Part shown: one piece after another, positions 1-64,000 of the stretch
How positions within the stretch are numbered: position 1 is the first letter of the stretch
Layout of the letters: each line of letters begins with the position of its first letter
Assembly: GCA_029251505.1 (NCBI GenBank)
Contig: JAQXDG010000081.1
Location: 1-64,000, forward strand
From: Glaciecola sp.
GTDB lineage: Bacteria; Pseudomonadota; Gammaproteobacteria; Enterobacterales; Alteromonadaceae
DNA length: 64,000 nt
Direction: 5' to 3'
Notes under the pieces: generated by a model
Database searches by the model: none
What the model saw: only the letters and a program-made list of their open reading frames with translations
What the model was told of the DNA's origin: nothing
Translations under genes and position numbers: made by a program

Positions 1-5
1 AAACG

Positions 6-896
6 TTATTTTTTAATCCCATCTTGATTATTCAAGTAATTGAAGAAATCAGAGCTTGGGTCAACAATCAATACATCCTGTTTGGAGTTAAAACTGCTAC
101 TGTATGCATCCATCGAACGCAAGAAGCTGTAAAACTCTGGATTTTTAGAATAGGTGTTCGCATAGATAGAGGCGGCTTCTGCATCACCTTGACCACGTAT
201 CTGACGGGCTTTACGCTCTGCATCAGCAAGCATAATAGTCACACGAGCATCAATACCTGCACGAATAATATCTGCTTGTTCTTGACCTTCTGAGCGATGT
301 TCACGAGCAACAGCAGCACGTTCAGCGCGCATCCGTTGGAAGATTGAGTTAGATACTTCAAGTGGCAAGTTAATTTGCTTCACACGTACATCTACAATCT
401 CAATACCCAGTTCATCAGAACTTTCAGAGGCTTGTTCCATTGCTTCGTTCATTAATTCTGAACGTTCACCAGAGACAATTTGTGGAATGGTACGAGTACC
501 AAACTCAGAACGAAGACCATTGTTCACTTTCTGCTTTAATAGCGCTTCAGCTTGTAAACGATTACCACCAGTAGATAAGTAGTAACGTTCAAAATCATCA
601 ATACGCCATTTCACATATAAATCAACAATCAAATCTTTTTTCTCAGAAGTAACGAAACGATCTGGCGCATCATCAAGTGTCTGTACACGCGCATCTAAGT
701 GACGCACGGTATCAATGAAAGGCACTTTAAAATATAAACCTGGGGTAAATACTTTAGTGATTTCGGTGCCGCTATCCTTTTGGACTTTACCAAATTGGAT
801 GACAATCGCACGAGTGCCTTCTTTCACGACAAACAATGAACCTGACGCTAAAACACCTAAGATAACAATGATAGCTATAATTATGTTCTTCATCAC
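6..896 (-). CDS. hflC: HflC, SPFH-family modulator of FtsH
   Basis: Translated ORF has HflC SPFH/band-7 features (VKEGTRAIVIQFGKV...LRSEFGTRTIPQIVSGERSELM); lies directly downstream of hflK. Confidence 0.95.
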   Translation of the reverse strand: MMKNIIIAIIVILGVLASGSLFVVKEGTRAIVIQFGKVQKDSGTEITKVFTPGLYFKVPFIDTVRHLDARVQTLDDAPDRFVTSEKKDLIVDLYVKWRIDDFERYYLSTGGNRLQAEALLKQKVNNGLRSEFGTRTIPQIVSGERSELMNEAMEQASESSDELGIEIVDVRVKQINLPLEVSNSIFQRMRAERAAVAREHRSEGQEQADIIRAGIDARVTIMLADAERKARQIRGQGDAEAASIYANTYSKNPEFYSFLRSMDAYSSSFNSKQDVLIVDPSSDFFNYLNNQDGIKK

Positions 897-2072
897 TTAT
901 CTCCCCGTTCTTGAGTTAGTGCTACGGATATTACTCGTCGGTCTTGAATTTCCATTGCCATCAGGTGTAGCAGCATTTCTTAATCCGTCTAGCGCATTTT
1001 GCGTTGTATTCGTAGGCAACGACATATTCGAATTAGTATTTTGACGTTCCATTATTTTATCCAATGGTAAATACATCATGCTACCGCCACCGTTTTGGTT
1101 ATCAACCATAATCTTACTGGTGTTACTAAATAACTCTTCCATCGTTTCTAAGTAGATACGTTGACGAGTCACTTCAGGCGCAGCTTCGTACTGTGGAAGT
1201 AGTTCTTCAAAACGAGATACTTCACCTTGCGCTTCTAAGGTAACGCGCTGTTTGTATGCTGTAGATTCTTCGTTCATGCGGTTAACCTGACCACGCGCAC
1301 GCGGTTCGATTTCACGTGCATAGGCTTCAGCTTCACGGATGAAACGAATTTCATCTTCTTGAGCCGAGATAGCATCATCAAATGCGTCTTTTACTTCTTC
1401 TGGTGGACGTGCGTCCTTGAAGTTCATATCGATAATGGAAACACCCATATCGTATGGTTCAATGATTTGTTGAAGCTCTTCCCATACTTGTTGACGTGCA
1501 ACTTCACGACCAGACGTTAGGACATCATCCATTTGCGAATGACCGACAACATAACGGATTGCACTGTCTAAAGCTTGCGATAAACTTTGTTCAGGATTGA
1601 CTACCGAGAAAATAAATTTCTTAGGATCAACAACACGATATTGCATTTCCATTTGCACGCGAACTACGTTTTCATCTTGAGTCAGCATAGAGCCAGCAGA
1701 AGATTGATCACGGATAGACTGCACATCAATGGGTATTACTTGGTCAATAAACGTTGGCTTCCACTGTAAACCAGGGTCGACAAGCTTACTGTACTCACCA
1801 AAACGTAAGACCACACCACGCTCAGCTTCACGGATAGTATAGAAACCACTGATTACCCATACAATTACCATAATACCGATAATCAAAGATAAGCCAATGC
1901 CACCTAAATTAGAAGATGAACCGCCACTGCCATTGCCGCCACCAGATTTAGAAAATTTACCAAATAAATTTTTGAATACATCATCTAAATCAGGGGGACC
2001 TTGATCGCGGCCGCCTTTGTTTTTCCACGGGTCGTTATTATTACCACCGGGCTCATTCCAAGCCATGTTCAC
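897..2072 (-). CDS. hflK: HflK, SPFH-family modulator of FtsH
   Basis: MAWNEPGGNNNDPWKNKGGRDQGPPDLDDVFKNL N-terminus typical of HflK; next to hflC. Confidence 0.95.
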   Translation of the reverse strand: MNMAWNEPGGNNNDPWKNKGGRDQGPPDLDDVFKNLFGKFSKSGGGNGSGGSSSNLGGIGLSLIIGIMVIVWVISGFYTIREAERGVVLRFGEYSKLVDPGLQWKPTFIDQVIPIDVQSIRDQSSAGSMLTQDENVVRVQMEMQYRVVDPKKFIFSVVNPEQSLSQALDSAIRYVVGHSQMDDVLTSGREVARQQVWEELQQIIEPYDMGVSIIDMNFKDARPPEEVKDAFDDAISAQEDEIRFIREAEAYAREIEPRARGQVNRMNEESTAYKQRVTLEAQGEVSRFEELLPQYEAAPEVTRQRIYLETMEELFSNTSKIMVDNQNGGGSMMYLPLDKIMERQNTNSNMSLPTNTTQNALDGLRNAATPDGNGNSRPTSNIRSTNSRTGR

Positions 2073-2143
2073 ACTCCGTTCAATTTATAAATTTATTATC
2101 TATACGATATAAAAGCGTAAAAAGTCTTTTTTATCTGTTATTT

Positions 2144-3439
2144 TTATTCATCACTTGGCATATCGCACTGCGAAAATGCACCGTCATAGCGCTTATCAAG
2201 CTGATTCCACACGGTTAAAGGTAATCGTATGGAGACGATCCAGTTGCCTTCCTCGTCGTAATGTTCCTGCGTGATACAATGATAGTCATACAATACCCCT
2301 CTTATTCTGCCGTCACTTGGCGGGATATTCAAGGTTTGAATTTTCATTGTTTGTGCTAAACATTCAGTAAGGGCTTTTTGTAATAATTCAACCCCTAACC
2401 CTTCCTGTGCAGAAATCCATACACGCAGCGGCCTTCCCTCTTCATCATAGTCGATTCGGGGTGTGACACCTTCAAGACGATCTATTTTGTTACAAATAAT
2501 TAATTGGGGGATGTCATCGGCATCGATTTCAGTTAAAACATCATTAACCTGTCCCATATTGTCGCTGTATTGATCATCGGCATAATCAACTACATGGAGT
2601 AACAAGTCTGCTTCTTGTGTTTCTTGTAAGGTCGCTTTAAATGCAGCAACAAGATCATGCGGTAGGTGACGAATAAACCCGACCGTATCAGCTAAAATAG
2701 CCGTTCCTACGTCTGCCAACTCGATTTTACGTAATGTTGGATCAAGCGTCGCGAACAGTTGATCCGCAGCATACACATTGGCATTGGTAATCGTATTGAA
2801 TAACGTTGATTTACCGGCATTGGTATAACCCACTAACGATATCGTCGGAATTTCATTGCGCTTGCGCGCACGTCGTCCTTGCTCACGTTGTTTTTGGACT
2901 TTTTCAAGACGCTTTAAAATGGTCTTGATCCGCGCTCGTAACAAACGCCGGTCACTTTCTAGTTGGGTTTCACCTGGTCCACGTAAACCAATTCCGCCTT
3001 TCTGGCGCTCTAAATGCGTCCAACCACGGATCAGTCGGGTTGAAATATGCCTTAACTGGGCTAACTCAACCTGTAATTTACCTTCATGGGTACGTGCTCG
3101 TTGGGCAAATATATCGAGGATAAGTCCGGTGCGATCGATGACTCGACATTGACATAAGGCTTCCAGGTTACGTTCTTGGGAAGGAGACAATGCATGATTG
3201 AAAATAATGACATTGGCTTCGAAGGCTTGCACGGCGGCAGCAATTTCTTCGGCTTTACCTGATCCTACAAAATATTTAGGGTGCGGGGCTGCACGAGAAC
3301 CAGTGATGACCTCAGCCGCTGTTACTCCAGCAGACGAGACCAACATCTGTAATTCGTGTATATCTTCTTTGGTTGAGTCGTCAGCGAAGTCGACATGAAC
3401 TAGGATTGCCAGTTCACCAGCTGCGTAACGGTCAAACAA
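2144..3439 (-). CDS. hflX: HflX ribosome-associated GTPase
   Basis: GRGPGETQLE-like motif (GLRGPGETQLESDRR) and GTPase motif GYTNAGKST; hfq-hflX-hflK-hflC order. Confidence 0.95.
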   Translation of the reverse strand: MFDRYAAGELAILVHVDFADDSTKEDIHELQMLVSSAGVTAAEVITGSRAAPHPKYFVGSGKAEEIAAAVQAFEANVIIFNHALSPSQERNLEALCQCRVIDRTGLILDIFAQRARTHEGKLQVELAQLRHISTRLIRGWTHLERQKGGIGLRGPGETQLESDRRLLRARIKTILKRLEKVQKQREQGRRARKRNEIPTISLVGYTNAGKSTLFNTITNANVYAADQLFATLDPTLRKIELADVGTAILADTVGFIRHLPHDLVAAFKATLQETQEADLLLHVVDYADDQYSDNMGQVNDVLTEIDADDIPQLIICNKIDRLEGVTPRIDYDEEGRPLRVWISAQEGLGVELLQKALTECLAQTMKIQTLNIPPSDGRIRGVLYDYHCITQEHYDEEGNWIVSIRLPLTVWNQLDKRYDGAFSQCDMPSDE

Positions 3440-3474
3440 GTGAAACTATCTTAAAATGAGTCACTTAAATGGAT

Positions 3475-3717
3475 TTACTCGCTTTGCGCTTCATCGCCTT
3501 GAGTCGGCATCTGAATCGCTTTTGATGGAACAACAGTAGATATTGCATGCTTATATACCATTTGACTAACGGTATTTTTCAGTAAAATAACAAACTGATC
3601 AAATGATTCAACTTGGCCTTGCAATTTAATTCCATTTACCAAATAAATAGAAACGGGAATGCGCTCTTTTCGCAGAGCATTCAAAAATGGGTCTTGCAGT
3701 GATTGCCCTTTAGCCAT
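3475..3717 (-). CDS. hfq: RNA chaperone Hfq (short, 80 aa)
   Basis: [66 protein letters not shown]; start set at MAKGQ, not the ORF-track start. Confidence 0.97.
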
Positions 3718-3808
3718 TTGTTTTTCCTTTATTTTCTTATAATTCTCTAGTGTTTTTAGCCGTTTTAGAATACACAAATAAGTGCATACTGTATAGAGTT
3801 ATCAGTGA

Positions 3809-4750
3809 TTATTTATTAACCAACTTTAGTATCAGATCAACATTATCCGTTGCAAACGTATCTAACCAAACCACGTCATCCCAGCCGCGAAGCCACGTTA
3901 TCTGGCGCTTTGCTAATTGCCTGGTTGCGATAATACCGCGTTCAACCATTTCGGCATGACTAAGCTGACCAGATAAATGTTGCCACATTTGTCGGTATCC
4001 TACACAGCGGATTGCGGGTAAATCCTCAAATAAATCACCACGAGCTATTAATTGTTGGACCTCAGCGGCGAAATCTTGTTCTAACATCTGTGTAAAACGC
4101 AACGCGATCCTTTCATGCAATACGCTTCTTTCTTGTGGAGCAATCGCAAATTGAGCAACACAATAGGGGATCGGGCCACTAGATTCTTGCTGTAACACGG
4201 ACAAGGGTCTGCCGCTAAGCTGGTAAACTTCTAATGCACGGGTAATTCGTTGTGGATCATTAGGATGAATGCGCGCGGCACAAACCGGATCGATAACCGT
4301 TAATTGTGCGTGCATGTGGGGCCAGCCTTTTTCGGTGCCTTGCTCTTCAATTTCTGCACGAACACACGCATTACTGGCTGGCAACGTTGATAACCCTTTT
4401 ACCAACGCGTTGTAATACATCATTGTTCCGCCCACTAACACCGGCAACTTATTACGCGACAAAATATCTGCAATCAAACGCTCTGCATCGTGACGAAACT
4501 GCGAAACCGAATACGTCATACTCGGGTCAATAATATCTATCAAGTGATGGGGAACTTGTGCCAATTCTTCGGCGGTGGGTTTCGCCGTGCCAATATCCAT
4601 AGATTGGTAAATAAGCGCAGAATCAACACTGATTATTTCACAATCGACATGCTTAGCGAGCTCAAGCGCTAATGATGTTTTTCCCGAAGCCGTAGGGCCC
4701 ATAATAAACACAACTTGCGCTAAGTGGTCTGCACTTGCCACTTGATACAT
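3809..4750 (-). CDS. miaA: tRNA dimethylallyltransferase
   Basis: [19 protein letters not shown]-loop; DIGTAKPT; located between mutL and hfq. Confidence 0.95.
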
Positions 4751-6481
4751 TTAGCTTTCCTTGGTGCACAGTTGTACCTGTGCTGGTTGAATATGTTGGG
4801 CAATGATATGGTGCTGCTGCGAACTGGTTAACCCAATAAACCAATGCAATGCTAATGCTCGAATAGAAGGATATTGTGAATCAATAACAAACAAACTTAA
4901 CGCGAGTTGCTCATACACATCATCCGTGTGCAACGGCGCCGCTTCTAGTATATCCACAAATAAACGACTCCACGGCAGCGAGCGTAATAAACTCGGTACC
5001 TTTTTTAGTAGCCATTTTTGCGTATGATTACCTGCAACATGATGTTCTACTAATAATTGTGATTGTGTAAATTGCGCTAATAACTTTGGACTAACATTTA
5101 TGTCTACGTTTACTGCGCTAGCAATTGGCAATAGTAATGGCTGCTGCGTTTCTGATGCACTCATTTGCTGCTGTAAATATTTAGCGACGATGCATCGTGA
5201 ATCACACAACAGTAACTGATTAGTTTGAACTAACACATCGTATTGGTTTAGCGACTGCGTAAGCACTAATACTTGAGTTTGCATGCTACCAGGTTGTTCT
5301 GCTAAGTGATTCGCGCCACTTTGAACACTCAACGGTTGCATTAAGCTATCGTAATTCGCTACCGCTTGCTTAGCTACAGCGGCACCTTGGCCTCGTGGTG
5401 GTTGATATGTTGTTGTCTCTGTATGACGTGACAATGGCTGAATGTAATCATGCTCAACAGTAAGTTCATCATAGTTAACTACCGGATTATCGGTAAATGA
5501 ACGATTCAGTACGTCGACCAAAGATTGATATAAAAAATCATGTACCACGCGACTATTTACAAATCGCACTTCGTGTTTGGCAGGATGCACATTGACATCA
5601 ACATCGGTATATGGGACTTCAATAAAGAGGACATATCCAGGATAATACTGACTATCTATTAATCCTTCATAGGCTTGTCTGACAGCATGGTTGATTAATT
5701 TATCGCGCATCATGCGGCCATTCACAAAGGTATATTGGGCGTCATTTTGGGTGCGATGTACCATAGGCTTAGTCAACCATGCGGTGACTTTAATCCCTTG
5801 ATAATCGCGCTCTACCGAGACACAATCATTAATAAAGCCTTTGCCGCAGATTGCATCAATACGTTTTTCAATAGACTGTACAGGTAACTGACGAATGGTT
5901 TTGCCGTTATGCGTAAGTTTGAATGCGACTGCATGATGCGACAACGCCATGCGTTTGATCAGCTCATCAACGTGCGTAAATTCAGTTTTATGCGTTTTTA
6001 AAAATTTACGCCTAGCCGGTGTATTAAAAAATAAATCGACCACATCAACGGTGCTTCCGTCAGGATGAGCTGCAGGGTTCATAATCACATCCATATCACG
6101 ACCTTCACAATTTACTTGCCATGCTTCAGATTGAGTTGCTGGCTTAGAAGTCAAGGTTAAGCGTGCGACAGAGCTAATACTTGCCAGTGCTTCACCACGA
6201 AATCCGAGACTCGCAATTTGTGCCAGATCTTCAATCGATGTAATTTTACTGGTTGCATGTCTTGATAAGGCTAACGCTAATTCGTCTTGCACAATCCCAC
6301 ACCCATTATCGGTGATGGTGATCCGTTTTTGCCCGCCTTGTTCGATGTTAATGTCGATTTTAGTGGCACCAGCATCAATGCTGTTTTCAACCAGTTCTTT
6401 GACTATAGATGCGGGGCGCTCAACCACCTCACCCGCGGCAATCTGGTTAGCGAGTTGCGCTGATAATATTTGAATACTCAA
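4751..6481 (-). CDS. mutL: DNA mismatch repair protein MutL
   Basis: GHKL ATPase motifs: IAAGEVVERPASIVKELVENSIDAGAT, DNGCGI, ATSKI, GFRGEAL. Confidence 0.96.
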   Translation of the reverse strand: MSIQILSAQLANQIAAGEVVERPASIVKELVENSIDAGATKIDINIEQGGQKRITITDNGCGIVQDELALALSRHATSKITSIEDLAQIASLGFRGEALASISSVARLTLTSKPATQSEAWQVNCEGRDMDVIMNPAAHPDGSTVDVVDLFFNTPARRKFLKTHKTEFTHVDELIKRMALSHHAVAFKLTHNGKTIRQLPVQSIEKRIDAICGKGFINDCVSVERDYQGIKVTAWLTKPMVHRTQNDAQYTFVNGRMMRDKLINHAVRQAYEGLIDSQYYPGYVLFIEVPYTDVDVNVHPAKHEVRFVNSRVVHDFLYQSLVDVLNRSFTDNPVVNYDELTVEHDYIQPLSRHTETTTYQPPRGQGAAVAKQAVANYDSLMQPLSVQSGANHLAEQPGSMQTQVLVLTQSLNQYDVLVQTNQLLLCDSRCIVAKYLQQQMSASETQQPLLLPIASAVNVDINVSPKLLAQFTQSQLLVEHHVAGNHTQKWLLKKVPSLLRSLPWSRLFVDILEAAPLHTDDVYEQLALSLFVIDSQYPSIRALALHWFIGLTSSQQHHIIAQHIQPAQVQLCTKES

Positions 6482-6486
6482 CGCCG

Positions 6487-7821
6487 TTAACCCCGAGGAA
6501 TGACAAGTTTTTGATTCACCGTCAATGAATTTTCAGTTAAATTATTAACTCGTTTAATATGTTCAATACTTGTGTCATAGCGCCGCGCAATTTTAAACAG
6601 CGACTCGCCAGATTTGACGACATGCTGAATATCAGTTTTTTGTTCAAGACGAGACCATAACGTGCCATTGGGTGGATAAATTTTAAAATATTTTTCTAAC
6701 CCAATGAAAATTGCATCAGCCAGTCGTTGACGATATTTGGACCAGTTTAGATTTTTTTCTTCCGTCGGATTCGAAATAAACCCCACTTCGACTAAAATAG
6801 ATGGAATATCTTGGGCAGTTAAAACCGCTAATGATGCATATTGGCGGTCTTTTTTATGCATTTTTGTGACTTTCTTTAACTCTTTGATAATGTAATCACT
6901 GGCTTCATAGCTACTTTTTCGTGCGCCTTCTTTAGTCATATCCAAGATAGTTCGTACAAACCCTAGATCATCGTCGCTCTGCGCAATGACCGTACTCGCA
7001 CCACTGAGTAGTTCTGATTGGCGCGATTTATTTTCTAACAGACGAGCAAACTCGGTGTTTGAGCGACGTTCATTAATTGTCCACACCGAAGCACCGCGAG
7101 GTTGTGGAGTATGAAACGCGTCGGCATGAATCGAGATCAATAAATCGGCTTTTTTCTCACGCGCCATTAAGGGTCGTTGTGACGGAGAAATATAATAATC
7201 ACCTTCACGAGTTAGCACTGCTCGCATCCCTTTTTCGGCATTGATACGTTTTTGTAATTTTTTAGCTATCGCCAAAGTGATGTGCTTTTCGTATGTCCCT
7301 TTAGGCCCAATTGAACCGGGGTCACGTCCGCCATGCCCTGCATCAAGCGCGATAATAATATCGTCATCACGTTGTGATTGACGTCCCGTAATCAGAGTTA
7401 AAGACTGTGGTTGTGGATCGTCAAATTTAAGAAGTAAATAAGGTCCATCTTTGTGAGTGACCGTGGTCACCTCATAATCCAATAGCTCTGCCACTTCAAA
7501 CACAAATCGCGTGTCATTACTTGTTTTCGGCTTGGAGTTACGCACACGTTGTATTAAGTCATCTGCAGATTTAGCTTGGTAATCCGAGGTTCCTTTGGCA
7601 TCTCGAATATCAACAACTACTCGATTAGGATTTTTTAAGGTGAAGTGGCTCACTTTGGCTGGTTTGGTGAGCTTAATCATGGCTTGAGCACCAGAATCAG
7701 GATTAGATATCTGCACCCGCTGAATAGTGGTTTCAGCATAAGTATCAAAGCTAAACAGCGCTCCGTTGAGCAGAAAGATACTCAGTAATAATGGCTTCAT
7801 AAACGCTTGAATCTTGAACAT
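6487..7821 (-). CDS. amiB: N-acetylmuramoyl-L-alanine amidase with AMIN and C-terminal LysM domain
   Basis: IALDAGHGGRDPGSIGPKGTYEKHITLAIAKKL (Amidase_3); C-terminal HVVKSGESLFKIARRYDTSIEHIKRVNNL LysM; signal peptide. Confidence 0.9.
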   Translation of the reverse strand: MFKIQAFMKPLLLSIFLLNGALFSFDTYAETTIQRVQISNPDSGAQAMIKLTKPAKVSHFTLKNPNRVVVDIRDAKGTSDYQAKSADDLIQRVRNSKPKTSNDTRFVFEVAELLDYEVTTVTHKDGPYLLLKFDDPQPQSLTLITGRQSQRDDDIIIALDAGHGGRDPGSIGPKGTYEKHITLAIAKKLQKRINAEKGMRAVLTREGDYYISPSQRPLMAREKKADLLISIHADAFHTPQPRGASVWTINERRSNTEFARLLENKSRQSELLSGASTVIAQSDDDLGFVRTILDMTKEGARKSSYEASDYIIKELKKVTKMHKKDRQYASLAVLTAQDIPSILVEVGFISNPTEEKNLNWSKYRQRLADAIFIGLEKYFKIYPPNGTLWSRLEQKTDIQHVVKSGESLFKIARRYDTSIEHIKRVNNLTENSLTVNQKLVIPRG

Positions 7822-8343
7822 TTACGCTTGCACCTTTTTCAAGATCTGTTGGCCAATATTACTCAATGCCACACATTCCATGACTCTTTGTTCATACTGC
7901 GACCCAAGCTGTGCAGGGTTAGTGTCATTTTCATCATGTGTTAGTAAACCAAGATTGATATGAACATCTGCAGGCGGTAGGCAACCCTCACCTTTGTTTG
8001 GCCATTCAATTAAGCATAGGTTGTTTCCGACAAAATAGTCGCGTATTCCCATAAATTCTAATTCTTGCGCATCGCCTAGTCGGTATAAATCAAAATGATA
8101 TATTTGGCGTGACCCTATTTCGTAAGGTTCTACCAATGTATAGGTTGGGCTTTTCACAGAGCCAATATGCCCCATAGCTTGCAATAAATAGCGACTAAAT
8201 GTCGTTTTTCCTGCGCCTAAATCCCCTTCTAAATAAATACATATCCCTTGCTCTTGCAATGACGCATCCACTAATGCCGTGGCAATTCGCTGTGCTAGTT
8301 GCGCGGTGGCAACTTCATTTTCAAGCTTAAATTCAATCTGCAT
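7822..8343 (-). CDS. tsaE: tRNA t6A biosynthesis ATPase TsaE
   Basis: [38 protein letters not shown]. Confidence 0.95.
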
Positions 8344-8363
8344 TTTGAAGGAGTCTTTTCCAT

Positions 8364-9869
8364 TTATTGATTAATTAAACGCCTCAGTTGAGGAAACAAG
8401 TCACTTGCCAACATACCACGTTCACCATATTCTGCAGCTATTATATCAGCGGCGTGACCATGGATACAAACTGAGTACTTTGCAGCATCAGTTTTGTTTA
8501 TTCTTTGAGCAAACATCGCACCAACGATCCCACTTAACACGTCACCCATGCCCGCAGTTGCCATGCCCGGATTACCATGTTCACACACCCAAGTTTGAGT
8601 GCCATCATCGATAATAGTTCCGGCCCCTTTTAAAATGCAAGTCGCATTATATTTTTGGGCTAATAAACGTGCCGACACAAAGCGATTTGATTCAACTTCT
8701 TCAATGGTTGATTCTAACAAACGACCAGCTTCACCACTATGCGGCGTGATCACGCATTGATCAGAGGTAAACGCCGTTGCGTGCTTGGGTAATAAATTCA
8801 GTGCATCCGCATCAATCACAATCGGTACATCATGTTTATGACAATACTGAATGACCATAGAAAAGGTTTTTAACGCCCATTCATCTTGCCCCAACCCAGG
8901 GCCAATAACAACACAATTAGCCCACTCTAGTGCGGCTTGCAAACCGTCACAAATTACCATTAGTTCTGGGCGACCTGAACAAATTTGAATACGTGAGTCG
9001 GTGTGTGCATAAACTTTAACTAGACCGGTACCTGAGCGCAAAGCTGCTTCACCGGCTAAGCGAATCGCACCCGACATGCCGGCATTTCCTCCCACACATA
9101 ACAATCGACCAAACCGCCCTTTATGACTGTTTACCTGACGTGGCGCCAAACCCGTAAACCGATTTAATTGCAGTAATTGGGTATTAGTTGGGCATAATTC
9201 AGAAAATGCCAACCCGATTTCAAGATCTTCAAAGACCAACTTACCTGACGCTTGTTTCCCTGTCGCCGTCACTAAGCCTTGTTTGATTCCAACAAATGTT
9301 ACTGTCATATCAGCCTGGATACACCGCCCTAAACTCACGCCCGTATCCGCATTAATACCCGAGGGTACATCAACACTTAACACCGGGAGATCTGCATTAT
9401 TTACTGCATCAATAATCGCGGCAAACTCTGGACCTAATGACCCTTTGAGACCTGTGCCTAACAACGCATCAATCACAATATCATTGCGCTTTAATTGATT
9501 GGCAGTAAATTCTTCAACTTCGCCACCGGCTGCAATAAATGCCACTTGGGCTTGCTGTGCATCACCGGTTAATACACGCTCCGGATCTACAGCACATAAT
9601 GTAACGTGTTTACCCGCTTGTAATGCTAATAAACCGCAGATATACCCATCTCCAGCATTGTTACCATTGCCAGCTAAAATTAAAAAATGCTCCGCGCTGG
9701 GTGCTAAGGTCAGTGCATGCCCATATAATGCTTTGCCTGCGCGTTGCATTAAGCCATAAAGAGAACAAAAACTTTGTTCCGCAGCTTTTGCTTCGTGATT
9801 GCGAACTTGATCCGCGCGAAATAGTTTTTGTGATAAACTAGGTAAGGTTTTTTCAACTTCAATGTGCAT
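8364..9869 (-). CDS. nnr: Bifunctional NAD(P)H-hydrate epimerase / ADP-dependent NAD(P)H-hydrate dehydratase
   Basis: Epimerase part ([17 protein letters not shown]) and dehydratase part ([32 protein letters not shown]). Confidence 0.93.
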
Positions 9870-11118
9870 GCAAATGTCCCAAATTAATTCGATTGATTTA
9901 GATAATCTAGCTCAAAATATCAAGGTTTGGGCAAAAGCGCTAGGGTTTCAACACGTAGGTATCTGCGATGTTGATCTATCGCAACATAGTGATCACCTTA
10001 ACGCTTGGCTCGATAAGCAATACTATGGAGATATGCTGTATTTTCCTGAAAGAGGCATGCTACGTAGTGATCCGGCACAATTAGTACCGGGAACCGTGCG
10101 CATTATTAGTGTCTCTATGGATTATCTTCCACCAGATGCATCTTTTGCACAGCACTTATCAGATCCGACTAAAGGCTATGTTAGCAGATATGCATTAGGC
10201 CGTGATTATCATAAATTAGTACGCAAGCGACTAAAACAGCTTGGCGACCAAATCCACACTTATTGTGCAGACACGCAGTTTCGTCCGTTTGTGGATTCTG
10301 CTCCCATTTTAGAACATGCCGTGGCTGAAAAAGCTGGGATTGGTTTCACCGGTAAACATTCATTGACGATTAACCCGCAAACGGGTTCTTGGTCATTTTT
10401 AGGTGAACTGTTGATTAACTTACCCTTACCGATTGACTCGCCTATTGCGGATAACTGCGGCACTTGTACAGCATGTAAGAGTATCTGTCCGACAGGGGCT
10501 ATTGTGTCTGATTATGTAGTAGATGCACGTAAATGTATTTCCTATCTGACGATTGAACATCAAGGGGCAATCCCAGAACAATATCGCGCACCAATGGGTA
10601 ATCGAATCTATGGTTGTGATGATTGTCAGTTAGTGTGCCCTTATAATCGAGCAGCCCCATTAACCCAAGAATCTGATTTTTTTGCCCGTGAACCCTTGCA
10701 TGGCAATAGCTTGTTAAACTTATTTAGTTGGGATGAACAAACGTTTTTACGCCAAACTGAAGGGTCAGCTATCCGTCGTATTGGGTATGCTAAGTGGCAA
10801 CGAAATATTTCTGTCGCGTTAGGTAATGCGCCAACAGACACCGTCATCAGTACTGTATTGCACGATAAAAGTAAGCACTTACTTGCGATACAAGTAATGT
10901 TAAATAAACCTGAAACCTTAGAAAACCCAGAACAAGCAAGTCAATTAGCTAACATCGCTCGTACCTATGGGTTTGCTGAGATCCCATCATTACCTGATAT
11001 TACGATGCTTATTGAACATTTGAACTGGGCATTAAACACACATGGGCAATCTTCCCTCAACAGACAACAAGCAAGACTGGTACGCTCGATACAAAAAGGG
11101 CTAGTGCGCGATGCCTAG
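9862..11118 (+). CDS. queG: Epoxyqueuosine reductase QueG
   Basis: CGTCTACKSICPTGAI and YGCDDCQLVCPYN Fe-S motifs; start may be at 9862, 9868 or 9874. Confidence 0.93.
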   Translation: MCMQMSQINSIDLDNLAQNIKVWAKALGFQHVGICDVDLSQHSDHLNAWLDKQYYGDMLYFPERGMLRSDPAQLVPGTVRIISVSMDYLPPDASFAQHLSDPTKGYVSRYALGRDYHKLVRKRLKQLGDQIHTYCADTQFRPFVDSAPILEHAVAEKAGIGFTGKHSLTINPQTGSWSFLGELLINLPLPIDSPIADNCGTCTACKSICPTGAIVSDYVVDARKCISYLTIEHQGAIPEQYRAPMGNRIYGCDDCQLVCPYNRAAPLTQESDFFAREPLHGNSLLNLFSWDEQTFLRQTEGSAIRRIGYAKWQRNISVALGNAPTDTVISTVLHDKSKHLLAIQVMLNKPETLENPEQASQLANIARTYGFAEIPSLPDITMLIEHLNWALNTHGQSSLNRQQARLVRSIQKGLVRDA

Positions 11119-11170
11119 CCCTCTATTTACTATTTATCTCAGTGCTTAATTGCGGCACTGTTAATAATAA

Positions 11171-12238
11171 TTATTTATGGTATTGCGCTGAGTATTTATG
11201 TACAGCTTCGACAAACACGCCTGCGTTTTCAGGTGGTACGTCTAAGTGAATACCATGACCTAAATTAAATACATGACCAGACCCTTCGCCAAATCCAGCT
11301 AAAATATGCTGAACTTCTTCTTCAATACGTGGCGCAGGTGCATACAGCACTGATGGGTCCATATTACCTTGTAACGCCACCCGATCCCCTACACGCGCTT
11401 TGGCGTTAGCAATATCGATCGTCCAATCAAGGCCTATCGCGTCACAGCCTGTATCAGCGATTGCTTCTAACCACATACCGCCATTTTTAGTAAACAGAGT
11501 AACAGGTACTTTTCGACCGTCATTTTCACGGATCAAGCCATCGACAATTTTATGCATATACTGTAACGAGAATAATTGATAATCACGTGGCGATAACACC
11601 CCACCCCACGTATCAAATATCATTACTGATTGCGCACCAGCTAAGATTTGCGCGTTCAAGTAAGAAATCACAGAGTCCGCAACTTTATCTAATAACAAAT
11701 GTAACGTTTTTGGTTCTGCAAATGCCATTTTCTTGATTTTAGTAAAGGCTTTACTCGAACCGCCTTCAACCATATAGGTCGCTAGTGTCCAAGGACTACC
11801 AGAAAAACCAATCAAAGGTACATCACCATTTAAGCCTTTACGGATCGTCCGCACGGCATTCATGACATATTGCAATTCCCCTTCAGGATCAGGGTGTGGT
11901 AATTGCTTCACCTGTTCTGCGCAGGTAATTGGACGCTCAAAACGTGGCCCCTCGCCTTCTTCAAAATATAATCCTAGGCCCATTGCATCAGGGATCGTTA
12001 AAATATCAGAAAACAAAATAGCAGCATCTAAGTCAAAGCGACGTAACGGTTGTAAGGTTACTTCACAGGCTAGCTCTGCGTTTTTGCATAACGACATAAA
12101 ATCACCAGCAACGGCACGTGTAGCCTTATATTCTGGTAAATAACGTCCAGCTTGACGCATCATCCATACAGGAGTGACGTCAACAGGTTGCTTGGCTAAT
12201 GCGCGCAAGTAGCGATCATTTTTTAATGGAATACTCAT
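11171..12238 (-). CDS. hemE: Uroporphyrinogen decarboxylase
   Basis: [63 protein letters not shown]. Confidence 0.96.
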
Positions 12239-12295
12239 GGTTATATTATCCTTTTCAATCAGCGCGCAGTCTACCAAAAAGCAGCCCTGCAGGCA

Positions 12296-13084
12296 TTAGG
12301 AATTTTGTCTTAGTTTGGCGCACGTGTAATCAATGAGATCGCGAGAGATAGATACCGAACTTGGAATATTAGGGAGAGCGTCAGGTGAGAACCAATCTGC
12401 TGCGAGAATTTCTTTACCATCAACAGCAATCTCTCCGCCCGCATATTCAGCCGTAAACCCGACCATTAGTTGATGTGGAAACGGCCAAGCTTGTGAACCG
12501 AAGTATTGAATATTCTTTAACTTAACACCAACTTCTTCTTCCACTTCTCGATGTACTGCTTGTTCTAATGATTCACCGCTCTCAACAAATCCAGCCAATG
12601 TAGAAAACATGGTCGGCGTGATATGACGGTTGCCTTGTGCGAGTAAGATCTGCTGACCATTATGGATAGCAACAATAATGCACGGTGATACACGCGGGTA
12701 AGAACGATGATGACAGACATCACAATGCCGCGCCATTTCCCATTGGACTTGGCGCGTTGATGAGCCACATTGACCACAATATTGATGTGTGCGCAAAAAT
12801 TGAGCATATTGCCATGCGCGGGCAATATGTTGAAAATCAAGATTGATACCGGTCATCATCACATCACGAAGTGATACCAGCTGATGATTAGGATCGGTTA
12901 AGGTGTCTTGCTGCAAATCCAACATCTTTACTATTTGCTGGGGATCTTCGTGCAATGTTACGGCGTCATTAACATACTCGGTGAGCGACAAGTGCTGAAT
13001 ACAACTTGGTAAGGTATAAACGTCGTTTTGAGGATAAATACACAATAAATTTTGAGAGAAAATAATCCAATGAATCTGCGGCAT
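12296..13084 (-). CDS. nudC: NADH pyrophosphatase / NAD-capped RNA hydrolase NudC
   Basis: Zn ribbon CGQCG...CDVC and Nudix box GFVESGESLEQAVHREVEEEVGV, SQAWPFPHQLM motif. Confidence 0.93.
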   Translation of the reverse strand: MPQIHWIIFSQNLLCIYPQNDVYTLPSCIQHLSLTEYVNDAVTLHEDPQQIVKMLDLQQDTLTDPNHQLVSLRDVMMTGINLDFQHIARAWQYAQFLRTHQYCGQCGSSTRQVQWEMARHCDVCHHRSYPRVSPCIIVAIHNGQQILLAQGNRHITPTMFSTLAGFVESGESLEQAVHREVEEEVGVKLKNIQYFGSQAWPFPHQLMVGFTAEYAGGEIAVDGKEILAADWFSPDALPNIPSSVSISRDLIDYTCAKLRQNS

Positions 13085-13178
13085 AACGAAATATGACTCA
13101 ATAATAAAAATATATTTTACACAATATCATAAACTAGCCTTTAACTACTTGTGCTTTTGCCGATATAATCCTAGCCCT

Positions 13179-13628
13179 ATGGATAAATTAATAGCAAAAG
13201 CAAAAGCGCATTGTGAAGACAATGGCGCTAGATTCACCCCCTTACGTGAGGAAGTGTATCGCATATTACTCAATAAAGCGGCGCCTATGGGCGCGTATGA
13301 CTTATTGGATCTGTTGCGTCAATCAAATGAGTCAGCGAAACCTGCAACCATCTATCGTTCGCTAGATTTTTTGCTGGATTTTGGGTTGATCCACAAACTT
13401 GAATCCACCAATACCTTTGTGGCGTGTCATCATTTTGGTTGCGCCCATCCAGTACAATTTTTAATTTGTGACGAATGTGGTGATGTTGCTGAAATCCAAT
13501 CAACATCTATTCACAATGCATTATCAGCACAAGCTAAGCAAATGGGATTTGTTGTTAAACAACAAACTATTGAAGCTCACGGCTCATGTAAAGCATGTGC
13601 CCAACCCAGCGAGATTGGGAAGGAATAA
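13179..13628 (+). CDS. zur: Fur-family regulator, Zur-like
   Basis: FTPLREEVYRILLNKAAPMGAYDLLDLLRQ...ATIYRSLDFLLDFGLIHKLESTNTFVACHHFGCAH. Confidence 0.82.
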   Translation: MDKLIAKAKAHCEDNGARFTPLREEVYRILLNKAAPMGAYDLLDLLRQSNESAKPATIYRSLDFLLDFGLIHKLESTNTFVACHHFGCAHPVQFLICDECGDVAEIQSTSIHNALSAQAKQMGFVVKQQTIEAHGSCKACAQPSEIGKE

Positions 13629-13631
13629 ATA

Positions 13632-14096
13632 ATGAAAGTTGAGTTTGTGAATCCATTTATTAATGGTTTATTAAATACATTATCTATGATGGCTCAGACT
13701 GAATTACGCGCTGGTAAACCAAAATGAAAAGACGATGCCGTCGCACGGGGCGATGTTTCTGGTATTATTGGGATGGTCGGTTCCCAAGTACAAGGCTCCT
13801 TGTCTATTACATTTGAAGAAAATCTAGCCTTACATGTGATGGAAAAAATGCTCGGGGAAAAAGTCACTGAACTCAACCACGAGGTAGCTGACATGGTGGG
13901 TGAAATTACCAATATGATCTGTGGCAGCGCCAAAGGCGAATTATCCGAAAAAGGCTATGAGTTTAATATGGCGACACCTGCAGTCGTAACTGGAAAAAAC
14001 CATACTATTAATCATCAAGTTGACGTTCCAAGAGTCATTTTGCCATTCGATAGTGATTTTGGGCGAGCATTTATTGAGATTTGCTTCAACAAATAA
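13632..14096 (+). pseudogene. cheX: CheX-like chemotaxis protein interrupted by an in-frame TGA at 13725-13727
   Basis: Frame from ATG 13632 encodes MKVEFVNPFINGLLNTLSMMAQTELRAGKPK*KDDAVARGDVSGIIGMVGSQVQGSLSITFEEN...; homology-like sequence continues in the same frame on both sides of the TGA through the stop at 14096. Confidence 0.75.
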
Positions 14097-14205
14097 GTCA
14101 ATTACCATTCATTTTAGTATTATATCTAAAAACAGTTAAATATTTCATATATCTGTTCTACAATTCTATTAAATATTATTACCTTTTATTACACAGGACG
14201 TAATC

Positions 14206-15357
14206 ATGAATTTTTCTTTTAAGAAAACGCTTGTTGCTGCGGCAACTCTTTCTGCTTTAACCATAGCTAGCCCTTCTTTTGCTGATAACCACAGCGACCA
14301 TGACAACACCAATTATAAAAAATGGGTGGGTATATTTGGTCAGTATTATCACCCCGATGGCGACAAACCCAATGAAATCGGTGGCGGCTTTTTGCAAGAT
14401 GGTGCCGCACTCGGTGGGGAATTTGGTATACGCTTTACGCCACGCTGGGCAATGCGTATTGAGGCTGCGAAAACTAATGTAGATGTTGACAATAATGCCT
14501 TTGGTGTTGGCTCTGTCGACGGTCAGAAAATTGCTGCGGATGCGCTGTATTTCCAAGACGATTTGCAAACTTATTTATTCACCGGCTTACAACATGCCGA
14601 TGATGATTTTGATGATTATCTTGCTGTTGCAGCGGGTATCGGTAAACATTGGTCATTGAGCGAACACACCCGTTTGATTACCGAAGCCACCGCTTACCAC
14701 GCATTCTCCGATAGCTATAACGATTTCAGTTTAAAACTTGGCGTTGCATATGTATTTGGTGAAATTGCACCAAGCTACGCACCGGCTAAGCGCGAAAGTG
14801 ATACGGACAGAGATGGTGTCGCTGACAGCATTGACCAATGCTTAAATAGCGCCTATGGTGAAAAAGTTGCAGCCAATGGTTGTGCCGTGAAAGACGCTGA
14901 TAATGATGGCGTCGCTGATTCCATGGACTTATGTTTAAGCACGCCAAAAGGTGACAAGGTCAATACCTCAGGTTGCTCAGTAATGGTTGCAGAAGAAATT
15001 GAAGTCAAATTATCTGCTTTGTTTGCAAATAACTCTTCTGTTATCCAAAACCCTGCTGATGTGAAATTTGCAGAGTTTGCCGATTTCTTGAAACGCTACC
15101 CAAAAGCAACAGGGGTGGTTGAAGGCCATACATCGATTGTAGGGACTGCAGCCTATAATCAACTGTTATCGCAAAAACGCGCTGAAGCAGTCAAAGCCTT
15201 ACTCATTTCTCGTTATGGTGCACCAGCTGATCGCATAACAGCATTGGGCTTCGGTGAATCTCAACCGGTTAATCTCGCCAATACCCCTGCTGCACATCGT
15301 GAAAACAGACGTATTATTGGTGTTGTGAAAGTAATGGTCGAAAGTAAAACCAAATAA
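14206..15357 (+). CDS. OmpA-family outer membrane protein with thrombospondin type 3 repeats
   Basis: Signal peptide, N-terminal beta-barrel-like part, DTDRDGVADSIDQC / DADNDGVADSMDLC repeats, C-terminal OmpA domain (VVEGHTSIVGTAAYNQLLSQKRAEAVKALL...GFGESQPV). Confidence 0.9.
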   Translation: MNFSFKKTLVAAATLSALTIASPSFADNHSDHDNTNYKKWVGIFGQYYHPDGDKPNEIGGGFLQDGAALGGEFGIRFTPRWAMRIEAAKTNVDVDNNAFGVGSVDGQKIAADALYFQDDLQTYLFTGLQHADDDFDDYLAVAAGIGKHWSLSEHTRLITEATAYHAFSDSYNDFSLKLGVAYVFGEIAPSYAPAKRESDTDRDGVADSIDQCLNSAYGEKVAANGCAVKDADNDGVADSMDLCLSTPKGDKVNTSGCSVMVAEEIEVKLSALFANNSSVIQNPADVKFAEFADFLKRYPKATGVVEGHTSIVGTAAYNQLLSQKRAEAVKALLISRYGAPADRITALGFGESQPVNLANTPAAHRENRRIIGVVKVMVESKTK

Positions 15358-15370
15358 ATAGCACATAAAT

Positions 15371-15407
15371 AAAACCCCAAGGTTGCACTGCATCTTGGGG
15401 TTTTTTA
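15371..15407 (+). terminator. Rho-independent terminator after the OmpA-family gene
   Basis: aaaaccccaag-N12-cttggggtttttt stem-loop with T tract. Confidence 0.85.
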
Positions 15408-15476
15408 TTGTTCGTTATTATTGCGCATTACTGCGAAATATTGCGGATTTTGCTGGGAAGCACGTTGGATTAAATA

Positions 15477-18191
15477 CTAGTAATCATCCGAACGCTCTGG
15501 ACCGGTGTAATTATCAAAGCGTGAAAACTGCCCTTGGAACGCCAGTCGACTTGTTCCAATCGGACCATTACGTTGTTTACCAATAATGATTTCTGACACA
15601 CCTTTGTCTTCAGAATTCTCGTTATACACTTCATCTCGATAAATGAACATGATCAAATCCGCATCTTGCTCAATGGAGCCTGATTCACGAAGATCAGAGT
15701 TAATAGGACGTTTGTCTGCACGTTGCTCAAGGCTTCGGTTAAGTTGTGATAAGGCAATGACTGGCACCTCAAGCTCTTTGGCTAAGGCTTTGAGAGACCG
15801 CGAAATCTCAGCAATTTCTAAGGTTCGGTTGTCACTCAACGACGGCACTCGCATTAGCTGCAAGTAATCGATCATAATCATGCTGATGCCGCCTTTATCC
15901 CGCGCTAACTTGCGTGCACGCGATCTAACATCCATGGGCGTTAGACCCGATGAATCATCAATAAACAGGTTGTCTTTATCTTTTAGCATCGCCATCGTAT
16001 TGGAGATCCGCGCCCAATCATCATCATCAAGTTGAGCTGTACGAATTTTGGTTTGATCAACCCGACTCAATGACGCGAGCATCCGCATCATTAACTGTTC
16101 AGAGGGCATCTCTAAACTGAACACTAATACCGGTTTATCTTCGAGCATCATCGCATTTTCGGCGAGGTTCATCGCAAATGTCGTATTATGTACGAATATA
16201 TCTTGAGCGATGAAGTTATGTAAATCAGGTACGGTCAAATCATAAACTTGCTTATGACCTTGATACTCTATTGCCGTGATTTTATCCCAATACACATCAG
16301 AATTAGCTAAATCAGATAAATATTGATCAGCGAATAAATCTGCATAAAATTGTGCACGATGACGTGATAAATGACGCGCTGACACACCTGTTAAATCAGG
16401 ACTAAAACCATCTGGCATTGGTTTGCCGGCAGCAGCAAAAATACTTGGCCAACTGCGATCACCTTTGAGACTTAGCACATACTCATTAGCCGATAAAGGC
16501 AGACTGTCCACGTTACTTTCTGCGCTTTCTTGTTGTAAAAGGGCCAATGCAGCTGCGCATTGTTGAGATTCACCAAGCACACCGATATCGTTAATAAACT
16601 TAATAATACTGGGCTTATCTAGTACCTCAACCTCATAATGTGGTTGTGCATTAGAATAATTGGACGATTTACTGCGCAGCTTGGCAATAATCCCAAAACG
16701 TAACAACAAATGCTGGATTTGCTGGGCAAGTACAGAGCTTGTCGTCCCATAACTGACTCGAACCTGATTGTTACTTTGAATAAACACGCCACCATCACAG
16801 GCAAACATCTGATTGAGTAGCAATGTGATACAAGGTTTAGTCCAAGTAAACACCGCTGCCGCTAATGATTTTTCATGAGCCTGTTTATTATCTAAATCGT
16901 GATTTAATAATAATGGCTTAACCGGATTTATTTGAGTTGAACCTTGCTCAAAAAGAGAATGCGTATTACGCGTAAATTCAGTCCCTAATACTGCACACAA
17001 CTCAGTATAGGTTTGCGGCATAGAAAGTGAACTAGCGAGTGCTTTACTGGATATTTTTGCTTGGGTGATACAGCTATTTAATAACGCCGCAAATTGCGCT
17101 CGTAAAGATTGTGCTTCAGAAGCATCACTCATCATATATGCAATGGCTTTTATTTCATGCTCTGGTGGTTGGCATTGACCAAAAATCGGTAAATTACGAG
17201 GAATTGCAATTTGTTCACCCGTGTTTATCTCACTTAATGGCTGCCATCCATTTCCTGTCAAAAATGGATGAGTCAGGGTCGTTTCTATTGATTTACCTAA
17301 TGCCGTGGTGACTCGAAAAACGGGTTTCAAACCATCATCGACAAATTCAGAAGCATGGCCTGCTACGCACTTAAATCGATTGTCTACCGATAAAACAGGT
17401 GCATGCTGCGCTGCCACTAGATCATCAATGCTATTCAATGCGCCGGTTGTAGGGTCAACAAGCTGCGAACCGCTTACGATACATTTTCCCATCGAAGGCC
17501 TAGCCGCCACGATAATCAAGTCACTCGGCTGCATGCCTGATGTCTTTTTATCTAAATCAACAAATCCGGTAGATACACCGGTCACCGCTTTATTGTTTTT
17601 AACCAATTGCTCAAGACGATCGATCGTTTTACCTAGCACTGATTCGACGTTGCGCGGACCTTCATTTTCACCTGTACGTTTTTCTGCAATTTCGAAAACC
17701 CGACTTTCCGCCATATCCAATACATCAGCACTGTCACGACCTTCAGGGTTATAGCCGACCTCGGCGATTTCGTGAGCGACACCAATCAATTCACGGACAA
17801 TGGCACGCTCTTTGATAATTTTTGCATAAGACACCACATTGGCAGCACTCGGGGTATTTTTGGCAAGTTCAGCGAGATAAGCAAAGCCACCGGCCTCATC
17901 AAGCTTGTCATGTTGCTCTAAATGTTCAGACGTGGTAATTACATCAACCGGCTGGTTGTTGGCAAGGAGCTTTAAAATTGATTGATAAATGACCTGATGC
18001 GACCGATTATAAAAATCCGATTCAATCACAATCTCGGCCACTTTATCCCAGCTATCAGGTGCTATCAGCATAGAACCAATAACGGATTGCTCAGCTTCAA
18101 TCGAATGTGGCGGGATCTTTAGCTTTTCAACAGATTCATCATTGTACTTATCTTTGTACTTGTTGTTCTTTCGACTCTTATCCGATTGCAT
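15477..18191 (-). CDS. dnaB: Replicative DNA helicase DnaB containing an in-frame intein
   Basis: N-extein ends ...VAARPSMGK, C-extein resumes TTFAMNLAENAMMLEDKPVLVFSLEMPSEQLMMR; downstream of rplI as is usual. Confidence 0.95.
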   Translation of the reverse strand: MQSDKSRKNNKYKDKYNDESVEKLKIPPHSIEAEQSVIGSMLIAPDSWDKVAEIVIESDFYNRSHQVIYQSILKLLANNQPVDVITTSEHLEQHDKLDEAGGFAYLAELAKNTPSAANVVSYAKIIKERAIVRELIGVAHEIAEVGYNPEGRDSADVLDMAESRVFEIAEKRTGENEGPRNVESVLGKTIDRLEQLVKNNKAVTGVSTGFVDLDKKTSGMQPSDLIIVAARPSMGKCIVSGSQLVDPTTGALNSIDDLVAAQHAPVLSVDNRFKCVAGHASEFVDDGLKPVFRVTTALGKSIETTLTHPFLTGNGWQPLSEINTGEQIAIPRNLPIFGQCQPPEHEIKAIAYMMSDASEAQSLRAQFAALLNSCITQAKISSKALASSLSMPQTYTELCAVLGTEFTRNTHSLFEQGSTQINPVKPLLLNHDLDNKQAHEKSLAAAVFTWTKPCITLLLNQMFACDGGVFIQSNNQVRVSYGTTSSVLAQQIQHLLLRFGIIAKLRSKSSNYSNAQPHYEVEVLDKPSIIKFINDIGVLGESQQCAAALALLQQESAESNVDSLPLSANEYVLSLKGDRSWPSIFAAAGKPMPDGFSPDLTGVSARHLSRHRAQFYADLFADQYLSDLANSDVYWDKITAIEYQGHKQVYDLTVPDLHNFIAQDIFVHNTTFAMNLAENAMMLEDKPVLVFSLEMPSEQLMMRMLASLSRVDQTKIRTAQLDDDDWARISNTMAMLKDKDNLFIDDSSGLTPMDVRSRARKLARDKGGISMIMIDYLQLMRVPSLSDNRTLEIAEISRSLKALAKELEVPVIALSQLNRSLEQRADKRPINSDLRESGSIEQDADLIMFIYRDEVYNENSEDKGVSEIIIGKQRNGPIGTSRLAFQGQFSRFDNYTGPERSDDY
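16185..17483 (-). other. DnaB intein (433 aa) with probable LAGLIDADG-type homing endonuclease region
   Basis: Begins CIVSGSQLVDPTTGALNSIDDL (Cys1, block A), TLTHPFLTGNGW (block B TxxH), ends VYDLTVPDLHNFIAQDIFVHN (blocks F/G), +1 residue Thr; interior LLNQMFACDGGVFIQ...LLRFGIIAKL resembles the second DOD motif. Confidence 0.93.
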
Positions 18192-18262
18192 TGCCACGAC
18201 CAAAACTAAAAAGGGAGATTGATTATACTTGATTACGCTGCATCCTCAATCAAAAATGCAGG

Positions 18263-18290
18263 CAAAAAAAAACACCGCCAAGGCGATGTT
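18263..18290 (-). terminator. Rho-independent terminator downstream of rplI
   Basis: On minus strand aacatcgcc-tt-ggcggtgtt followed by a run of T. Confidence 0.8.
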
Positions 18291-18319
18291 TTTATTCAAC
18301 TAACTAATTATTGTTGTGA

Positions 18320-18769
18320 TTACTCAGCAACAATAACCACTTTAACTGTTGTAGTCACTTCAGCGTGTAATTGTACGTCAATGTCGTACTCGCCAAGGTC
18401 ACGTAAAGTACCAGTAGGTAGTTTAACTTCTGTTTTGGTCACTTTAACACCAGCTGCAGAAACTGCATCAGCGATGTCACGAGTACCAACAGAACCAAAT
18501 AATTTACCTTCGTCACCAGCTGGTGATGAGATAGATACTGGTTCTAAAGCTGTTAATTGGTCAGCACGTGCTTGCGCAGCGGCTAATACTTCAGCAATCT
18601 TCGCTTCAAGTTCAGCACGACGTGCTTCAAACTTTTCTACGTTTAATTTAGTTGCAGGTACTGCTTTTCCTTGTGGGAATAAGAAGTTACGTGCATAACC
18701 AGATTTAACTGAAACTTGATCACCTAGACCACCTAAGTTAGCGACTTTATCTAATAAAATAATATTCAT
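18320..18769 (-). CDS. rplI: 50S ribosomal protein L9
   Basis: [40 protein letters not shown]. Confidence 0.98.
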
Positions 18770-18783
18770 TATGATTCCTCAGC

Positions 18784-19011
18784 TTACTTATGTGAGTCAG
18801 TGTAAGGTAACAATGCTAGGAAACGCGCACGTTTAATAGCAGTTGATAACTGACGCTGATATTTAGCACTAGTACCTGTGATACGGCTTGGTACGATTTT
18901 GCCACTTTCAGTGACATAATTACGTAATGTTGCAGTATCTTTATAATCAATCTCTACTACGCCTTCAGCTGAGAAGCGGCAGAATTTACGACGTCTAAAA
19001 AATCGAGCCAT
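18784..19011 (-). CDS. rpsR: 30S ribosomal protein S18
   Basis: [72 protein letters not shown]. Confidence 0.98.
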
Positions 19012-19022
19012 GTTCCGTCTCC

Positions 19023-19418
19023 TTATGCTTGGTCGTCAGAAACTTCAGCAGCGTTAGCTGGTGCAGTATCTTCACGTTTTGGTTGGCGTTCTTCACGACG
19101 TTCTTCTTTCTTCATTGGTGAAGGCTCAGTTACCGCATCTTTGGTGCGCATAACTAAGTTACGAAGAATGACATCGTTGTAACGGAAAGCGTTCTCTAAT
19201 TCGTCAACAGCTGCTGGTGTTGCTTCAGCATTGATAAGAACATAGTGAGCTTTATGTAGTTTTTCGATTGGGTATGCCAACTGACGACGACCCCAGTCTT
19301 CAAGACGAGTGATTGAACCACCATCTTGAGTAAGAATTCCAGAATATCTTTCGATCATTCCTGGAACTTGTTCACTCTGATCAGGGTGAACCATGAATAC
19401 GATTTCGTAATGACGCAT
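19023..19418 (-). CDS. rpsF: 30S ribosomal protein S6
   Basis: [29 protein letters not shown]...[26 protein letters not shown]; start at MRHYEIV. Confidence 0.97.
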
Positions 19419-19423
19419 CGTTA

Positions 19424-19477
19424 ATTCCTTACGGTTGTAGTCTCGACAGTACAGCCAACTGTATGGAGACAAGGAAT
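19424..19477 (-). promoter_or_regulatory. Putative S6:S18-binding leader hairpin of rpsF
   Basis: Minus strand: ATTCCTT-GTCTC-[CATACAGTTGGCTGTACTGTC]-GAGAC-[TACAACCGT]-AAGGAAT; a two-part helix with a 3' bulge containing ACCG, 5 nt upstream of the rpsF ATG. Confidence 0.7.
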
Positions 19478-20066
19478 GAGTAATATGGCTGTAAGGGTCG
19501 CGTATATTACAGCATAATCATACTATTGCAATGTTTATTGTTTCTAGGGATAACTAAACTTCATCAACAGGGGCCGCTCATTAACAGTGACCAAGCGCGC
19601 GGAGTACATTGTGTTTAAATCTGTCACTTGGCTGCAGTCATCATCACATAATCCTAGATATTGAATGGGATTGCAATTTCTACTATATAGACTGCTGTAG
19701 CAATTTGATTTTGAATAATAGGGATCTGACCCCAATTAAATAATAAAAACATCCATGTACATAACGTCAATGTTGTGGGATCCAATATCACCACTTAAAG
19801 CAGATTCCGTCTACCTAGATTTCCTTGTGGTTTGCAACATCCCTGTTACTTAACATCCGCTGTTGTGACTGTGTGTTAGAGTAATTATAAATTAATTCGC
19901 ATCAATCCAAATCACAAACCACTATAACCATTTTCTCAAAAAGATACTTCCACAAAACCGACAATCTATTGCTCATATTCGCCACAACCTGCAAAAAACC
20001 TTGATTTATCTTCAGAAAAACCGATGATGGGGTTGCCTGTTGTAAATTAAGTGGAAAGGTTTTTCA

Positions 20067-23000
20067 GTGCGTTATTGGCAAGTTGCTCTATTAAGTTTGT
20101 TTTTTATATTGACCGATGTGTTAGCACACAGTCGGGATTCTTTGCATATCAACAATTATGGAATTGGTGATGGGTTACCTGATTCTACGATTAATGCTAT
20201 TGCACAAGATAGTTTAGGTTTTATGTGGTTTGGCACTGATGACGGATTAGTGCGCTATGATGGAGTCAAATTCAAAAAATATAATGCCACTAATGGATTA
20301 AACAATCGGACTAATAAGGTCACTCAGCTTTTTGTCGATACAAACGATAACCTCTGGGTGACATTTGATTGCAGTGTTCATGTGTTATTTGCGGACGAAC
20401 AGTCTTTTACTTATGTTCATGGATTTGCGGATATCAATAGCATCAACAAATCTGTCAATGCTATTGAGCAGTTATCCCCTGATATAGTAACGGTCCTAAC
20501 TTCGCAAGGCGCTTTCTTATTTAACTCTAATTTCATCTATAACAACCCGCAATTTATTACATCGCCGACACCATTAATTGATTTAGTCCAAATTAATGAT
20601 ACGCAGTATTTTATTGGCAATAATGAGGTTTATACGCTACCAGCGAATAGTAATACCTTCGTTACTACTGATGTTGCTGTGTTACCTGATGAAGTCAATA
20701 TCACTTCTGCGTTGTCATTCAATAATTTACTATACATTGGCACACAAATGCATGGCTTACTTATCTTGGATCAATATTTCAATTTGATCCGTGAGCTTTC
20801 GCCTTCATCTGCATCACAAAACATCATTACTCATGAGCATGTGAGTAGCTTAACGATAGATAACTCACAACGCCTATGGGTCGGGTTAAAAAGTCACGGC
20901 TTAGTCTTGTTACAAGCCAATACATTACATAAAACTCTTCGCTTTGACCCTAGTGATCGCCACTCAATCACGACTAATTACATCAACGCACTCTATACAA
21001 GTGACAATGGTGATGTTTGGATCGGCACTGACCGCGGCGGCATAAATCATTTTCGCGCCAGCAGTGAAAAGCTTTACCACCTCAAGCATTCGGTATTACA
21101 AGATTCACCTATTAGTGGTAACGATGTCACCGCGATTGCAGTGGATAAATATCAACGCGGTTGGTTGGCTTCTAATAGTGATGGTATCTCGGTGTATAAC
21201 CCCGATACATACGTAAATATTGTGATCAATCAACAATTAGCTGGATTAAAAGTAGCCAAATTGCATATTGAAAACCAATACGCGTGGGCGTTGGATGAGG
21301 TCGGGATCACCAAAATAGATGTCGACACATTAAAAGTTGTTAGCACCTATACACCTGTAAACTCAGACTTACCAGCCGGTAATCTGATGGACTGGTTATC
21401 CATTAATAATGAGCAAGTATTATTGAGCCACCAAGGCAACGGCATATCAATCTTTACTTTGTCAGATCTTAGCTTTACACATTATACGGTACAAAACAGT
21501 CAACTACCTACCAATCAGTTTGGACAGATGATTAATATCAATGGACAAATCTGGATTTCATCAAATGTGGGAGTACATTTATTTGATCCTGAACAACACA
21601 CATTTAGTCACTTTTTATTCACACCAGAACAAAACATTAATTCGATTAATCACATTACGAGCAATAGTGATAAGCATATTGTGTTATCAAGTAATAATGG
21701 TGTGCATGTATTCGATCCTCTAACTAAAGTATTTGTCCCCAGAAATTTTCCCGACGAATTGGCGTCGATGAATATCCAAGCGACATTAGTCACTGAAGAA
21801 GGCGTGCACTGGTCTACGCTAAAAAATGGATTAATCGAATATCAAAACAATTCTCGCCGCTTTGCTTGGTATACAGAAGCTGATGGGTTGCAAGGTTCGG
21901 AGTTTAATCCTGGCGTCGCGTACAAAAACATTCGCGGCATGTATGTTTTTTCTGGGCTCAATGGGATTACTGTATTGGACCCTAATGCACTCGTCAAACC
22001 GGACATTAAACTACAAATATCAGAAATGAAGGTATTGTATCAAGATGGCTCTGAGGCGTTTTATTCCAATATACACCATGACTCAATGATATTTGATAAA
22101 GCGATTGATGTTATCCAAATTGACTTAGGAGACGTCAATTTTAGTACGCATAATTCCCCACAATTTGAATACTTCACCCAAGCAGGCATGACTAAATTTG
22201 ATGATTTCAAGTTGGTGTTTTCACCTAAAGCCGGTAGCTCGACCATCAATATTGTCAATCCGTTGACCACGTTCGATAATTTTATCGAGCCTCCTGTTAA
22301 ACTGAATATCGAGCACCCTATTCCTTGGCATAGCACGCCATTTGGTATTATTGCAATTTTCATTACATTTATGGCTGCTGTCTATGGAGCGGTGACATTT
22401 CGCATCCGACAGGTAAAACGAACGGCTAATGAGTTAGCGCAGTTAGTCGAAAAGCGAACTGATGATCTGCGCCGACAAACTGAAATTTCGCGCTTACAAG
22501 CGGAAAAATTAGCACTTACTGTCGCTGATAAAGATTCTATATTCGAAACCATATCTCATGAATTGCGCACTCCATTAACCTTGATCCAAGGCCCTGTGCA
22601 ACAGTTACGTCATTACAAAATGGAACCTGAAGCACAAACTATGCTTAATATATTGGTACGGAATGCGGATAGGCTAAATACGTTAGTCAAAAAAGTATTT
22701 GAGCTATCAATATCCGACAAATTACCAGAATCTACGGCTAACGCAGCAATGACTGATTTATCGTTAGTTATTAGCCAACTGGGTAAAATCTTTACCCCAT
22801 ATACGGAACAACGTGAACTCACTTTTAGACTTCCTGAATTTGCTCCTTTAAAGGTCACCATTCCGTTATATAACTTAGAAACCATTCTCTCTAATTTGTT
22901 ATCTAATGCCGTTAAATATACTCAACAAGGCGGTGAAATCAGTATTGAAGTCGAAGCTGATGCACACTTTGTTAGCGTCCATATCATTGATACTGGTGTG

Positions 23001-24026
23001 GGGATCGCTGAACACGAAATCCCACTAATTTTTAATCGTTTTTACCGCTCACAATCGGAGCATGTCGATATTCAAGATGGTACAGGATTAGGATTGGCCA
23101 TTGTTGAGCAATTAGTAGATAAAGCCGATGGCCTAATTAAAGTCTCGTCGGAGGTCGATATTGGTACGCGCTTCAGTGTGATTTTTCCCAATACCCTTAA
23201 TCAAACTTATCAGCCAAGTAATGTGGATGTAGATAAGCCATGTATATTGTGCATTGACGATAATGAAGACATTTTAACGTATCTCGAAAACCTGTTTAAA
23301 CATGATTACCAAGTCCACACTGCCAATTCATCGATAGCAGGATTAACCATTGCCAAAGATCTTTTACCTGATCTTATTATCAGTGACATCATGATGCCGG
23401 AAATGGATGGTATCGAAGTGTTAAATGCACTCAAGAGCGACCATATTACCAATCACATTCCCGTGATTCTATTGACTGCAAAAAGCTCGCAGGAATCTCG
23501 AATGGAAGGATTAGCATCTGCGGCGAGTGATTACATTAATAAACCATTTGAAGAGGAGGAACTGCGTTTGAAAACCCGTAATATTATCGCGGAACAAGAA
23601 TCAATTCGACGACGCTATATCGAATCTGTCTCTACTGTCGAGCCTGAGTATAAATTTGAAGAGCAAATGAGTGCCTCTAAGTTTATCCATCAGTTAAATA
23701 ACATTTTATTAGTGCACTACAATAAACCTGATTTCACCGTTCAAGATTTAGCAAACCTGAGTGGCATGAGTGACCGTCAATTACTGCGTCGCTTAAAAAA
23801 TGAAACAGGCATTGGTGCCAGTGAATTTATCCGAAACTTTCGTCTTAACATCGCAGCTGACTTATTAAAAGCTGGCAAACCCGCGTCATTTGCAGCGTAC
23901 GAAGCGGGATTCACTTCCCCTAGTTATTTTAGCACTAGCTTCAAAAAGCTCTTTAAAATCACGCCAAAGCAGTTTTCCAAAAAACAAAAACTAGAATCTA
24001 TCATCGCACAAAACACAGAAGCGTAA
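20067..24026 (+). CDS. Hybrid two-component system protein (periplasmic beta-propeller/Y_Y_Y sensor, histidine kinase, receiver, AraC-type HTH)
   Basis: Signal peptide; repeated propeller motifs (DSLGFMWFGTDDGLVRYDG, NGDVWIGTDRGGINHF); TM near aa 755-780; ISHELRTPLTLIQGP; GTGLGLAIVEQL; receiver DLIISDIMMPEMDG...LLTAK; AraC HTH GFTSPSYFSTSFKKLFKITPKQF. Confidence 0.93.
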   Translation: MRYWQVALLSLFFILTDVLAHSRDSLHINNYGIGDGLPDSTINAIAQDSLGFMWFGTDDGLVRYDGVKFKKYNATNGLNNRTNKVTQLFVDTNDNLWVTFDCSVHVLFADEQSFTYVHGFADINSINKSVNAIEQLSPDIVTVLTSQGAFLFNSNFIYNNPQFITSPTPLIDLVQINDTQYFIGNNEVYTLPANSNTFVTTDVAVLPDEVNITSALSFNNLLYIGTQMHGLLILDQYFNLIRELSPSSASQNIITHEHVSSLTIDNSQRLWVGLKSHGLVLLQANTLHKTLRFDPSDRHSITTNYINALYTSDNGDVWIGTDRGGINHFRASSEKLYHLKHSVLQDSPISGNDVTAIAVDKYQRGWLASNSDGISVYNPDTYVNIVINQQLAGLKVAKLHIENQYAWALDEVGITKIDVDTLKVVSTYTPVNSDLPAGNLMDWLSINNEQVLLSHQGNGISIFTLSDLSFTHYTVQNSQLPTNQFGQMININGQIWISSNVGVHLFDPEQHTFSHFLFTPEQNINSINHITSNSDKHIVLSSNNGVHVFDPLTKVFVPRNFPDELASMNIQATLVTEEGVHWSTLKNGLIEYQNNSRRFAWYTEADGLQGSEFNPGVAYKNIRGMYVFSGLNGITVLDPNALVKPDIKLQISEMKVLYQDGSEAFYSNIHHDSMIFDKAIDVIQIDLGDVNFSTHNSPQFEYFTQAGMTKFDDFKLVFSPKAGSSTINIVNPLTTFDNFIEPPVKLNIEHPIPWHSTPFGIIAIFITFMAAVYGAVTFRIRQVKRTANELAQLVEKRTDDLRRQTEISRLQAEKLALTVADKDSIFETISHELRTPLTLIQGPVQQLRHYKMEPEAQTMLNILVRNADRLNTLVKKVFELSISDKLPESTANAAMTDLSLVISQLGKIFTPYTEQRELTFRLPEFAPLKVTIPLYNLETILSNLLSNAVKYTQQGGEISIEVEADAHFVSVHIIDTGVGIAEHEIPLIFNRFYRSQSEHVDIQDGTGLGLAIVEQLVDKADGLIKVSSEVDIGTRFSVIFPNTLNQTYQPSNVDVDKPCILCIDDNEDILTYLENLFKHDYQVHTANSSIAGLTIAKDLLPDLIISDIMMPEMDGIEVLNALKSDHITNHIPVILLTAKSSQESRMEGLASAASDYINKPFEEEELRLKTRNIIAEQESIRRRYIESVSTVEPEYKFEEQMSASKFIHQLNNILLVHYNKPDFTVQDLANLSGMSDRQLLRRLKNETGIGASEFIRNFRLNIAADLLKAGKPASFAAYEAGFTSPSYFSTSFKKLFKITPKQFSKKQKLESIIAQNTEA

Positions 24027-24143
24027 ACTGACAGTATATGCAATGAGTTGTTCAGATCCTGTTCAAACCTTTAATTAAAAGGGGTTTGTGATCGTTTTCC
24101 TCCCCCTAAATGTATAATACATTTGTCTTAATAAGGAATTGAT

Positions 24144-24329
24144 ATGTTCGGTTTATTCTCACGTGATCCATCCAAGAAAATGCGCACAAAATACGATAAA
24201 TTGTTAGAGGATGCCATGCATGCTCAACGCCGTGGTGACATTAAGTCATATTCGATGTTAACCGCTGAAGCCGAGGCTTTATGGGAGCAAATAGAAAAGT
24301 TGCAACCAGAAAAGAGCCGAAGTAAATAA
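24144..24329 (+). CDS. Small DUF6435-like protein
   Basis: MFGLFSRDPSKKMRTKYDKLLEDAMHAQRRGDIKSYSMLTAEAEALWEQIEKL; resembles a conserved small-protein family. Confidence 0.65.
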   Translation: MFGLFSRDPSKKMRTKYDKLLEDAMHAQRRGDIKSYSMLTAEAEALWEQIEKLQPEKSRSK

Positions 24330-24524
24330 AATGTGATGAGTTTGTAAAGCGTGTTAAGCAGAGATGTATAGATGGTTACAAAGTGCTTATTAATAGAGCA
24401 TTATACGCAACATTTATACTGTTTTGGAAAAAGACTTTTTCCTTTATTGGATTTATCTTTGTTTGTAGTCGCACTAATGTTCAACCTGTTTTTTACATCA
24501 CACAAGAACAGGAACACACATATT

Positions 24525-25580
24525 ATGAAATTCATTACAAAATTAGCAGCATCTGCTGTTTTACTTGGACTTGCTAGCCAAGCCAATGCAGCAGTTACAT
24601 TAGTTAAAACAGACGACACTACTGTTACTTTAGGTGGTTATGTTAAAGCTGACCTACGTCACGTATCTGGTGATTTAGCTTACCGTGACTTTTGGATTGG
24701 TAACGCGCCGGCCGCCGTTGACACAGCACAAACTAAATTTAACGTTAAAGAGTCACGTTTACAGTTTAAAGTTCAACACGATGACGTCACTGGTGTAATC
24801 GAGTTAGATTTCTACGGTTCAGGTGGTAACGAAGTTATTTCTAACTCAACGAGTCCACGTATTCGTCATGCGTTCATCAAATATCAAGAGTGGACCATTG
24901 GTCAAACATGGTCAACCTTTATGCCGTTACACGCATTAGCAGAAACGCTTGATTTTGGTGGCCCACATGTCGGTGAAGCATTCATCCGTCAAAGCCAAAT
25001 TCGTTATTCTAAAGGCGGCTGGTCATTTGCAGTTGAAAACCCTCAAACCTTCGGTAGCTCTGATGAAACTCAAGAATCTGTTCCAGATTTCATTGGTCGT
25101 TACGATCATAAAGGCTCTTGGGGTCAAATCTCTGTAGCCGGTTTATTACGTCAAGTAGACCAAAACGGTATTGATGAAACTTCTGCTGCAGCCAACATTG
25201 CTGGTAAGTTTTTACTCAGTGGCAAAGATGATATCCGCGTTCAACTAAACGTTGGAGAGTTTGGTCGTTATGCAGGTACTACCGTTGTTCCAGGTATCGC
25301 TACTAACCCAGACACCAATGAAGTTGAAGTAGAAAGCGGTATCGCTTACACCGTTTCTTACCGCCATTTCTGGAACGATGATACGCGTTCTACTGTGTTT
25401 TATGGTAACGGCCAGTCAGATTTATCAGACCATGACCGCTCACATTGGGGTGTTAACTTATTAACTAACATCACACCAAAACTTAAGTATGGTGTTGAAC
25501 TTGGTGAATACAGTGTTGAAGATGCAGGCATCAACTTAAGCTCTGCTTACTTCCAATTATCTGCTCAGTTTGCTTTCTAA
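24525..25580 (+). CDS. DcaP-like trimeric outer membrane porin
   Basis: Signal peptide MKFITKLAASAVLLGLASQANA; VTLGGYVKADLRHVSGD...KFNVKESRLQFKV...WTIGQTWSTFMPL; C-terminal aromatic residue (QLSAQFAF). Confidence 0.78.
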   Translation: MKFITKLAASAVLLGLASQANAAVTLVKTDDTTVTLGGYVKADLRHVSGDLAYRDFWIGNAPAAVDTAQTKFNVKESRLQFKVQHDDVTGVIELDFYGSGGNEVISNSTSPRIRHAFIKYQEWTIGQTWSTFMPLHALAETLDFGGPHVGEAFIRQSQIRYSKGGWSFAVENPQTFGSSDETQESVPDFIGRYDHKGSWGQISVAGLLRQVDQNGIDETSAAANIAGKFLLSGKDDIRVQLNVGEFGRYAGTTVVPGIATNPDTNEVEVESGIAYTVSYRHFWNDDTRSTVFYGNGQSDLSDHDRSHWGVNLLTNITPKLKYGVELGEYSVEDAGINLSSAYFQLSAQFAF

Positions 25581-25610
25581 GCTAAACCTCTCGAACAGAT
25601 AATATTAAGC

Positions 25611-25645
25611 AAAAACTGGAGCCCCAACCTGCTCCAGTTTTTTTA
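25611..25645 (+). terminator. Rho-independent terminator after the porin gene
   Basis: aaactggagc-cccaacct-gctccagttttttt. Confidence 0.85.
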
Positions 25646-26560
25646 TGCCTGTTTAAACCGTTCTTGTTTTTCTAAATACGCTGCGCGTAAATGCTCGATA
25701 AGTAGTTTTAACTTAGTATCTGGTGTGCGCATTTTGGGGTATACCGCATAGATACCTACTTTTTTAGCCGTAAACTCTGGCAGTAGTGCACGTAATTTAC
25801 CCGATTGTAAATCGTCATAGACCAATGCTCTAGGTAGGTACGCCACACCTAAACCACCTAATACCGCTTGATATAACGCATTCAGATCATTGGCAATAAA
25901 GTTACCTTGAACTGTTTCGGAATATTCTCCCGCCGGCGAAAAAAACTGCCACTGATTAGGATGCGCTCCATCATATTTATACGTTAAGCAATTATGAAAC
26001 TTCAGCTCATTACTACATTCTGGCACACCTTGCTGTTTTAGATATTGTGGCGTTGCGACAATTACCCAATGCGAATCAACTAAGCGTCGAGCAAGTAGGC
26101 TCGAATCTTCTAAATAACCAGTGCGGATTGCAAGATCATAGCCTTCTTCAATCAAATTGACAAAACGATCATCAATCATCATTTCCACTGTGACTTCTTT
26201 GTACTGACGACAAAATTCGGTTACCGCTGCTGTCAACGTTAATCGCGCTGAGACTGATGGCACCGTAATTTTAATTTTACCGCTAATCGAATCACTGTAA
26301 CCCCATACGGCATCATGCGCTTCTTGTAAGGCTTCTTTTGCGATTTTAGCTTTGTGATATAGTGTTTTGCCGCCATCGGTTAAGCTCAGTTTACGCGTTG
26401 AGCGGTACAATAGCTGCATATTTAAGGCTTCTTCTAAACGCCCAATACGCTTCGAGACCACAGAGTTAGTCAACTCTAATTGCTGAGCGACCTTAGAAAA
26501 AGACCCCGCGTCAACGACTTGCACAAATAAAAACATATCATCAGCTTTCGCGTGTAACAT
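25643..26560 (-). CDS. LysR-family transcriptional regulator
   Basis: N-terminal HTH (FVQVVDAGSFSKVAQQLELTNSVVSKRIGRLEEALNMQLLYRSTRKLSLTDGG) and a substrate-binding domain. Confidence 0.93.
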   Translation of the reverse strand: MLHAKADDMFLFVQVVDAGSFSKVAQQLELTNSVVSKRIGRLEEALNMQLLYRSTRKLSLTDGGKTLYHKAKIAKEALQEAHDAVWGYSDSISGKIKITVPSVSARLTLTAAVTEFCRQYKEVTVEMMIDDRFVNLIEEGYDLAIRTGYLEDSSLLARRLVDSHWVIVATPQYLKQQGVPECSNELKFHNCLTYKYDGAHPNQWQFFSPAGEYSETVQGNFIANDLNALYQAVLGGLGVAYLPRALVYDDLQSGKLRALLPEFTAKKVGIYAVYPKMRTPDTKLKLLIEHLRAAYLEKQERFKQA

Positions 26561-26732
26561 ACTTGCCCCTACTTATTTCTGCTTATTAATTCCATAATCA
26601 ATATAATGCTATCGTGTATTATGTCAATAAAAGAAAAAGTTCTGTGCAGCTTTTAGCCTTATTTTTGTGCTAAATACAGCGTAAAGTTAGGATATATGAT
26701 AAAAATATCAATGCATCTAGGAGCGCTTAATC

Positions 26733-29567
26733 ATGTCATCTATGCCGATTATCACAAAAGGGTTTATCCAAGCCATTCGTACGATTTTACCCAAGACAGG
26801 TATCATTGAGGACATTTCGCGACGTCGAGCGCACGCCACGGATGCAAGTTTTTACCAGTTAATCCCACAGCTCGTATTACAAATCAGCTCTATCGAACAA
26901 ATGCAGGCAGTCTTAAAGGCTAGCCATACCCATCACGTTAGCGTTACCTTTAGAGCAGCAGGGACCAGTTTATCTGGGCAAGCGGTAAGTAATTCAGTCT
27001 TGTTATTACTTGATAGTCATTGGCGCGGTCATGAGATCATCAATAATGGGGAACAAATCCGTCTTCAACCTGGGGTCATTGGCGCACAAGCCAATCAATA
27101 TTTAGCGCCCTATCATCGCAAAATAGGTCCCGATCCGGCATCCATTAATACCTGTAAAATAGGAGGGATTGCAGCCAATAATGCCTCTGGTATGTGTTGT
27201 GGCGTGGCCAATAACACGTTTTACACACTAGCCGGCATGACCATTATTTTGGCTGATGGCACCTGTGTAGATACCAGCGACGCGAACAGCGTATCCGCAT
27301 TTAATGCCTCACACGCTGAACTGTTACGCCAAATCAAAGACTTAGGTACAACCGTGCAAGGTGACGCTGAGTTAAGCGCGTTAATCGCCCATAAATACCG
27401 ACTCAAAAATACCACCGGTTATGCCATCAATGCCTTAACCGACTATTCCGACCCCTTAGAGATCTTAGTGCACTTGATGGTAGGTTCAGAAGGTACATTG
27501 GGCTTTATTGCGGACATTACTTATAACACCGTGGTTGATCATCAACAACGATCCACCGGCTTATATTTGTTTGATACCCCGCAAATTGCGTGTCAGTTAG
27601 TAGATAAATTACGACAAACTTCTGTTGAAGCGGTTGAGCTATTAGATCAACGCGCTCTGGACTCAGTCAAAGGTAAACCGGGTTTACCCGATAGCTTTTG
27701 TGATCGTGACAAACGCTGTACCGCCTTATTGATCGAAACCGCTGCAAGTGATGCTCAGACGCTAGAGCAACAAATGACAGTAGTGGCTGAACTGGTTGCC
27801 GAGTTTGCCCCCATTGAAGCCATTGATATGAGTACCGATACTCAGCTCTGTCAGCAATTATGGGCAATCCGCAAAGCCACCTTCCCAGCGGTAGGCGCGG
27901 TGCGCGAAACAGGTACCAGTGTGATTATTGAGGATGTCTCTTTTCCATTAGCACAAATGGATCAAGGTGTGACTCGATTACAGGCATTATTTGATAAATA
28001 TCATTACAGCGAAGCGTTGATCTTTGGCCATGCATTAGCGGGTAATTTACATTTTGTATTTACCCAAGCCTTTGACACACCAAATGAAATACAGCGTTAC
28101 GATCATTTCATGCAAGACGTCGCACAATTAGTCGCGGTTGAATTTGGCGGGTCATTGAAAGCCGAACATGGTACTGGCCGCAATATGGCACCATTTGTCG
28201 AATTAGAATGGGGCTCGACCGCCTATCAAATCATGCGTCAAATTAAACAGATCATTGATCCTTACTGTATTTTAAATCCGGGCGTGATCCTCAATGATGA
28301 TCCTCAATCACATATCAAACACCTTAAGCCCTTACCGCGTGCTAATGATATTGTGGATAAATGCATTGAATGCGGGTTCTGCGAACCGGTATGTCCATCT
28401 AAAGAACTGACCTTTACACCACGTCAACGAATTGCGATTTGGCGTCGTATCCAACAACTAGAAGATCTGGGTTATTTAATCGATGCTCAGCGTCAAGAAC
28501 TTGCTCAATTGAAACACGACTACCAATATTATGGCATTGATACCTGCGCCGCTACGGGTTTATGTGCTGAGCGCTGTCCGGTTGGAATTAACACCGGAGA
28601 TCTAATTAGAGAACTACGCGGTCAATCAACGACTCGGTTTGGTCACAGTATAGCCAAATTTTCAGCCGACCAGTTTGCCCCATTAGCGACAACCGTTAAG
28701 ACCACATTAGGCATCGCCAGTAAGATCAGCAGTATAATTGGACCTGAATCAACGGATTACGTCGGTCGAATGATCCATCGTCTTTCCGCAAATACAATTC
28801 CATTATGGTTTGCCCGATATCCCCAAGCTGCAAAGCCATTACCCCAATTTATACCCAATGGCGCAGAACGCCCTAAAGTCGTCTATTTCCCTAGTTGTGC
28901 AACCCGCAACATGGGCGCCGATCCTAGCGCGACCGAGCAAAGAAGCCTGCCAGAAGTCGCCGTGTCATTATTTACTAAAGCAGGTTATGACATTGTTATG
29001 CCTGAAAAAGTAGAAGGATTATGTTGTGGAATGCCATTTAATTCAAAGGGCTTTGCTGATATAGCTCAGCGCAAAGGACAAGAATTACTTACCTCTTTAA
29101 AAACTATTTCTAAAGATGGCGCATACCCCATTGTGTTTGATACGAGTCCTTGCAAGTTACGCTTGGCAGAATTAGGACATGCATTACCCATTTTTGAAAC
29201 CACACAATTTATAGCTAAATTTGCACTCGATAAGCTAACGATTACCCCAACTCAAGCACCCGTTGCCTTACATATTACTTGTAGCAGTCAAAAAATGGGA
29301 ATTGCGGATGAGTTACGCCAAGTTGCGAACGCATGCGCGACCCAAGTAATCGAGCCTGAAGGTATTCAGTGTTGTGGTTTTGCTGGCGATAAAGGAATGA
29401 CCTTACCGGAACTAAACGCCAGTGCATTATCCACTTTAAAAGCGCAAATCCCTAAGAATTGTAAGACTGGGTATAGTAATTCCCGTACTTGTGAGATCGG
29501 GTTATCTCAACATTCTGGGATCGACTATCAATCATTGCTGTGTTTGTTAGATGAGGTCAGTGCTTAG
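26733..29567 (+). CDS. FAD- and Fe-S-containing D-lactate dehydrogenase (Dld-II-like)
   Basis: FAD-binding motif PGVIGAQANQYLAPYHRKIGPDPASINTCKIGGIAANNASGM; CIECGFCEPVCPSKELTFTPRQRI; CAATGLCAERCPVGINTG; C-terminal CCG motifs. Confidence 0.82.
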   Translation: MSSMPIITKGFIQAIRTILPKTGIIEDISRRRAHATDASFYQLIPQLVLQISSIEQMQAVLKASHTHHVSVTFRAAGTSLSGQAVSNSVLLLLDSHWRGHEIINNGEQIRLQPGVIGAQANQYLAPYHRKIGPDPASINTCKIGGIAANNASGMCCGVANNTFYTLAGMTIILADGTCVDTSDANSVSAFNASHAELLRQIKDLGTTVQGDAELSALIAHKYRLKNTTGYAINALTDYSDPLEILVHLMVGSEGTLGFIADITYNTVVDHQQRSTGLYLFDTPQIACQLVDKLRQTSVEAVELLDQRALDSVKGKPGLPDSFCDRDKRCTALLIETAASDAQTLEQQMTVVAELVAEFAPIEAIDMSTDTQLCQQLWAIRKATFPAVGAVRETGTSVIIEDVSFPLAQMDQGVTRLQALFDKYHYSEALIFGHALAGNLHFVFTQAFDTPNEIQRYDHFMQDVAQLVAVEFGGSLKAEHGTGRNMAPFVELEWGSTAYQIMRQIKQIIDPYCILNPGVILNDDPQSHIKHLKPLPRANDIVDKCIECGFCEPVCPSKELTFTPRQRIAIWRRIQQLEDLGYLIDAQRQELAQLKHDYQYYGIDTCAATGLCAERCPVGINTGDLIRELRGQSTTRFGHSIAKFSADQFAPLATTVKTTLGIASKISSIIGPESTDYVGRMIHRLSANTIPLWFARYPQAAKPLPQFIPNGAERPKVVYFPSCATRNMGADPSATEQRSLPEVAVSLFTKAGYDIVMPEKVEGLCCGMPFNSKGFADIAQRKGQELLTSLKTISKDGAYPIVFDTSPCKLRLAELGHALPIFETTQFIAKFALDKLTITPTQAPVALHITCSSQKMGIADELRQVANACATQVIEPEGIQCCGFAGDKGMTLPELNASALSTLKAQIPKNCKTGYSNSRTCEIGLSQHSGIDYQSLLCLLDEVSA

Positions 29568-29613
29568 CTATGGTTATGTAAGCGCGTTGCTAGCGCGCTT
29601 TAGCTTTGTGTAA

Positions 29614-29958
29614 TTATTTTAACAATCGTACTGTCATCGGAACGGCAAATTTTGCCCCGATTGAGGATGCAATTGCACCCATTAATGCAAACAGCATATT
29701 TAGCAACAAGACAACGGGTATTACTGCGGCACCAAAAATCATGAGTATCACAATGGTTAATACCAACATAGTGACACCCCAATTAATAGCCTCTTTGGCT
29801 TGCGACTGCACATAAGGCTCACTGCGCAGCATAAATGAAAATAACAACCCTGAAAAAATACCAAAGAAAATACTGCTAAGCCACATAACCATTGCAGAAT
29901 TTTTAGCATCTTTGGATTCGGTCGCTACCGGCAGTTGCGAAATTTGAGAACTCGACAT
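29614..29958 (-). CDS. DUF4870-like small membrane protein
   Basis: Three to four hydrophobic segments; SMLRSEPYVQSQAKEAINWGVTML-like motif (FMLRSEPYVQSQAKEAINWGVTMLV). Confidence 0.6.
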   Translation of the reverse strand: MSSSQISQLPVATESKDAKNSAMVMWLSSIFFGIFSGLLFSFMLRSEPYVQSQAKEAINWGVTMLVLTIVILMIFGAAVIPVVLLLNMLFALMGAIASSIGAKFAVPMTVRLLK

Positions 29959-30061
29959 GAAATTATTCCTTTAATTATAAAACAAATTGTTCGACCACAG
30001 TATGTATCGACACTCAGAAGATAATTATAAACTAAGAAACTCGTTTTCACTGTAAAAAATA

Positions 30062-30403
30062 CTAACGCTTTCGTACTGGTTTATACTGGGTTGCACAATA
30101 GCCTCTAGATACATCTTTGGAACGTAATGCGCCGTGCTTAGTCTTGCGCCCAGATACGCGTGCACGCCAGTTATTAAATGTTTTGCGCTTGATGCTCGCA
30201 CGCATTAGCTTAATCACTTCCGCTTCTTTTAACCCATATAAAGCTTGAATAGCTTCAAAAGGGGTACGGTCTTCCCACGCCATTTCAATAATACGTGAAC
30301 GTATTTCTTCATCCATTTTATCTTTGGGTAAACGCGCAACATCAGTTAAAATTTCATTATGTTTTGCCGATTCGTTGTGCGGCGTACGAGGTGTGTCTAA
30401 CAT
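30062..30403 (-). CDS. TIGR03643-like conserved protein
   Basis: RIIEMAWEDRTPFEAIQALYGLKEAEVIKLMRASIKRKTFNNWRARVSGRKTKHGAL. Confidence 0.65.
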   Translation of the reverse strand: MLDTPRTPHNESAKHNEILTDVARLPKDKMDEEIRSRIIEMAWEDRTPFEAIQALYGLKEAEVIKLMRASIKRKTFNNWRARVSGRKTKHGALRSKDVSRGYCATQYKPVRKR

Positions 30404-30471
30404 ACTTTTGCTCAGCAGTTAATTAACTAAGAATGGTTAATACGATGTATAATATAAAAAGTTTATTCCTG

Positions 30472-32628
30472 TCAATAAGATTTATTACTCAAACGATAAT
30501 CATTAATAATCGTGAGTAATTCATTGGCTGCGATAGCATCAGACATCGCACGATGATGCCGTGTCATATCGATATTAAAGGCCGCTGTTAAGTTGGCTAA
30601 TGAGTATGATTTTAATCCCGGCTTAGCTTTGCGCATTTCTCTCACTGTGCACAGCTTGGCACGACTAAAACGCCGTTCAATACGGGTAAACTCTTGTTTA
30701 ATAAAGCCATAATCAAAATTCACATTGTGAGCCACAAAAACACAACCTTTGGTAAATTGCGCGACTTCATCGGCCACTTCAGCAAATATCGGGGCGTCTG
30801 CAACCATTTCATCGTCAATCCCGGTTAAAGCTGTAATATTGCGTGGAATTCGACATTGTGGATTGAGTAAGGTCTCATATTCCTCAATAATCTCCCCATT
30901 CACCACCTTGACCATGCCAATTTCAGTAATTTTATGTTGGGCCGCTCTCCCACCTGTCGTTTCAATATCCACAACAACATAAGGCTGCATCGGGTCAATG
31001 CCCCATTCAACAGTAGTAATCCCTACCTTCATACCGGCTTTAGTCAGCATGGTGATGGTTACCAATTGATTTTTGCGGACACTATCCCCTTGGGCTTTAA
31101 TTTCTTCAAAATGAATACCTTGGTCAGTGAGCACTAACAAATCTGGAAAGCCATCACTATAAGCCGAATAATCCTGCGCCATCATTTTTAGTACGCGATT
31201 CAATGCCGCTATATCAACATGATCGACAAACAACAGTAAGCGTTGTAATAATTGTTTATGCCAACGAAAAATCCCGCTACCTTGACCATAATGCATTGTC
31301 GCTTGGCGGATCAAATGTTGTTTTAATCCTGCTCTTGTGGCACATTGCGTGAGCATCTGCTCCACTTGTTCGGTTGCACTCGTATATAGATTATTATGCC
31401 GAACGTGATACGGTCGCCAATCAAACTCAGTACCAATCGCAAATTCGGGCGCAAACAAAATCGGCCAAAATACCAATCCAAACACACTGCGCCACAATTC
31501 ATTTTCGGTGCGCAACGCTCGAATACCTTGAGCTTGATAGTATTCAACTGAAGCGGCTTCAACGCGATGCTTATGCACTTCATCCAAGATCAAATGCCGA
31601 GCGCTATTGCGCAGCATATCAGTTAAGACACTGGTGCGTTTTTTATGATATTTGCGCGCTAAAAAATCTTCAGCAAACGCAAGCAAGTAAGAGTTATCAG
31701 GCGTATCAATAATCGCTTCAAGTTGGGCTTGAACACGCACTTTATCCCCGTATTGATAAGCTAGGCGAATAGCTTTTTCTTGGGCTTGCGGAAGTGTAGA
31801 TGCAGCAAGAATATGTGCAACTCTTGTCCACTCCTCGCCGGCTTGTAGGCAATGTTTTCCCCATAACCACAAATACTCAGCTCGATGTTGCTCGGCAAGT
31901 TCTCCTTGTGCTTCAGGGCATTGCGCCAACGACTGCCATCGTGGTTCAAATTGCAGATTATGTTTAAGCACTTCTTTTATGCGTGCTAACTCAATCGCAT
32001 AGACATACGTAGATAAAGCCTGATCGCGTGAACTAAAACGCGCTTGGGCTTGAGCGGCGCGTTTACGCGTGCGCATCACGCCTAAATCGCGCATCGAAAA
32101 TTGATTCAACCTACTGCCGATATTGCCAAAAAACAAAAACAGTAAATAATCTAAAACGCCATCGACTTGCCGATAAATATATTGTTGGTAAATGTAATGC
32201 TCAGACACACTAATGAATGTTAAATGGGTCAACGCAAGTTCAACAATGGTGGCTTTATTTGCAGCTGCAGCCACTGAAGCACAGGTACAATCACTTAACA
32301 GCGTCACTAATTCAGGTTTAGTCAACCCCACTAACCAATTCTTAAAAGTGTGCTCAGGAATAGGGGTAAACCATGCATGTGTATGGCATTGCTGGACGCC
32401 GCGATGATGATCTGGGATCTCATCATAGGCTAATGAACTGACTTTGATACAGTTCACCTTGCGATTTAAACTGCGCACCAAAGTACATTGTACAGACAGC
32501 TCCGCAGTCGCAAATGTATGCATAAACGCCTGATGCTCAGGCGCTAGCAACTCACGACAAGCTTCATTTATGAATCCCAGGCATTCTTGAAAATGCTCAA
32601 GATAATAATAAGTTGGTAAATCTTTCAT
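30472..32628 (-). CDS. FAN1-like VRR-NUC nuclease fused to a C-terminal DEDDh 3'-5' exonuclease
   Basis: VRR-NUC-like DGFPDLLVL...IHFEEIKAQGDSVRKNQLVTITMLTKAGMKVGITTVEW; followed within a few residues by DEDDh motifs VVDIETTG, VAHNVNFDYGF, HHRAMSDA. Confidence 0.85.
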   Translation of the reverse strand: MKDLPTYYYLEHFQECLGFINEACRELLAPEHQAFMHTFATAELSVQCTLVRSLNRKVNCIKVSSLAYDEIPDHHRGVQQCHTHAWFTPIPEHTFKNWLVGLTKPELVTLLSDCTCASVAAAANKATIVELALTHLTFISVSEHYIYQQYIYRQVDGVLDYLLFLFFGNIGSRLNQFSMRDLGVMRTRKRAAQAQARFSSRDQALSTYVYAIELARIKEVLKHNLQFEPRWQSLAQCPEAQGELAEQHRAEYLWLWGKHCLQAGEEWTRVAHILAASTLPQAQEKAIRLAYQYGDKVRVQAQLEAIIDTPDNSYLLAFAEDFLARKYHKKRTSVLTDMLRNSARHLILDEVHKHRVEAASVEYYQAQGIRALRTENELWRSVFGLVFWPILFAPEFAIGTEFDWRPYHVRHNNLYTSATEQVEQMLTQCATRAGLKQHLIRQATMHYGQGSGIFRWHKQLLQRLLLFVDHVDIAALNRVLKMMAQDYSAYSDGFPDLLVLTDQGIHFEEIKAQGDSVRKNQLVTITMLTKAGMKVGITTVEWGIDPMQPYVVVDIETTGGRAAQHKITEIGMVKVVNGEIIEEYETLLNPQCRIPRNITALTGIDDEMVADAPIFAEVADEVAQFTKGCVFVAHNVNFDYGFIKQEFTRIERRFSRAKLCTVREMRKAKPGLKSYSLANLTAAFNIDMTRHHRAMSDAIAANELLTIINDYRLSNKSY

Positions 32629-32635
32629 ATTAATA

Positions 32636-32651
32636 GTGTATATTTATACAG
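32636..32651 (-). promoter_or_regulatory. LexA/SOS-box-like palindrome upstream of the VRR-NUC/exonuclease gene
   Basis: Minus strand CTGTATAAATATACAC versus CTGTATATATATACAG, 14 of 16 positions; 7 nt upstream of the ATG; 3' half ends CAC instead of CAG. Confidence 0.4.
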
Positions 32652-32760
32652 CTTAATTGTAAAATATTGTCTGTATATTGTGTTTATTTATTCGTAAATA
32701 AATCCTTATGCCGACACTATGCGTATGACTTTATATAATAAATAGACCGACTGGAAGATC

Positions 32761-32952
32761 ATGAGTTTAACTGAATCACAAACATTTGAATGCCCTTACT
32801 GTATGGTGATTAACGACATTGACATTGATCACGATAATGATTTAGGTCAGCAGCAAATTATCGATTGTCAAATCTGCTGCTCACCGATAGAGTTATTAAT
32901 ACAAGATTCTGGGTGGGGTATTGAGATTATAGCCAAACGCGACGACGAATAA
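32761..32952 (+). CDS. CPXCG-motif cysteine-rich small protein
   Basis: FECPYCMVINDIDID...QQIIDCQICCSPIELLI. Confidence 0.7.
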   Translation: MSLTESQTFECPYCMVINDIDIDHDNDLGQQQIIDCQICCSPIELLIQDSGWGIEIIAKRDDE

Positions 32953-33031
32953 CCTCTCGCTGTGATTAACCCTGAATTCAATTTATCGCCGTTTACAACT
33001 AGTGATGATAACCAAAGACAAGGACACCAAC

Positions 33032-33676
33032 ATGCATTTTAATGCCTGTGATATCGACAAAATGGACACCCGTTACCGTGCTAATTTTATTAACACCTTA
33101 TCGGGGTTTAAAAGTGCTAATTTAATCGGCTCGATAAACAAATCTGGTCAGCATAACTTAGCGATTGTCAGTTCAGTTTTTCATATCGGAGCTCATCCGC
33201 CGTTGATGGGGATGATCATGCGTCCTCACACAGTTCCGCGTGATACCTTACAAAACATTAAAGATACGGGTGTATACACGATCAACCACGTCAGTGTTAA
33301 TCATGTTGCACAAGCACATCATACTTCAGCTCGCTTTGATGAAGGTGTAAGTGAATTTGAACAAGTTGGATTAACACCTTGGTTAAGCCCTACCCATCTT
33401 GCGCCATTCGTGGCAGAATCAAACATTAAGATTGCATTGGAAGTACAAGATATTCAATTGCTAGCGCTGAATCAAACCGAATTAGTGATTGGCCAAGTTG
33501 CTGAGGTAATTGTGGATGAAACTGCAATTTCAGTCGATGGCTACATTGATATTGAACAGCTCAACAGTGCTGCCATCTCAGGATTAGACAGTTACCATGC
33601 TACATCACGAATTGCACGTTATGGTTACGCCAAACCGGATGAGCCCCTGAATATAATTAACACAATAAAAAATTAA
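33032..33676 (+). CDS. Flavin reductase family protein
   Basis: NTLSGFKSANLIGSINKSGQHNLAIVSSVFHIGAHPPLMGMIMRPHTVPRDTLQNIKDTGVYTIN. Confidence 0.75.
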   Translation: MHFNACDIDKMDTRYRANFINTLSGFKSANLIGSINKSGQHNLAIVSSVFHIGAHPPLMGMIMRPHTVPRDTLQNIKDTGVYTINHVSVNHVAQAHHTSARFDEGVSEFEQVGLTPWLSPTHLAPFVAESNIKIALEVQDIQLLALNQTELVIGQVAEVIVDETAISVDGYIDIEQLNSAAISGLDSYHATSRIARYGYAKPDEPLNIINTIKN

Positions 33677-33684
33677 GCGTGCAT

Positions 33685-33903
33685 ATGGAAACCAACATTG
33701 ACCCTAATTTTGATCAATTACTTATTATCTGTGGGATAATTTGTGTCATTGTCATTGCCTTTGTATTGTTTATGATCAAGTTTCCAGACTCTGATAACGA
33801 GTATACTGATAATATTGATGATGTGTCCGATGCTAGATTGGCACATAAAGATTCCATGAAAACCGATAAAAAAGGTCATTCATGCGAAGACGAAAAAATT
33901 TAA
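33685..33903 (+). CDS. Small single-pass membrane protein, unknown function
   Basis: One hydrophobic segment (LLIICGIICVIVIAFVLFMI), acidic tail; tightly spaced between flavin reductase and HiPIP genes. Confidence 0.5.
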   Translation: METNIDPNFDQLLIICGIICVIVIAFVLFMIKFPDSDNEYTDNIDDVSDARLAHKDSMKTDKKGHSCEDEKI

Positions 33904-33954
33904 TCACCCTACGCTTTTTAGAATTAGTAATTGAGTACAACAAGGAAATATAGA

Positions 33955-34239
33955 ATGAAAGATATTAAACGTCGTGATTTTTTAAAATTATCTGGTGGCG
34001 CATTAATTGGTATGACACTAGGCTCAGTCTCATTGCGAGCAAGCGCTGAACAGTTAAACCCTGCAGATCCTACCGCAGCAGCATTAAAGTACACCCATGT
34101 ATCATCCGTAGAAGGTGCATATTGTGAAGGTTGTGCATTTATTCAAGGTGAAGCTGGTAAAGATTGGCGCCCATGTGCGATCTTCCCAGGAAAAGAAGTT
34201 GCCGCGAAAGGCTGGTGTAGCGCTTATTCCAAAAAATAA
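33955..34239 (+). CDS. High-potential iron-sulfur protein (HiPIP) with Tat-type leader
   Basis: KRRDFLKLSGGALIG twin-arginine leader; four Cys in YCEGCAFIQGEAGKDWRPCAIFPGKEVAAKGWCSAY. Confidence 0.88.
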   Translation: MKDIKRRDFLKLSGGALIGMTLGSVSLRASAEQLNPADPTAAALKYTHVSSVEGAYCEGCAFIQGEAGKDWRPCAIFPGKEVAAKGWCSAYSKK

Positions 34240-34271
34240 GCCATTTTAAGCAGTCATGCTTTATCATACAG

Positions 34272-34306
34272 CGAGTAGGCAGATTTTCTATCTCCTACTC
34301 GTTTTT
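34272..34306 (+). terminator. Rho-independent terminator after the HiPIP gene
   Basis: cgagtagg-N14-cctactcgttttt. Confidence 0.8.
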
Positions 34307-34402
34307 GATTGTGCCCTCTCGTTCTGGTTCAAGAAAACGTTATATAAGCTTTACAATGTCATTTAATTATTCCTAAAAATTATAATCAATAGGGGCCCCA
34401 AC

Positions 34403-35914
34403 ATGCGTGTTTTTAAACTTTGCTTAATTTTACTATGTCTGAATATATCAACTTTTCCGGTATTGGCTTCAATAGACGAGACACCTAACCCTATACCTGA
34501 ATTAACACAAAGTATTACCGAACACAGTGGCACGTTTAACGGCAAGAAAATCACCTATTCCGTGCATGCAGGCGATCATTTTTTGTATGATGACAAACAC
34601 GCACCAAAAGCCAACATCTACTCCACGGCTTACTTCGCCAATTCTAAAAAAGGCAAGGCTGATCCAACGCGTCCCCTATTGTTTATCTTTAACGGTGGCC
34701 CAGGTTCGTCCAGTGTGTGGCTGCATATGGGGGTCTTTGGTCCTAAACGAGTTGATTTACCCAGTGATGGTGAAGCAGTCGGTGCGCCTCCTTATAAGTT
34801 AGAGCACAACGCGTTAAGTCTGATCGATATCGCCGATATGGTGTTCATTGATCCCGTCGGTACGGGTTATTCTCATCCCTTAGGCAAGTATGACGGCAGT
34901 GCATTTTGGGGCGTTAAAGAAGATGCACAAATCATGGCAGAGTTCGTCCGTGCATTTACTCGCAAACATAATTTGTTCAACCGCCCGAAATACTTAGTGG
35001 GCGAAAGCTACGGAACGACACGAGCAGGAGCAATGGTCAAGGAACTGCAAGAAGGTTGGGGCACAACTGATTTGTCAGGTGTCATGCTAATTTCTTCTAT
35101 TGTGGATTTTCAAACGGGTGATTTTAAAGAAGGCAATGATCTGCCATATATCACATTTTTACCTACCTATGCCGCAACAGCTTGGTATCACAATGTCATT
35201 GACCGTTCACGTTTTCCTAATTTACCTGCGTTTTTAGATGCCGTACGTGACTTCGCTTTAGGTGAATACGCAACGGTGTTACTCAAAGGAAATTTAGCCA
35301 CTGATGAAGAACGCTCCTCAGTATTAGCTCAACTACATGCGATGACCGGACTATCCACCGCCTTTTTACAACGCGCTAATTTACGCATTAATGAATTTTA
35401 TTTCATGAAAGAACTACTGCGTGACAAAGGGATCAGTGTCGGTCGCTTAGATAGCCGTTACGTTGGTAAAGAGGGCGATTTAAACGCAGATCGGTTTGAA
35501 GCTGACCCCTCGGGATATGCCATTGATGGCGCCTATACTGCCCTAGTAAATCAATACATGCGCGATGAGCTTAACGTTAATCGTGATGTGCGCTATCAGA
35601 TTTTGAGCGGCAAAGTGTTTGGGGCATGGAATTGGTTATATGAAAGTAATGCCCGTAGCCAAGGCTTTTTGAATGTTACGCCATTTATCGCCAAAGCGAT
35701 GCGTCAAAATAAAGATTTTCGCGTATTTGTGGGCAATGGTTATTATGATCTGGCGACACCATTTTTTGCGACTGAGCACTCAATGAATCATAATGGGATA
35801 GATGCGTCACGTGTCACCATGAAATACTATGAAGCGGGTCACATGATGTATATTCATAAACCGTCTTTACAAGCGCTTGTCGCTGATATCCGTACTTTTT
35901 TACAGGAACAATAA
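34403..35914 (+). CDS. S10 family peptidase (serine carboxypeptidase-like)
   Basis: Signal peptide; FIFNGGPGSSSVWLHMG; LVGESYGTTRAG; C-terminal YEAGHMMYIHKPS. Confidence 0.88.
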   Translation: MRVFKLCLILLCLNISTFPVLASIDETPNPIPELTQSITEHSGTFNGKKITYSVHAGDHFLYDDKHAPKANIYSTAYFANSKKGKADPTRPLLFIFNGGPGSSSVWLHMGVFGPKRVDLPSDGEAVGAPPYKLEHNALSLIDIADMVFIDPVGTGYSHPLGKYDGSAFWGVKEDAQIMAEFVRAFTRKHNLFNRPKYLVGESYGTTRAGAMVKELQEGWGTTDLSGVMLISSIVDFQTGDFKEGNDLPYITFLPTYAATAWYHNVIDRSRFPNLPAFLDAVRDFALGEYATVLLKGNLATDEERSSVLAQLHAMTGLSTAFLQRANLRINEFYFMKELLRDKGISVGRLDSRYVGKEGDLNADRFEADPSGYAIDGAYTALVNQYMRDELNVNRDVRYQILSGKVFGAWNWLYESNARSQGFLNVTPFIAKAMRQNKDFRVFVGNGYYDLATPFFATEHSMNHNGIDASRVTMKYYEAGHMMYIHKPSLQALVADIRTFLQEQ

Positions 35915-35915
35915 C

Positions 35916-36794
35916 TTGGCTTATATCCAACTCAAAATCAATATGGTCGCCGATCATGTACAAGCCTTAGGTGATATGCTCACTGGTAATGGCGCACAAG
36001 CAGTAACCTATGTTGATGCCAAAGACACCCCGTTGTTTGAAATGCATCCAGGCGAAGAATTATTATGGCCAGATACACAAGTCATCGGATTATTTTCTGC
36101 TAGTGATGATATGCAGGCGATTATTGATCGTTTAGCCAAGTCCAAATTACTCCAAGATGAATTTGTCTATGTGCTAGACCCACTCGAAGATAAAGATTGG
36201 GAGCGTGAATGGATGGATAATTTCCACGCGATGCAATTTGGTACGCGTTTGTGGGTATGTCCTTCCTGGCGCGAAATTCCAGAACCTGAGGCCGTTAACG
36301 TGATGCTTGACCCAGGACTCGCATTTGGCACAGGAACACATGCTACGACGGCATTGTGCTTACGTTGGTTGGATAGCCTAGATTTAAACAACAAACGCGT
36401 CGTTGATTTTGGCTGTGGCAGTGGCATCCTAGGGATCGCAGCATTAAAATTAGGCGCAACCGATTTATTAGCGTTGGATATTGATCCTCAAGCATTGGTC
36501 ACTACGACAGAAAATGCAGAGCGCAACAACGTTGTAGACCGTCTTCGTGTCACCCTACCACAAGATAAACCTGAATATGAAGCCGATATCGTCTTAGCAA
36601 ATATCCTTGCAGCACCGTTACGTGAGCTGCGCGAAGTCATTAGTAGTTATTGTCTTTCAGGTGGAAAAATTATTCTCTCAGGCATCCTAATTGAGCAAGC
36701 TCAAGCCATTGCCGACCTCTACACAGCAGACTTTACCATTGATGCTATTGTCGAGGAGGGTGATTGGGCAAGTATCTCTGGAACAAAGCGATAA
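35916..36794 (+). CDS. prmA: Ribosomal protein L11 methyltransferase PrmA
   Basis: TTG start; AYIQLKINM...LDPGLAFGTGTHATTALCLRWLD; VVDFGCGSGILGIAALKLGA. Confidence 0.93.
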   Translation: MAYIQLKINMVADHVQALGDMLTGNGAQAVTYVDAKDTPLFEMHPGEELLWPDTQVIGLFSASDDMQAIIDRLAKSKLLQDEFVYVLDPLEDKDWEREWMDNFHAMQFGTRLWVCPSWREIPEPEAVNVMLDPGLAFGTGTHATTALCLRWLDSLDLNNKRVVDFGCGSGILGIAALKLGATDLLALDIDPQALVTTTENAERNNVVDRLRVTLPQDKPEYEADIVLANILAAPLRELREVISSYCLSGGKIILSGILIEQAQAIADLYTADFTIDAIVEEGDWASISGTKR

Positions 36795-36837
36795 TTATTG
36801 TCAAGCAAAAAAATACCAATTTGATTAAAAAATAGTC

Positions 36838-36876
36838 TTTTCAAATGCGCAAAAAAGGCGTAATATTGCGCTCCCC
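36838..36876 (+). promoter_or_regulatory. Putative dusB-fis promoter with GC-rich discriminator
   Basis: TTTTCA - 17 nt - TAATAT (36861-36866) followed by tgcgctcccctg. Confidence 0.45.
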
Positions 36877-36970
36877 TGACGGATCTTAGGTTATTAATTG
36901 CACAATGTGGATGTTTTTTATTCGTATTTGATGATATATTCTGTTTTGTCTTTCGTGTGTGAGGTAGTGG

Positions 36971-37972
36971 TTGAATTCAACAATTCGTATCGGTCCCCAC
37001 ATGCTGGAGAACAACTTAATGCTCGCGCCAATGGCGGGTGTGACAGATAGACCTTTCAGGCAAATGTGCAAACAGATGGGTGCTGGTTTAGTGGTTTCCG
37101 AGATGCTCTCGAGTAACCCTAAAGTATGGCACACTGAAAAATCTAAAATGCGCATGGATCACACTGGCGAACATGGAATTCGTTCTGTCCAAATAGCGGG
37201 GTCTGACCCCTCCCTCATGGCTGAGGCTGCACAATTTAATGTCAGTAACGGTGCGCAAATCATCGATATCAACATGGGTTGTCCAGCAAAAAAAGTAAAT
37301 AAAAAATTGGCAGGCTCTGCATTACTGCAATTCCCGACACTCGTTGAAGAAATTCTCGACGCTGTCGTTAACAGTGTAGAAGTTCCCGTCACATTAAAAA
37401 TACGTACTGGCTGGGACGTTGATAATAGAAATGGGGTGCAAATTGCGAAACTTGCACAACAATACAATATTCAATCCTTAGCTGTTCACGGTCGAACGAA
37501 AGCGTGTATGTATAGAGGTAACGCCGAATATGACACCATCCGCGCCATCAAACGCGCAGTGGATATTCCGGTGATAGCCAATGGTGATATTACGTCACCA
37601 GAAACAGCGCAACACGTATTGCAACACACAGGTGCAGATGGATTAATGATAGGACGCGGCGCTCAAGGTAATCCTTGGATATTCCGCGAGATACTACATT
37701 TTTTTGCTACCGGTGAACGAATGCCAGAACCTTCGCTGTCAGAGCAGTGCACGGTCATGTTAGAGCATGTCGCTAACGTCCATGAATTTTATGGCGGGAT
37801 TAGCGGAGTCAGAATCGCTCGTAAGCATGTTGGTTGGTATATCGCTAAATATGATCAAGGAAGAGAATTTCGTGGACACTTCAATGCGATCGATGATGCT
37901 GCAGAGCAGCTCAATGCATTAGAAATGTTCTACTTACGACTTAGAAAGAACATGATTTCTTCAGTCGCCTAA
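36971..37972 (+). CDS. dusB: tRNA-dihydrouridine synthase B
   Basis: TTG start; [48 protein letters not shown]; immediately upstream of fis. Confidence 0.95.
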
Positions 37973-37997
37973 TTTTCTTAAAAAAAGAGCAGTATTT

Positions 37998-38291
37998 ATG
38001 TTTGATCAAAATGCATCATCACCCTTTACAACTATCGTTACTACACCTGCACAAACAACTGCACAAAAGCCGTTGCGTGAGTCGGTTAAACAAGCAGTAA
38101 ATAAATACTTAAAGCAGTTAGAAAACACCAACATTGAAACTCTTTATGACATGGTATTGAGTGAAGTTGAAGCGCCATTATTAGAAGAAGTCATGACCTA
38201 TACGCGCGGCAACCAAACCAAAGCAGCCAACATGATGGGTATCAACCGTGGTACCTTACGTAAGAAATTAAAGCAATACGGCATGAGCTAA
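37998..38291 (+). CDS. fis: DNA-binding protein Fis
   Basis: C-terminal [38 protein letters not shown]. Confidence 0.98.
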
Positions 38292-38315
38292 TATTGCTGG
38301 GGCTCGCCCCACTAA

Positions 38316-38340
38316 AGAGCACCGTTAAGGTGCTTTTTTC
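38316..38340 (+). terminator. Rho-independent terminator after fis
   Basis: agcacc-gttaa-ggtgcttttttc. Confidence 0.8.
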
Positions 38341-38393
38341 GTTTTACCGATTCGGTTATTTTTTCACTTTGCACCCACTATAAGATGATAATT

Positions 38394-39992
38394 ATGTCTA
38401 CTACTTCTCCCATTCGCCGCGCGTTACTAAGCGTATCTGATAAAACTGGCATCGTTGAATTTGCAACGGCATTAGTCGCTCAAGATGTTGAGTTACTCTC
38501 TACTGGCGGTACTGCTAAATTACTTGCAGAAGCCGGTTTACCCGTTATTGAAGTATCTCAATATACTGGTCACCCTGAAATTATGGATGGACGAGTTAAA
38601 ACATTACACCCGAAAATTCATGGCGGTATATTAGCGCGTCGTGGTAAAGACGATGCAGTCATGGCAGAAAACAACATACAGGGTATTGATTTAGTAGTTG
38701 TGAACTTATACCCATTCGCAGCGACCGTTGCAAATCCAGATTGTTCATTGGCTGATGCGATTGAAAACATCGATATCGGTGGTCCAACAATGGTGCGTGC
38801 TGCAGCCAAAAATCATAACGATGTAACGATTGTAGTGAACGCAAATGACTATGGTCATGTGTTACAACAAATGTCTGATAACAATGGCGCAGTTGATCAT
38901 GCCACCCGTTTTGATTTAGCTATTAAAGCATTTGAACACACAGCAGAGTATGATGGCATGATTGCTAACTATTTTGGGGCGCGTTTAGAGTCCACGGATT
39001 GCGCCACAGATTGTGAACACGATCACAGTGAGTTCCCACGTACTTACAATATCCAAGTCAGCAAAAAACAAGATTTACGCTACGGCGAGAATTCACATCA
39101 ATCTGCTGCATTTTATGTTGAAAATGATATTCAAGAAGCATCAGTCGCCACAGCAGAACAATTGCAAGGTAAAGAATTATCGTTTAACAACATCGCAGAT
39201 ACTGATTCAGCGTTAGAGTGTGTTAAAGAGTTCGCTGAGCCGGCCTGTGTTATCGTAAAACATGCTAATCCTTGTGGTGTCGCTTTAGGTGATGATATTT
39301 TAATGGCATATAACCGCGCTTATCAAACTGATCCAACATCAGCATTTGGTGGCATTATCGCGTTTAACCGTGAACTAGATGAAGCGACAGCCCAAGCAAT
39401 TATTGACCGTCAATTTGTCGAGGTGATTATTGCACCATCCATCAGTGCCGCTGCGCAAACTGTCTTATCTGACAAGCAAAATGTTCGTGTATTAGCATGC
39501 GGTGATTGGCAAGGTCAGCTGACTGACGGGTATGATTTTAAACGCGTCAACGGTGGCCTATTAATTCAAGAACGTGATTTTGGTATGGTTGAGTTAGATG
39601 ATTTAACGGTTGTCAGCAAAGTTCAGCCAACAGCAGAACAGCTACAAGACTTGCTATTTACGTGGAAAGTCGCTAAATATGTTAAATCAAATGCGATTGT
39701 ATATTGCAAAAATGGCATGACCATTGGTGTGGGTGCAGGGCAAATGAGTCGTGTATACTCTGCTAAAATTGCGGGTATCAAAGCAGCAGACGAAGGGTTA
39801 GTTGTCGAAGGTAGTGTGATGGCATCCGATGCATTCTTCCCATTCCGTGATGGTATTGATGCCGCAGCCGCCGCTGGTATTAGCGCGATTATTCAACCAG
39901 GTGGTTCAATGCGCGATCAAGAAGTCATTGATGCCGCTGATGAAGCAGGTATAGCAATGGTCTTTACTGGTATGCGTCATTTCCGCCACTAA
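38394..39992 (+). CDS. purH: Bifunctional AICAR transformylase/IMP cyclohydrolase
   Basis: [46 protein letters not shown]; start at MSTTSPIRR. Confidence 0.97.
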
Positions 39993-40021
39993 GGCTAGAC
40001 AGACAAATTTAGGAATTTATT

Positions 40022-41311
40022 ATGCAAGTATTAATCATTGGTAATGGTGGCAGAGAGCACGCACTCGCGTGGAAAGCCGCCCAATGCCAAGATGTAAGCA
40101 AAGTATTCGTCGCACCTGGAAACGCTGGCACTGCGCATGAAGCAAATTTAGAAAACGTGGATATCAGTGTGGGTGACATTGCCGGTTTAGTTAAATTTGC
40201 ACAAGACAACGCGATTGAATTAACGATTGTCGGTCCTGAAGCACCGTTAGTTGACGGTGTGGTAGATGCATTTACTGCTGCCGGTTTACCTTGTTTTGGT
40301 CCGACCGCTGCGGCTGCTCAACTAGAAGGTTCTAAAGCGTTTACTAAAGACTTTTTAGCGCGCCATCAGATCCCAACCGGTGACTATGAAAACTTCACTG
40401 AAATCGAACCCGCTTTAGCGTATGTTCGTGAAAAAGGGGCACCGATTGTCATCAAAGCCGATGGCTTGGCAGCTGGTAAAGGCGTCATTGTAGCAATGAC
40501 GTTAACTGAAGCTGAAGATGCAATCAAAGATATGCTTGCTGGCAATGCGTTTGGTGCAGCGGGCAGCCGTGTCGTCGTTGAAGAGTTCTTAGACGGTGAA
40601 GAAGCTAGCTTTATCGTCATGGTTGACGGCAAAAACATCGCGTCTTTTGCGACTTCTCAAGATCATAAACGTGTGGGTGATGGTGATACCGGTCTAAATA
40701 CTGGCGGTATGGGCGCTTATTCTCCCGCACCGGTTGTCACACCAGAAATACATGCACGTGTAATGGCCGAAGTCATCGAACCAACTGTGTCGGGTATGGC
40801 AGCAGAAGGCAATGATTATACTGGTTTCTTGTATGCCGGTCTGATGATCATGGCAGATGGCACACCAAAAGTCATCGAATACAATTGTCGCTTTGGTGAT
40901 CCAGAGACTCAGCCAATTATGTTACGTTTACAATCTGATTTAGTGGCGTTATGCTTAGCAGCAACTAAAGGTGAATTAGCCGACACCGTGATTGAGTTTG
41001 ATGCACGTCCAGCTGTCGGGGTTGTACTTGCTGCCGGCGGTTACCCTGGTGATTATGCCAAAGGTACCGTCATACATGGTCTCGGTGCGGGTGAATCAGC
41101 CACAGCCAAAGTATTCCATGCTGGCACAACGACCAATTCTGAAGGTCAGGTTGTGACTGCTGGCGGGCGTGTATTATGCGCCACGGCAATGGGTGATACG
41201 GTCACTGAAGCACAACAAGCGGCGTACACCTTAGCCAAAGAAATCACCTGGGATGGCATGTTCCATCGCAACGATATTGCCTATCGCGCCATTGCCAGAG
41301 AAAACCAATAG
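40022..41311 (+). CDS. purD: Phosphoribosylamine-glycine ligase
   Basis: MQVLIIGNGGREHALAWKAAQ; IVIKADGLAAGKGVIVA; YNCRFGDPETQ. Confidence 0.97.
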   Translation: MQVLIIGNGGREHALAWKAAQCQDVSKVFVAPGNAGTAHEANLENVDISVGDIAGLVKFAQDNAIELTIVGPEAPLVDGVVDAFTAAGLPCFGPTAAAAQLEGSKAFTKDFLARHQIPTGDYENFTEIEPALAYVREKGAPIVIKADGLAAGKGVIVAMTLTEAEDAIKDMLAGNAFGAAGSRVVVEEFLDGEEASFIVMVDGKNIASFATSQDHKRVGDGDTGLNTGGMGAYSPAPVVTPEIHARVMAEVIEPTVSGMAAEGNDYTGFLYAGLMIMADGTPKVIEYNCRFGDPETQPIMLRLQSDLVALCLAATKGELADTVIEFDARPAVGVVLAAGGYPGDYAKGTVIHGLGAGESATAKVFHAGTTTNSEGQVVTAGGRVLCATAMGDTVTEAQQAAYTLAKEITWDGMFHRNDIAYRAIARENQ

Positions 41312-41320
41312 GAATTAAAC

Positions 41321-42223
41321 ATGTCAGCTAAACATCCCATTATTGCAATTACGGGTTCATCGGGTGCCGGTACGACTACCACCACCAATGCTATTCGTCA
41401 TATTTTTCGCAATTTGAATGTTAATGCTGCTGGGGTTAGCGGTGATAGTTTTCACCGTTACACCCGTCCTGAAATGGAACTCGAAATCCGTAAAGCACAA
41501 GAACAAGGTAAACATATTAGTTACTTTGGTCCGATTGCCAATGATTTCGAGTTACTCGAAAACCTATTTACTGAATACGGCAAAGCTGGTAGCGGTCAGT
41601 ACCGTCAGTATTTGCATACCTTTGATGAAGCCGTGCCGTTTAATCAAATGCCCGGTACATTTACCCCGTGGCAGGATCTGCCCAAAGGCACCGACTTATT
41701 ATTTTACGAAGGTCTACATGGCGGGATCTCAACCGAAGACCATGATGTGGCCAAGCATGTTGATTTGTTAGTCGGCATGGTACCTATTGTAAATTTAGAA
41801 TGGATCCAAAAAATCGTTCGTGACACGACTGATCGTGGCCATAGTCGCGAAGCCGTAATGAGTAGCATCGTGCGCTCATTGGATGATTATTTTCAATATA
41901 TCACACCACAGTTTTCACAAACCCATGTGAATTTTCAACGTGTACCTACCGTCGATACATCTAATCCTTTTAGTGCTCGTGAAATTCCCACCCAAGATGA
42001 AAGTTTTGTTGTGGTGCGTTTTCGCCGTGAAATGACCAATGTCGATTATCCATTTTTATTAAAAATGATTGATGGCGCCTTCATGTCACGCGTTAATACG
42101 ATTGTCGTGCCCGGTGGTAAAATGGGTCTAGCGATGGAATTGATCCTCACCCCTCTAATAAAAGATATCTTAGAAGCTAAGCGCCGAGCCAGTATTCAAA
42201 TGGATTGGGTTCAAGACAATTAA
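41321..42223 (+). CDS. Phosphoribulokinase-family protein
   Basis: IIAITGSSGAGTTTTTNAIRHIF; GDSFHRYTRPEM; LLFYEGLHGG; HSREAVMSSIVRSLDDYFQYITPQFS. Confidence 0.88.
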   Translation: MSAKHPIIAITGSSGAGTTTTTNAIRHIFRNLNVNAAGVSGDSFHRYTRPEMELEIRKAQEQGKHISYFGPIANDFELLENLFTEYGKAGSGQYRQYLHTFDEAVPFNQMPGTFTPWQDLPKGTDLLFYEGLHGGISTEDHDVAKHVDLLVGMVPIVNLEWIQKIVRDTTDRGHSREAVMSSIVRSLDDYFQYITPQFSQTHVNFQRVPTVDTSNPFSAREIPTQDESFVVVRFRREMTNVDYPFLLKMIDGAFMSRVNTIVVPGGKMGLAMELILTPLIKDILEAKRRASIQMDWVQDN

Positions 42224-42371
42224 TCACGAGTCGCTTGCTGCTATTAAGTGTCATTTGTAGTGCTTTGACAAACTTTGTAACATCATCCTAGCCCTAAATT
42301 AGCAAAATATATTGGCTTTTTAGTCACTTACTTTATAGTGTTAAGACAGTTTAGTTTTGGAGTACAGGTGA

Positions 42372-43097
42372 ATGGGTCAGGAAACCTCAAAAATTCTCGT
42401 TGTTGATGATGACATGCGCTTGCGTAGTTTATTGGAACGTTATCTAGTAGAGCAAGGCTTTCAAGTCCGGTCCGCAGCCAATGCAGAGCAGATGGATCGC
42501 TTACTTGAGCGCGAAAACTTTCATTTATTAGTCCTTGATTTAATGCTCCCTGGTGAAGATGGATTATCGATTTGTCGTCGCCTCCGACAAAAAGAAAACG
42601 AAATCCCGATCATCATGCTCACCGCCAAAGGCGATGAAGTCGACCGAATTATCGGCCTTGAAATGGGCGCGGATGATTACTTACCCAAGCCATTTAACCC
42701 TAGAGAGCTGTTAGCACGTGCTAAAGCCGTGTTGCGCCGTAAGTCTGTTGAAGCCCCTGGTGCGCCGGCACAAGCTGAGCAAATTATTGAATTTGCCACT
42801 TACCGACTCAATCTCGCCACCCGAGAAATGTCCACCAATGGCAAGCCAATGACATTGACTAGTGGCGAATTTGCAGTGTTAAAATCCCTTGTGACGCATC
42901 CCCGTGAACCGTTATCACGTGATAAGTTGATGAACCTCGCCCGTGGACGCGATTATGGCGCACTTGAACGCAGTATTGATGTGCAAGTGTCCCGCTTACG
43001 CCGCATGCTAGAACAAGATCCGACGAATCCGCGTTACATCCAAACGGTATGGGGATTAGGTTATGTCTTTGTTCCAGATGGTACAGATGTTAGTTAA
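42372..43097 (+). CDS. ompR: Response regulator OmpR
   Basis: MGQETSKILVVDDDMRLRSLLERYLVEQGFQVR; winged-helix DNA-binding domain; followed by envZ. Confidence 0.95.
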   Translation: MGQETSKILVVDDDMRLRSLLERYLVEQGFQVRSAANAEQMDRLLERENFHLLVLDLMLPGEDGLSICRRLRQKENEIPIIMLTAKGDEVDRIIGLEMGADDYLPKPFNPRELLARAKAVLRRKSVEAPGAPAQAEQIIEFATYRLNLATREMSTNGKPMTLTSGEFAVLKSLVTHPREPLSRDKLMNLARGRDYGALERSIDVQVSRLRRMLEQDPTNPRYIQTVWGLGYVFVPDGTDVS

Positions 43098-43151
43098 TAC
43101 TTGCATCTGTGCGTGTTTTGCCTGCAACACACTAAAGCAAAATTAATCACT

Positions 43152-44438
43152 ATGTCATTACTCCCTAAAAGTGCATTTGCCCAAACGGTACTATTAATTG
43201 GTGCGTTGCTGCTCGTCAACCAAGTTGTTTCCTACTTGTCGGTGACCTATTATTTTATTCAACCTAGTTATCAACAAATAAACTCATTGGTCGCCACTCA
43301 AGTCGATACATTATTTGATCAGGACATCATCAGTGACGATCAACGCCGTCAGCAATTTTCAGCTCGTACAGGGATTCAATTTTTAGCGCCACAAGAAGCC
43401 ATCATCGCTGGGTTAAATGATGCGACGTATTATCGTTTTATGTCCAGTCAGATTGCTAGTCAACTGGGTGGTGATACCGAAGTCCGACTCAGCACCCAAA
43501 TGCCGTACCGCATTTGGATCAATCCGCCACAAAATCCGAATATATGGATCGTCTTTCCCATGCCTGGTGTGGGTGAAACCAATTTTTCGCCCCTAACCAT
43601 CATATTGTTAGTGATTGGTATTTTGAGCGTCATTGGTGGATATGTGTTTGTGCTGCGAATGACACGGCCGCTGCGCGCATTACAAATTGCCGCTAAACAA
43701 GTTGGCCAAGGTGAATTTCCAGAACCCTTAGCGCCTAAAGGTGCGACCGAAATGCAAGCGGTGACACAGGCGTTTAACCAAATGGCTAACAGTATCAAAC
43801 GCTTGGAACAAGATCGTAATCTAATGACGGCAGGGATATCACATGACCTTCGTACACCATTAACACGTATTCGCTTGGCGACAGAAATGATGGATGAAAA
43901 ACATGATTGGGTTAAAGAAGGGATCGTACAAGATATTGAAGATATGAACGATATTATTGATCAGTTTATCGATTACGCCCGCCATGATCGTGAAGAACAA
44001 CGTGAACAATGTAATCTTAATAAAATAGTCGAAGACGTGGTGCAAGCTAGGCACTTTGATGATAATCATACCATTGCACAAAAGCTAACCCCTATTCCCG
44101 ATATCGCGCTGCGCCGAATTGCCATTAAACGTGTACTCGATAATTTAATTGAGAATGCGTTTCGCTATGGGTCTGATCATATAGAAATTCATACCAAGGC
44201 ATTATTTAAAGAAAAGCAAATTGTGTGTCAGATCCGGGATTTTGGCGCAGGCATTGAACCTGAACAACTTCCATCACTATTAAAACCGTTTACGCAAGGT
44301 GACAGCGCGCGCGGAAGTTCAGGCTCTGGTTTAGGGCTGGCGATAATTAAGCGTATTATTGATATGCACCATGGTCAGGTGAGTTTTACTAATCATCCTG
44401 ACGGTGGGCTGGTGGTCGAGTTCAGATTACCGATGTAA
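43152..44438 (+). CDS. envZ: Osmosensor histidine kinase EnvZ
   Basis: [21 protein letters not shown]-box; [12 protein letters not shown]; adjacent to ompR. Confidence 0.92.
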
Positions 44439-44475
44439 TTGGTGTTACCCCCTATTGATAAGGGGGTATGACTCG

Positions 44476-45381
44476 TTATTGTTGAGTTGGACTGGCATCA
44501 GGATCGAATCCAGAGTGAATTGTTTCAACATCAAGTGCATCAAAACGGTACTCTTTATTACAAAATTGACAATGCATTTTAATATCACCATCTTCTTCGA
44601 CAATCTTAAGTAATTCTGTTTTATCTATATGCTGTAAGGCAATTATCGTGTTTTCACGCGAGCAATGACATTCAAATTTAACCGCAGCAGGCGTAAACAC
44701 TTCAACTTCTTCTTGATGATACAAGCGATACATCACATCGGTCGCTTCTAAACTAAATAATTCTTCGGCTTTAAGCGTATCAGTTAACGCGGCAATATGG
44801 GCAAAATCAGTGGATTCGGCAACATTGGTCGCCTCGCTACTGGTTGGTAAAATTTGCAATAATGTCCCGCCAGCCATTGGGTTTTCACCTTGCTGAGCAA
44901 ACAATCTGACTTGCGTCATTAGCTGCTCCGACTGTAAAAAATATTGTTCGATACAGCCCGCTAAACTCGGTTGTTCCAGTCCGACAATCCCTTGATAACG
45001 CTCACCTTCTTGTGGCGTAATGGTAATGACCAAATACCCTTTATCGAATAACGCTGAAAAGTCTTCAGGCAGTTCAGTGACCGTTTCATCCCAACGTGCT
45101 ACACCACGTAACTTCAGATCATGGGTACCATTAACTACTGCGTATTTGATGATCCCTTCAGATTGGATTTGCAGGCCAATTTCACCTTCAAACTTCAATG
45201 TTGCGTTAAGTAACGTTGTCGCCGCCATTAACTCACCGAGCAACGTTTGAATGATCGGAGGATAAGTATAAGAACTTAGAATATCGCGGTAAGTATCTTG
45301 TAATTGAACTAACTCACCTCGCACATTGGCTTGGTTAAACAAAAAACGCTGAACTTGATCAACACTTGCAATCCCAGACAT
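44476..45381 (-). CDS. hslO: Redox-regulated chaperone Hsp33
   Basis: RFLFNQANVRGELVQL; CHCSRENT...CQFCNKEYRFD Zn-binding cysteines. Confidence 0.95.
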   Translation of the reverse strand: MSGIASVDQVQRFLFNQANVRGELVQLQDTYRDILSSYTYPPIIQTLLGELMAATTLLNATLKFEGEIGLQIQSEGIIKYAVVNGTHDLKLRGVARWDETVTELPEDFSALFDKGYLVITITPQEGERYQGIVGLEQPSLAGCIEQYFLQSEQLMTQVRLFAQQGENPMAGGTLLQILPTSSEATNVAESTDFAHIAALTDTLKAEELFSLEATDVMYRLYHQEEVEVFTPAAVKFECHCSRENTIIALQHIDKTELLKIVEEDGDIKMHCQFCNKEYRFDALDVETIHSGFDPDASPTQQ

Positions 45382-45423
45382 AGATACTCTTCTCTTGTTG
45401 TAATATTTAGTCGTATAACTAAA

Positions 45424-45801
45424 TTATTGGTGTTTTAAATGAATGATTTGGCGACGTTGCTTTTTATCCGGTTTGGTGTCCGGTTTAGGGCTATGAAACG
45501 CCGATAGTTTTCTTGCTTCTGCGTTTTTTTCACGCTTAGCGATACTTTCCGCCGTTTCGGTATACATCCCAAGAACCATTGGAGCAGCCCGGCGTTTATC
45601 AAAAATTTCAGTAATGACCAGCTCTTTGCTATCAAACCCAGCAGGTACTTTTAGGGTGGCATTTAACTCAACCGTTTTGCTCGGTTTAGTGCGCTGTCCA
45701 TTATAATGTATTTTACCTGCCTGCACAGCTTCACGCGCATTTGCTCGAGTTTTGAACAGTCTTGCTGCCCATAGCCACTTGTCGATCCGAACGTTTTCCA
45801 T
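45424..45801 (-). CDS. hslR: Heat shock protein 15 (S4-domain RNA-binding protein)
   Basis: VRIDKWLWAARLFKTRANAREAVQAGKIHYNGQRTKPSKTV. Confidence 0.93.
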   Translation of the reverse strand: MENVRIDKWLWAARLFKTRANAREAVQAGKIHYNGQRTKPSKTVELNATLKVPAGFDSKELVITEIFDKRRAAPMVLGMYTETAESIAKREKNAEARKLSAFHSPKPDTKPDKKQRRQIIHLKHQ

Positions 45802-45940
45802 AATTTACACACTTATTGGTATTTTAAGACATAAATAGTTAACATAGTGTCTGTATATTTTACCCTATTCAGCGTATATTCATACAGCCAATTAGATACT
45901 AGCTCTACAAAATTGCATTTTTAATTTTACAACAAGAATA

Positions 45941-46867
45941 ATGATAACTAATCACACCGCAATTAACGCGTTACTCAACGCTATCAAACAACCTAAGAAC
46001 AAGGCTTTACTCAAGTCCTTGATGCTTTTGTTATTAATTATTTATATCTTATTTACATTGGCAAATATGTTTTGGCAGTTTGTCCCAGCGCCTGCGTCAC
46101 CTAAAATTCCAATGCAAATCTCGCAGCAACAATCACAAACTAATAACAGCACCGGTAATGTCCAAGATTTAATCGCAGTCAATATCTTTGGTAAAGCCAA
46201 AGCTGTCTCTGTTCAACCTGTTAGTACCGTGACCAATGCCCCTGAAACAAAATTAAGTTTAACCCTCACAGGTGTCGTCGCCTCTACCACCGAAGAAGAT
46301 GGTGCCGCTATTATCTCTAATCGTAATACCCAAAGTACTTATGGCATTGGCGAAAAAATCGAAGGAACGCAAGCCATCTTAAGCCGCGTTTTTGCAGACC
46401 GTGTTATTATCAGTAATCGCGGTGCAAAAGAAACCCTCATGCTAGATGGTATCGATTTTTCTAAAATATCGTCCCAAGTAGACGCACCCGATAGCAACGC
46501 AGTATTTTTACCTGCCAACCAAACCATTCCCAAGAATATCGTCAAAACAGTCGCTGAGGGGCCTAGCCTAGAAAGCATCGCACAATTACGCGACAAACCT
46601 GAAAAATTTATCGATTTTATTAATGTCGCCCCCGTTCGAAATGATGGCGAACTACAAGGCTACAAAGTATCGCCTGGCAAAGATGCCGCGTTATTCAATG
46701 AAACAGGATTACAGACCGGTGATGTCATTACCTATATCAACGGCTTAGATTTAACCCAACCGCGAGAGGCGGTAGAAGCAATGCAATCACTCCGAGAATC
46801 AGATAGCTTGGAAATATCAGTGTTGCGTAACGATCAACCCATGACATTGTCGTTATCTTTACCCTAA
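45941..46867 (+). CDS. gspC: Type II secretion system protein GspC
   Basis: N-terminal TM, HR domain (LTLTGVVASTTEEDGAAIISNR), C-terminal PDZ; first gene of gsp operon. Confidence 0.92.
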   Translation: MITNHTAINALLNAIKQPKNKALLKSLMLLLLIIYILFTLANMFWQFVPAPASPKIPMQISQQQSQTNNSTGNVQDLIAVNIFGKAKAVSVQPVSTVTNAPETKLSLTLTGVVASTTEEDGAAIISNRNTQSTYGIGEKIEGTQAILSRVFADRVIISNRGAKETLMLDGIDFSKISSQVDAPDSNAVFLPANQTIPKNIVKTVAEGPSLESIAQLRDKPEKFIDFINVAPVRNDGELQGYKVSPGKDAALFNETGLQTGDVITYINGLDLTQPREAVEAMQSLRESDSLEISVLRNDQPMTLSLSLP

Positions 46868-46883
46868 CGACAATGCAATTTCG

Positions 46884-48989
46884 GTGAATTATTCACAAGG
46901 TACTATGTCTATGTTTTCAAACCTGGTTTCTCAAGTTAAAACCATTTCAGTCGCAACCGTAATGACCGTGGCCATTGTGGTTGCTGCAATCCCTGTGACA
47001 ACCACGTCTTTTGCTGTGCTCGCAGCACAATATTCACCGAACTTTAAAAATACCGATATCAATGAATTTATTGCGATTGTCGGTAAAAACCTTCAACGCA
47101 CCATTATCGTAGACCCAAATGTACGAGGCAAAATTTCAGTCCGCAGTTATGATTTATTAGATGAAGAACAATATTATCAATTCTTTTTAAACGTTCTACA
47201 AGTCTATGATTTTGCAGTCATTGAGATGCCTAGTGGTATTTTAAAAGTTATTCGTTCCAAAGATGCCAAAAGTTCTAATTTGCCCGTGGTCGAAGGTAAT
47301 ATTCAGAATGGCGATGAGATGATCACGCGCGTGATCCCCGTCTATAACGTTCCGGTTCGTGAATTAACGCCATTATTGAGACAACTCAATGACAGCGCCG
47401 GCGGCGGTAATGTCGTGAGTCATGATGCATCCAACGTGATGATGCTAACCGGTCGAGCAGCCGTGATTAACCGCCTAGTTGAAATCATCGAACGCGTCGA
47501 TAGAGCAGGCGATGAAGAAGTCGAAATTATCAAACTTAAATTCGCCTCAGCATCTGAAATGGTGCGCATTATTGATAGTATTAATAAATCCCAAGGTAAA
47601 GCTGCTGCCAATACCGGTAAATCAGAACCTCGTGTTGTTGCCGACGACCGCACCAATTCGGTTATCGTCAGTGGTGATGTCAAAGCACGTCAACGTCTGA
47701 TTAACCTGATCACACGCATGGATCAAGAATTAGAAACCAGCGGTAACACCCGCGTTATATTTCTTAACTATGCCAAAGCCGATGATTTGGTCAAAGTCTT
47801 AAAAGGTGTATCAGAAAGTATTCAAGCCGAAGAAAAAGGTGGCACCAGCTCTCGCTCTAAATCAAGCTCGGGTCGTGAAGTCAGCATTGATGCCCACGAA
47901 GATTCCAACTCACTCGTCATTACCGCTGAACCAGATATGATGCGTTCATTAGAAGAAGTGATTCGCCAATTAGATGTGCGTCGTGCTCAGGTACAAGTAG
48001 AAGCGATTATTGTTGAAGTCTTTGAAGGTGATGGCACAACCTTGGGTGTTCAATTGGTTTCTGAAGAAGGTGGTGGTACACAATTTACCAACGGCGTTGT
48101 CGGTGTCGGCTCTTTAGGCGTGGCATTACGTCAAGCTGAAGACAAAATATCGACTGTCACGACCTCGGCTAATGATGGTAGCCCAATTGAAACGACGGAT
48201 ACTACCCCTGGTGATTTTACTGCACTTGCTACTTTGTTAGGTGGTGCTAATGGGATGATTGCTGGGATTATCCAAAATGGTTGGGGCGCAGTAGTGCAAG
48301 CGGTATCCACCGATACCAATTCAAATATCTTAGCTACACCACATTTAACCACCATGGATAATGAAGAAGCATTCTTTATTGTCGGACAAGAAGTACCGAT
48401 TATTACAGGTACCTCTACCGGTTCTAACAACTCCAATCCATTCCAAACGGTCGAGCGTCAAGAAGTAGGGATCAAACTCAAGGTCACCCCACAAATTAAC
48501 GAAGGTGATGCCGTTCAATTACTGATCGAACAAGAAGTATCGAGTGTTTCTGGTGCGACTTCGGTGGATATTTCAATTAACAAGCGTGAAATCAAAACCA
48601 CCGTCATCGTCGATGATGGCGGCACGATTGTCTTAGGTGGATTAATTGATGAAGATGTGCAAGAAAGTGTCTCGAAGGTGCCAATCTTAGGCGATGTTCC
48701 TTTCTTAGGGCATTTATTCAAAACGACCACGTCGAGCAAACGTAAGCGTAATTTGATGGTGTTTTTACGTCCGACGATTGTCCGTGACGGCGTAACCATG
48801 AACAAAATGTCACACCGTAAATACAACTACATCCGTGCCGAACAACTTAAGCGTCAAGCAGATGGTATTCCGTTAATGCCTAATTCTCAAGGCCCTAGCC
48901 TACCAGAGTGGAATGATGCATTGAGCTTACCACCATCATTTGAAGATTACTTGATGGAAAAAGACAAGCAAGCGAACGATAACGACTAA
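46884..48989 (+). CDS. gspD: Type II secretion secretin GspD
   Basis: N0-N3 and secretin domains (VVADDRTNSVIVSGD; VPILGDVPFLGHLFKTT). Confidence 0.96.
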   Translation: MNYSQGTMSMFSNLVSQVKTISVATVMTVAIVVAAIPVTTTSFAVLAAQYSPNFKNTDINEFIAIVGKNLQRTIIVDPNVRGKISVRSYDLLDEEQYYQFFLNVLQVYDFAVIEMPSGILKVIRSKDAKSSNLPVVEGNIQNGDEMITRVIPVYNVPVRELTPLLRQLNDSAGGGNVVSHDASNVMMLTGRAAVINRLVEIIERVDRAGDEEVEIIKLKFASASEMVRIIDSINKSQGKAAANTGKSEPRVVADDRTNSVIVSGDVKARQRLINLITRMDQELETSGNTRVIFLNYAKADDLVKVLKGVSESIQAEEKGGTSSRSKSSSGREVSIDAHEDSNSLVITAEPDMMRSLEEVIRQLDVRRAQVQVEAIIVEVFEGDGTTLGVQLVSEEGGGTQFTNGVVGVGSLGVALRQAEDKISTVTTSANDGSPIETTDTTPGDFTALATLLGGANGMIAGIIQNGWGAVVQAVSTDTNSNILATPHLTTMDNEEAFFIVGQEVPIITGTSTGSNNSNPFQTVERQEVGIKLKVTPQINEGDAVQLLIEQEVSSVSGATSVDISINKREIKTTVIVDDGGTIVLGGLIDEDVQESVSKVPILGDVPFLGHLFKTTTSSKRKRNLMVFLRPTIVRDGVTMNKMSHRKYNYIRAEQLKRQADGIPLMPNSQGPSLPEWNDALSLPPSFEDYLMEKDKQANDND

Positions 48990-48998
48990 GGGTGACCA

Positions 48999-50447
48999 AT
49001 GGATATTAGCTTTAGTTTTGCCAAACGTCATCAAATCTTATTAGATCCGGTGACGCCTACGGTTTTTTATACACAAGAAACCGCGCTTGAGGTGTTTGCT
49101 GAAGTGCGTCGCGCTTTTGGGAGCGGTTTTGCGTTGGAACAAGTGCCAACCGATAAATTTGAAACGTTACTCACGTCTTTTTATCAACGAGATTCTTCTG
49201 AAGCAAAACAACTAATGGAAGACTTAGGCAATGAAAGTGACTTGTTTGCGCTGGCTGAAGAACTTCCTGATACCGAAGATCTTCTCGATAGCGAAGATGA
49301 TGCGCCCATTATCAAACTCATCAACGCGATGCTCGGTGAAGCGATCAAAGAAGGCGCCTCTGATATTCATATCGAGACATTTGAAAATCAACTTGTTGTT
49401 CGTTTTCGAGTAGATGGGGTTTTACGTGAAATTTTACGTCCCAATCGTAAAATGTCCTCGATGCTTGTCTCGCGTATTAAAGTCATGGCTAAACTCGATA
49501 TCGCTGAAAAGCGCATTCCTCAAGACGGTCGAATTTCACTAAAAATCGCTGGTCGTGCGGTAGATGTGCGTGTTTCGACGATGCCATCGAGCCATGGTGA
49601 GCGCGTCGTATTGCGATTATTAGACAAAAATAACGTGAGATTAAACCTTGAAGATCTGGGTATGACAGCAGCCAATCGTACTATTTTCTCTGACTTGATC
49701 CGCAAGCCTCATGGCATCATTTTGGTTACTGGTCCAACGGGTTCAGGTAAATCCACCACCTTGTATGCAGGATTAAGTGAAATCAATTCCAAAGACCGTA
49801 ATATTTTAACCGTTGAAGATCCCATTGAATTTGATCTGCAAGGGATTGGTCAAACCCAAGTCAACACGCGTGTCGATATGACATTTGCGCGCGGGCTTCG
49901 TGCTATTCTAAGGCAAGATCCTGATGTAGTCATGATCGGTGAAATCCGCGATTGTGAAACAGCAGAAATTGCAGTACAAGCGAGTTTAACCGGCCACCTA
50001 GTGTTATCCACTCTACACACCAATACCGCTGCTGGCGCCATTACGCGCTTAGAAGATATGGGCATTGAACCGTTTTTATTATCATCGAGCTTACTCGCAG
50101 TATTATCACAACGCCTAGTCCGTACCTTATGCATAGACTGTAAAATCCCACATGAAGCGACTCCCTCTGAGTGTGAAGTACTGGGATTAACGACGCCGCA
50201 AATCATTTATTCTCCAGGTGATTGTATTACTTGCAACCATACAGGCTATCGTGGCAGAACGGGTATTCATGAGCTACTCCGCGTCAATGAAGATGTCCGG
50301 GAACTGATGCATACTGGTAAAGGTGAGCAAGCCATCGAAAAATTGATCCGCAAAGATACGCCGAGCATCCGCTCTGATGGTTGCGATAAAGTCCTCAGTG
50401 GCGTGACTTCTCTGGAAGAAGTACTGCGCGTAACGCGCGAGGAATAA
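48999..50447 (+). CDS. gspE: Type II secretion ATPase GspE
   Basis: [15 protein letters not shown] Walker A; CIDCK...[19 protein letters not shown] Zn motif. Confidence 0.96.
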
Positions 50448-50453
50448 CGGTTT

Positions 50454-51680
50454 ATGGCAGCGTTTGCATTTGAAGCAGTCAATCCACAAGGCAAAACCAA
50501 GAAAGGCGTACTTGAAGGCGATAACGCGCGTCAAATACGTCAACAACTGCGTGAACAAGGACTGATCCCTGTTACTGTTGAGCAAGTCAAAGAACAACAA
50601 ACAAACAAAAATAATGCATTTCAATTTACGTTATTCAAACCCAGTATCTCTGCTGGTGAATTAGCATTATTAACCCGTCAGTTAGCCACCTTAGTTGAAG
50701 CTGCATTACCGATTGAAGAGGCCTTATTAGCGGTCGCTGAACAGAGCGAAAAACCTCGTCAAAAGAATATGATGATGGCAGTGCGGTCTAAAGTAGTTGA
50801 AGGGTTTGGTTTAGCTGAAGCGTTAGGGGATTTTCCGAGTATATTTGATACCTTGTTTATTGCAATGGTAGCTGCAGGTGAAAAATCTGGGCACTTAGAC
50901 GTGGTGCTTAACCGCTTAGCTGATTACACTGAAAATCGAGAAAAAACCCGCAGCCAAGTGATCCAAGCCATGATTTATCCGGGCTTGATGATGTTTTTTG
51001 CTGTCGCTATCACGGTTTTATTGTTAACCGTCGTCGTGCCTAAAATTGTCACCCAATTTGAGCATATGGGGCAAGGCTTACCTCCTATTACCCAAATCGT
51101 CATGGATATTTCAACTTTTTTACAAGCATCCTGGATGTGGGTAGTGATTGCGTTAGTTGTTGCTATCATCGGCGCACAACGTACCTTACGCATTCCGGCC
51201 ATGCAGCTCAAATTCCATCGCTGGATATTGGACGTGCCACTCATCGGTAAAGTCAATCGTGGTCTAAATACCGCACGTTTTGCTCGCACCTTATCCATTT
51301 TAACTGCCAGTGCCGTACCGCTACTCGAAGCGATGAAAATTGCCAGCGATGTACTACTCAATAAGCATATAAAAGCCCAAGTCGCTGAATCTGCGATCAT
51401 GGTCAAAGAAGGCGCGAGTTTACGTGCCGCATTAGATAAAACCAAAATATTCCCGCCCATGATGATGCATATGATTGCCTCGGGCGAACGCTCTGGTGAG
51501 TTACAAGGAATGTTAGCTCGAGCGGCGGATAACCAAGACCGTGAATTTGAATCTCTGGTTGGTGTGTCACTCAAAGTCTTTGAGCCACTGCTAATCGTTT
51601 CTATGGCAGGCATAGTGCTGTTTATTGTACTGGCTATCCTGCAACCCATAATCGCATTAAATAGCATGGTGAATACGTAA
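50454..51680 (+). CDS. gspF: Type II secretion inner membrane protein GspF
   Basis: AFEAVNPQGKTKKGVLEGDNARQIRQQLREQGLIPV; follows gspE. Confidence 0.96.
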   Translation: MAAFAFEAVNPQGKTKKGVLEGDNARQIRQQLREQGLIPVTVEQVKEQQTNKNNAFQFTLFKPSISAGELALLTRQLATLVEAALPIEEALLAVAEQSEKPRQKNMMMAVRSKVVEGFGLAEALGDFPSIFDTLFIAMVAAGEKSGHLDVVLNRLADYTENREKTRSQVIQAMIYPGLMMFFAVAITVLLLTVVVPKIVTQFEHMGQGLPPITQIVMDISTFLQASWMWVVIALVVAIIGAQRTLRIPAMQLKFHRWILDVPLIGKVNRGLNTARFARTLSILTASAVPLLEAMKIASDVLLNKHIKAQVAESAIMVKEGASLRAALDKTKIFPPMMMHMIASGERSGELQGMLARAADNQDREFESLVGVSLKVFEPLLIVSMAGIVLFIVLAILQPIIALNSMVNT

Positions 51681-52105
51681 TGAAAAAAGCAACTGGTTTT
51701 ACGCTTATCGAAGTAATGGTGGTCTTAGTGATCATCGGTATTATGGCCTCTATGGTCGTACCACAAATTTTAGGTAACCAAGAAGAAGCGCAGCTTAAAA
51801 AAGCCGCCATCGATATTCAAACCTTAGAAGGGGCGATGCAGATGTATAAGCTTAACAACAATCGCTACCCGACCACTGAACAAGGTTTAGAAGCATTAGT
51901 CAGTGAACCCACGATTGACCCGATCCCTCGCGCGTATCGTGAAGGTGGCTATATCCAACGTCTCCCGACGGATCCTTGGGGCAATGACTATCAGTTAATC
52001 TCCCCTGGAGAAGTAGGCGCGGTTGATATTTTTTCTAACGGCCCTGATATGGAACCCGGTACTGATGATGATATCGGTACGTGGAATCTCAACGACTACC
52101 TTTAA
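51680..52105 (+). CDS. gspG: Major pseudopilin GspG
   Basis: GFTLIEVMVVLVIIGIMASMVVPQILGNQEEA. Confidence 0.97.
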   Translation: MKKATGFTLIEVMVVLVIIGIMASMVVPQILGNQEEAQLKKAAIDIQTLEGAMQMYKLNNNRYPTTEQGLEALVSEPTIDPIPRAYREGGYIQRLPTDPWGNDYQLISPGEVGAVDIFSNGPDMEPGTDDDIGTWNLNDYL

Positions 52106-52124
52106 CTAAAACAATCAGACGTTT

Positions 52125-52745
52125 ATGATCCCTGCACAGCGCCAATCTGGATTTACCCTAATCGAAATCATGTTGGTGCTTGTCATCATGGGATTAGTGT
52201 CTGCGTACGTCGTCGTCAATGCGTTTGGTACTAATCCGTCCGATAAGCTCAAAACAGAAGCCCAGCGCTTTCATGCTATCGCAACCATGGCCTCTGATTT
52301 TGCGGTATTAAATCAGCTACAATTTGGTCTTGTGATTGATGATAAGCGTAACAGCTATCATTTTGTAACTTTAGATGACAACGACAATTGGATCCCTATC
52401 CAACAGAATAACGCTTTTACTAAGCGCGAATTAGACAGCAATTATGCGCTCAAGTTGCAACTTGACGGCTTTGAGTGGGAAACTGAAGATTCCTTGTTTA
52501 GTAATAACACTTTGTTTGATGAAACATTATCTGTATCCAGTGATGGGGTCCAAATAGGTAAAGAAGAAGACATTCCTCCCCCGCCACCGCAAATACTATT
52601 TTTATCCAGTGGCGATATTACAGAGTTTACCCTGACCTTTAAGTTTTTCGATGCGCAGTTGGGTAATGAAACATTCAGTGTTAGCTCACAAGGGTATTTA
52701 CCTTTGAAGCATGATTTAACTGCTGCCGATAAAGAGCGCCCTTAA
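52125..52745 (+). CDS. gspH: Minor pseudopilin GspH
   Basis: GFTLIEIMLVLVIMGLVSAYVV prepilin motif; position in operon. Confidence 0.93.
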   Translation: MIPAQRQSGFTLIEIMLVLVIMGLVSAYVVVNAFGTNPSDKLKTEAQRFHAIATMASDFAVLNQLQFGLVIDDKRNSYHFVTLDDNDNWIPIQQNNAFTKRELDSNYALKLQLDGFEWETEDSLFSNNTLFDETLSVSSDGVQIGKEEDIPPPPPQILFLSSGDITEFTLTFKFFDAQLGNETFSVSSQGYLPLKHDLTAADKERP

Positions 52746-53179
52746 TGCAGATCTTTAGCCGGTTACCTCGCTTACGTCTCCCTACTTCAGCATTGCGTTA
52801 CTCTCAACGAGGCATGACTTTGATTGAAGTCATGGTGGCATTGTTGATTTTTGGTTTAACGGGTAGTGCGGTGATGAAAGCAACAACAGAAAATTTATCT
52901 AGTGTTGGGCAATTACAAGATATTACCTTTGCGACTTTTGTTGCCAACAATCGGCTCGCTCAATTACACCTTGCGCGAGAATGGCCGATTAAAAACAATG
53001 AAAAAGGGCAAATGGATATGGCTAGCAGCACGTGGTATTGGCAACAAACCGTCACCAAAACTGCCGAAACTGAACTCATACAAGTCAGAATTACTGTTGC
53101 TACCGATGAAGCATACCGTCGTCCAATTACTGATGTGGTGAGCTTTTTTGCTAAACCGACCGCCAGTGGTGCGCCTTAA
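52745..53179 (+). CDS. gspI: Minor pseudopilin GspI
   Basis: GMTLIEVMVALLIFGLTGSAVMKA prepilin motif; position in operon. Confidence 0.93.
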   Translation: MQIFSRLPRLRLPTSALRYSQRGMTLIEVMVALLIFGLTGSAVMKATTENLSSVGQLQDITFATFVANNRLAQLHLAREWPIKNNEKGQMDMASSTWYWQQTVTKTAETELIQVRITVATDEAYRRPITDVVSFFAKPTASGAP

Positions 53180-53826
53180 TGCAAGCACAACGCGGATTTA
53201 CCTTAGTTGAAATCTTGGTCGCCATTGCGATATTTTCATTAATTGCCGCGGCCTCTACTGCTGTCTTGACCAATGTCATTGCTGCGTCAGAACAATCATC
53301 ACAATCCATCGAACGATTACAATCACTGCAACGTGCTATGATGGTTATCGAGCGCGATTTGTTACAAGCCGTAAATCGAGCACCACGGATTGGCGGTGTA
53401 GATAATAACACGACGGTATTTTTCGGTGGCGCCGGTGAAATGCAAAGCACCCATGATGGTGTCAGTTTTGTCCGTAACGGCTGGCAAAATCCTATGTGGT
53501 TACTACCTCGTTCAAATATGCAAGGTGTCGCCTATCGCCTTAATAGCGATAATGTATTGGAACGTCTGCACACCCTTTTTGTCGACAACGATTTAGGTAT
53601 TGACCCCATAGTACGACCACTATTAACAGGCGTTACTGACTTGAATATCGAGTTTATGGTGGCAATTAATTCACGTAACGAAATTAGTTGGGATGAGTCT
53701 TATAAAGGCACTAAAGTACCTAAAGGCATTGCCATTGAGATCACAACCAAAGAGTTTGGTGTGATCCGACGTGAATTCGCCCTGCTTGATCCGCCAGCGG
53801 TCCCTGCCCCAGAGGCAAGTTCATGA
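53179..53826 (+). CDS. gspJ: Minor pseudopilin GspJ
   Basis: GFTLVEILVAIAIFSLIAAASTAVL prepilin motif; position in operon. Confidence 0.93.
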   Translation: MQAQRGFTLVEILVAIAIFSLIAAASTAVLTNVIAASEQSSQSIERLQSLQRAMMVIERDLLQAVNRAPRIGGVDNNTTVFFGGAGEMQSTHDGVSFVRNGWQNPMWLLPRSNMQGVAYRLNSDNVLERLHTLFVDNDLGIDPIVRPLLTGVTDLNIEFMVAINSRNEISWDESYKGTKVPKGIAIEITTKEFGVIRREFALLDPPAVPAPEASS

Positions 53827-54812
53827 CTCGTTCACCTCTAGCGCAACAACGCGGCATGGCATTGTTGATTGTGTTATTTATCGTCGCACTGGTGAGTGTA
53901 CTTGCAACCGAGATGGGCAGTCGCTTACAACTACAAGTTCAACGTGCCAGTAATATTAAAGATAACAATCAAGCGTATTGGTACAGTATTGGTGCTGAGG
54001 CTTACGCCATGATCGCCATCAAAAACTTATATGAACTGGATGATGGCAATATCCATCTCGATCAACCTTGGGCACAACCCCTAGTTTATCCGATAGAAAA
54101 TGGCCAAATTACCGCCACAATTACAGATTCTCAAGCATGTTTTAATATTAATGCATTAGCACAGCCCCCAAGCTCTTCTAACACTGGCGATCGCAATACC
54201 ACGCCGGCTATGGACGCCTTTAGTGCGTTAGTTAGAAAAATAACCAATGGCGATACTTACACTGCGGATGTCGTTAGAGACTCGCTGGTTGATTATCTCG
54301 ATGACAATACCAGCGCCCGCCCGTATGGCGCAGAAGATGACACTTATTTGGGTTTACGCTATCCACATTTAAGCGCCAATACTCTCTTAACCGAAGTCTC
54401 CGAACTACGGTTAGTCAATGGCGTTAATGTCGAGTGGTTTGCTGATTTATTAAAATATGTGTGCGTGCTACCACAAAACCAAAACTTGGTCATTAATATC
54501 AATACCCTTACTGAAGATGATGACATTTTATTATCTGCCGTCACAGGGCTATCCGTATCAGATGCCCAATCATTAATCGAGTCACGCCCTGAGCGTGGCT
54601 ATGAAACGGCGGCTGATTTTTTTGACGAGCCAGAAATGGCTGGTATCATCTTGTCGGATACGCAACGAACATGGTTCAACACTACTACAGAGTATTTTAC
54701 CTTAACGACAATTACTCAGTATAATGAGACACAGTTTACATTGACCAGCTTGATGCATGTAACCAATCAAGAAAATGTCAGTGTCATTCAACGCACTTTT
54801 GGGAGAAGGTAA
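53823..54812 (+). CDS. gspK: Minor pseudopilin GspK
   Basis: GMALLIVLFIVALVSVLATEM; long GspK-type body. Confidence 0.93.
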   Translation: MTRSPLAQQRGMALLIVLFIVALVSVLATEMGSRLQLQVQRASNIKDNNQAYWYSIGAEAYAMIAIKNLYELDDGNIHLDQPWAQPLVYPIENGQITATITDSQACFNINALAQPPSSSNTGDRNTTPAMDAFSALVRKITNGDTYTADVVRDSLVDYLDDNTSARPYGAEDDTYLGLRYPHLSANTLLTEVSELRLVNGVNVEWFADLLKYVCVLPQNQNLVININTLTEDDDILLSAVTGLSVSDAQSLIESRPERGYETAADFFDEPEMAGIILSDTQRTWFNTTTEYFTLTTITQYNETQFTLTSLMHVTNQENVSVIQRTFGRR

Positions 54813-54813
54813 C

Positions 54814-56055
54814 GTGGAACAACTCATCATTCGCTTAGGCGCACACGCTGAACAGGCTATCGATTGGGCGATCTGGCAAACCACCCAGCAAACTATTTTA
54901 GCTTCTGGTGTGTTACCCGATGCAGCGGCACTTGACACATTACAAGAACGCGCAGCTGGGAGACCCTTGACTGTCTTAGTTCCGTCAACTGAAGTGTTGT
55001 TACGGACCATTACCTTGCCCCCTGGAGCATCACGCAAAGTCATTCAATCCATTGGTTTTATGCTAGAAGATGATGTGGCATTAGATATTGATGAACAATT
55101 CATTGCATTAGGTCCCAAAGTAAATAATCAACAGATGGTAGCCATTGTTGCCGATGCGACTATGAATCAATGGTTGAGATGGCTAAGCGATGCAGGGTTA
55201 CAGTGCCAGCGGATGCTCCCAGATATATTGGCACTACCCTTACCGATCGCAGCGGATGATACTGTGCCGACATTAGCCAGTATGCAAATCCGAGAACAAC
55301 TGTTATTGCGCAGTAGTTCATGGGCCGGCTGGGCAGGTGAAACATCCTGGTTAGCGCCGTTATTACAACAGCATATCCAACACCAAGGCAACCCCTTTGC
55401 ACTGACACAATTTACCCAAGATGATATCTTTGCTAACAATGAGTTAGTCACTACGCACACCGCTGAATTAGAATTACCGATGCATATTTTCGCACAGGGT
55501 ATTGCACCGCAGACCGATTCTGGATTTATTGCTAGTACGTCATTTAACTTATGCCAAGGTAAGTACCAGCAAAAACAGCGTAGCTCAGGTCAATGGCAAT
55601 ATTGGCGAAGTGTTGCGGCTGTTGCCGTAATCGCTTTGGGTTTAGGCTTGGTAGATAAGAGCATAATGATCTATGATTTACAGCAACAAAATGATCAACT
55701 TAACAGTCAAATCCAACGTGATATTCAAAAAAGCTTTCCCGATATTGGTGCATATCGTGACGCAAGACGCGCGATCACTCAATATGTGAATCGTTTACAT
55801 GATATGGGTAATGGTGTTTCAGGTGTCGATATGCTCACTAACCTCAGCAATGCTTTTGCAGCATCCAATGTCGAAGCGCAATCATTAAAATTTAACCATG
55901 ACCGATCAGAGTTAAGGATCCAAGCGCAAGCGAAATCATTTGCGGATTTACAGACCTTTAAAAATCAAGCGCAGGCGATTGGCTATACCGTAGAAGAAGG
56001 TGCCATTAATAATCGCAACAATTTAGTCATCGGCACATTGACCATCAAAGGATAA
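54814..56055 (+). CDS. gspL: Type II secretion protein GspL
   Basis: GTG start directly after gspK stop; VEQLIIRLGAHAEQAIDWAIW; actin-like fold plus TM; position in operon. Confidence 0.92.
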   Translation: MEQLIIRLGAHAEQAIDWAIWQTTQQTILASGVLPDAAALDTLQERAAGRPLTVLVPSTEVLLRTITLPPGASRKVIQSIGFMLEDDVALDIDEQFIALGPKVNNQQMVAIVADATMNQWLRWLSDAGLQCQRMLPDILALPLPIAADDTVPTLASMQIREQLLLRSSSWAGWAGETSWLAPLLQQHIQHQGNPFALTQFTQDDIFANNELVTTHTAELELPMHIFAQGIAPQTDSGFIASTSFNLCQGKYQQKQRSSGQWQYWRSVAAVAVIALGLGLVDKSIMIYDLQQQNDQLNSQIQRDIQKSFPDIGAYRDARRAITQYVNRLHDMGNGVSGVDMLTNLSNAFAASNVEAQSLKFNHDRSELRIQAQAKSFADLQTFKNQAQAIGYTVEEGAINNRNNLVIGTLTIKG

Positions 56056-56058
56056 ATC

Positions 56059-56544
56059 ATGAACAAAAAAATGATCATTGAGTGGTTTGGTAAACTTGAA
56101 ACCCGCGAACAATTATTATTAAAAATTGGCAGTATCATAATTGTTACAGGCTTATTCTACGGACTCGTGTGGGCGCCTATGAACAACACGATCACTCGCC
56201 AAACGGCGCTTTTAGGACAACAACAAACATTATCAACATGGATCGTACAACAAGAAGCAAAGGTCTTACAATTTCGACGTCAAGGACCGGGTAAAGCAAC
56301 ATTAAAAGGCTCCATCGTGCAAGCGGTCAACCAAACTGCCAAAGCTAGTAATATTACCTTAACACGGATCCAACCCAGTAATGATGAAGTCCAAGTGTGG
56401 ATTGATGAAATTGAATTTAATACGTTAATGGCGTGGTTAGATAACTTAGATAAAAGCGGCGTACAAGTATTACAAGCGGATATTAGTGAATCTGGCGGCG
56501 CAGGTGTGGTTAAAGTTCGCCGTTTACAACTAGGAAAATCATGA
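56059..56544 (+). CDS. gspM: Type II secretion protein GspM
   Basis: WFGKLETREQLLLKIGSIIIVTGLFYGLVWAPM; follows gspL. Confidence 0.92.
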   Translation: MNKKMIIEWFGKLETREQLLLKIGSIIIVTGLFYGLVWAPMNNTITRQTALLGQQQTLSTWIVQQEAKVLQFRRQGPGKATLKGSIVQAVNQTAKASNITLTRIQPSNDEVQVWIDEIEFNTLMAWLDNLDKSGVQVLQADISESGGAGVVKVRRLQLGKS

Positions 56545-57296
56545 AGTCTCGTATTGTCATAGTGCTTAGCGCACTACTCTTATTATTCATACTTGTCATT
56601 GCCAAATTACCGGCAAAGCACGTGGTTTACCGTGTCAACTTCCCCACTGGTATGGGGCTCTATGAAGTGTCGGGTACCATTTGGCAAGGCAGCGCCGCCA
56701 GTGCATTAGTGCACGGGCAAACACTGAATAATGTGACATGGGATATCTCCGTGTGGTCGTTATTGACCGGCACTATCAGTGCTGAAGTACACACTAACCA
56801 GCGCACAAATACGCATGTTAATGGTACTGTTGCCTATGCATTATTTTCTAGGATACTGAGTCTGCATAAGATGAACGCGACATTACCTGCAGAAATCATA
56901 TTTGCTCAAGCCGCTCTTCCTGTACCGGTTATTGGTGCGGGTCAAATTGGGATTACGCTGTCTGATGCGAGCTTTGATGTCAGCCAACCTATGCCTATTT
57001 GTGAACAGCTCAATGGTTCAGGTAGTTGGCAAAATGCAGCAGTGTTAGTATCAAAGGGTATGGTAGATTTAGGTACGTTTAACGCACAACTGCGTTGTAT
57101 CGATTCGGTGTATAACATTGAAGTAAAAGAACCGAACAAACTCGGTTTGTCCTTCATTGCGTCCGGGAATAATCCACAACAACTTCGCATCAATGGACGG
57201 TTTAAATTGCCACCAGAGTTACCCGAAGAGATGCAACGAGTGGCTGAATTCTTAGGGCAACCTGATGCTCAAGGCTATACTCCCCTTAAATGGTAA
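56541..57296 (+). CDS. gspN: Type II secretion protein GspN
   Basis: Single TM and GspN-like body (VSGTIWQGSAASALVHGQTLNNVTWDI); last gene of operon. Confidence 0.9.
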   Translation: MKSRIVIVLSALLLLFILVIAKLPAKHVVYRVNFPTGMGLYEVSGTIWQGSAASALVHGQTLNNVTWDISVWSLLTGTISAEVHTNQRTNTHVNGTVAYALFSRILSLHKMNATLPAEIIFAQAALPVPVIGAGQIGITLSDASFDVSQPMPICEQLNGSGSWQNAAVLVSKGMVDLGTFNAQLRCIDSVYNIEVKEPNKLGLSFIASGNNPQQLRINGRFKLPPELPEEMQRVAEFLGQPDAQGYTPLKW

Positions 57297-57428
57297 TAAC
57301 ATTTGGCGCGATTGCAGCAACAAAGCTGTTCAAAATATAAACACTCTCTTATTTATTTCGGGCAATTATTTGCGCTATTGCCGGTTCACGACAATAATTT
57401 AATAAAATAAGTCGAATAAAGATGGGTA

Positions 57429-58427
57429 ATGGATATATTTTCTGGCGAGCAAAAACCTTTAGGTTCTGAACAAGCAGCAAGACCTTACCGCATTTTAGTC
57501 GTGGATGATTCGCCGATGGATCTGCACTTTTTACTGAATGGCCTATCCGATAATTTTGTGGTGTCATTTGCTTCCTCTGCCAAAGAAGCATTGTCCCTCG
57601 CCAATCAATTCCCACAACCCGATTTAATGTTACTAGATGTCATCATGCCAGATATAGATGGGTATGAAATGTGCGCGATGCTAAAAAACGATGTGAATAC
57701 GCGTAACATACCGGTCATTTTTGTCACCGGAATGCAAGACACATCAGATAAAGCCAAAGGATTTAATGCCGGCGCTGTGGATTATATTACCAAGCCACTC
57801 GAGATCGCTGAACTTGAAGCCCGTGTACAGACTCATATTCGCTTAAAAGAACAATCGCAGTACTTAGAGTCTATGGCATATTTTGACCCGCTAACAGGGG
57901 TTCCTAATCGTCGTAAATATAATGAAGTACTGCAACGCGAATGGGCCCGTTGCATACGCTACCATCATCAAATGTCGATGATCATCATCGATATCGATTT
58001 TTTTAAACAATACAACGAACATTATGGGCATAGCGAAGGGGATAATTGTTTAATTGCAGTATCGCGTTTACTCGAAAATCAAGGTGGCCGACCGACGGAT
58101 TTATTTGCCCGTATCGGCGGTGAAGAATTTGTCATGCTCTTACCTGATTGCAATGCAGCTGGTGCGATGAAAAAAGCAGAAAAAATGCAAACCGTCGTCA
58201 ATCAAGCTCAGGTCCCACACGCGGGTCTTCCAGACGAGCAATATATCTCCGTCAGTATGGGCGTGGCATCAATCTTTCCAAGTCATGGTCAAGGTGCATT
58301 ATCACTGTTCCAAGCAGCAGATGATGCCCTGTTTGCCGCTAAACGCGATGGTCGCAACTGTATTTCAATCGGTAAAAGTGACACGACCCCAGGCATACAC
58401 GGGGAAGAAGCTCGTCAACATCATTAA
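57429..58427 (+). CDS. Response regulator with GGDEF (diguanylate cyclase) output domain
   Basis: Receiver (ILVVDDSPMDLHFLL...LMLLDVIMPDIDGYEM...YITKPLE) and GGEEF motif (ARIGGEEFVMLLPDC). Confidence 0.93.
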   Translation: MDIFSGEQKPLGSEQAARPYRILVVDDSPMDLHFLLNGLSDNFVVSFASSAKEALSLANQFPQPDLMLLDVIMPDIDGYEMCAMLKNDVNTRNIPVIFVTGMQDTSDKAKGFNAGAVDYITKPLEIAELEARVQTHIRLKEQSQYLESMAYFDPLTGVPNRRKYNEVLQREWARCIRYHHQMSMIIIDIDFFKQYNEHYGHSEGDNCLIAVSRLLENQGGRPTDLFARIGGEEFVMLLPDCNAAGAMKKAEKMQTVVNQAQVPHAGLPDEQYISVSMGVASIFPSHGQGALSLFQAADDALFAAKRDGRNCISIGKSDTTPGIHGEEARQHH

Positions 58428-58437
58428 TCATTAATCA

Positions 58438-59112
58438 TTATAGGATGAATGGGATCTCATTGCGGTAATCAACCACACTTGGAAATTCCGTTACTCCTCG
58501 TAACGGTTTACGACTGTCTGGATTGTCCACACACAACAAATGTGCAATACCAAAGGTTTTCGCGGCATGTAAAATCGGAATACTATCATCGACGAACAAT
58601 GTACGTTGCGGATCAAATGGGACATCTTGCTGTAAGGCTCGCCATAGCTGTTGCGATTCTTTAGTTACGCCATAATCGTGAGTCGAAATTAATCGTGTAA
58701 TATGTGAATCTAACTGTGTCATTTCTACTTTTAACGATAAACTCCCCCGATGTGCATTCGTCACTAGCACGACTTCTCGTCCACTATTTTTCAGCGCATC
58801 TAAAAATGGGATAGTATCGTCGCGCAACGTAATGAGATGTTGAATTTCTCGCTTGGCAGAGACAATATCTAAGTCGAGTTTTTCTTGCCAAAAATCTAAA
58901 CAATACCATTGAATTTCACCAAATACTTTAGCGCATTCAGCGGTCATATAAGCCTTGGTCTGTGCTAGGGGTTGGTTCAATTTCTCCGCTAATTTTTGCG
59001 GTATCACCTCCAACCAAAAATGATTATCAAAGTGCAGATCGAGTAACGTCCCATCCATATCAAGTAACACTGTATCAATTTGTGACCATGGGACAAGCGG
59101 GTCATGTTGCAT
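58438..59112 (-). CDS. yrfG: GMP/IMP nucleotidase YrfG-like HAD hydrolase
   Basis: IDTVLLDMDGTLLDLHFDNHFWLEVIPQKLA; LVTNAHRGSL; FVDDSIPIL. Confidence 0.9.
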   Translation of the reverse strand: MQHDPLVPWSQIDTVLLDMDGTLLDLHFDNHFWLEVIPQKLAEKLNQPLAQTKAYMTAECAKVFGEIQWYCLDFWQEKLDLDIVSAKREIQHLITLRDDTIPFLDALKNSGREVVLVTNAHRGSLSLKVEMTQLDSHITRLISTHDYGVTKESQQLWRALQQDVPFDPQRTLFVDDSIPILHAAKTFGIAHLLCVDNPDSRKPLRGVTEFPSVVDYRNEIPFIL

Positions 59113-59187
59113 AACAATTTTCCTTATATCTGCAAGTAAAAAGGGGTATGATAAAACCATTCATTGCTAATGTAACGTAAATCATTG

Positions 59188-59760
59188 ATGAGCAAAATAG
59201 ATCCCAACAAACCCTTACCCGAAATCACTCATCGCACAATTGTTGCACGGAGTAAATTCTTTCGCATTGAGCAAGTTGATTTAACTTTTTCCAACGGTGC
59301 CACACGGCAATTTGAACGCATGGCGGGTAAAGGTCATGGGGCAGTCATGATTGTGCCTTTTTATGATGATGATCATATTTTGCTGATCCGCGAATACGGA
59401 GCAGGCACACATCAATACGAATTAGGTTTCCCCAAGGGACTGATTGATGCTGGCGAAACGCCGTTTCAAGCTGCTAATCGTGAACTTAAAGAAGAAGCCG
59501 GCTATGGTGCCAACGACTTATCTGACCTGATAAATGTCAGTATGGCTCCAACATTTTTTAATGCTAAGATGCATATCGTTATTGCCAAGGATTTATACCC
59601 TGAGCGCCTTGAAGGTGATGAACCCGAGCCTCTTGAGGTCGTTAAATGGCCCTTATCCAATATTGACGAATTATTAGCCAGAGATGATTTTACCGAAGCA
59701 CGGAGTATAGCTGCGCTGCTTTTGATAGATAAACAACACAATGCAAATGCTATTAAGTGA
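59188..59760 (+). CDS. nudE: ADP compounds hydrolase NudE
   Basis: Nudix box GFPKGLIDAGETPFQAANRELKEEAGYGA; adjacent to yrfG and cysQ. Confidence 0.9.
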   Translation: MSKIDPNKPLPEITHRTIVARSKFFRIEQVDLTFSNGATRQFERMAGKGHGAVMIVPFYDDDHILLIREYGAGTHQYELGFPKGLIDAGETPFQAANRELKEEAGYGANDLSDLINVSMAPTFFNAKMHIVIAKDLYPERLEGDEPEPLEVVKWPLSNIDELLARDDFTEARSIAALLLIDKQHNANAIK

Positions 59761-59767
59761 GCCTTTT

Positions 59768-60586
59768 ATGCCATATCAACATTTACTTACCATTGCTCAA
59801 GATGCTGCCAAATTAGCTGGCGAAGCGGTCCTAGAAATCTACGATAGCGGCGATTTTACCGAATATAGCAAAGACGACGATTCACCGGTTACCAGTGCAG
59901 ATTATAGAGCCAATGAAATTATCATGGCGTTACTGCAGCAACATACACCGGATATTCCGATCATGTCCGAAGAAACAGAGCAGTTACAATTATCCGACCG
60001 TGCTGCATGGCAACGCTATTGGCTAATTGACCCTATTGATGGCACCCAAGAATTCATTGCCCGCAGTGGTGATTTCGCTGTCAACATTGCGCTTATTGAA
60101 AATAACGAACCGGTTATTGGTGTGATTTACTGGCCTGCTGGGGAAAGCTTATATTATGCGGTCAAAGGTAAAGGCGCATTTAAATCTTGCGCAGTCGAAA
60201 ACAAACAGATTCATGTAAAGACATTTGTCGATCCGGCTAATGATCCCGTTGTTATTGCAATTAGCCGCAGACAAAAACGTGAAAATGTCCTCAAACGCTT
60301 AGATCAAGCCCGCACTTATCAAACGTTACCAGCAGGAAGCTGTTCTCTCAAAGCGTGCTTTATTGCCGAAGGTAAAGCTGACTTCTTCATGCGTTTAGGC
60401 GTGACTGGAGAGTGGGATACCGGTGCATCACAATGTATTGTATCTGAAGCTGGTGGGTTAATTCGTTCTGTAGATTTTGAGCCCATGAGTTACAATCAAC
60501 GTGAATCACTCGAAAATCCAAACTTTGTCGTGTTAGGCGATCAATCGGTTGATTGGGCAGCCTTAGTTAACTATTACATTGATTAA
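59768..60586 (+). CDS. cysQ: 3'(2'),5'-bisphosphate nucleotidase CysQ
   Basis: SEETEQ...WLIDPIDGTQEFIARSGDFAVNIALIE; start at MPYQHLL. Confidence 0.94.
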   Translation: MPYQHLLTIAQDAAKLAGEAVLEIYDSGDFTEYSKDDDSPVTSADYRANEIIMALLQQHTPDIPIMSEETEQLQLSDRAAWQRYWLIDPIDGTQEFIARSGDFAVNIALIENNEPVIGVIYWPAGESLYYAVKGKGAFKSCAVENKQIHVKTFVDPANDPVVIAISRRQKRENVLKRLDQARTYQTLPAGSCSLKACFIAEGKADFFMRLGVTGEWDTGASQCIVSEAGGLIRSVDFEPMSYNQRESLENPNFVVLGDQSVDWAALVNYYID

Positions 60587-60805
60587 CTACTCTTGGTATT
60601 CTTGCGCATCTACGATATTAACACTCTCGTATAATTCAGAATACACTAACACCGCTTCACCTGAGCGCAATTTAGCAATCACTTGTTGTACCTTGGTGTC
60701 CAAGGGGACTTCTTCGGCGCCATAATCAGTGCCCTCGCGTAACACATAGGATTCTGCCACACTATACAAGATATCGGCGCTTAGTTCTTGGATAGGGATT
60801 ATCAT
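60587..60805 (-). CDS. yheU: YheU-family protein
   Basis: MIIPIQELSADILYSVAESYVLREGTDYGAEEVPLDTKVQQVIAKLRSGEAVLVYSELYESVNI. Confidence 0.88.
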   Translation of the reverse strand: MIIPIQELSADILYSVAESYVLREGTDYGAEEVPLDTKVQQVIAKLRSGEAVLVYSELYESVNIVDAQEYQE

Positions 60806-61839
60806 TTTGTTACTCCTGAGTGCCCACTCCTATTTTGCTCCAAAGCAAGCTGCTCAGTAATAAATGCCACTAGTCGAGTTCCTAACCATGTTGATGTCGA
60901 CCATGGCGTACCTTGTGCAAATCCCACATGTCCGCCGCGTGGACTATATTCGTAGGCAACACTGGGCGATAATGCTTGTGCGCCAGGTACTACCGCTTGA
61001 TTCATAAAGGGATCATCCAACGCGTGCAGGACTAACGTCGGTACCGTAATATATTTTAAAAACTGCATCCCAGAGCATTTTTGATAGTAGTCATTTGCAC
61101 TGGCAAAACCATGCAGTGGAGCCGTAATATTTTCATCGAACTTTTCAAACGTATCCAGATTGTTGATCTGTGATTCATCGATGCGGACTTTACCTTTGTA
61201 GTCTAATTGAGTGAATTTTTGCATTAAGGTCGAACGCATGCTGTTAAGCAGCTTACGTTGATATACTTGCGAAAATCCTTCAGATATGGCCTTAGCACAC
61301 TCATCTAAACGCAACGGAGCTGATACACTGACACATGCCGAAAAAGGATTATCCACTTTGGTTTCACCCGCTAATTTCAACAACATATTACCGCCTAGCG
61401 AATACCCAACACCGCATAATGGGATATCAGGATAGCGCTGGCGCAATTTTTCGGTAAACCACAATGCATCCGACGTTTCACCACTGTGATAAGCTCGATG
61501 AGTACGGTTAGGTTCGCCGCTGCAGCCACGAAAATGCATCAACACCACTTGCCAGGGTTTACCCAGACATGTCTGCACCATATCTTGAATATAATGTGAA
61601 TCTTTAGAGCCTTCTAAGCCATGAAATAATACCACGACCGCTTGCGTCTCTTGCGGCTTGGGTCCCCATGCGAGATCCAAAAAGTCGCCATCCGGCGTAT
61701 CTACACGCTCCATTGTCATTGGAACAAGACCCCTTTTCCCAAAAAAACGTGGCCAGATGGTTTGCAAATGTGGATTTTTACACCAAGCAGGTGCTTGATA
61801 GGCGGCTAGATATTTTTGTCCAAATTGTGTGTTAAACAC
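60802..61839 (-). CDS. yheT: YheT-like alpha/beta hydrolase
   Basis: NPHLQTIWPRFFGK; VVLFHGLEGSKDSHYIQ; GVGYSLGGNMLLKLAGE. Confidence 0.92.
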   Translation of the reverse strand: MFNTQFGQKYLAAYQAPAWCKNPHLQTIWPRFFGKRGLVPMTMERVDTPDGDFLDLAWGPKPQETQAVVVLFHGLEGSKDSHYIQDMVQTCLGKPWQVVLMHFRGCSGEPNRTHRAYHSGETSDALWFTEKLRQRYPDIPLCGVGYSLGGNMLLKLAGETKVDNPFSACVSVSAPLRLDECAKAISEGFSQVYQRKLLNSMRSTLMQKFTQLDYKGKVRIDESQINNLDTFEKFDENITAPLHGFASANDYYQKCSGMQFLKYITVPTLVLHALDDPFMNQAVVPGAQALSPSVAYEYSPRGGHVGFAQGTPWSTSTWLGTRLVAFITEQLALEQNRSGHSGVTK

Positions 61840-62398
61840 TAGGCAATGCTCGCTGTGCTATAGATTCAATGTCTTTGGTAAGGGCGATAGCACCATTTTT
61901 CAAGACTTGATCCGAAATGTTATTGGCAATGTGCCCGTGCAAGTATAACCGAGTTTGCTGTAAGCGCATGTCTTTGTCGTTACCGTCATTAGTGTCAAGC
62001 AGTTGATCGTTAAGATGGGTTAATGCCCATTGAATCATCGCTTTTTGCTGTCTTTGCTCCGCAGCAAGCTCAGTGCTAAGAGCGGCTTTGTAGTCTGCGG
62101 AAGTTTTATCGCTGTGCGCTAAGCGAGCTTGACGAATCGGAGCAACATCGTTGTCATGGGAATGCACAATTACCGTATTGAGTTGTTGTAGATTGTCCGC
62201 CGATAATACTCGATATCCACGCACATCACACCAAATCGCAAATAGCAGCCCGTTAACATGCCCATGATATTGATCTTGCCAGGCTATGCAATGTGCTTGC
62301 ATACTCGGTAGTCCATATACCTTTACCGAGAACGCCCAGAAGTCATCGACCCAGATTTTGAGCACCGATATATCGTGGTTATCATTAGCAGAAGACAT
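61832..62398 (-). CDS. TIGR02444-family protein
   Basis: DDFWAFSVKVYGLPSMQAHCIAWQDQYHGHVNGLLFAIWCDVRGYRV; between yheT and the ABC-F gene. Confidence 0.8.
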   Translation of the reverse strand: MSSANDNHDISVLKIWVDDFWAFSVKVYGLPSMQAHCIAWQDQYHGHVNGLLFAIWCDVRGYRVLSADNLQQLNTVIVHSHDNDVAPIRQARLAHSDKTSADYKAALSTELAAEQRQQKAMIQWALTHLNDQLLDTNDGNDKDMRLQQTRLYLHGHIANNISDQVLKNGAIALTKDIESIAQRALPSV

Positions 62399-64000
62399 TA
62401 AGCAAACTGCTCATCAAATTCGGTTTGCGCTTCTTCTAGTGCTTCTTGGGCTTCGCACCATGTTTCTTCGGCACTATCGTGTGCTTGTGTACTACTTGCT
62501 TGCTCAGAAAGTAATGTTTTGAGCTGTGCCTTTTGGCTATCTTCATACACACTAGGATCGCTTAATGCAGCTTCAATCTGAGTTAATTTTGCTTGTGCGC
62601 GTTCCATGGCTTGTTCACTTTGGGTAATTTGTTTTCTCAAGGCCGCTGTCGCTTTTCGAAATTCGGCTTCTAAGCGTTTTTGAGTTTTGCGATCCACCGC
62701 AGTCGTATTACTGCTGTTAGCTTCATTGGGTGCCGATTGTTTGGCATTATCGGCCTGGCGCTCTTTTTTAGTTTCGTTTAATACCCATTGGGTATAGTCA
62801 TCCAAATCACCACTAAATACGGCGACTTCTCCAGCATCAACCAAGTAAAAATCTTCGCACACCGAGGCTAATAATGTTCGGTCATGTGATACCAACACCA
62901 TCGCACCGGTAAACCCTTGTAACGCAAAATTCAGCGCATCTCGCATTTCAAGATCCAAGTGGTTTGTCGGCTCATCGAGCAACAACAAATTGGGTTTGCG
63001 ATATACAATCAACGCTAAGGCTAAGCGGGCTTTTTCACCACCAGACATTGGCTTAACGATACTGGTTGCTTCATCACCATGAAAGCCAAATCCCCCTAAA
63101 TAATCACGCAAGGCTTGCTCCGTCGCAGCACGATCGATGTGTTGTAAATGCGACAATGGCGATCCTGCCATATCTAACGTATCCACTTGATGCTGAGCAA
63201 AATAGCCGATATCTAAGCCTTGTGAGGTCGTGTACTCACCGCTCATAGGCTGGTGTGCTTGGGCTAACAACTTAATTAAGGTCGATTTACCTGCGCCATT
63301 GCGTCCGAGCAAACCGATACGACTACCAGGCACCAAATTAAGTTTAACCTCATGGAGGATTACGTTATCGCCATAACCAATTTTGACTTTTTCCATTGCA
63401 ACTAATGGATTGGGTAATTTAGCCGGCGGCAAAAACTCAAAACTAAAAGCACTTTGGGCATGCACAGGGGCAATTTCTTGCATTTTTTCTAGCTGTTTAA
63501 TCCGGCTCTGTGCTTGTTTAGCTTTACTCGCCTTGGCTTTGAAACGATCGATAAACGATTGCAAATGGGCGGTTTTGGCTTGTTGTTTGGTGTATTCTAA
63601 CTGTTGTAAACGCAAGCGTTCAGAACGTTGACGTTGATAACTCGTATAATTCCCTTTGTAATGCAGCAATGTTGCAGATTCAAAGGACAGGACATGTTGC
63701 GCTATCGCATCGATAAAGGATTTATCATGTGAAATAAGCAGCAAGGTACCCGGGTATTTTTGCAACCATTTCTCTAGCCAAATAACAGCGTCTAAATCTA
63801 AATGGTTGGTCGGCTCATCAAGTAACAAAATATCCGATGGACATAATAGTGCTTGCGCTAAGTTTAAGCGCATGCGCCAACCACCTGAGAAATCACTAAC
63901 TGGTCGCGTCAATGCTTCGTTATTAAAACCTAGCCCCGCTAAGATAGTCGCTGCGCGGGCTTGCACATCGTAGGCACCGGCATCTTGTAATTGAGCATGT
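62398..64000 (-). CDS. yheS: ABC-F family ATP-binding protein (YheS-like), 5' part beyond window
   Basis: Two ABC signature/Walker B units (DFSGGWRMRLNLAQALLCPSDILLLDEPTNHLDL; MSGGEKARLALALIVYRKPNLLLLDEPTNHLDL); frame open to window end. Confidence 0.92.
   Translation of the reverse strand, partial: HAQLQDAGAYDVQARAATILAGLGFNNEALTRPVSDFSGGWRMRLNLAQALLCPSDILLLDEPTNHLDLDAVIWLEKWLQKYPGTLLLISHDKSFIDAIAQHVLSFESATLLHYKGNYTSYQRQRSERLRLQQLEYTKQQAKTAHLQSFIDRFKAKASKAKQAQSRIKQLEKMQEIAPVHAQSAFSFEFLPPAKLPNPLVAMEKVKIGYGDNVILHEVKLNLVPGSRIGLLGRNGAGKSTLIKLLAQAHQPMSGEYTTSQGLDIGYFAQHQVDTLDMAGSPLSHLQHIDRAATEQALRDYLGGFGFHGDEATSIVKPMSGGEKARLALALIVYRKPNLLLLDEPTNHLDLEMRDALNFALQGFTGAMVLVSHDRTLLASVCEDFYLVDAGEVAVFSGDLDDYTQWVLNETKKERQADNAKQSAPNEANSSNTTAVDRKTQKRLEAEFRKATAALRKQITQSEQAMERAQAKLTQIEAALSDPSVYEDSQKAQLKTLLSEQASSTQAHDSAEETWCEAQEALEEAQTEFDEQFA

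Follow-up and report, generated by a model that had tools for sequence, protein, structure and literature searches.

The window, by which we mean the whole analysed stretch of 64,000 nt of Glaciecola DNA, holds on its minus strand a single, unbroken open reading frame (ORF) that starts with ATG and encodes a protein of 718 aa (Table 1). The original prediction, made from the letters alone, had described this ORF as a FAN1-like VRR-NUC nuclease fused to a DEDDh 3′–5′ exonuclease with almost no linker. Reading of the window bears out the uninterrupted frame, Pfam domains above their cut-offs bear out the assignment of both nucleases, and every motif quoted at the time is present in the ORF. Directly downstream of the fused gene, and in the same direction, lies a DUF2805 gene (30062–30403, minus strand); upstream, the start codon is preceded by a predicted LexA operator that overlaps a weak sigma-70-like promoter.

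Table 1. Features of the fused gene and its upstream region, with positions in the window
Feature	Position	Strand	Evidence
FAN1-DEDDh fusion gene, 718 aa	30472..32628	-	ORF, orthologues
FAN1_HTH domain, residues 7–86	32371..32610	-	Pfam PF21315, 1.8e-15
Codon of E375 (catalytic Glu in the VRR-NUC site of FAN1; precedes the stretch matched by Pfam)	31504..31506	-	PaFAN1 pairing, conservation
VRR-NUC nuclease domain (Pfam extent), residues 446–542	31003..31293	-	Pfam PF08774, 1.3e-12
Junction, residues 542–550 (WGIDPMQPY)	30979..31005	-	Alignment of 45 sequences
DEDDh 3′–5′ exonuclease, residues 551–704	30517..30978	-	Pfam PF00929 RNase_T, 1.6e-35; conservation; fold match
Predicted LexA operator CTGTATAAATATACAC, one mismatch to CTGT-N8-ACAG, 8–23 bp before the start codon	32636..32651	-	Motif, conserved in orthologues
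Weak sigma-70-like promoter TTTACA-17-TACACT, overlapped by the LexA box	32635..32663	-	9/12 matches; scan count overall not above background

Domain architecture and structure model

The Pfam matches to FAN1_HTH, VRR_NUC and RNase_T all exceed the curated cut-offs, and the HMM search named with the prediction as a possible refutation thus assigned both the VRR-NUC and the DEDDh (RNase_T) domain. The prediction was right about the VRR-NUC domain and understated its context: a whole FAN1 is present, of which the N-terminal domains and E375 had gone unmentioned. Residues 6–545 align end to end with residues 19–558 of Pseudomonas aeruginosa FAN1 (PaFAN1; PDB 4r89/5y7g; E 2e-20), and the VRR-NUC catalytic set (E375, P495-D496, E509-x-K511 and Q521) pairs with PaFAN1 residues. 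In the sequence alignment, the C-terminal end of PaFAN1 roughly coincides with the start of the exonuclease in the window protein. From there on, the counterparts in the alignments are exonucleases (S. aureus DinG, PolC and E. coli epsilon, over residues 547–706), and the Exo I, II and III motifs of the window protein are complete (D554, E556, D639, H692 and D697). The window protein is a whole FAN1 (the first 545 residues, comprising HTH, a putative SAP-like region, helical middle and VRR-NUC) followed by a whole DEDDh exonuclease. Pfam reported no FANC_SAP domain in three fused members, while finding one in an unfused FAN1 (L170), and gave no match to a GIY-YIG domain in the window protein.

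An AlphaFold2 model, a check suggested with the prediction, was built from 41 alignment rows; it is confident (mean pLDDT 91.6, pTM 0.79) and contains both folds. The top Foldseek match is PaFAN1 bound to 5′ flap DNA (5y7q; TM 0.82 by target, E 1e-26, 571 columns), with human FAN1 ranking after the PaFAN1–5′ flap complexes; the model aligns along the whole of PaFAN1, revealing a FAN1-type fold over the full length of that protein. The exonuclease half matches the S. aureus DinG exonuclease at 1.6 Å, and PolC and epsilon were matched as well. Between the last FAN1 strand (535–543) and the first exonuclease strand (550–557) there are only six residues, so that the near-absence of a linker holds true in the model. 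It holds equally across 45 diverse fused members (33–67% identity to the window protein), which served as our conservation set: residues 536–561, spanning the junction, carry no indel in any of them, and the junction residues P546, Q548 and Y550 are 96–100% conserved.

Distribution, conservation and origin of the fusion

The fusion occurs in a single frame in 62 of the 199 sampled genomes of the family (Alteromonadaceae), with one copy (L011) lacking approximately the first 100 residues. A Glaciecola MAG carries an orthologue that is 96% identical to the window protein. Beyond the family, the fusion was found in a second family of the same order, in a gammaproteobacterial family outside that order, in Pseudoalteromonas replicons, on Bradyrhizobium plasmids and in a single alphaproteobacterium that belongs to a family other than that of Bradyrhizobium; in the phylum sample, it was also found in large-genome relatives of the Pseudoalteromonas and Bradyrhizobium carriers. 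One Bradyrhizobium-like genome encodes two copies (L148 and L149), about 4.4 Mb apart. Where an annotation of the fused gene is present, it merely reads 'exonuclease domain-containing protein'.

Both active sites are conserved throughout the 45 fused sequences. All residues of the FAN1 catalytic set are invariant, as are D554, D639, H692 and D697 of the exonuclease, while E556 is kept in 44 of the 45. In one alphaproteobacterial copy (L116), DIGTSG replaces DIETTG and the exonuclease glutamate is gone, which possibly makes it a natural exonuclease-dead variant. Of the two halves, the exonuclease is the better conserved among fused members: pairwise identity averages 60% there and 37% in the FAN1 half. 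The pairwise distances of the two halves are correlated (r=0.80; 0 of 2000 permutations), as expected if both halves travel together.

These data bear on whether the two halves could be incidental neighbours on one chain, brought together by read-through or an assembly artefact, or with one half dead. One database record does contain the gene split in two (L037), the sole split copy observed; however, its break falls near residue 406–409, inside the FAN1 half and away from the junction. Against such an origin stand the single frame in dozens of independent genomes, the invariant active sites and the gap-free junction. An artefactual fusion, the refutation that the prediction had itself raised, is ruled out by this conservation, as is read-through, and we regard incidental association in any form as extremely improbable. 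The scaffold with the split gene is labelled alpha proteobacterium HTCC2255, while the copy is of the Glaciecola type (75% identical); the scaffold itself seems to be gammaproteobacterial, either mislabelled or a contaminant.

A quick, unrooted tree of FAN1 regions only (26 fused and 26 unfused rows, restricted to sequences in which a simple motif marked the cut point) places all fused rows on one side of a branch and unfused FAN1 on the other, with 100% SH-aLRT support. In the exonuclease tree, the fused domains group apart from the other sampled DEDDh domains (support 82), and two 'other' rows that fall within the fused clade are the broken and the truncated fused genes mentioned above (L037 and L011, respectively). 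The neighbours of the fused domains are DEDDh domains of ~470–500 aa proteins; in the one case checked with Pfam (L039) the protein has a GIY-YIG domain, and most of the others contain a GIY-YIG-like motif. The simplest reading would be that the fusion arose once in Proteobacteria and was then inherited vertically, with some horizontal spread.

Predicted SOS control and gene neighbourhood

The window as a whole contains 12 LexA-like sites with at most one mismatch, versus 19 expected by chance. The box in front of the fused gene is not significant on its own, and the case for SOS control therefore rests on its conservation across relatives. Counting boxes with ≤1 mismatch within 150 bp upstream of non-redundant genes, 49 of 61 fused gammaproteobacterial genes have one (22 of them perfect), versus 15 of 144 control ORFs of related loci (Fisher 1e-22, with related genes counted as independent); the other 12 fused copies have no clear box within 150 bp. 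In the Glaciecola genome itself, the perfect gammaproteobacterial motif precedes lexA, umuDC, uvrD and rmuC (identities read from ORFs). A further occurrence, after pncC/cinA at the end of a contig, probably precedes recA, which would be expected at that place.

The LexA operator of alphaproteobacteria differs from the gammaproteobacterial box and consists of GAAC/GTTC-N7 repeats. A perfect GAAC-N7-GAAC precedes all seven Bradyrhizobium-type fused genes, 48–160 bp upstream, where simple arithmetic gives a chance expectation of ~0.013 per gene; none was found before L193, an alphaproteobacterial copy of another family. The operator in front of the fused gene is thus the one that its host class uses, an argument that SOS control has been selected for, and from these operators we predict that the gene is under the control of LexA.

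LexA control mostly does not extend to unfused FAN1, as only three of the 27 unfused FAN1 genes sampled have a box. One of these is the broken fused gene of L037; the other two, L170 and L171, are truly unfused and have the LexA-like boxes CTGTATAAAGATACAG and CTGTATATAAAGCCAG upstream, so that the fused form may not be the only FAN1 under SOS control. It was likewise rejected as a property of the DEDDh-GIY-YIG family, where three of the 43 sampled genes are preceded by a LexA-like box. Unusually for that family, the CTGT-N8-ACAG motif of one member (L124) is perfect and lies 34 bp upstream of the gene.

No conserved operon partner was found across the gammaproteobacterial loci, and the genes that recur beside the fused gene are local to some relatives. 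The DUF2805 gene neighbours it in eight loci, including the window. A small HNH-family gene (~97–123 aa) lies just upstream in several relatives (L035, L036, L134, L136, L150 and L151) and was not found in the neighbourhood of the window. In three Bradyrhizobium loci (L129, L148 and L149), the fused gene adjoins a gene for an SRAP (SOS response associated peptidase; YedK/HMCES-like) protein; the match in L149 is only partial. Between the SRAP gene (4167–4916) and the fused gene of L129 lies a perfect alphaproteobacterial LexA box. A mobile or phage origin was considered and rejected: no phage record spans both halves, and a scan of viral contigs returned matches to the exonuclease only.

Proposed function and comparison with known systems

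Published work on FAN1 orthologues, including that of Pseudomonas, describes cleavage of 5′ flaps a few bases beyond the branch point together with 5′–3′ exonuclease activity (PMC4103454). A cut-then-trim action has been proposed for the mycobacterial fusion of GIY-YIG and epsilon (PMC1564403), and the same logic can be applied to FAN1-DEDDh: once SOS-induced, FAN1 would make an incision and resect 5′–3′ on one side, and DEDDh would do the trimming on the 3′ side. On balance, we think that the protein is probably an SOS-inducible, bifunctional DNA-repair nuclease, in which 5′ flap or crosslink incision by FAN1 and 3′ end trimming by DEDDh take place on one repair intermediate; we infer that both halves are active, that they act jointly on one substrate, and the order of the steps. 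LexA would repress the gene until DNA damage occurs. By homology, the FAN1 half (residues 1–545) would then bind a 5′ flap, nick or gap by a blocked or crosslinked site, cut the 5′-ended strand past the lesion and proceed 5′–3′. The DEDDh exonuclease (residues 546–718) would remove nucleotides 3′–5′ from the 3′ end at the same site, with the linker-free joint holding both active sites on one intermediate. A single enzyme could in this way open and clean a gap from both sides, so as to unhook what remains of a crosslink or remove a damaged 3′ end, and leave a 3′-OH for repair synthesis.

Two other explanations of the same data have to be weighed. The DEDDh half could be mainly accessory (proofreading or protecting by degrading released flaps or single strands, or only aiding DNA binding), which would leave FAN1 incision as the sole step that matters; DEDDh domains are indeed widely appended to other enzymes (PolC, DinG and Cas2), and homologues of the FAN1 half do their work without such an exonuclease. 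However, retention of the full DEDDh site across the 45 sequences, save for the one lost glutamate, and the stronger conservation of the exonuclease half speak against a minor role, which we deem unlikely. Slightly less likely still, in our estimate, is that the targets of the enzyme are not crosslinks but replication-fork or recombination intermediates in general, or else incoming or plasmid DNA, with the SOS link reflecting this broader role. The preference of unfused FAN1 for 5′ flaps, which arise in many settings, would fit such a nuclease, as would the patchy distribution in the family and the presence of two Bradyrhizobium copies on conjugative plasmids. Yet many fused copies sit amid housekeeping-type genes, in surroundings partly conserved between close relatives, defence or mobile genes are never consistent partners, and the phage and viral searches described above returned no protein with both halves.

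Within the favoured reading of a two-ended repair nuclease, one may speculate further that FAN1-DEDDh works as a self-contained, SOS-induced machine for crosslink unhooking, with the lesion-bearing strand attacked from both ends (FAN1 5′–3′, DEDDh 3′–5′) by a single chain, although we hold this more specific version to be doubtful. If true, one bacterial protein would do the work that eukaryotes divide between FAN1 and separate 3′–5′ nucleases. The architecture had been flagged as unknown among characterized enzymes, and in the open-licence literature we likewise found no paper that describes VRR-NUC together with DnaQ or DEDD. What appears to be new is the combination, in a member of the FAN1 family, of an additional catalytic domain with predicted SOS control. 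Little is understood of how bacteria remove interstrand crosslinks other than by UvrABC/recombination, and few tests have addressed the biological role of bacterial FAN1; a FAN1 with predicted SOS regulation and a built-in 3′–5′ exonuclease partner would offer a direct experimental handle on that role, and the fusion is a natural design for asking which 3′–5′ nuclease should follow FAN1.

Among known systems, PaFAN1 (PA1865; PDB 4r89, 5y7g and 5y7q) shares FAN1_HTH, the helical middle and a VRR-NUC domain with the E-PD-ExK-Q set, at ~22% identity by structure alignment, and stops at the point where the fusion continues with its exonuclease. PA1865 has been described as guiding crosslink unhooking and was reported to be induced by UV-C and ciprofloxacin (PMC12796719). 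Unfused FAN1 proteins are separate from the clade of sampled fused FAN1 halves, and most of the sampled unfused genes lack a LexA box. Standalone phage and bacterial VRR-NUC proteins belong to the same nuclease superfamily and have the E-PD-ExK motif, but these are single-domain dimers resolving Holliday junctions, in contrast to the window protein with its complete FAN1 frame; according to the FAN1 structure paper, the majority of bacterial VRR-NUC proteins consist of a single domain. For the DEDDh half, the best relatives of solved structure are the exonuclease domains of DnaQ-DinG/S. aureus DinG (36% identity) and PolC, whose partner is a helicase or a polymerase instead of a 5′ flap nuclease. 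Its nearest relatives among the sampled sequences are the DEDDh-GIY-YIG (Cho/UvrC-like) fusions, including mycobacterial epsilon-GIY-YIG. These likewise combine a structure-specific endonuclease and a 3′–5′ exonuclease on one chain, but have GIY-YIG in place of VRR-NUC, carry the exonuclease at the N-terminus rather than the C-terminus and, unlike the fused FAN1-DEDDh genes, are seldom preceded by LexA-like boxes.
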